Part shown: positions 1-27,553 of the stretch, piece after piece
Layout: the number at the start of each line of letters is the position of its first letter
How positions within the stretch are numbered: the stretch's first letter is position 1
Source of the DNA: a virus
Virus record (IMG/VR): IMGVR_UViG_3300042543_000293
Span: 1-27,553 of that record
DNA length: 27,553 nucleotides
Strand: one strand, 5' to 3'
Notes under the pieces: model-generated
What the model saw: the letters and a program-made list of their open reading frames with translations, nothing else
Databases searched by the model: none
What the model was told of the DNA's origin: nothing
Position numbers and translations under genes: made by a program

Positions 1-515
1 TTTTTGACTTTAGGTTTTCTAAGAGGACTAGATTGAGGAATTAAAGGTGCTGATTCTTCTTGTTCTGCAAAGGCTTGTAGATCTTGATTTAACTGTGCTA
101 GACGACGATCTGTATCGTCTGATAGATCGGTGAGTAGTTTTTCATTAGCTGCAGTAAGAGAGGCTAATGCTTCTTGATTGGTACTAGCTAATGCACCAAT
201 AGGGTCCAGTTGGGCAAGAAGTAGATTCTCTTGAGATTCATCCCAAGAACCAATGAGAACTGGGACTACGGGTTCTTTATTCTTGATCGCCTCGTCTACT
301 CTCATGTGACCATCAACAAGACGACCAGTGGTTTCATTATAGAGACATGCACCTGCCCAACCTACTTTAGCTTTTAAAGCTTGATAAGCTTGTCGTTGAC
401 GACGAGGGTGCTGCCTCCAATTCTTTTCATTAGCTTTGAGTTCTCTGGGATCTCGATACTCTAAACGCAATTGACCTAATGGGGAATCAGACTTGGGGAG
501 TTTACGTGTTACCAT
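1..515 (-). CDS. ParB-like nuclease domain protein (partial, 3' end outside window)
   Basis: Open from ATG at 515 to the left edge (171 codons). The N-terminal half carries the ParB/Srx-type box GRLVDGHMR (about residues 67-75), preceded by a Arg/Gln-rich helix and followed by VVPVLIGSWDE and an AQLDPIGALA segment. The second half is Gln/Glu/Leu-rich and looks helical or coiled. In phages, ParB-box proteins of this kind are often stand-alone or fused to DNA methylases, and they frequently sit near the terminase; that part would lie outside the window. It is the first gene after a strong terminator. The fold assignment is good; the biological role (DNA modification, packaging or partition) is inference. 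Confidence 0.8.
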   Translation of the reverse strand, partial: MVTRKLPKSDSPLGQLRLEYRDPRELKANEKNWRQHPRRQRQAYQALKAKVGWAGACLYNETTGRLVDGHMRVDEAIKNKEPVVPVLIGSWDESQENLLLAQLDPIGALASTNQEALASLTAANEKLLTDLSDDTDRRLAQLNQDLQAFAEQEESAPLIPQSSPLRKPKVK

Positions 516-529
516 ATTTGTCTCTTTAT

Positions 530-568
530 AAAAAAACCCTGGCATGTAACTGACAACATACCAGGGTT
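530..568 (-). terminator. Rho-independent terminator
   Basis: On the minus strand a 13-bp stem (AACCCTGGTATGT / ACATGCCAGGGTT, one G-T pair) with an 8-nt loop is followed by seven T. It ends the transcript of the small genes 731-609 and separates it from the ParB-like gene. Confidence 0.9.
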
Positions 569-608
569 GGGAAAGTCGTAGATGTGACAACTACGAGAAC
601 TTAATCTT

Positions 609-731
609 TTACTTTCCCTTTTTCTTTTTTGGCATAGCTTTCTTTGGTGCAGACTTTTTGTACGGCATTTTCATGTCGTCTTTGTCTTTTCCATTCTTCT
701 TGCCATTACCACAACTTTTTCCGTAAGACAT
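609..731 (-). CDS. Small lysine-rich protein (40 aa)
   Basis: The start ATG at 731 has an AGGAG Shine-Dalgarno 5 nt upstream; a longer reading of the same frame overlaps the neighbouring secreted-protein gene and has no ribosome site. The product is extremely basic, with clusters such as KKNGKDKDD, KKSAPKKA and a PKKKKGK tail, and one Cys near the N terminus. It resembles the other small Lys-rich phage proteins at 23563-24053. It may bind nucleic acid or be a minor virion component, but no family is recognised. It is the last gene before the terminator at 530-568. Confidence 0.65.
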   Translation of the reverse strand: MSYGKSCGNGKKNGKDKDDMKMPYKKSAPKKAMPKKKKGK

Positions 732-739
732 ACTTTCTC

Positions 740-979
740 CTATCGACAACGTAGACCAAACACACGACGAAACGGACGGAACGCAACCACGCGACGAACG
801 GGTTGAGATTGGATAACTTTTGCAGTAGCTCGGACAGGAGCAGTGGCAACTTTTTGCACTGGTCCAGAGAATGGAGCATTGCAATTTCCCGTTAGGCATT
901 CTTCCTGGGAAAATACCGATTGAGTTAAGCACCCCAGGATAAAAACAATGGCTAAAAGAGAAATTTGAAAAGTCTTCAT
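740..979 (-). CDS. Small secreted protein with signal peptide (79 aa)
   Basis: ATG at 979 has GGAG 10 nt upstream. Residues 1-24 form a classical signal peptide: a Lys, a hydrophobic core SLLAIVFILG, then either a lipobox-like ILGC or a VFSQ signal peptidase I site. The mature part has a Cys pair (EECLTGNC) and an Arg/Val/Pro-rich tail (PVRRVV, FRPFRRVFG). The protein is exported; its function is unknown. A copy of the dispersed TTCCTGGGAAA motif falls inside its coding region just after the signal peptide. The gene lies 3 nt downstream of the zinc-ribbon gene and is probably cotranscribed with it. Confidence 0.65.
   Translation of the reverse strand: MKTFQISLLAIVFILGCLTQSVFSQEECLTGNCNAPFSGPVQKVATAPVRATAKVIQSQPVRRVVAFRPFRRVFGLRCR
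902..912 (-). repeat. Dispersed 11-mer TTCCTGGGAAA (one of five exact copies)
   Basis: Exact copies on the plus strand at 902, 3282, 13283, 17820 and 23490, read as TTTCCCAGGAA on the coding strand. Close variants in the same orientation are at 3911, 4662, 9771, 10338, 11293 and 24067. Opposite-orientation relatives occur near 6532, 8847 and 27423. Some copies lie 10-30 nt before start codons, others inside genes. Function unknown. Confidence 0.6.
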
Positions 980-982
980 GAT

Positions 983-1195
983 TCAATCTCCGATATGTTT
1001 TTCTAAGTTACTTCCTAATACGCGAGTAGGATCTTTCCTACAAGTATGAACATTGTTTCTATTACATTCACCACAAATTCTGTTCCCTGGTCCATCAGAC
1101 TTGAATACTTCGTTACATTTTAGACACTTCCTTTCTGTCTTCTTTGGACGTACTTCAATGTACGGAGATTTATACTCACCTTCTTTGTTTACCAT
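983..1195 (-). CDS. Small zinc-ribbon protein (70 aa)
   Basis: A single C4 zinc-binding site is visible: CLKC at about residues 24-27 and CGEC at about 42-45, with another Cys at about 52. The flanks are basic. Proteins of this size in phages may bind nucleic acid or be translation or transcription accessory factors; the specific role here is unknown. ATG at 1195 lies 5 nt after the protease gene stop, with a weak purine-rich site (AAGAG), so translation is probably coupled. Confidence 0.7.
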   Translation of the reverse strand: MVNKEGEYKSPYIEVRPKKTERKCLKCNEVFKSDGPGNRICGECNRNNVHTCRKDPTRVLGSNLEKHIGD

Positions 1196-1200
1196 ATCTC

Positions 1201-3273
1201 TTACTTCATTGCAAAATTAGGTGCTACTAATCTCCATGCATCAAATCCAATCATTGCTAAACAATAGCAACCTGATTGACGAACCCATTTATCAAAAAAC
1301 TCAGCAGGAACCCAACCACCACCGCTTGGACCATCGAGTTGTCCAGGGTGGGCACCATAGCTCCATTGATTACCAACATAGATTCGTGGGTTCTTCATGT
1401 TGTAATCAAGTCCAGATAAGTGCATTTGATGCATCCATGTGCCGGATGGGATAAACCAGGAACAACCTGCTTCCTGGTCATGGCGTAACTGCATTTGGAA
1501 ACCTTGACCTGATGCAATACATGGAAATGCTTTAGCAATGATTATTGCCTTAGCAGCGTCATCGAAGTTCTTGACCTCGATGTACTTTTCAACTTTGGTT
1601 TCAGCAGCTTTAGCTTTCCACTTGTCGAGTACTGATCGAGAAGATCCCCATTCACGACCAATAGCGGTTGAGTAACCAGGAACACCCTGCTCATCTTCAG
1701 CAAGAACACCATAATCAGTGAGTGCTTGATACTGCCATGTGATAAGAGAACCATCACCTCGAATCTTATTACCACCAACGAGTACACGACCTGCACCGTA
1801 TAACCAAGGACGGAATACAGGTCGGTACTGTTGGAGATTACCACTTCGAACGATCTGATCGGCAAGTAGGTACTCCAGCCCCATTTCAGTTGCAGCAGCA
1901 ACGCAGTTATGAACAGCAAGTCCATCTACTTGAAATGAGTGGTTATGTTCAACTTCTAAGCAATATACAAAACCTTCGTAATGACTGCTAGTTATTGCGG
2001 TAACTTCTTCAAGAGTACCTTTCGATGTTATATCAGCATGTAGCACATCAATACTAACTTCAGATGATATAGCTGGTTTTAATCGAACTGCTTCAGATCC
2101 ATTGAATTGAAGATCATAAGCAATTTTTGATTGCTTACGAGGTTTACGCTGCGATATTCTTGGTCGAATAAGTAAGTTATTGCAGATTCTATAGAAATCT
2201 GAAATCAGATTTTTATTAACACTGACTCCTGTGATCTTACAATTTTTAGAAGGCTTCCTATTTTTTCGAATAATTGATTTCGTATCAATATGACCGTCAC
2301 CATCAATCCAACCTTCTAATACTGCATATTGATACCTAGCAGCTTGTAAAAATACCCATGCTGGTATTCGTTTAGTGTAGGTATTACCTTTAATCCAATT
2401 ATTAAATAATTGAGATAAGGGTGTGTTACTTATCCTGCAATATAAAACAGAAGGTTTGCTTTTTCTTTTGTAAATTTTACATTCAATACCTAATGAATTC
2501 ATGTAAGCTTCTATGCGTTTAGCATGAATAGCTTTCTTATCACTAAGATTGAAAGTAATTCGATTACGTTCTAAAGATCCATCAGCTAAAAATAATCCAA
2601 GCATCCATGCAAGATCTGAATCTAAGGCAATATAACGAGGACACGTATTTCTAGAACGACCGAAAGTAACACGATCATCTGATATAGGAATGCAATTTGC
2701 ATCTTTAACTAGATCGAATTCAGTAATCCATTTATCAATCTGAGTTCTATCTTTAGGTTGTAGAAGTTGACAAGATGGTTTTAGATTCCTTGCTTCAACC
2801 CACTCGAACCCACCTTTAACATCGTCGTAGACATACATACGATGATCTGGAGTGCAGTTGATTTCTTTAATTTTGCATCTAAATTCGAATTTTAAGATAT
2901 CACCTGAATATGGTTTTTTGATTACTCGAATTACCTTATTTGGTGATCCAATATGATCCAGCACCTCTTCACCAACTACAACATCTTCAATTGCTTTTTC
3001 TGTACCATCAGCCATACGAACTTGACTGCTTGGCACAAAACAATCACCTAGTAACTGATTGGTGTTGGGTAAATGCTTACCAGTTAATTTGACAACAGCA
3101 TCCCAGAAAGCAAACCTTTTACCCTTTGGATCAGAGTCGGTTTGCATGGCACTTGCTAGACCATCCCAGTCGATCATACGGGTATCGACGATTGGATGAT
3201 CGGGTTGTGCTGCAAATGCTTCTAAAGCAGGTTCTTCTTCTTTAGGACCTGCCCAACCAAATTGATATTTCAT
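1201..3273 (-). CDS. Papain-like (C1) cysteine peptidase precursor interrupted by an intein
   Basis: The 690-aa precursor splices to about 311 aa (residues 1-77 joined to 457-690). The host protein has the papain arrangement: NQLLGD-C with catalytic Cys as precursor residue 457 (mature 78), a His in WMHQMHLSGLD (precursor 615 or 618), and an Asn in VGNQWSYG (precursor 635). Residues 78-456 are a complete intein placed directly before the catalytic Cys, so the unspliced protein cannot have the normal active site. There is no signal peptide. The start ATG at 3273 has AGGAAG upstream. Possible roles are virion or host protein processing, or lysis; the sequence does not decide. Catalytic residues apart from Cys are assigned by order, not by alignment. 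Confidence 0.88.
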   Translation of the reverse strand: MKYQFGWAGPKEEEPALEAFAAQPDHPIVDTRMIDWDGLASAMQTDSDPKGKRFAFWDAVVKLTGKHLPNTNQLLGDCFVPSSQVRMADGTEKAIEDVVVGEEVLDHIGSPNKVIRVIKKPYSGDILKFEFRCKIKEINCTPDHRMYVYDDVKGGFEWVEARNLKPSCQLLQPKDRTQIDKWITEFDLVKDANCIPISDDRVTFGRSRNTCPRYIALDSDLAWMLGLFLADGSLERNRITFNLSDKKAIHAKRIEAYMNSLGIECKIYKRKSKPSVLYCRISNTPLSQLFNNWIKGNTYTKRIPAWVFLQAARYQYAVLEGWIDGDGHIDTKSIIRKNRKPSKNCKITGVSVNKNLISDFYRICNNLLIRPRISQRKPRKQSKIAYDLQFNGSEAVRLKPAISSEVSIDVLHADITSKGTLEEVTAITSSHYEGFVYCLEVEHNHSFQVDGLAVHNCVAAATEMGLEYLLADQIVRSGNLQQYRPVFRPWLYGAGRVLVGGNKIRGDGSLITWQYQALTDYGVLAEDEQGVPGYSTAIGREWGSSRSVLDKWKAKAAETKVEKYIEVKNFDDAAKAIIIAKAFPCIASGQGFQMQLRHDQEAGCSWFIPSGTWMHQMHLSGLDYNMKNPRIYVGNQWSYGAHPGQLDGPSGGGWVPAEFFDKWVRQSGCYCLAMIGFDAWRLVAPNFAMK
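1906..3042 (-). mobile_element. Intein with LAGLIDADG homing endonuclease (379 aa)
   Basis: It starts at Cys78 (block A CFVPSSQV), has block B with TPDH at 141-144, block F near 437-450 (VYCLEVEHNHSF) and ends LAVHN before Cys457, so all splicing residues (Cys1, TxxH, terminal HN, Cys+1) are present. The endonuclease domain between them has two dodecapeptide motifs: MLGLFLADG (224-232) and LEGWIDGDG (319-327) with acidic residues D231 and D324/D326. The insert appears more AT-rich than the flanking exteins, as expected of an invading element. Both splicing and homing functions look intact. Confidence 0.93.
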
Positions 3274-3295
3274 AGGTTTGCTTCCTGGGAAAAAA

Positions 3296-3733
3296 TTAGA
3301 TCGAGTCTAGTTCTTCAACAACTGCAGCAACTTTGATAGATCCAGAGCTATGAGCTACATCCAACATTGCGTCTGCCAGTTGTTTAGGATTTCTTGGATA
3401 GCCAGCTTGTTTAGCAGCTATCCATACTCGACTACGAAAAATAGCCAATAGTATTTGATTGCGAAAACGTGCATTCTCTGAAAATTGAGAAGGCTTGCCG
3501 CAACCATTCTTCAGCAAATCCATGACTTGGATTATGGCAGTGATAATTGCCAAAATAGTCATGGGATCGATAGAGTATACCTGGAGATCTTTTTCAAGAG
3601 TCTCTGTATTCTCCTGAGAAGAAACGTATCCAGGTGAGTTAACAGTCATAACAGTTTCAAGCATTCCTAATGGAACACCTGTAACTTGTTCTGCTACTCG
3701 TAATGCGAATTCAGTTACGTTTTTTGTACTCAT
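3296..3733 (-). CDS. Unknown protein with hydrophobic segment (145 aa)
   Basis: The start is ATG at 3733, overlapping the TGA of the upstream 56-aa gene (ATGA) and preceded by AAGGT; a longer frame opening has no ribosome site. A hydrophobic stretch follows an acidic N-terminal half (DPMTILAIITAIIQVMDLL, about residues 59-77) and could be an amphipathic or single membrane helix. The C-terminal half is mixed and helical. No family is recognised. It sits between a multi-TM protein and the cysteine peptidase, so a lysis or membrane role is possible but unproven. Confidence 0.65.
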   Translation of the reverse strand: MSTKNVTEFALRVAEQVTGVPLGMLETVMTVNSPGYVSSQENTETLEKDLQVYSIDPMTILAIITAIIQVMDLLKNGCGKPSQFSENARFRNQILLAIFRSRVWIAAKQAGYPRNPKQLADAMLDVAHSSGSIKVAAVVEELDSI

Positions 3734-3900
3734 TTGAATAGTACCTTGATAACGTAACGAACACGATCTTCCCATGAAAGTGACAGCAGGTAATCATGAT
3801 ATGCTTTGATTACTCGCTTGGTTTCTGCGACATTGATCGCAGTTCCATTTGTGTCTGTTCTACGAGACACCTCATTGTAGACTTCATTCTTGTCTGCCAT
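3730..3900 (-). CDS. Small hypothetical protein (56 aa)
   Basis: Reading from ATG at 3900 gives MADKNEVYNEVSRR and ends with RYVIKVLFK. AGGAG lies 7 nt before the ATG, and the stop overlaps the next start (ATGA), both strong signs of a real gene. The product is soluble and mixed-charge with no recognised domain. A TTTTCCCCAGT relative of the dispersed motif lies just upstream of its ribosome site. Confidence 0.6.
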   Translation of the reverse strand: MADKNEVYNEVSRRTDTNGTAINVAETKRVIKAYHDYLLSLSWEDRVRYVIKVLFK

Positions 3901-3922
3901 AAAAAACTCCTACTGGGGAAAA

Positions 3923-4975
3923 CTACTCTGGCTGTTTACCAATGGATGCCAGCAATCCAATTTGAATCTCACGAAAGACTTCGGCAATATCAGATCGATT
4001 ATTCAGTTTCTTACTTGACCAATCCTGATTTACTTTGAGTCCTAAATCATCGAACCAAGAAGACCATGCTGTAAATGATGTACTGGTAGATAATTGACGA
4101 TTACGAGATCGAATCTCTTCAAACGCTTTATTGACATCTACTAAACCACCGGCAAAGATTGCTGCAGATACACTGCCATAGTTATCCGCAATAGCTTGAG
4201 CTAACTCTGTTCGATCTTTTACAGGAATCTTTAGAGCTTGATCGTAAGCAAGTTGCGAGAATCCAAATTTGCCAAAAGGTTTTGGTAATGGGTTAACTGG
4301 AGATGGATTAGGATTGGGATTGGGATTAGGTGGATTTGGATTATCGGGAGTTGGAGTGGGAGTTGGGGTAGGGGGCAATGCTCCTTCGATTACCACTCTG
4401 GTAAAGAGTTGCTGCAGAATACCATCTTTATCGGTGTATATGGTATCGACATCGTATGATCCTGGAGGTCCTGTCCACACCAGTTCTTTTCCATTATTAA
4501 CTCGTACTGAATCAGGTCGAAAACCGTCTGGTAGTCTGCGTATGATCCAAATGAACGATTTCGCATCATTTTCACATTCCAAACGAATTAGAGTATAGGG
4601 TTTGAAACTAGATTTTTGTTCTTGATCTGAACCTTGATACGTTGCAACTTGTGCCGATGATTCTCCTGGGAAAAACAGGATTAGTAAAAACATGATAGAT
4701 GCCATAGGTGGCAGAGGTGATTTGTCGTCTGCTTCCTCTTCTATTTTTTTCCTAGTATCCGACAAGTATTGAACAAGCCATACCAATAAAGGCAAAACAA
4801 TACTTGTGATTATTGGTGCATACTTTTCAGGAATTAGGGATTTAACTACATCAATTTGCTCAATACCAATACCGATTGCAGAAGCTAATGCTGCTAATCC
4901 TGCAATCTTGACTAAAAAGATCCAATCTTTCTGATTGGTCTGCATCGACTTAGAACCTGTTTCAACTAATACCAT
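3923..4975 (-). CDS. Membrane protein with Pro/Asn-rich linker (350 aa)
   Basis: ATG at 4975 has an AGGAG site 7 nt upstream. The N-terminal third has two hydrophobic segments (about 20-40 and 54-72), a charged stretch, and a third hydrophobic segment (about 90-103) resembling a signal anchor ending in GESSAQ. A beta-type domain (VWTGPPGSYDV, about 165-175) follows, then a linker of TP and NP repeats (about 200-230), and a helical C-terminal domain of about 120 aa. The first two helices recall a two-TM holin, but holins are much shorter. A membrane-anchored protein with an exported domain is the safest description. Confidence 0.7.
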   Translation of the reverse strand: MVLVETGSKSMQTNQKDWIFLVKIAGLAALASAIGIGIEQIDVVKSLIPEKYAPIITSIVLPLLVWLVQYLSDTRKKIEEEADDKSPLPPMASIMFLLILFFPGESSAQVATYQGSDQEQKSSFKPYTLIRLECENDAKSFIWIIRRLPDGFRPDSVRVNNGKELVWTGPPGSYDVDTIYTDKDGILQQLFTRVVIEGALPPTPTPTPTPDNPNPPNPNPNPNPSPVNPLPKPFGKFGFSQLAYDQALKIPVKDRTELAQAIADNYGSVSAAIFAGGLVDVNKAFEEIRSRNRQLSTSTSFTAWSSWFDDLGLKVNQDWSSKKLNNRSDIAEVFREIQIGLLASIGKQPE

Positions 4976-4988
4976 GATATGCTCCTAT

Positions 4989-5312
4989 TTACTTGAGATG
5001 AATTTGAATCACTACACCGTCATCAGTTGGGTGTTTAGTGAGAGTTACGGATTGCTGTTTGATCTTTCCAGATTTAATCTCATTAACCAGTAATTGCAGA
5101 TGAGAAGCTGAAACTATTTCTTCAGGAGCAACTGCAAGAGTCGGACGGGTAGCAAACTTGTGTTTTAAATGTTCAATCTGCTGTATCACTGCCTGATCAA
5201 ACGCAGGTGAATAGAGATGTTCTGATTCAAAAGTATAACCCTGCACCGAGCAAATCACGACTGGACTGTTCGGTGCAGGAAATTGAAGGATACGAGTATT
5301 GAGATGGTACAT
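4989..5312 (-). CDS. Hypothetical protein (107 aa)
   Basis: The ATG at 5312 overlaps the stop of the primase-helicase gene by one base (TAATG), so translation is coupled. The N-terminal half is beta-like (ILQFPAPNSPVVICSV); the C-terminal half begins with a helical acidic stretch (APEEIVSASHLQ) and ends TDDGVVIQIHLK. No conserved motif is recognised. Its place directly behind the replication helicase suggests a replication accessory role, but that is only context. Confidence 0.6.
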   Translation of the reverse strand: MYHLNTRILQFPAPNSPVVICSVQGYTFESEHLYSPAFDQAVIQQIEHLKHKFATRPTLAVAPEEIVSASHLQLLVNEIKSGKIKQQSVTLTKHPTDDGVVIQIHLK

Positions 5313-7480
5313 TAGACTTTTTGCCTACGAATGCGTCTGGGGATTTCTTGTTTCAAAGGCTCAGGTGGCAAGGGATTGTCGTTGTAATCCTCTTCTACAC
5401 TTTTGGCCCATAACTTCTGTACATTGTAATCCAAGTAATACAGTTCTACTGGGCGACCAACTTTACCTGCTTTTATCTGCTTCATTCTTATCAGACCTAA
5501 TTGCATTAAATCAGTCAATAGTCTATGCACATTAGTTGCTGGTAACTGTAATTGCTCAGCAAGATCGTTACGTGTAATTCCATCAGGATAAGCATACATA
5601 CGTTTGGCAAATTCTATATTAAATGGAATGCAAGAATCTATAGCCAGTTTACGAATTGTTAAATAAAGTTGATTATCTGGTTCTGTTTTATTATAGACAA
5701 TCATCAAACATTGGGCCATTTTCTTAAACTGTACCGCTAACCGAGAAGCTACCTCCCATTCAGGTCGATATAGCAAAGATTCATCTCGCCTACGTTCTAC
5801 TTGAGATCGTAAACGTGCAACCAACATAGCAAGATGACTAATCTTGTATTCGAATCTTCCATTTAGATTTGGTAAGAAATCAGGGAGATTATTCATCAGG
5901 TAATCTAAGTATCCAAGAGAATGCTCAATGAGTATCTTAGTTCTTTGAGCTTTGGTACTTACCGACGACATAGCAGATTGTATGTGTAGATACTCATCAA
6001 ACTCTGATTTGTCGAGATATTCGATCTTGAGGAAGCGTTCGCCCAATGAAGATCGGTTTTGAGCATGGATAGCTTTGGTGACACCTGCAACCAAACCAAA
6101 TTTGAGATCCTTATAGAATCGATGCTGGTTGTTACCATATTGTTTCTTGTAACTACCATCGAAAGCATCTCGAAGGATACCAAAGAGTTCATCTTGCTCT
6201 TGAGCCGATTTGGTCAAGATCGTAGTAAAGTCTTTGATCATCAATGTTCGATTGTTGAGAGTCGGCAAGTAGCTGATGTCTTTACCGTCAGAAGTCTTGT
6301 AACCCGATACCAGAGATCTAGCACTGATTTCAGATTGAGCATCAACATACATATTCGAATCACCGAAAGATTCGATGAGAGTTGTCTTCCCTGAGCTTGC
6401 AGGACCAACGAGGAATAACCATATCGGCTCACCAGGAAAGTGTGGAGAGATCGAAGTAGACAAAACACAAGCTAGTGCATGTTCATTGCTAGGTGTGAGA
6501 TACAGGTTATCACGAAAGACTTTAATGTAATCTTCCCAGGAAGTAACGGTAGCAACTGGTGGTAAAGAAAACCTTTCACTTAGGTAGCTATCCGTAGTCC
6601 CTTGATCTGTTTCAGGTGAAATACACTGAAGAATGATTGCCCCCCAAATCATTGTCGATAGCTTGGGTTTTCTCTTAGCAGTCATACCTTTATGTTCTGT
6701 TGTTTTCGATACAACAAAGTCTCGTAGATCCTTACCTAGGTCTTCTTCACCCTCAGCACTAGAAAACTTTTCATCAGTATCCCATTTAAGGAAACGAATT
6801 GAAGCTGCGACATCGTTTAGTTTTCTTGAAACTTTGGCGATACCCTTCTTACCAGCATCATCCTTGTCGTACATCAAGATGACATTCTTACCTTTGAAAT
6901 TTTCTAAATACTCATCTTTGAATGTGTTAGATCCAGGTACGGCACAAATAGAAAAATTGGGTTCGCATTCTTTCATGTGCGAATAGATCGATAAGAGGTC
7001 CCATTCTCCTTCGCAGATCACCACGGTTTCCTGGAAAGATTTCTTATCAAAAGGTCGATACAGTTTTAATCCCAATCCTGGACCCTTGTAGATTCTAAAT
7101 CCGTTATCAGGATTGAATTTACCTAAGTTATTCAAATACTTACTCCCATTTTGATATGGGACATACCATGTACCTGAATCACGATCCAAAGCAAATTCTG
7201 CACTCTTTAATGCGTCTGCAGTAACACCAGGACGCAAAGATGCTAAATTTAGATAGTCTTCATCCTTAGTGGTTTCCAAATACATCTTATGCAAATCAGT
7301 GATGAAGGTTAGGTTGTTACCTTCAGCACCACATTTTTTACAATCGAATAATCCTTTGGTGGGATCGACATAAAAGTGCTTTTCTTTACCACAAAAAGGA
7401 CAATCTCCTTTGTACTGATCTTTAGACATCTCCGAAGCTGGAGAAAGAAACACACCATAGTAATCAAAGAAATCAATCAC
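5312..7480 (-). CDS. DNA primase-helicase (zinc finger, TOPRIM, AAA+ helicase, winged helix)
   Basis: The domains in order are: a zinc-binding site (C27, C30, C47, C50); a TOPRIM domain with CEGEWD (E158) and MYDKDDAG (D205, D207); a helicase domain with Walker A GPASSGKTT (359-367), Walker B-like RTLMIKDF (411-418) and SSLGERFLKI (477-486) as an arginine-finger candidate; and a C-terminal winged helix near 650-690 (TRNDLAEQLQLPATNVHRLL). This is the layout of phage bifunctional primase-helicases that make RNA primers and unwind the fork. The start is GTG at 7480 with GAGGTG upstream. It lies 11 nt after the DNA polymerase gene, and both proteins act at the replication fork. Length is normal for the class. 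Confidence 0.9.
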   Translation of the reverse strand: MIDFFDYYGVFLSPASEMSKDQYKGDCPFCGKEKHFYVDPTKGLFDCKKCGAEGNNLTFITDLHKMYLETTKDEDYLNLASLRPGVTADALKSAEFALDRDSGTWYVPYQNGSKYLNNLGKFNPDNGFRIYKGPGLGLKLYRPFDKKSFQETVVICEGEWDLLSIYSHMKECEPNFSICAVPGSNTFKDEYLENFKGKNVILMYDKDDAGKKGIAKVSRKLNDVAASIRFLKWDTDEKFSSAEGEEDLGKDLRDFVVSKTTEHKGMTAKRKPKLSTMIWGAIILQCISPETDQGTTDSYLSERFSLPPVATVTSWEDYIKVFRDNLYLTPSNEHALACVLSTSISPHFPGEPIWLFLVGPASSGKTTLIESFGDSNMYVDAQSEISARSLVSGYKTSDGKDISYLPTLNNRTLMIKDFTTILTKSAQEQDELFGILRDAFDGSYKKQYGNNQHRFYKDLKFGLVAGVTKAIHAQNRSSLGERFLKIEYLDKSEFDEYLHIQSAMSSVSTKAQRTKILIEHSLGYLDYLMNNLPDFLPNLNGRFEYKISHLAMLVARLRSQVERRRDESLLYRPEWEVASRLAVQFKKMAQCLMIVYNKTEPDNQLYLTIRKLAIDSCIPFNIEFAKRMYAYPDGITRNDLAEQLQLPATNVHRLLTDLMQLGLIRMKQIKAGKVGRPVELYYLDYNVQKLWAKSVEEDYNDNPLPPEPLKQEIPRRIRRQKV

Positions 7481-7491
7481 GGTTCACCTCA

Positions 7492-9417
7492 TTATAAATC
7501 TAATTCCAATTCTTTCTTGTCTCCCCAGTGAGTCGTCACCAGGGATGCACCGACAGGAGTTGTCCAACCTACTTCTCTTGCCGGTCCCATCATCAATTGA
7601 CAAATTGTGGATAAAGGAAAATCCTTATCCTTCGGACATTCAAAAACTAGCTCATCATGAATCTGCATGATCAAGCGAGATTTAGAGGGATGAAGACTCA
7701 AATAGCGATTTGTTAAATACATCGCTTGTTTGACAATGTTGCCTTCATCTCCTTGAACAATGTAGTTAACACCCTTGTAAGGTTGTTCTCTTGGTACATT
7801 CAGAGGATACCCAAAAGCAGTCTTTACTTGCCCTGTTTTACGAACTTGATAGCTGATCTTCGCCATATACTCAGCAACAATAGGGAATTGATTCTGATAG
7901 AGTTGATAAGCTCCATCCATTCCTGCTGTCGCATCAACACGTTCAGCACCAGCACCAAAAATCAAAGCGTAGTTCACATTCTTGGCAATACGTCTTTCTG
8001 TTTTTGTAGGTTCTTGAGTATTGAATAATCCTTTAGCAACGTAATTATGGAAGTCGTAACCCTTAGCAAATGCGTCTATCATCCCTTGATCATTTGCTTC
8101 GTATGCGAAAATAATCAACTGCAGAGATGAATAATCAATCGCGTACCATACGTATCCAGGTGGTGGACCAAACAGTTCTCGCAAATTAAACCGTTTGATC
8201 TTATGTCCTGTGTCGTCTTCCTCTTCTTTACCTGTAGAAATATTTTGCCCATTCGGGTTACTACAGCTAAAGCGAGTAGTTTTAGTACCTGTCTGATTTA
8301 GGTTAGGATAAAGCGTGTAGTAATTTCTTTTTCCCTTTGTAGAAGGGATTGCAAAATGCAAATAATTTCTAATGTATTTACTACTGGTAAGATTTAGCTT
8401 TAACTCTTTTAGATAAACTAGAAAATCTATATTGGGATGATCAGGACAGCAATTGATTAGATGCTGAAGTGTGCTTGCGTCTGTAGAAGGTTTACCTTTA
8501 TCCGTCAAAGACACAACAGGGAACTTCATCTCCTGATAAAGCAGACTTTGGAGTTGCATAGGACTCTCAAAGTTAAACTCCTCTAGACCGAATGAATTTA
8601 CTATAGACATGAGTTTCTGGGAATAAGCATCTATCTGTGAATCCAAATCTGACAACACAGAAGCAGCTACAGGTCGCAAAAAGTTCATGCCTCTGGATTG
8701 GATATCGAGAACCACTTTGAGAACATTGATCTCTCGAAGATAGACTCCGAGCGTATCCCTACTAAGTAGTAGGTCTTTAAACAGCGTATAAAGCGATATG
8801 GTGCGTTCAACGTCTTTTAGGGCATACGAGAGGCATACGTTCTCCCAGGAAGGCTGTGCGAGGTCTGGAAAGGCTTTAAACATGAGCCTGGGTAGCCAAT
8901 AGTCTGCTTCTGTCTCGTCATGGATCTGCCAATCAGGAATTTCCCCCTTTCGGTGGAGGGATCGAACTAAACGTCTAGCAGCTTTGGTTGCATCTTTAAG
9001 TTGGTCCTCATCGTCTTTTGGAAATTGGAGATAACGAACCGATAGATCTTTCAAACCATGTGATCGTTGATTATCGAGAACATGAGACATCAGTAAGGTA
9101 TCGTGAATGTGATACCAGAAGGCATCTGGATGTTTGTGGAGTTTAGAAACTTCTTGAACAGAGATTTCAAAAAGTGTTGCGATAGCTCGAAGATCAAAAT
9201 TGGCGTTGTGAAACACCCAATCATCGTATTGCCGCAAAGTCTCTCGTATATCTTTGAGAGTTGTGCGATTGCGTTTAATCTTTTTAGTTATTGGATCAAT
9301 GTCGAATTCCCAATAAAAGAGATTTCCTTCTAAGTCGCAAGCAGTCACCATGAATGGTTCTGCACCTAATAGGAAATTTAATCCCGTGGTTTCTGTATCT
9401 ATAGCAATGATGGACAT
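7492..9417 (-). CDS. polA: Family A DNA polymerase with 3'-5' exonuclease domain
   Basis: 641 aa from ATG at 9417, which has GGTGAG 7 nt upstream; a TTG five codons earlier in the same frame has no ribosome site. Exonuclease motifs: IDTETTG (D7, E9), FHNANFD (D75) and YALKD (Y198, D202). Polymerase motifs: A DYSSLQL (D428), B RRIAKNVNYALIFG (K479, Y483) and C IHDELV (D588). No 5'-3' nuclease domain is present, as in phage T7-type enzymes. The residue matching E. coli F762 is Tyr, as in T7, a change known to lower discrimination against dideoxynucleotides. The motif A glutamate (E. coli E710) is replaced by Gln433. Confidence 0.95.
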   Translation of the reverse strand: MSIIAIDTETTGLNFLLGAEPFMVTACDLEGNLFYWEFDIDPITKKIKRNRTTLKDIRETLRQYDDWVFHNANFDLRAIATLFEISVQEVSKLHKHPDAFWYHIHDTLLMSHVLDNQRSHGLKDLSVRYLQFPKDDEDQLKDATKAARRLVRSLHRKGEIPDWQIHDETEADYWLPRLMFKAFPDLAQPSWENVCLSYALKDVERTISLYTLFKDLLLSRDTLGVYLREINVLKVVLDIQSRGMNFLRPVAASVLSDLDSQIDAYSQKLMSIVNSFGLEEFNFESPMQLQSLLYQEMKFPVVSLTDKGKPSTDASTLQHLINCCPDHPNIDFLVYLKELKLNLTSSKYIRNYLHFAIPSTKGKRNYYTLYPNLNQTGTKTTRFSCSNPNGQNISTGKEEEDDTGHKIKRFNLRELFGPPPGYVWYAIDYSSLQLIIFAYEANDQGMIDAFAKGYDFHNYVAKGLFNTQEPTKTERRIAKNVNYALIFGAGAERVDATAGMDGAYQLYQNQFPIVAEYMAKISYQVRKTGQVKTAFGYPLNVPREQPYKGVNYIVQGDEGNIVKQAMYLTNRYLSLHPSKSRLIMQIHDELVFECPKDKDFPLSTICQLMMGPAREVGWTTPVGASLVTTHWGDKKELELDL

Positions 9418-9430
9418 AGTACGACTCACC

Positions 9431-9464
9431 AAAGAAAAGGGTGTAGCAGTTTCCTACTACACCC
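9431..9464 (-). terminator. Rho-independent terminator between SSB-like and polymerase genes
   Basis: On the minus strand GGGTGTAG pairs with CTACACCC, extended by two more pairs across one mismatch, with a short loop of about four bases, followed by TTTTCTTT. Because the polymerase gene begins only 14 nt downstream, it may attenuate rather than end transcription. Confidence 0.75.
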
Positions 9465-9491
9465 ACGATTAAACTACAGAGATAGAAAGAT

Positions 9492-10319
9492 TTACAGTAC
9501 GTCACTAACTTCAATATCGTAAGTGTACGTGCCATCGCTGACGGTCAGTGTTTCTCCTTCTATCGATTCAATGGTAGCTGAAATAGTTTCTTGATTACCA
9601 TCTTCATCTTCAAATTTAAATTTGATGGAATCACCAACAGCAGGAGATTTCTTCTTCGCTGCTTTGGTCTTTGTAACTTTGGTCTTTTCAGGAACAGGAT
9701 CAGGCTCCTTAGTCATAGCTGCTTCAAGCCCATCATCGAGGGAATCTTCCTCTTCCGAGTCTCCCGTAGTTTCCTGGGAAGAAACATCATCAATCAATCG
9801 ACTGATGGAGTAATTGACTGCTACATCTCCAGCACGTTTACCTGCTTTGATCTCCGAGGCACGAATCGAGAGCATGATGGTTGGTTTTTCTGAATCCAAT
9901 TCTTCTGCTGCAGATTCTAATTCTGAAGGATCGTTAGCCCAAGATCTGGTATCGAAACCACAAGCTTGAAACTCTTGGAAGATCCAACCTAATGCTGCAC
10001 CATCAATAACCATCGTTTTGCGATTGTATGCTGGTTGATAGTTACCGATCAGCATTCCCTTTCCAGGAGCCTCTAGTGGAGCAAACACCCAATTGACATA
10101 GGGAAGACCCTTTCTGTCACCTTCTTCGTGTGTGGCACATTTGACACTGACGAGTTTGCAAGGAACCGATACTCGGTCCCCTTTCTTATTGAGTTTGTAA
10201 ACTTGCTGCACTTCAGATTGATCTGCAAGTGATGCTCGTTCCTTTTCTGCTGCCTCCTTGAGAGCTTCCTTATTCGATGCCAAACCAGTTACGAATGCTG
10301 ATTTCTTTGCTTTTGCCAT
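9492..10319 (-). CDS. Putative single-stranded DNA-binding protein
   Basis: 275 aa; ATG at 10319 with AAAGGT upstream. After a basic, Ala-rich start, residues about 40-180 form a beta-rich region (VSVPCKLVSVKC, PYVNWVFAPLE, GKGMLIGNYQPAYN) compatible with an OB-type fold. An acidic Ser/Asp/Glu linker (about 180-200) and a Lys-rich Ala/Pro linker follow, then a small beta domain at the C terminus (DSIKFKFEDEDG to the end) reminiscent of SH3/KOW folds. The assignment rests mostly on position between a RecA-like ATPase and a DNA polymerase, plus the acidic linker. A gene 2.5-like helix-destabilising protein is the nearest functional guess. No family was recognised by motif. Confidence 0.55.
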   Translation of the reverse strand: MAKAKKSAFVTGLASNKEALKEAAEKERASLADQSEVQQVYKLNKKGDRVSVPCKLVSVKCATHEEGDRKGLPYVNWVFAPLEAPGKGMLIGNYQPAYNRKTMVIDGAALGWIFQEFQACGFDTRSWANDPSELESAAEELDSEKPTIMLSIRASEIKAGKRAGDVAVNYSISRLIDDVSSQETTGDSEEEDSLDDGLEAAMTKEPDPVPEKTKVTKTKAAKKKSPAVGDSIKFKFEDEDGNQETISATIESIEGETLTVSDGTYTYDIEVSDVL

Positions 10320-10386
10320 TACTATGTACCTTTGTGAAACTGGGAAAAAATTTGAGTCAAAACTGTAATCTGTAAGGGAGTGTAAA

Positions 10387-11277
10387 TCAAGATCGCTTGC
10401 GTGTTGTTTTCTTTTCTACTGTCGGTTGTTCTTCTCCATGATCATATAGTTCGTTATTGAAAGCTTTTTGAAGTAAAGTCCATCCTTTGATCTCACCTTC
10501 AGGGATTTCAACTAATTCGAGTGATTTACCAGATGGTGAAATGAAGTGGTTCGGAACACCACAAGCAGTCCAGATGTTTTCATAACCACGTAGATGAAGA
10601 CATCGTTCTTGACTTGCTGTATAGCCATAAAAGAAAGCATAGTCACATGCTGCTTTCAGGTACTTCAGTGCAGCACCAGAGCAACTAGGACCGTACTGAA
10701 CTGCTTTACCACCAGTGACAACTTCAATATCAGATTCTTTGGTATGGGAAATAAGGATCAAACCTTTACCCATGTCGCGGATCGAGTTGAGAGTCTTTTC
10801 AAAATCATCTTTGATGACTGCCCACAATTTACCAAAGTCATTGAGTCCTCCTGGATGCCGGACACCCTCAATAACGCAGTGATGGGTAAGACAAGCATCG
10901 TAGATTCGATCTACAGTATCGCCAATGATGCACTGAACTGTGTTGTCGTTCTCACATTTATCAATAAATGATTTGAACTGTAACCAAGCATCAGGTTTAC
11001 CTTCGTCACGAATTTGAGTGACATCGTAACAACGGAAAGGTAATTGACGAATAGGTAGGTTCTTTCGCAGTGGTTCAAACATAGCCACGATACTATTGGG
11101 TATCGAACTAGCTAGAGTAGTCTTACCGATACCCTTAGTACCGTAAAGACAGATGGTGTATTCCAAAAGATCGGAAGGAGGAACATTAAGATCGTTAGGA
11201 CCAGGGATGCTGGTGATCTCATTGAGATCTGCTGATCGTTGAGGAGCAGCACGACGAGGAGTTGCAATACGAGACAT
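10387..11277 (-). CDS. RecA-like AAA ATPase (Sak4/AAA_24 type)
   Basis: 296 aa with Walker A YGTKGIGKTT (45-54), Walker B CIIGD (116-120) followed by TVDRIYD, and a sensor strand LILISHTKE (173-181). The spacing and the GTKG start of the P-loop are typical of phage Sak4-like single-strand annealing ATPases, which act with an SSB in recombination. The immediate neighbours (SSB-like gene downstream, PD-(D/E)XK nuclease upstream) form a matching recombination module. The C terminus ends in a Lys/Arg tail (EKKTTRKRS). A TTTCCCCAGT relative of the dispersed motif and an AAGGA ribosome site precede the ATG. Confidence 0.85.
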   Translation of the reverse strand: MSRIATPRRAAPQRSADLNEITSIPGPNDLNVPPSDLLEYTICLYGTKGIGKTTLASSIPNSIVAMFEPLRKNLPIRQLPFRCYDVTQIRDEGKPDAWLQFKSFIDKCENDNTVQCIIGDTVDRIYDACLTHHCVIEGVRHPGGLNDFGKLWAVIKDDFEKTLNSIRDMGKGLILISHTKESDIEVVTGGKAVQYGPSCSGAALKYLKAACDYAFFYGYTASQERCLHLRGYENIWTACGVPNHFISPSGKSLELVEIPEGEIKGWTLLQKAFNNELYDHGEEQPTVEKKTTRKRS

Positions 11278-11308
11278 AAATTTTTCCTTAGAGACTGGGG
11301 AAATGAAA

Positions 11309-12298
11309 CTACTTACTTTTGTTTTCTTCTGGGGTTAGTTCTGGAAATACCGAATCGATTAAAGTTAAACCGTGATCGACTCCGCGAGTTATTAGATCGA
11401 AATACTCTCCCCTTCCGTTTTTGAAGCTGTCGTACACGCCGAACGGACGAGAAAAGTGGTGAGGATTTGTGGACCCGTCCGGTAGGGTCCACGGTTCGAA
11501 AGGGTCTGCTTTTATTGACTCCCACCATAGGCATACTTGTTCCAGTAGTGGGAACAGCGTGCGTTTAGCAAAGTTGTCAATATCAGCAGAACCAAAAGAG
11601 ATACGATAACGAACGTAGTACCATTCAGGTCTAGAGTTGATATCCGATGTGATTCGTTTTAAGAAATCACTGTCAGTCTCTTTGACTTTTTGTTTAAGTC
11701 CTGGTTTACGAATGATGTTGTAAAGAACACCCGCTGGTGCTTCTTTGTAGATTGCACGAATGCAATGACAATAAAGCATAGTCTGGAGATCAAAAGGTAA
11801 GGTATGCTCAAGAGAGATTTCATCAATTTGAGATTTAGTTTTATTCTCTTGTAGCCAGAGCTTACCTTGATCTCTGAACACCTCGTCAAATTTACCCCTT
11901 AAATCCACTTTACGTCCTGATGGTAAATAGACGGTTGTACGAAAAACTTCTTCTTGCGATACATACTTGATTTGACTGTCTTGATCTTTCCAAGTCAGTA
12001 TGTAGATACGGAAGATTTCTAGGGCCAATCTTCCCAAGAAACTTGTGGCTACTCCGTCCTGGGATAACAGCCTTTCGAGTTGAGCAAAAGAATACCCTTT
12101 AGCATGATACTCAAGTAACTTGTGAAAGATTGTGCCGAACTCTAAAGAGTCAGTAGTATCTACTGGAGTTAAACCTTCTACAGTGTAGATTCGGAATCGC
12201 TCACGACAGTTAATGAATCTGGATAGCAGAGAATAAGAGATCCCATCTCTGTACAGATCCCAAGCAGGTTGTTTACGTTGTTTTCTACGAATTGGCAT
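11309..12298 (-). CDS. PD-(D/E)XK nuclease, Cas4/RecB-like
   Basis: 329 aa from ATG at 12298, which overlaps the upstream stop (TAATG); an in-frame ATG four codons earlier lacks a ribosome site. The motifs are those of RecB/Cas4-type exonucleases: SYSLLSRFINCRERF (21-35), EFGTIFH with H59, GKFDEVF with D138, LWLQENKTK with E151 and K153, and LQTMLYCHC (Q172, Y176). The four-Cys iron-sulphur set of Cas4 is not evident, so it is better called a RecB-family phage exonuclease. Together with the Sak4-like ATPase and SSB-like protein it likely forms a recombination system. Confidence 0.85.
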   Translation of the reverse strand: MPIRRKQRKQPAWDLYRDGISYSLLSRFINCRERFRIYTVEGLTPVDTTDSLEFGTIFHKLLEYHAKGYSFAQLERLLSQDGVATSFLGRLALEIFRIYILTWKDQDSQIKYVSQEEVFRTTVYLPSGRKVDLRGKFDEVFRDQGKLWLQENKTKSQIDEISLEHTLPFDLQTMLYCHCIRAIYKEAPAGVLYNIIRKPGLKQKVKETDSDFLKRITSDINSRPEWYYVRYRISFGSADIDNFAKRTLFPLLEQVCLWWESIKADPFEPWTLPDGSTNPHHFSRPFGVYDSFKNGRGEYFDLITRGVDHGLTLIDSVFPELTPEENKSK

Positions 12299-12891
12299 TA
12301 TTCCATCCATTCAAGTTCAAGCATTGCAATTTCGATTGGATTGTCATCTGCAATACCAAAAAGGGTTGATCCAAATGGGAATTTATTCCGTAGTTCCTGA
12401 GAAGGAATAGTACATCGCATGTACCACTCGTTCCCTTCTTCAATTTGATCATCAATCCATACCAACTCTTCTTCAGAAAAGAAGCGAGGATCGATTTTGT
12501 AATAGTGGTAGCAGCGTTTCCTACATTCGCTTAAAGACATTGCTTTACCACGATTGATAGGAAAGCCATTATCACTGTAGGCAAAAGAGATAAGTGGGTA
12601 GCTATCTTCTTTATTGAACCTTGATCTCTCTGATGCAAGCTTACTTGGCGTATGAATCAGAGAGCGTACTAGAGCAATTGACTTGGTGTATTCTGCTGAC
12701 ATAGTAGAAACTATCGTTATATCGGTTAGTTTATCTGATGTAGAGAATTCTTCGTTTGCTCGAAAGATGTGAGTCAACCATTGATAAACGGGTAGTTTGG
12801 TTGTCTTACCTACGTTTAGCCGTTTGGTTTTTGGTTCCCTTGGTTTGTGCTTTTTTTGTAAGCTTTTTCGAATTTTGTCGAACGAGTCCAT
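12298..12891 (-). CDS. Hypothetical protein overlapping the csrA 3' end (197 aa)
   Basis: The best start is ATG at 12891, preceded by AGGACAGGA and giving MDSFDKIRKSL; upstream in the same frame the reading runs antisense-free through csrA in another frame without a ribosome site. The gene overlaps csrA by 86 nt. The N terminus is Lys/Arg-rich; the middle has SAEYTKSIALVRSLIH; the C-terminal part is acidic (EEELVWIDDQIEEG, IEIAMLELEWME). No family is recognised. It is transcribed between csrA and the nuclease gene, so it could be regulatory or replicative. Confidence 0.65.
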   Translation of the reverse strand: MDSFDKIRKSLQKKHKPREPKTKRLNVGKTTKLPVYQWLTHIFRANEEFSTSDKLTDITIVSTMSAEYTKSIALVRSLIHTPSKLASERSRFNKEDSYPLISFAYSDNGFPINRGKAMSLSECRKRCYHYYKIDPRFFSEEELVWIDDQIEEGNEWYMRCTIPSQELRNKFPFGSTLFGIADDNPIEIAMLELEWME

Positions 12892-13045
12892 TGATCCTGT
12901 CCTTGACCTCCTCTCGAAGAATGAGACAACTTTTTGGTGCATCAATGCCAATACGAACTTGATTACCGTGGCAATTAACAATCTGAACACAGATGTCGTT
13001 ACCGATGAAAATACGCTCGTTAATTTTCCGTGTTACTACTAACAT
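12806..13045 (-). CDS. csrA: CsrA-family translational regulator
   Basis: 79 aa. Residues 1-52 match CsrA closely: MLVVTRK start, GNQVRIGIDAPK (27-38) and LREEV with Arg44 at the position of the RNA-contacting Arg44 of E. coli CsrA. Leu2 and Thr5-Arg6 of the first strand are also in place. A Lys/Thr/Gln-rich tail of about 27 residues extends beyond the usual length. CsrA dimers bind GGA in RNA hairpin loops and alter translation or stability of mRNAs. The ribosome site AAGGA lies inside a near-consensus CsrA site (13050-13061). A phage copy could reprogram host carbon metabolism, motility or biofilm genes, or time its own genes. Confidence 0.96.
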   Translation of the reverse strand: MLVVTRKINERIFIGNDICVQIVNCHGNQVRIGIDAPKSCLILREEVKDRINGLVRQNSKKLTKKAQTKGTKNQTAKRR

Positions 13046-13049
13046 GATG

Positions 13050-13061
13050 ACTTCCTTGTAG
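13050..13061 (-). promoter_or_regulatory. Candidate CsrA-binding site over the csrA Shine-Dalgarno
   Basis: The minus strand reads CTACAAGGAAGT, matching 10 of 12 positions of the published CsrA selection consensus RUACARGGAUGU; the first and tenth positions differ. Its AAGGA is also the ribosome site of csrA, with ATG at 13045. Binding would block translation initiation, giving negative autoregulation as described for E. coli csrA. Confidence 0.6.
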
Positions 13062-13075
13062 AGAAATGAAACAGA

Positions 13076-13191
13076 TCAGTCGGGAGGATTCGAACCTCTT
13101 GATTGCCGTAGGGTGGTTTCTCGACACCCTTGTAGCGAGCTACCAATCAGACTGTTTCGTTGCCTTGCGGTTCCCACCCGCTGCCGACCGA
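13076..13191 (-). ncRNA. tRNA-like structured RNA in the csrA leader
   Basis: The minus strand contains a perfect T-arm (GAGG, TTCGAAT loop, CCTC at 13084-13098). TCGGTCG (13185-13191) can pair with CGACTGA (13076-13082) as a 7-bp acceptor-like stem, and GCGG/CCGC with a GTGGGAA loop (13167-13181) resembles a D-arm. Between them GATTG/CAATC (13144-13148 / 13101-13105) encloses GTAG/CTAC and AGGGTG/CACCCT hairpins; the latter has a 9-nt loop. An alternative outer pairing GAAACAG/CTGTTTC also exists. No standard 76-nt cloverleaf with U33 and a 7-nt anticodon loop could be drawn, so this is a degenerate tRNA or tRNA-like leader rather than a confident tRNA gene. Its 5' end coincides with the predicted transcription start. 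Confidence 0.5.
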
Positions 13192-13198
13192 TGTAAGA

Positions 13199-13227
13199 AG
13201 AATATCGGCACTTGAGATCGATTTCAA
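13199..13227 (-). promoter_or_regulatory. Sigma70-type promoter for the tRNA-like RNA and csrA
   Basis: TTGAAA (13222-13227), a 17-nt spacer and TATTCT (13199-13204) on the minus strand. A start about 7 nt downstream (near 13191) would begin exactly at the 5' strand of the acceptor-like stem of the structured RNA. It lies between a terminator and the csrA operon. Confidence 0.55.
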
Positions 13228-13260
13228 GAGGAGTTTTGCAATTTTTTGATAGAAATTTGG

Positions 13261-13280
13261 AAAGGGGGAGTTACCCCCCT
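13261..13280 (-). terminator. Terminator-like hairpin after the glycosyltransferase-methyltransferase gene
   Basis: Minus strand GGGGG, a 6-nt loop GTAACT, CCCCC, then TTTCC and an AT-rich stretch. The stem is strong and the T tract short. It sits 20 nt downstream of the gene at 13300 and upstream of the csrA promoter, as expected of an operon boundary. Confidence 0.6.
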
Positions 13281-13299
13281 AGTTCCTGGGAAAGTACAA

Positions 13300-14586
13300 T
13301 TACTCTTTTCTAACAAACCAGCAGTAATCTCCGTCCAATTCTAATTTTAGATTTTTCTCTTTTACGAATTCATCTACTGCTCGTTTAACTCCAAAAGGCA
13401 AACTTGGGTAGTCGTAATCATGACCACCTAAGTAACCCCCTTTGATTACTTTAGTCCACCAGCATTGAATGTCTTTCATTACTCCTTCATAGGAATGATC
13501 ACCATCTAAGTAAACAAGATCTACTGATTCATTTTCAAAATTGATACATGCTTCTTCAGATTTCATTCTATGAGCATGTAATCTTTTTTGTGATGTAAGA
13601 AACCAAGAACGAGCCATAAAAGTTTGATAATGACTTTCGTGTTGTTCGTTTGATGAATGAGCTAAGTAGTCATTTGTATTTTTATATTCTTGGGAAGATA
13701 CATTAGCCCAAGGATCAACACAATGTACTTCTGCATAATTTCTTTGTTGACCTATGATTGTAGAAGTTGCTCCTTCGTATACTCCAACTTCTACATATTT
13801 ATAGTTCTGATGAATATTCGGCAACCTATCTAAAATTGCTTTATGTCTAGTGCCTTTAAATCCATTTGTTATTGCTCTGATAATTAAAAAAGATAGAAAT
13901 GTTGATAATGATAAAAGATGCTCTTTAGTATCATTTTTTGCAAAATCAATTACTGCATTAGTAAGATGATAGCAGTAAGCATTGGGATTATATATACCAC
14001 GATCATGTTGGAAGTTTTCCCAATGTCTTTGCTGAACAAACCAATCTTTTTTATGCCAAGGGATATAAGAATACTCCCAATGGGGTGCAATATAAGGTTG
14101 TAAACCTGTAGTATGTCTTATATGATCAATAGACCAAGAACCAAGGTCTAAATAAGATAAACTACCTGGGCTTTTATCTCTAATTAGTTGTTTTTGTCTT
14201 TCTAGTATTAAACCTAAAAATTTATCTTTAGGTTTTGGAGAATATATTAAACATTGAGTCAATCTATCACATTGACCATCTTCAAACATAAATGAGCATC
14301 TGTTATCAATAACTTCATAGGGAAACTCAATTGGTCTTAAATGAATACAATCAGCATCGACCCAAAAACCACCGAAGTTATATAAATACCATACTCTAAA
14401 AACATCTGAAAAATGAACCATACTTAAACCATTAAATTGCTCTAATAGTTCTTTACCACCAGGAATAGTTGGTATAGTTTCTTTAGTATAAATTTTTACG
14501 TTAGGATTATGTATTTTTAAAGATTCAATACAAATTTTTTGTATTGGTAAGTCATAATTATCAGCTAAAGTAAATAAATTGTTCAT
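13300..14586 (-). CDS. Glycosyltransferase-methyltransferase fusion protein
   Basis: 428 aa in two parts. Residues about 1-215 form a sugar transferase of the DXD/Gly_transf_sug type: FSDVFRVWYLYNFGG (59-73) and WVDADC with D77 and D79 for metal-nucleotide-sugar binding. Residues about 240-428 form a class I SAM-dependent methyltransferase: YKYVEVGVYEGATS (262-275, SAM loop with E266), CVDPWAN (289-295), YLDGDHSYEG (359-368) and a GGYLGGHDY strand. The fusion suggests addition of a sugar followed by its O-methylation. The gene is visibly AT-rich compared with neighbours, consistent with transfer. Its ATG overlaps the upstream GT25 gene stop (ATGA). Substrate unknown. Confidence 0.85.
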   Translation of the reverse strand: MNNLFTLADNYDLPIQKICIESLKIHNPNVKIYTKETIPTIPGGKELLEQFNGLSMVHFSDVFRVWYLYNFGGFWVDADCIHLRPIEFPYEVIDNRCSFMFEDGQCDRLTQCLIYSPKPKDKFLGLILERQKQLIRDKSPGSLSYLDLGSWSIDHIRHTTGLQPYIAPHWEYSYIPWHKKDWFVQQRHWENFQHDRGIYNPNAYCYHLTNAVIDFAKNDTKEHLLSLSTFLSFLIIRAITNGFKGTRHKAILDRLPNIHQNYKYVEVGVYEGATSTIIGQQRNYAEVHCVDPWANVSSQEYKNTNDYLAHSSNEQHESHYQTFMARSWFLTSQKRLHAHRMKSEEACINFENESVDLVYLDGDHSYEGVMKDIQCWWTKVIKGGYLGGHDYDYPSLPFGVKRAVDEFVKEKNLKLELDGDYCWFVRKE

Positions 14587-15281
14587 ATCGTTGCTGCACC
14601 TACCACAAAAGGTTGTTGTTTAGCTCGAACACATTTATAAGGATCATCAAATAAAGTTGAGCCTGTTTGTTTACCGCTAATATTAGAAGAACAAGCTATC
14701 TGACCTACAAGCCAAATATGGGGGCAATAGATCTTCAGCATTCTTCGTTCGTGCAACAAACCTAAATGATGATCAATATGGTAATGCTGCTCAAAAGGTA
14801 CTGCGTTCAAAAACTTGTATAAGATTTCCATACCTCGTCTAGAACGTACCATGAAAGCATGAGTACGGTTGACATTATAGGGAATCAATACTTTAGGATT
14901 GACTTCTTCAGGTGGATGATTGTTGGTATGAAGAAGTTGACCTCCGATATAGACCATTTCCCAATCTTGAGGAAGATTGGAATAAAAGTCTAACATGAGG
15001 TGATTGAAGTTATCTCGAAAGAAAGCATCATCTTCGAATACTGTATAAGAATCGTAATGATTGTTCATACAGTGTTCTAGAATGTTGAGATGAGATTTGT
15101 AGCACCCCCATGCACCATTACCTGCTGACCACCAATCAGGATGCTTTACAGAATCGCCATGAATGGCTTGCCAGCGTTCTGGAACACCCCAAGGAAAATC
15201 AACAGGCAATCTTTTATAGAATGCTTCTAAACGATCTTTACGATGATCTAGATTGATGACGTAGCATTTTTCTGTGTACAT
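14583..15281 (-). CDS. Glycosyltransferase family 25-type protein
   Basis: 232 aa with the family 25 hallmarks: YVINLDHRKDRLEAF (7-21), WGCYKSHLNILEH (58-70) and VFEDDAF (81-87) with the acidic DXD-like centre, followed by PQDWEMVYIGG. This family adds sugars to lipooligosaccharide, or to collagen-like hydroxylysine in eukaryotes and viruses. It starts with ATG at 15281 inside the 3' end of the preceding gene (34-nt overlap) and ends in an ATGA overlap with the fusion gene, so all three are one translational unit. The target could be a virion protein, such as the Ser-rich hub, or a host surface glycan. Confidence 0.88.
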   Translation of the reverse strand: MYTEKCYVINLDHRKDRLEAFYKRLPVDFPWGVPERWQAIHGDSVKHPDWWSAGNGAWGCYKSHLNILEHCMNNHYDSYTVFEDDAFFRDNFNHLMLDFYSNLPQDWEMVYIGGQLLHTNNHPPEEVNPKVLIPYNVNRTHAFMVRSRRGMEILYKFLNAVPFEQHYHIDHHLGLLHERRMLKIYCPHIWLVGQIACSSNISGKQTGSTLFDDPYKCVRAKQQPFVVGAATI

Positions 15282-15778
15282 GCTTCTGCTCTGGAGATAG
15301 CTAGAAGAACTAATTGTTTAGCAATAATAGTAACGAAGGGGATCCCACGATTCTTAGCTTCTTCTTGCAACCAAATAAGAATCGTATCAATGTTCTTTCG
15401 GCAACCGTCAGGACCCCAACTGTTCATTGTATTAGCTCGATCTAAACATTTGCAACTTGGGGTATCGACTGCAAACCAAGATAGAATTTTTTTAAGTTCT
15501 GATCCTGGTCCATTGCTTTTTAAGGTTTGTTCCCGATCTCGAACTTCAAATAAATGACGAAGATCTTTAATGATCTCTTGTACTTTCTCAGGAGCGTGTT
15601 CTTCAACTGCTGAGACTGCATGAGATGCTGTCACTGAGTTTGGAGATCTTGCGTTCGATAACGTTATACATACTGCACAAGCTTCTGGTGATGTCTTTGA
15701 TTTATAACCTCCAGATAATTCTTGAGCTATACGACAGTAACCTTGTTCTTTTTCTTTAAAGTAGTAATTGCATTCCAT
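15248..15778 (-). CDS. Cys-containing protein of glycosylation cluster (176 aa)
   Basis: ATG at 15778 is preferred over a GTG three codons upstream because of the weak AAGTGA site before it. Two parts are visible: an N-terminal region with CNYYFKE, YCRIAQEL and CAVC (possible metal-binding Cys), and a C-terminal region GPGSELKKILSWF, then CKCLDRANTMNSWGPDGCR, then IDTILIWLQEEAKNRGIPF. That Cys-x-Cys, Trp-Gly-x-x-x-Cys arrangement occurs, as far as I recall, in uncharacterised proteins near phage and bacterial sugar-transferase genes. Activity unknown; position suggests a partner of the two glycosyltransferases. Confidence 0.65.
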   Translation of the reverse strand: MECNYYFKEKEQGYCRIAQELSGGYKSKTSPEACAVCITLSNARSPNSVTASHAVSAVEEHAPEKVQEIIKDLRHLFEVRDREQTLKSNGPGSELKKILSWFAVDTPSCKCLDRANTMNSWGPDGCRKNIDTILIWLQEEAKNRGIPFVTIIAKQLVLLAISRAEACTQKNATSSI

Positions 15779-15798
15779 AAAAATCACTTATTGGGGAG

Positions 15799-17733
15799 TT
15801 AAGGAGTTTCTACGCGAGTACATACCCATAGTATTCTTTGTCCAATCCACTCTCCTGGAAAGAACGGTGGTAGACATTGGCAATCCGGATAGGGAGAACA
15901 TTCTGTAAGTACCACCCAACTAGAACCATCCCACATGATGAAACATTCTGTACAGGATGGTCCGCCACCTCCACCACTTCCAGAACCTCCACCTGATCCA
16001 CCACTGCCCTGTGATCCTGATCCACCGCTACCCTGTGAACCAGAACTCGCAGATCCAGAAGAAGCACTCGAAGCACTTGAACTAGAAGAACTAGAAGAAC
16101 TGGAACTTGAACTAGAACTAGAACTAGAACTGGAACTTGAGCTAGAGCTTGAACTAGAACTCGAACTAGAAGAACTAGAGCTAGAAGGGCTGGATACACT
16201 CGAACCACTAGAACTACTGGAAATGGACTCGACACAACATTCAGCATAATAATATGCACCAACTTGGTTGCATACTCCTGATGATCCAATTCCTAAATCT
16301 TTTAAGTTTCTAGTTAGATCGTATAAAGTAATTGAAGTACGGCGAGGAGTACCGATAATCGGATAAAAAATGTCAGCAGTAGCAACGCCATAGGAATATC
16401 CATCTGAGTAAACAAATGGGGAAGTGAGAACATACTTCCATTTCTCTCGAATAAGTTCTTTTTCATACTGTTTAAACTCCGGTGTTAGATAATTCAGTTC
16501 GTGCTTAGGAACGCCAATAACTTCGGTTGTTAAGCCTTTACCTGTGTTGGAATACACAATCTTGTCTGCTTCAAATCGAGGGGTAAAACTAAACCTGCCT
16601 CGAATACGGCGATAAGATATTCTGGGATGGATCGATGCCCTTGCTCGTTCTGCTACATCACCGTAAATCTGATTATTCCAGTAAGAAGTATCATTAGGTA
16701 GATAGTTTACTGTAGAACCACCAGGATTGACCCATGCGTAATGATGAGGAAGAGTTACCTGTAAACTCGAATTAGAATCACCTGATGTATCACTAGCTTG
16801 ATAGAACCCTTCAGGATAGTTGTTGACATCTAACTGAAGAACTATATCTGATTCATTATTGTAGAATTTAGGAATCAAAGATTCGTTTGCAATAAACGTA
16901 ACTGGGAACTTGAGTTTTTCAATCGGTTCTGCTGGACTTGGAAAAAAAACTACTAAGTTCTGCATCTGGTTAATCATATACGCAGCAGAGTAGTCGGAGT
17001 TCTCTGCACGTAAACCATCGAAGACTAAATTGCCAAGTCGATCTACATAGTAATAGCAACGAAAGATTTCAGCACATCTTGAACACCATTCAAGAAATGT
17101 CATGTCTCCAGAATGGACATTAAGAAGATAATAGTTTTGAAGAAATGTTGTATTAAGTAAACCTGTTACTGCAGGATTAGCAGCAGCTTCAAGCATATCA
17201 TTCAATATAGCTGATGCTGTCCATAGAGAAGTTCCATTAAGAGTTTCTTCGTAATATCGATTAGTACCAGCAGATACTCCAACATTCTTTTCAGTATGAC
17301 GAATCTTATTGTAGACTTTGTTTTTAGTATGGACTTTACCAAACCAATGTCTCATGTCCTCTAAGATAATATAAACAACTGAATCAGGATTATCTGGATG
17401 CCCTAAAATATTAACTGCATCAACTATCGTCCATTTAAAGTAGTTAGTCCCTATTCCTCCAGAGTATTGATCTCGAATACGAATGGTAACATTAGGGTAG
17501 AAATAACTGGTCGATATAGGTCCTGATAAACCACCTGCTTCTATACTTAGATCATCGTAATCTGATTTAGTAATAAGCAAATGACAACATGCTGGTTCAG
17601 GACCATGTTTGAGTTCAAGGGAATTGCATTTGGAAATCAACGAAGGATCCATGTCCATTTTCTGCATGTGGGCACGTACAGAAACAGGATCGATACAAGA
17701 AAACTGACTTCCGTTAGCTGTTAACTCAAACAT
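15799..17733 (-). CDS. Tail hub-like structural protein with poly-serine tract
   Basis: 644 aa; ATG at 17733 overlaps the portal stop (TAATG). Residues about 205-250 contain TFLEWCSRCAEIFRCYYYV and DRLGNLVFDG, the pattern of a tail hub / gpD-type domain (short helix, then YVD..G.LVF strand). Several aromatic beta strands follow. A region at about 499-560 is almost pure serine, then a Ser/Ala/Gly and Gly-rich linker to about 600, and a Cys-rich C-terminal module (CTECF, CSPYPDCQC). The serine-rich stretch could be a flexible or glycosylated stalk. Its neighbours downstream are glycosyltransferases. The tail-hub call is from motif shape only. Confidence 0.6.
   Translation of the reverse strand: MFELTANGSQFSCIDPVSVRAHMQKMDMDPSLISKCNSLELKHGPEPACCHLLITKSDYDDLSIEAGGLSGPISTSYFYPNVTIRIRDQYSGGIGTNYFKWTIVDAVNILGHPDNPDSVVYIILEDMRHWFGKVHTKNKVYNKIRHTEKNVGVSAGTNRYYEETLNGTSLWTASAILNDMLEAAANPAVTGLLNTTFLQNYYLLNVHSGDMTFLEWCSRCAEIFRCYYYVDRLGNLVFDGLRAENSDYSAAYMINQMQNLVVFFPSPAEPIEKLKFPVTFIANESLIPKFYNNESDIVLQLDVNNYPEGFYQASDTSGDSNSSLQVTLPHHYAWVNPGGSTVNYLPNDTSYWNNQIYGDVAERARASIHPRISYRRIRGRFSFTPRFEADKIVYSNTGKGLTTEVIGVPKHELNYLTPEFKQYEKELIREKWKYVLTSPFVYSDGYSYGVATADIFYPIIGTPRRTSITLYDLTRNLKDLGIGSSGVCNQVGAYYYAECCVESISSSSSGSSVSSPSSSSSSSSSSSSSSSSSSSSSSSSSSSSSSSSSSSSSASSASSGSASSGSQGSGGSGSQGSGGSGGGSGSGGGGGPSCTECFIMWDGSSWVVLTECSPYPDCQCLPPFFPGEWIGQRILWVCTRVETP
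16060..16230 (-). repeat. Hexamer-like coding repeat producing poly-serine
   Basis: Imperfect repeats of TCT-AGT type (alternating TCN and AGY codons) spell about 57 nearly uninterrupted serines in the tail-hub-like protein. Such repeats can expand or contract by slippage; because of the codon mix the DNA drifts while the protein stays serine. Confidence 0.8.
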
Positions 17734-19031
17734 TAGTTATTCAATGTGTTAGGTGTTCCAGATTCAGTCTTCTCAATCTTAGAAGATGGGGGTGTTTCAC
17801 CCTTGGGAATCCCCTTGGTTTCCTGGGAAAAATTCCCTTGCTTCATTTCATCGCCGTAAGCTTCGATTGGGATCAATGGCACTACTTCAAATTCAGGTAA
17901 TTTCCCAAAGCTAAGAGGAATAAGGAAATTCAAAATTTGATTGATAAAATCACTGATCAAGAAGTCAACAATTTGTTGCAAAGTAGAATAGAAAGCTACC
18001 ATAGGAATCTTACGACCTGTAGCAGCACCAAGACCACCTCCACCACCTTGAATCACTTCAGGAGGAATACCAAGACCTTCAAGTTCTTCGTTGGTCAGGA
18101 AGATCATGTATTCAGCCATACCAGGAGGTGCTACTGACGATGATGGTGCTTCATAGTCCCAAATTTGTCTTCCATCAGCACCCGTCTGATTAGGGAAAAT
18201 AAGATAACCACCAGATCGTTTCTTAGCTAACATCTCAATAGCTAAATCTCGATTAGAGATACGACCGCCATTCTCTAAACTGGTGTAGCCTAGAGGGTAT
18301 CGCATGATACCACCATCGTATGCGTTACGATGGAACCAAAGACGACGAATATCACGAACACCACCTTCAGTCCAGATTTCCCACCATGCTGCGTATGCAC
18401 CGAATAGGCGAGATAATCCGTAATACTTCTGACGATCACGTTCGTGGGTATGCCAGAAGACTTTTGGAATACCAATATAGAACTGTTTTAGATTACCTGA
18501 GTTGATCTCAGTGCCGACTAATCCACCATTTACGGTGACTGCAACACAGTCAGGAGGATTGAAGTCTAGTAGATTGTCAAAATTGAGTACTCTACGCTTC
18601 CGACCATCAACTGAGGTAGATTCCTTGTAGATCACCTCACCTGCACTGTAGCCCCATTCTAGGGCTTTTAATGCCTTAATAGCACCTACTTGCCAGAACC
18701 TCTTCAGATTCTTGGTAATGAAATCGGCAACCTCCTTATCTTCACATTTCACAACGTAAGGAAAGGAGGTATCCGATGACACAATCCAGCGATGAATGGC
18801 AGGATTCTTTGCTTCTTCTTCAGTAAAGAATTTAGTGAAAGCATGGATAGGACCTTTGATGAGTCCCAAACCAAAGCAGATACGTGGATCTTCAAGCATC
18901 TGTTTAATCGCAAACCGAGAAAAGATCGGTCTGTGATGTGGTGCATACGAGTAATAATTCTGGATGTATCCAGTTGGGTCGTATGGGACAGATTGAATTT
19001 GAAGTAAGTCTTCTTTGGTTATTTGTGCCAT
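17733..19031 (-). CDS. Portal-like protein (DUF935/Mu gp29 style)
   Basis: 432 aa. Features shared with portal proteins of this group: IFSRFAIKQMLEDPRI near the N terminus, KALKALEWGYSAGEVIYKE (about 119-137), IPKVFWHTHERDRQKYYG and LSRLFGAYAAWWEIW (about 188-220), a clip-like middle, and a glycine-rich segment (GGGGGLGAATG, about 330) before a hydrophobic helix with Phe/Ile residues. The C terminus is Pro/Ser/Glu-rich and disordered. The portal forms the dodecameric packaging ring. ATG at 19031 overlaps the preceding stop by 13 nt. It is unusually placed behind the tape measure. The family call is by eye. Confidence 0.65.
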   Translation of the reverse strand: MAQITKEDLLQIQSVPYDPTGYIQNYYSYAPHHRPIFSRFAIKQMLEDPRICFGLGLIKGPIHAFTKFFTEEEAKNPAIHRWIVSSDTSFPYVVKCEDKEVADFITKNLKRFWQVGAIKALKALEWGYSAGEVIYKESTSVDGRKRRVLNFDNLLDFNPPDCVAVTVNGGLVGTEINSGNLKQFYIGIPKVFWHTHERDRQKYYGLSRLFGAYAAWWEIWTEGGVRDIRRLWFHRNAYDGGIMRYPLGYTSLENGGRISNRDLAIEMLAKKRSGGYLIFPNQTGADGRQIWDYEAPSSSVAPPGMAEYMIFLTNEELEGLGIPPEVIQGGGGGLGAATGRKIPMVAFYSTLQQIVDFLISDFINQILNFLIPLSFGKLPEFEVVPLIPIEAYGDEMKQGNFSQETKGIPKGETPPSSKIEKTESGTPNTLNN

Positions 19032-19279
19032 GATTGCTTTTGCGTCTGTTGAAGAAGTAAATTAGCTCTTGCCGATTCTGCTTCCGATTCTTTCACACCT
19101 ACTTGAATCAAAAGATTGTAGTACCTGTCTGGAGTTAAGGCACTATCAAGCATTCTGTGCCTGAGTTCTTCTTCAGCTTCAAGTTCTGGTATGACTAGGG
19201 AGTAATATTTAAGTAATCTACTCTCCAGAGGCAAAGGAATCTTATAGAACCTTATTGCTTTTGCTCTGGAGAACAGAAG
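19019..19279 (-). CDS. Frameshift gene, downstream -1 ORF (expressed as extension of the 94-aa ORF)
   Basis: Reading in the -1 frame from CTT after the slippery codons gives an 86-residue extension (LLFSRAKAIRFYKI, ELEAEEELRHRML, ALTPDRYYNLLIQVG, ESARANLLLQQTQ). Together with the first 86 residues of the upstream ORF the predicted fusion is 172 aa. The frame also runs further upstream, but only with a Met whose region overlaps the upstream ORF and has no ribosome site, so independent initiation is less likely. Its stop overlaps the portal start by 13 nt. Confidence 0.7.
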   Translation of the reverse strand, partial: LLFSRAKAIRFYKIPLPLESRLLKYYSLVIPELEAEEELRHRMLDSALTPDRYYNLLIQVGVKESEAESARANLLLQQTQKQSWHK

Positions 19280-19285
19280 TTTTTT
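19222..19285 (-). promoter_or_regulatory. Programmed -1 ribosomal frameshift signal
   Basis: Slippery heptamer A AAA AAC at 19279-19285 in the zero frame of the upstream ORF, spacer TTCTGT (6 nt), then a perfect 9-bp stem TCTCCAGAG / CTCTGGAGA (19264-19272 with 19222-19230). It can be extended by CAAA/TTTG past one bulge, and its loop contains the TAA of the upstream ORF. Spacing and geometry match known -1 frameshift sites. Confidence 0.85.
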
Positions 19286-19536
19286 ATTGTAGTCAACTTC
19301 GAAACAGCTTGTTCTACTAAAAGAACTGAAGCAGTACGTGTTAACTCTACATCGAATTTCTCTTTCATGTTTTTCATGAAATGAGGGATCCAATCTTTGC
19401 TGTCTAATTTGTCAGCATCGTTACCTGCATTTTTCCAAAATTCGTAAATGTCGATAACTTCGATGTTGGTTCGGTTTTCACCTTGAACAATCGAAAGAGT
19501 TGCTTCTTCGACACTAGGGAGAAGGAAATCGCTCAT
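19252..19536 (-). CDS. Frameshift gene, upstream ORF (tail assembly chaperone-like)
   Basis: 94 aa. ATG at 19536 overlaps the upstream stop (TAATG). The product is acidic and helical (SVEEATLSIV, IYEFWKNAGNDADKLD, VLLVEQAVSKL). Codons 85-86 are AAA AAC within a slippery A AAA AAC, and the stop lies inside the loop of a downstream hairpin. A small acidic first ORF plus a -1 extension is the classical architecture of long-tailed phage tail assembly chaperones (lambda gpG/gpGT). Those normally precede the tape measure, whereas this pair lies two genes after it, so the functional label is tentative; the frameshift is well supported. Confidence 0.7.
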   Translation of the reverse strand: MSDFLLPSVEEATLSIVQGENRTNIEVIDIYEFWKNAGNDADKLDSKDWIPHFMKNMKEKFDVELTRTASVLLVEQAVSKLTTIKNFCSPEQKQ

Positions 19537-21680
19537 TAAGTCAAAACTCCTGAAAATCCTGAAGATGTTAAATCTTTGAAGAAATTAGTATGAACACTGG
19601 TGTTAACATAATAAGGAATTGACCAAGTTGCAAGATAGACTGGAACAATACCTTTACCAAGTTGCTTTAGAGTAACTATGGATTGTCCTGAACGAACTAA
19701 AGGATGTGTTTTGTATTGGAAAGCACATGGTATAGTTGGTGGAAACCCTACTCTAATTGCATAACCTGACATAACTATAGTGGTAACAGGTTGGCTGTTG
19801 TAGCTAGTTGTATAATCTTGATCACTTGGGTGTAAGCCTTCTGAAACTGCTTGCATATTATGCAAGGCAACTGTTCTATTTTCTTTACCTACAATGTTGT
19901 CACCTAAGGCTGATTTCATAGCACGATCAATGTTTACGTCATATCTCTGTCTTACAACTTGAAAAGTGTTTACATCTTCCAGAATTTGAAAAGAATTTTC
20001 ATGCATTATGTAAGAGCGTTTAGCTAGGTCTACTGAATACTCTTGCTGAGTTGAGGGTTGAGTAGTGTCTTCATTTGGAGGATATACCCAAGCAGGTAAG
20101 TTAATACCATGAACTGCTTTATTTATTTTTACGTTTTGTATAAGCTGATCATCAGGATAGTAAAGATAAGGCCCATCATCTTCAGATATACCAGTATACC
20201 CATAAACATCCCAGGCACATAACATATCAGAATTAAAATAATTAGGATTTCCAGCAAATTGATCTTTATATTCACTCCATTGACTAAATAAAGACGCATC
20301 AGTAGTTAATGGGTTTGTAGATGAAGTTGGACGGGTAAAACCAGCATGCCACGGTTCTCGATCATCTGGATTAGCAATGTCAACATACCAATATTTGTAA
20401 TTGCCTGATTGGTTTTCTTTATAATTGTATAGAGGTGTAAACAAACCTGATTGTTGAATCAATTTATCTCGATCATAAACACCTACATATTCAAGACGAA
20501 AGCTATGAGTTCTATCGAATAAATTCTCTTTGTAAGAAACTTTAGTAATAATATTTCTTGCATACTCTGATTCTTCTTCTGGATTAGAAGCATCATCCAG
20601 TTTTTCTTTTTTCAATCGACCAACTTTATCATAAGCTATTCCTCCTGGTTCTGTTCTAAATAATCGTTGCCTAGCATAAAACCAAAAAAGGAAAAAAGCT
20701 GTTGAAAATGCTTGTCCAGGAGGCAAAGTAATATTGCCTTGAATAACATTATTCCATTGATGAAAACCCTTACCCTCTAAACGACCACCGAACAAAGAAG
20801 AACTTACTTCATGAGACATATCCATTTTCATTGCCTTTGGTGGCATAGCATTTTCTGTTGGAAACTGCTTATCAACTAAAGTGAAAGTGCAAGATAATGA
20901 ATTAGGATCATGCTGAAATCGTTGTGATACTCTTCGGCAATAAAGAGGAACAGGAAAGGCAACTAGATATCTTACTCTATCTGGATGTAATCTGCCTATT
21001 ACATTTGTAATAACATTTTGTCCTTTTGCACAACTAGATATACTGTATTTTCCAGAAGTTGTAACAGTAACAGAACCGATTTCATCAATATCATAAGATC
21101 TTGACCATGATAGTTCTGTTAAACCTATGTTTTCTGGATTTACTAAAATTGTATTAGCATTATTAAATATAATCTGATTATGGGTACAGAAAGTAACTAC
21201 CCAAGTGAGTTCAACTGCTTGTTGTGCTGCTAAATTCTTCCATTTAAAATCTGTTGGTATTGGTCCAAAATTTACATCAGTTGCATCATTGATTACAAAT
21301 CCATAATTGGTCGCGTTATTTGTAGGACCTAAACCTTGATAAGTGCAACGTAGTTCTTTTCTAGGTTGCATCAGAACAGCACGAATTTGCTGAACAGCAG
21401 TATCAATAGTTATTGGAGATGGGCTAATACCATCAGGCATGTTAGCAGGATTTTGTCTTGTGAAGATGTATTGATAAGGCAAATACCATACTACCGTTAA
21501 TTCACTTTTAGTGTACTTAAAGTTAACTCCGTTATCACTTAGTACTGGTTTAGAATTAAATGATAGTGTGTAAGTTGGTGGGAATTTATAAATACCAGCT
21601 TCAGTACCTAACCTGCTTTCTACATCACCATAGGATAATTCACCAAATGTTCTTATACTATTAAAGCCCTGAACAGTCAT
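19536..21680 (-). CDS. Large virion structural protein (714 aa)
   Basis: ATG at 21680 with AAGGA upstream. Composition is Asn/Tyr/Pro/Ser-rich and beta-sheet-like throughout (TYTLSFNSKPVL, ELTVVWYLPYQ, GSVTVTTSGKYSI, YTTSYNSQPVTTIVMSG), with no transmembrane segment and no catalytic motif that I recognise. Size, position directly after the tape measure, and coupling (TAATG) to the following gene point to a distal tail, baseplate or tail-tip protein. It could equally be a large tail-associated structural protein of an undescribed family. Confidence 0.65.
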   Translation of the reverse strand: MTVQGFNSIRTFGELSYGDVESRLGTEAGIYKFPPTYTLSFNSKPVLSDNGVNFKYTKSELTVVWYLPYQYIFTRQNPANMPDGISPSPITIDTAVQQIRAVLMQPRKELRCTYQGLGPTNNATNYGFVINDATDVNFGPIPTDFKWKNLAAQQAVELTWVVTFCTHNQIIFNNANTILVNPENIGLTELSWSRSYDIDEIGSVTVTTSGKYSISSCAKGQNVITNVIGRLHPDRVRYLVAFPVPLYCRRVSQRFQHDPNSLSCTFTLVDKQFPTENAMPPKAMKMDMSHEVSSSLFGGRLEGKGFHQWNNVIQGNITLPPGQAFSTAFFLFWFYARQRLFRTEPGGIAYDKVGRLKKEKLDDASNPEEESEYARNIITKVSYKENLFDRTHSFRLEYVGVYDRDKLIQQSGLFTPLYNYKENQSGNYKYWYVDIANPDDREPWHAGFTRPTSSTNPLTTDASLFSQWSEYKDQFAGNPNYFNSDMLCAWDVYGYTGISEDDGPYLYYPDDQLIQNVKINKAVHGINLPAWVYPPNEDTTQPSTQQEYSVDLAKRSYIMHENSFQILEDVNTFQVVRQRYDVNIDRAMKSALGDNIVGKENRTVALHNMQAVSEGLHPSDQDYTTSYNSQPVTTIVMSGYAIRVGFPPTIPCAFQYKTHPLVRSGQSIVTLKQLGKGIVPVYLATWSIPYYVNTSVHTNFFKDLTSSGFSGVLT

Positions 21681-21696
21681 TACATAAATTCCTTAG

Positions 21697-23472
21697 TTAA
21701 CGTAATTGAACGAATGCTGCTGGATTATTAGCAAAGAACTTGGTACTACCTTGATTTGCAATAGATGCTATTTCTAAAGGATCCTCTGTACCTAATTTTT
21801 TAGCAATATCGCTAACATCAACTGCTATTGGTCCAATTAGATTCAGTGCAGCAGGTAGCCAAGGCGCAAACAACTCAACTAAACCTTGAACATATTTTAT
21901 TGATTGACCAGATACCTCAACAATTTGTGTTAGTAAATCTAAGATATTTACTAAATAAGGTTCTGTTGTGATCAAAAACTTATCAAATGCTTGACGAGTT
22001 GCTAACTCAAATTTGGTTTGAGCTTCCGTTATTCTCGCAATTTGTGGACCAATCAGTGCTGCTCTACGGAAGTCATCTTTTAATATAGCAATCTCTTTAG
22101 CAACAACTGCACCTGTGATCTGAGGAGAAAATCCAACTAGATTACCAGCAATTTGAGTTACACTGTTATTGATAGAAATCAAAGTTTGTGCTGCTATATT
22201 CAAAGGAGCCAGAATAGTTTCAGTTACAGCTTTCCCTACAAAACTACCAACAATAGGACCTAATACTGGACCTAATACTGGAACAAAAGAGGCGGCAACT
22301 GCACCAACAACTGCACCAGCTTCCGAAGCTAGCTTAGTTCCAGAAGAAACTACCTCACTAGCCCTACCTAAAACCTGACTACTTGATCCTCCAGTCAATG
22401 GTGTAAGAGCAAGATTAGCTAACGCACTTCCTAAGTTTGTTATATCTGAAGTAATTTTTGGAAGTTTATCTACTACAACAGATGTGAAAGCACCTAGACC
22501 TGCAATACCTGCAATTGTTTTTGCCTGCTGTTGCACTTCTTGTGTTTTCTTAATTTCTCTTGTTCTTTCATCAATAAGATTTTCTCTAATCTTAGGTGCT
22601 TCTTCTTTTAAAGATTTTAATTCTACTTGAAAATTCTCTGTTAGTTTATTTGTTTGCTCTGGGTCTAGTAAATTTAGAAATTCTTTTAGAGAATCATTGA
22701 TCGAGTTGATACGTCCTTTTAAAGTATCTAACAGCAATGTCTCTTCCTTGCTTGCTGCTCCTACTTTCTCAAGTGCCATTACATACATAGCAAGCTTATT
22801 GACATCATCGATATCTAATTTGTTAAGTTCTTCTTTTGTCATCTTCAAAGCAGAACTTAACTCTTCTTTTGCTTTTGAAAGAGCAGGAGCCAATTCTTTT
22901 TGAATATCGATTTCATCTTGCTTACTTAATTTGTAAGCTTGAATTGATTTTGTTAACTCATCAACTTTGGGATCAAGTAATCCTACTTGCACTCCAATGT
23001 TCTGAAATATGTTTTGTATAAGCTCGCTAGTTGAATCGTTAACGAACTTGATCATATCCGAAACTTTGAGTTCACTTTGAGGTGTGCCTGTAGCTGTAGC
23101 TACGCTCTCTCTAGCAACTCGAAATGCAGATAGAACAGGATAGAAGCTTGTACCAACTAACCTACTTAAAACTTCAGATATGATTGTTTCAGAAGCACGA
23201 AACGTATTTGATGCTAATCTGTCTTGATCAGCTTGAGCAATAAGTGCTTTCTTACGAGCAGTTTCTAAATCTTTTTTTGATACGAATTTTTCTAAATCAG
23301 CAAGAATTTCTGAAGAAGATTTATTTTCCGATTTTTTAGATGAAGCATCTTCGACTTTACCTAGAATCTTATTAAGAATCTCAAGCTTCTCAGAATTCTC
23401 AGCAATAGATTTTGCAAGTGAATCTAGTCTAGATGAATCGTCTCCACCTAAAAAACCGGAACTGTCTGCCAT
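21697..23472 (-). CDS. Tape measure protein
   Basis: 591 aa. The first half is strongly helical and charged with coiled-coil-like heptads (KSIAENSEKLEILNKIL, ALSKAKEELSSALKMTKEEL, EAPKIRENLIDERTREI). A central apolar, Ala/Val/Gly-rich segment (GAVVGAVAASFVPVLGPVLG, about residues 385-410) follows, then further helices, typical of tape measure proteins that fill the tail tube and set tail length. It follows the tail-tube-like gene. At 591 aa it implies a rather short tail. ATG at 23472 has GAAGGT upstream. The call is from architecture and context. Confidence 0.75.
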   Translation of the reverse strand: MADSSGFLGGDDSSRLDSLAKSIAENSEKLEILNKILGKVEDASSKKSENKSSSEILADLEKFVSKKDLETARKKALIAQADQDRLASNTFRASETIISEVLSRLVGTSFYPVLSAFRVARESVATATGTPQSELKVSDMIKFVNDSTSELIQNIFQNIGVQVGLLDPKVDELTKSIQAYKLSKQDEIDIQKELAPALSKAKEELSSALKMTKEELNKLDIDDVNKLAMYVMALEKVGAASKEETLLLDTLKGRINSINDSLKEFLNLLDPEQTNKLTENFQVELKSLKEEAPKIRENLIDERTREIKKTQEVQQQAKTIAGIAGLGAFTSVVVDKLPKITSDITNLGSALANLALTPLTGGSSSQVLGRASEVVSSGTKLASEAGAVVGAVAASFVPVLGPVLGPIVGSFVGKAVTETILAPLNIAAQTLISINNSVTQIAGNLVGFSPQITGAVVAKEIAILKDDFRRAALIGPQIARITEAQTKFELATRQAFDKFLITTEPYLVNILDLLTQIVEVSGQSIKYVQGLVELFAPWLPAALNLIGPIAVDVSDIAKKLGTEDPLEIASIANQGSTKFFANNPAAFVQLR

Positions 23473-23562
23473 TTGGGATTACCTTCATTTCCTGGGAAAA
23501 TATCACTTCATGCTCTTTTTATTTTAAGAACTCTTCTAGAGTTTATAAACAGAATTTTTCAT

Positions 23563-23787
23563 TCATTTTTTGTACGATTTTTTACCTTTACAACCCCAAC
23601 GTGAACGACTTATCGTATTTGGGCAAGGAGGATTCTTACATTTAGGAATACCAGAAGATCGGGCACAGTACCGATCTCCACGTTCCGTTCCAGGTTGCGG
23701 TGTTTTACCTGCTTGTCCAACACTTCGAGTTTTACCACCTACAGTAACTCGAACTGCTTTACCTTTAGCTGGAGATTTCTTAGGCAT
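23563..23787 (-). CDS. Small basic Cys-containing protein (74 aa)
   Basis: Begins MPKKSPAKGKAVRVTVGG; four Cys occur in the second half (CARSSG, CKNPPC, CPNT, CKGKKS), plausibly a metal or disulphide site, and the tail is KGKKSYKK. The ATG at 23787 lies one base before the stop of the next upstream small gene. It belongs to a run of three tiny Lys-rich genes between the tail tube and tape measure genes. Function unknown. Confidence 0.65.
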   Translation of the reverse strand: MPKKSPAKGKAVRVTVGGKTRSVGQAGKTPQPGTERGDRYCARSSGIPKCKNPPCPNTISRSRWGCKGKKSYKK

Positions 23788-23788
23788 C

Positions 23789-23905
23789 TCATTTACCCTT
23801 TTTAGGTTTAGGTTTAGCAGATTTTTTACAACTACCTGGAGAATATGGTTTCTTACCCTTTACAGGTTCATAACCTTTCCAGCATCGGCCTTTATCTTTA
23901 GCCAT
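23789..23905 (-). CDS. Small basic protein with CWKGY motif (38 aa)
   Basis: From ATG at 23905: MAKDKGRCWKGYEPVKGKK, followed by PYSPGSCKKS and a Lys/Pro tail ending KPKKGK. The pattern CWKGYxPVxGKKPYxxGSC is one I recall from small uncharacterised phage and bacterial proteins. A weak AAGAAG site precedes the ATG. Two Cys could bind metal or form a disulphide. Function unknown. Confidence 0.6.
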   Translation of the reverse strand: MAKDKGRCWKGYEPVKGKKPYSPGSCKKSAKPKPKKGK

Positions 23906-23909
23906 GTTT

Positions 23910-24053
23910 TTACTTCTTTTTCTTAGCTGGTTTACTCTTACCTGCTTTGCTTAACGCGATAGCTACAGCTTGTTTCTGCGGCTTTCCACGTTTCATTTCA
24001 GATTTGATATTGGCTGAGATAACTTTCTTACTAGAACCTTTTTGAAGAGGCAT
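23910..24053 (-). CDS. Small DUF6496-like basic protein (47 aa)
   Basis: From ATG at 24053: MPLQKGSSKKVISANIKSE, then MKRGKPQKQAVAIALSKAGK and a KPAKKKK end. This matches the familiar small phage/bacterial family with KGSSKK and GKPQKQAVAIALSKAGK motifs, of unknown function; the DUF number is from memory. AAGGA lies 8 nt before the ATG. Confidence 0.75.
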   Translation of the reverse strand: MPLQKGSSKKVISANIKSEMKRGKPQKQAVAIALSKAGKSKPAKKKK

Positions 24054-24086
24054 TGGGGATATCCTTGGACTGGGAAGAACTAAAAA

Positions 24087-24581
24087 CTATCCAACAGTAA
24101 ATAACCGAAGAAGTTCACATTGCTGCAAGTTAGCAACACTATCCAAGCCAATTGGAAGAATTCTCATTTGCAAAGGAATCTTGCGATGCTTATTAGCCCA
24201 TAATGTTGATACACTAAATCCAGGTGCTAATATTGCAGATTGAAAAGTAATCGTTGTAGGTGCAGCACTTGTGTTTGCACATTTAGTTAAAACTAAAGTT
24301 TTAGCTAAACTAGAAAGCAATGTACCGATTCGTCCAACTTCACCAATAGTAGTAGCAAAAGGCCAAAACGCTGACTGTGCTGCTGCAGCATCCCATTCTG
24401 ATAATGTAAAAGATACTTGCATTTCTAAACCTTGGTAAACACCATCTATTGGTGCAGTTCCACCAACGTCTGCAACAATGTCTTCTGCTCTTGATACCCA
24501 ATCAATAGTAAAACCATCTTCAATAATACCAAGGGCAAGATTGTTATATGTCGCAGTATAAGAACCAGCTACAAAAGTCAT
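24087..24581 (-). CDS. Tail tube-like protein (164 aa)
   Basis: Beta-rich and neutral: TFVAGSYTATYNNLALGIIEDGF, with segments GVYQGLEMQVSFTLSEWD and TLVLTKCANTS, and KHRKIPLQMRILPI near the C terminus. The pattern of a tailed-phage tube subunit (short N-terminal loop, GLEM/VSFTL strands, C-terminal basic-to-hydrophobic strand) fits, and it is placed just before the tape measure. The ATG overlaps the stop of the zinc-ribbon gene (ATGA). Confidence 0.7.
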   Translation of the reverse strand: MTFVAGSYTATYNNLALGIIEDGFTIDWVSRAEDIVADVGGTAPIDGVYQGLEMQVSFTLSEWDAAAAQSAFWPFATTIGEVGRIGTLLSSLAKTLVLTKCANTSAAPTTITFQSAILAPGFSVSTLWANKHRKIPLQMRILPIGLDSVANLQQCELLRLFTVG

Positions 24582-24925
24582 TGCGGACTCTCCGAATTAT
24601 CGGGTAATGGATGTAATTGCCTATACACTTTTAGGCATTGAAAACAAGTAGCAGCAATAGGCAAACTCGTCAAATGACGAGGTAATCTTGGACCAAATCC
24701 ACAAGCAATTTTTTGAGGTGGTATGGATTGTCCCATGAATTTAAATTCATTTACGAGATCTGGATGTGCATCACTTGAATCACATGGGATTTGCAAATGA
24801 ATGATCGCTACAGGTTTCCCTTGACTACCACAAGCAGGGCAAGGAGTTAAAAAATCTCTCCCATGAAAGATCCCGTTATACCCAGGAATTTTTGATTGAC
24901 AGTTCAGACACATCATGGGGAGCAT
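24578..24925 (-). CDS. Zinc-ribbon protein (115 aa)
   Basis: ATG at 24925 with GAGGT 7 nt upstream. Two CxxC pairs, CLNC (7-10) and CPAC (29-32), form a likely zinc ribbon, and a third CFQC (about 96-99) lies near the C terminus with single Cys between. The central part is PIAIIHLQIP-like and Pro/His-rich. No known enzymatic motif. Coupled (ATGA) to the tail-tube-like gene, so it may assist tail assembly. Function unknown. Confidence 0.65.
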   Translation of the reverse strand: MLPMMCLNCQSKIPGYNGIFHGRDFLTPCPACGSQGKPVAIIHLQIPCDSSDAHPDLVNEFKFMGQSIPPQKIACGFGPRLPRHLTSLPIAATCFQCLKVYRQLHPLPDNSESPQ

Positions 24926-25166
24926 GAATAACCTCTTGACTTTCTGTAAGGGGGTTTCTATTGTGATAAACGAGATTCAACTTCGAGCGTGAATCGGCAT
25001 CCTCGATATTGGGCGGGAAAAGACGCTGGCGATATCGAGTGTACGTTCTACCAGGGGACACAGCAATAGAACTAGCCGTGGACTGGTCACGGGAAAGGCG
25101 ATAGCTGTCGGGATTTGGCCTCGATCTCGTAAAGTAGCCCGTGAGTAACAACGCTCGCCAAGCCAC
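24876..25166 (-). CDS. Possible GTG-start ORF, Arg-rich (96 aa)
   Basis: The only gene candidate between the zinc-ribbon gene and the AT-rich gap. Begins with GTG at 25166, lacks a clear ribosome site, overlaps the zinc-ribbon gene by 50 nt, and is more GC-rich with different codon use than its neighbours. The product is Arg/Ser/Tyr-rich with no recognised motif. It could be a horizontally acquired gene, or the region may be a structured RNA or regulatory DNA that happens to be open. Confidence 0.3.
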   Translation of the reverse strand: MAWRALLLTGYFTRSRPNPDSYRLSRDQSTASSIAVSPGRTYTRYRQRLFPPNIEDADSRSKLNLVYHNRNPLTESQEVIHAPHDVSELSIKNSWV

Positions 25167-25490
25167 TGTGGAAAGAATGAAATCCGTTCATTCCGCTATG
25201 TCCCAATAGTCATGGTTTTTTCTTTTAAAAACCCTGCCTATAGGACGAAGTTATGCAAATAACTTCACGGACATGGAAGAATGAATTCCATTAGTTACTT
25301 TAAATAGTAATAAAGTTAAATAGTCTTAGTTACCTAGTAGAATTAGGAATTTATTAGGTACTTAGTAATTGATTTCCAAAATACTTAGGGTATATTCTAA
25401 TCCAGTCCTTCAGGATGAATCCCTTGGTAAAAATTTCTCAGGATGAGAACATCAACAACCTCCCTTGGTTTTTAATCAGGGGAGGTTTCT
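25167..25490. other. AT-rich intergenic region rich in inverted repeats
   Basis: No convincing protein gene. Inverted repeats include GAATGAA/TTCATTC (25175-25193), GGTTTTT/AAAAACC (near 25214-25233), GAAGTTAT-GCAA-ATAACTTC (25247-25266), ATGGAA/TTCCAT (25273-25291), and the hairpins listed separately at 25409-25487. It separates the tail-terminator-like gene from the tail-tube operon, so it may hold a terminator plus promoter for the latter (TTGGAA, 17 nt, TAATAA on the minus strand) and perhaps a plus-strand RNA. Confidence 0.6.
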
Positions 25491-25492
25491 TT
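25403..25492 (+). ncRNA. Candidate plus-strand small RNA with AGGAT-loop hairpins
   Basis: On the plus strand a promoter-like TTGATT-16-TATATT (25369-25396) is followed by TTCAGGATGAA (25409-25419), TTCTCAGGATGAGAA (25435-25449) and a terminator hairpin with TTTCTTT (25457-25492). Each of the first two puts GGA in a hairpin loop with CAGGATG, the motif repeated in CsrB-type RNAs that sequester CsrA. Two copies only, and AT-rich DNA gives promoter look-alikes. The second hairpin read on the minus strand is followed by ATTTTTA and could instead be a minus-strand terminator. Speculative. Confidence 0.3.
25457..25492 (+). terminator. Terminator-like hairpin AACCTCCC / GGGAGGTT
   Basis: 8-bp perfect stem (25457-25464 with 25480-25487). 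The T tract (TTTCTTT) follows on the plus strand; the minus-strand side is followed only by a weak TTGTTG. It lies directly behind the minus-strand gene ending at 25491, so it may end that transcript too. Confidence 0.55.
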
Positions 25493-26021
25493 ATGCACCA
25501 GCACCACAACCTATCGCAGTGATCTTTCCTGCACCGGTAAATATTACCTCCATAGAGTATCCCGCTGGTTGAGCATCCCCATCATTGGGGTCTACAGATC
25601 GATACCAATCTTTGAATTGTTCATTAGGTCCCATACAAGCAGTCCACCGTAAAGGCTCTATACGCCCTGCTGACACTGCCAAAGCAGTATTGCCATGCAA
25701 AGTAGTCATAACCTGTTCTGCGATGTCTGTGAGGCCCCTAGAGGCTTTTATGAGGACACTATCTGGATCTCTATCTTCTGGATTTCTTCTGGAACGAATA
25801 GAGATGGTTACAATAAGCCCTGTCTCCTGCTTTAGGAGATTCGTCAACTGGGGGTCTGGGTTAGTCCACTCTCGAAGATGAACTGCAAGGTAAATACCCC
25901 CCGCTGTAGGGATAGGTTGCCCATTCATTCCTAGACGGATGTTTTGATCGGGAGAATCGACTTGGGTGAGAACTTCTTTGAGCTTATCTCGAACAACAAC
26001 TAGAAGGGTTCCAACACTCAT
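25491..26021 (-). CDS. Neck/tail terminator-like protein (176 aa)
   Basis: ATG at 26021 overlaps the stop of the preceding gene (ATGA). Begins with an amphipathic helix (GTLLVVVRDKLKEVLTQV), then beta strands (IYLAVHLREWTN, ETGLIVTISIRSRR), a helix (ITEQVMTTLHG-like segment) and a C-terminal strand pair (YSMEVIFTGAGKITAI). Such an alpha/beta layout and the position between the tail-completion-like gene and the tail tube fit a tail terminator or neck protein. No motif decides it. Confidence 0.55.
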   Translation of the reverse strand: MSVGTLLVVVRDKLKEVLTQVDSPDQNIRLGMNGQPIPTAGGIYLAVHLREWTNPDPQLTNLLKQETGLIVTISIRSRRNPEDRDPDSVLIKASRGLTDIAEQVMTTLHGNTALAVSAGRIEPLRWTACMGPNEQFKDWYRSVDPNDGDAQPAGYSMEVIFTGAGKITAIGCGAGA

Positions 26022-26623
26022 CGTAAGCCTACCTTTCGTTTAGCCATGATTCTGGCTTTCGTGATCCAAGGAGTAAGATTTTTTGGGAAGATGGGACGGG
26101 CTTCTGCTAGTTTGTCAGAATAAGGAACTGTCGTTCTGACGATTAAACGATTCCCATCAATCTCAAATTCTTGTTCTAGAGATGGGATGTACTGGCCTTG
26201 AATGACTTTCCCAGGACGCAGGGAACGCTCTAAACGACGAGTCAAAATTAGAATTGGAACTTCTCGATTGGATAATGTACCAATTTTAGTTTTTGCTCCT
26301 GCAGCTTTAACGATACCCCAAGCAATACTAGCAGCTTGAGCAGGTGTCTTACCTCGACGAAGCTGATAACCGTAAATAGCTCTCCAGCGTTTATCCTGAG
26401 TTGGAGTTAAAAGTCCTTTAGTAGATTTGAAGTTACGAACATTATAAAGCTGGGCATCACCTCTAGCTAAAGGACGATAAGCAATAGTACGAGGGGATAA
26501 CGGTTTCCAGCGTATCCCTGCTGAATCCGTACCCCCTCTACTCTTCACCAGAAATTCCTCATGAATTATCTGGAAAGTATAGTAAATAGTCCAAGCTAAA
26601 AGTTCTTTGGAATATCGAGCCAC
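26018..26623 (-). CDS. Tail-completion/neck-like protein (201 aa)
   Basis: Start GTG at 26623, 3 nt after the preceding stop, with GGA-type sequence just upstream. Arg-rich; contains DSAGIRWKPLSPRTIAYR (about 32-49), a segment typical of the HK97-gp10/Mu-gpG-like morphogenesis proteins, which carry WxPLxPxT near the N terminus. It also has RRLERSLRPG (about 130-139) and FEIDGNRLIVRTTVPYSDKLA with FPKNLTPWI-type ends. These features support a neck or tail-completion role. Coupled to neighbours on both sides. Confidence 0.65.
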   Translation of the reverse strand: MARYSKELLAWTIYYTFQIIHEEFLVKSRGGTDSAGIRWKPLSPRTIAYRPLARGDAQLYNVRNFKSTKGLLTPTQDKRWRAIYGYQLRRGKTPAQAASIAWGIVKAAGAKTKIGTLSNREVPILILTRRLERSLRPGKVIQGQYIPSLEQEFEIDGNRLIVRTTVPYSDKLAEARPIFPKNLTPWITKARIMAKRKVGLR

Positions 26624-26626
26624 ATC

Positions 26627-27133
26627 CTACATCCAATCGTATGGGAATGGAGACATGAGATATTCTCTCCCAGAAGTATCAGTGGATGCTGTACGACGAA
26701 TGCGAATTTTATTTTGAAGATAACGCATATCGATCATAGGTGACTGCATAACTGCCAGCATACCTGCCGAGAATGGGATATCAGGGATTTGTATAATACC
26801 GTCTGAAACTTGTTCTAATTCCAAAATAGCACGCTGGTAATCTTCTCCATAAAGACCTGGATCACCTCGTCGTTTGGTGAAGTGATAAGCAGCTATATAG
26901 GTAGCTCTACGACGAACCCAGTAAGATTGGTAGAGATCATTCGCATCGTGTTTTAAACCAATGTACTGAAGACAAGTTAGAGTAGCATCTGAAATAACTT
27001 CAGATAGATAATCTTCGTAATCTTCCTTAGTTAGATCATCAACCCATTGGTTGCTGCCATCAAAGGATATCAATCGAATGACTTCTTCAGCAGAAGTGAA
27101 TTGGTATTGTGGGACATTACCGTAAAGAGTCAT
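26627..27133 (-). CDS. Head-tail adaptor-like protein (168 aa)
   Basis: ATG at 27133 with AAGGAT upstream. Mostly helical: SAEEVIRLISFDGSNQWVD, EVISDATLTCLQYIG, YWVRRRATYIAAYHFTKRRG and YGEDYQRAILELEQVSDG. This is the pattern of gp6/gp36-like connector proteins (a helix bundle with an Arg-rich helix in the middle), and it precedes a tail-completion-type gene. The last 40 residues are an extended tail rich in Arg and Tyr. Confidence 0.6.
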   Translation of the reverse strand: MTLYGNVPQYQFTSAEEVIRLISFDGSNQWVDDLTKEDYEDYLSEVISDATLTCLQYIGLKHDANDLYQSYWVRRRATYIAAYHFTKRRGDPGLYGEDYQRAILELEQVSDGIIQIPDIPFSAGMLAVMQSPMIDMRYLQNKIRIRRTASTDTSGREYLMSPFPYDWM

Positions 27134-27136
27134 AGG

Positions 27137-27553
27137 TTAATCCTTAGTAGCTACTTGTTTTACAATCCAATCCCCATGAGCAAATACGAAGTTATCAGAA
27201 ACTCTTCGAAGTGCCCATGAATGAGTTCCTGGAATAAGGGTAGCTCCAGTACTTGAAAAAGAAAACTGATTGTTGTTAACACCTGATCTACTTATAGATC
27301 CGTTTGGAATTATTAGGATATCACCCCTGTATTTTCTGGAAATAACTATTTCACAAGTTGCTGATAAATCTACAGATCCACCTGTTGAATCGAATACGGC
27401 TATTGGACCTACTGTTATATTTTCTCCCAGGAAAACACGGATAGTTGTTTCATTAACTCGATCTTCTACTGTTGATGATAAAGGAGTTATTGTGATATTG
27501 CTTCCACCGCTGGCATCTCGAATCTTCTCCAGCGTATCCGTCCCACTTGACCA
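27137..27553 (-). CDS. Beta-rich virion protein (partial, 5' end outside window)
   Basis: The frame is open from the right edge for 138 codons to TAA at 27137. The visible part is Ser/Thr/Asn-rich with strands such as TTIRVFLGENITVGPIAVF, CEIVISRKYRGDILI and the terminal THSWALRRVSDNFVFAHGDW. The ending (tWALRR.. then .GDWIVK) is the pattern of small phage beta-sandwich virion proteins related to BppU-like or other receptor/decoration domains. Call is tentative. Confidence 0.5.
   Translation of the reverse strand, partial: WSSGTDTLEKIRDASGGSNITITPLSSTVEDRVNETTIRVFLGENITVGPIAVFDSTGGSVDLSATCEIVISRKYRGDILIIPNGSISRSGVNNNQFSFSSTGATLIPGTHSWALRRVSDNFVFAHGDWIVKQVATKD

Follow-up and report, generated by a model that had tools for sequence, protein, structure and literature searches.

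An intein at the predicted nucleophile of a phage papain-fold enzyme, with the features of a homing element

The window, the whole stretch of DNA of an uncultivated bacteriophage analysed here (27,553 nucleotides; IMG/VR virus record IMGVR_UViG_3300042543_000293), carries on its minus strand an open reading frame for a papain-like enzyme precursor (1201..3273, 690 aa) that is interrupted by an intein directly before Cys457, the residue predicted to act as nucleophile once the enzyme is mature. The insert is very probably a mobile intein of class 1 type that encodes a LAGLIDADG homing endonuclease and has specialised on DNA for the nucleophile motif (GD/CV, where the slash here and below marks an intein junction) in a phage papain-fold family. 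Comparisons of sequences and one predicted structure show the intein anatomy, an exact intein-free allele, a family-wide cysteine, a papain fold in a homologue, and a single intein clade in scattered hosts.

Intein anatomy and the intein-free allele

The open reading frame consists of an N-extein of residues 1–77 with the last residues NTNQLLGD (3043..3273, minus strand), a 379 aa intein of residues 78–456 (1906..3042, minus strand), and a C-extein of residues 457–690 (1201..1905 with the stop codon counted in, minus strand). The intein is delimited by PF14890, PF14528, TIGR01443/TIGR01445 and motif positions, the N-extein by alignment to the intein-free allele together with motif positions, and the C-extein by alignment to that allele (L007). 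The Pfam Intein_splicing domain (PF14890) is matched with E = 5e-13 and 49.5 bits (cut-off 35.8), and LAGLIDADG_3 (PF14528) with E = 6e-11 and 42.9 bits (cut-off 22.5). The NCBIfam intein C-terminal splicing region is matched at 1.5e-5, above its cut-off, and the N-terminal region gives 23.4 bits, just below the cut-off of 24.5.

The insert displays the features of a class 1 intein, with Cys78 as the N-terminal nucleophile, TPDH (residues 141–144) as the TxxH of block B, and a C-terminal His455-Asn456 followed by Cys457 as the +1 splicing nucleophile (HN/C; Cys457 at 1903..1905, minus strand). In addition to its domain match, the endonuclease shows two motifs with acidic residues. The first, WMLGLFLADGS (residues 223–233; 2575..2607, minus strand), is placed by the domain match and its position, and the second, VLEGWIDGDGH (residues 318–328; 2290..2322, minus strand), aligns with the equivalent motif of a same-site intein in another phage (L085, below). 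From its Pfam and NCBIfam matches and motif positions, the insert is confirmed, as judged from its sequence, as an intein of class 1 type that is complete and includes a LAGLIDADG endonuclease. An earlier reading of the DNA made without database searches (the sequence-only reading) had described the insert in these terms, and its coordinates and residues for the intein and for Cys457 are correct. Because the splicing residues are canonical, spontaneous splicing is predicted. The G+C content of the intein is 0.34, against 0.44–0.45 in the exteins.

A Hedgehog-type or BIL Hint domain was considered and rejected, since the endonuclease, the C-terminal HN/C and the ligatable exteins speak for a true intein. 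Nothing supports the overlapping open reading frame at 1542–1925 as a gene.

Two further IMG/VR contigs, 99.8% identical in DNA and thus almost the same phage, carry this intein as well. A different contig, L007 (IMGVR_UViG_3300042540_000639), shows the gene order of the window phage and an intein-free protein of 313 aa that shares 62% identity with the joined window exteins. This protein reads NTNQLLGDCVAAGTEMG, unbroken at the insertion point, and in the alignment to it, a comparison that the sequence-only reading had called for, the gap spans precisely residues 78–456. An assembly artefact is ruled out by the two additional intein-carrying contigs and the intein-free sister. The intein insertion is confirmed as real, and chance is excluded.

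The papain-fold family of the host protein

Single-sequence searches of Pfam, PHROGs and PDB with the joined extein gave no match, and two-sequence and six-sequence profiles also gave no match to PDB. Pfam PF00112 (Peptidase_C1) stays below threshold for the extein, for L007 and for the distant homologues tried, and the host protein is therefore filed here under the papain-fold family and not as a Pfam C1 member. Thus the HMM search that had been proposed for both parts of the precursor bears out the intein part, with its Pfam and NCBIfam matches, but finds nothing for the spliced extein alone.

A pattern for NQxxGDCVA showed four distant relatives. From these four a second pattern was taken, W-x-H-x-M ... 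N-S-W-G, of which neither the Cys nor the intein is a part. A scan with this pattern gave at least 117 relatives among at least 120 loci. Together (L016, L020, L024, L028 and 117 of the 120 loci L029–L148) these are part of a large and diverse phage papain-like family that is absent from Pfam and PHROGs. Five family members used as tblastn queries against 50,697 phage records gave nothing significant, and scans of genome contigs gave no relative.

The equivalent of Cys457 is present in all of the 114 listed homologues that reach this position, most of them found by the Cys-independent pattern. A Gln five residues before the Cys is kept in 106 of 113 listed homologues, which makes Gln73 (3055–3057, minus strand) the likely oxyanion-hole residue. 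The predicted catalytic His615 lies in WMHQM (1429..1431, minus strand) and the predicted catalytic Asn635 in GNQW, the equivalent of NSWG (1369..1371, minus strand), both placed by homologues and profile. The His is found in 123/123 and the Asn in 122/123 listed homologues, counts that are largely selected by the search pattern, since both motifs lie within it.

A 73-member family profile searched against PDB gives the cysteine protease xylellain (3ois) as the best match (6.4e-9), followed by cathepsins and ficins/plant papain-type proteases, and the family Cys, His and Asn align onto those of 3ois. In the AlphaFold model of L007 (pLDDT 86.9, pTM 0.87) a long helix begins at Cys79. Foldseek with this model gives 189 PDB matches at E ≤ 0.001, with xylellain 3ois again the best (1.3e-9) and the best 50 of the 189 all papain-fold, although with moderate TM-scores (near 0.5 by query). 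A fold of the precursor itself, predicted without an alignment, has a pLDDT of 33. The family shares with peptidase C1/xylellain the fold, the Q-C-H-N order and a Cys that opens the central helix, but shows 15% identity to 3ois, has a Gln-to-Cys spacing shorter by one residue, is phage-encoded and does not reach PF00112.

The profile, the conservation among homologues and the L007 fold together make Cys457 the predicted nucleophile, and the assignment of the host protein to a papain-fold family, with Cys, His, Asn and the oxyanion Gln in order, holds at the level of alignment and model. The sequence-only reading had proposed that Cys457 is the nucleophile of a papain-like enzyme, and had said that the claim would fall if the joined extein aligned poorly to C1 peptidases at the Cys, or if homologues without the insert lacked a nucleophile there. 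Neither is seen. The extein's family aligns by profile and by fold with its Cys on the papain nucleophile, and the listed homologues keep the Cys without exception.

Two genes beside the enzyme recur with it. A gene for a 159 aa protein (3296..3775, minus strand; profile match 1.2e-34) belongs to a small family found near the enzyme at 13 loci, and a gene for a 350 aa membrane protein (3923..4975, minus strand; profile match 4.9e-14) belongs to a recurring family with no Pfam or PHROG match. The membrane-protein family is present in 84 of 123 family loci listed and is adjacent to the enzyme in 74, in every case on the strand of the enzyme gene. By simple hydropathy an N-terminal hydrophobic segment is found in 27 of 111 enzymes listed, and one neighbour in L085 shows a weak holin resemblance (0.0072). 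The recurring membrane-protein neighbour suggests a conserved envelope module, and the enzyme family may act at the envelope, perhaps in lysis.

The recurrence of the membrane-protein partner and of holin-like neighbours also fits a papain-fold host protein that does something other than proteolysis (as a peptidoglycan amidase, a transferase or otherwise), in which case the intein would not be in a protease. The single-sequence searches without a Peptidase_C1 match agree with such a role, as does the PG_binding_1 domain of another phage papain-fold protein (L155). Against it, the Cys, His, Asn and oxyanion Gln are all retained and the most similar solved structure is that of a cysteine protease, so that a role other than proteolysis is a possibility to be kept in mind but not the one we expect. 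It concerns the host enzyme alone and is compatible with homing of the intein. For any Cys enzyme, the finding of an intein at the nucleophile would stand either way.

Same-site inteins and the origin of the insertion

An intein at the identical position is found in two very distant phage lineages, in L085 (the same as L151/L152), a 223-kb phage contig (L152 is 94 kb), and in L153, a 137-kb contig. In both, the insertion context is GD/C ... N/CVSH, and both inteins are, like that of the window, lower in G+C than their own exteins. The host proteins of the window, L085 and L153 are pairwise 19–29% identical by local alignment. The junction DNA of the three carriers reads GGTGAT/TGCGTT, GGTGAC/TGTGTA and GGCGAT/TGTGTG, and the empty L007 junction, GGCGAC/TGTGTA, encodes the same GD/CV motif. 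L085 has Asn and L153 has Phe as the penultimate intein residue instead of His, and the L153 intein is missing about 30 aa of the endonuclease region; these non-canonical residues and the deletion possibly indicate slow splicing or decay.

In a tree of host proteins the three carriers are found on separate branches with intein-free relatives between them, and well-supported branches force three changes. The sister of the window protein, L007, and the sisters of L085 (L050 and L037) are intein-free. In an intein tree that includes eight other phage inteins, those of the window, L085 and L153 form one clade with support of 97/98. Long branches are present in both trees, that of L153 in the host tree and those of several outgroups in the intein tree. 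In the intein-blind scan a carrier is found in 1 of 117 members listed. The intein distribution is thus patchy and host-incongruent.

A single ancient gain with many losses could, on the trees, also give the same-site pattern. The intein would then be an old one of the family, inherited vertically, lost in most lineages and now homing little, as the single clade of same-site inteins would allow; the L153 deletion is of the kind found in decaying elements. However, the carriers are nested with strong support among intein-free members, so that very many precise losses would be needed, and identity between the L085 and L153 inteins (50%) exceeds that between their host proteins (29%), a difference that could in part reflect slower evolution of the intein. 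The window and L085 inteins moreover both retain two LAGLIDADG motifs, and we regard vertical descent of an ancient intein as unlikely.

For the preferred explanation, that of a homing element, we infer splicing, cutting by the endonuclease, activity of the enzyme and inactivity of the precursor as follows. The whole gene would be translated into a single precursor, from which the intein would be excised by an N-S shift at Cys78, transfer to the Cys457 thiol, cyclisation of Asn456 and an S-N shift, joining Asp77 to Cys457. Cys457, the last splicing nucleophile, would then become the catalytic Cys of a mature 311 aa enzyme together with His615 and Asn635. In a mixed infection the endonuclease would cut intein-free alleles at the unbroken GGY-GAY/TGY-GTN site, and the intein would be copied into them during repair. 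For a selfish element the nucleophile site is a good target, since its DNA stays conserved even between distant phages and an imprecise loss would destroy the enzyme. The intein thus resembles a selfish element that exploits a target unable to change, more than it does a switch for timing, and nothing points to regulation of the enzyme by it. That insertion in so conserved a spot is expected of a homing element, as the sequence-only reading had remarked, agrees with the same-site clade in three lineages and the exact intein-free allele.

The same reading had also proposed that splicing times the protease in infection. The precursor is probably inactive before splicing, since by its anatomy Gln73 and Cys457 are 384 chain residues apart and the backbone nitrogen of the Cys is bonded to the intein Asn. 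The nucleophile is itself the splice-junction residue, so no normal active site is possible in the precursor, which is what would be needed if the intein were kept as a post-translational switch, with the enzyme inactive until an infection signal or a delay triggers splicing. Two of the three same-site inteins have the non-His penultimate residues given above. In mycobacteriophage inteins this position varies and influences precursor accumulation, and loss of the penultimate His alters splicing rate and precursor build-up, according to PMC5050341; mycobacterial DnaB shows documented conditional splicing (PMC6195587). The window intein, however, has the canonical HN/C end, the nearest relatives of each well-placed carrier are intein-free, and the single carrier among the 117 members listed from the intein-blind scan also speaks against a switch. 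An intein-host association conserved over related phages, as would mark a conditional intein, is not found. About a quarter of the family has the N-terminal hydrophobic segment and most have the membrane-protein neighbour, so localisation would be an alternative means of control. A switch maintained by selection is therefore very unlikely, and the proposed timing of the protease finds no positive support. A fuller form of the idea, with the intein co-opted as a zymogen-like gate whose slow or conditional splicing delays an envelope-acting protease until late infection, is likewise very improbable; slow or conditional splicing of this kind would perhaps be found in the carriers with non-His penultimate residues.

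Comparison with known inteins, and other features of the window

Phage inteins tend to adjoin conserved motifs and active sites, as PMC5050341 reports. The mycobacteriophage inteins covered there (in TerL, TOPRIM, a RecB-like nuclease and others) resemble that of the window in their homing endonucleases and placement at active centres, and show, as here, several insertion sites, evidence of horizontal transfer and a variable penultimate His. Their hosts, as named in the passages of that paper used here, are mainly DNA-processing enzymes, whereas here the host belongs to a papain-fold family and the +1 residue is the predicted nucleophile. In M. smegmatis DnaBi1 (PMC6195587) the +1 residue, a P-loop Ser, also serves both splicing and the mature active site. 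DnaBi1, however, is an endonuclease-free mini-intein of class 3 that interrupts a helicase, while the window intein is class 1-like, with an endonuclease, at a papain-like Cys. Redox-conditional splicing has been demonstrated for DnaBi1, whereas splicing of the window intein is a prediction. From the active-site phage inteins and the dual-role Ser, the principle is already known.

No intein in a papain-like enzyme turned up in a literature search that covered few subscription papers. As far as this literature shows, the host family (widespread, unnamed and associated with a membrane module) and the nucleophile shared with splicing are new. Papain-fold enzymes thus join the hosts of active-site phage inteins, and one cysteine would serve two chemistries, first splicing and then predicted catalysis. 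Three carriers of one intein clade on separate host branches make a natural set for the question of selfish against regulatory inteins.

The L155 open reading frame 2371–4488 encodes a papain-like phage protein with a peptidoglycan-binding domain and has an intein at residues 211–567. Like that of the window, the L155 intein interrupts the active site of a papain-fold protein from a phage, but it is placed three residues after the catalytic His (GHAI/C) and not before the Cys, and is 26% identical to the window intein. Both catalytic motifs of the papain fold are thus found as intein sites.

The repeat TTTTCCCAGGAA(G/A) is found in minus-strand reading at 901–913, 3281–3293, 17819–17831 and 23488–23500 of the window. 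There are six matches on both strands with one mismatch allowed, against 0.04 expected. Three copies are situated just upstream of start codons, those of the papain-like gene, a small open reading frame at 899 and a 591 aa open reading frame, and the repeat may be read as an extended ribosome-binding or regulatory motif. The open reading frame at 13300–14586 (minus strand) has a first half that is glycosyltransferase-like by eye and a second half that matches the phage DNA methyltransferase family phrog_2675 (1e-25). The 644 aa protein encoded at 15799–17733 (minus strand), which adjoins the portal gene, contains glycine-rich repeats and a stretch of about 50 residues, most of them serine.
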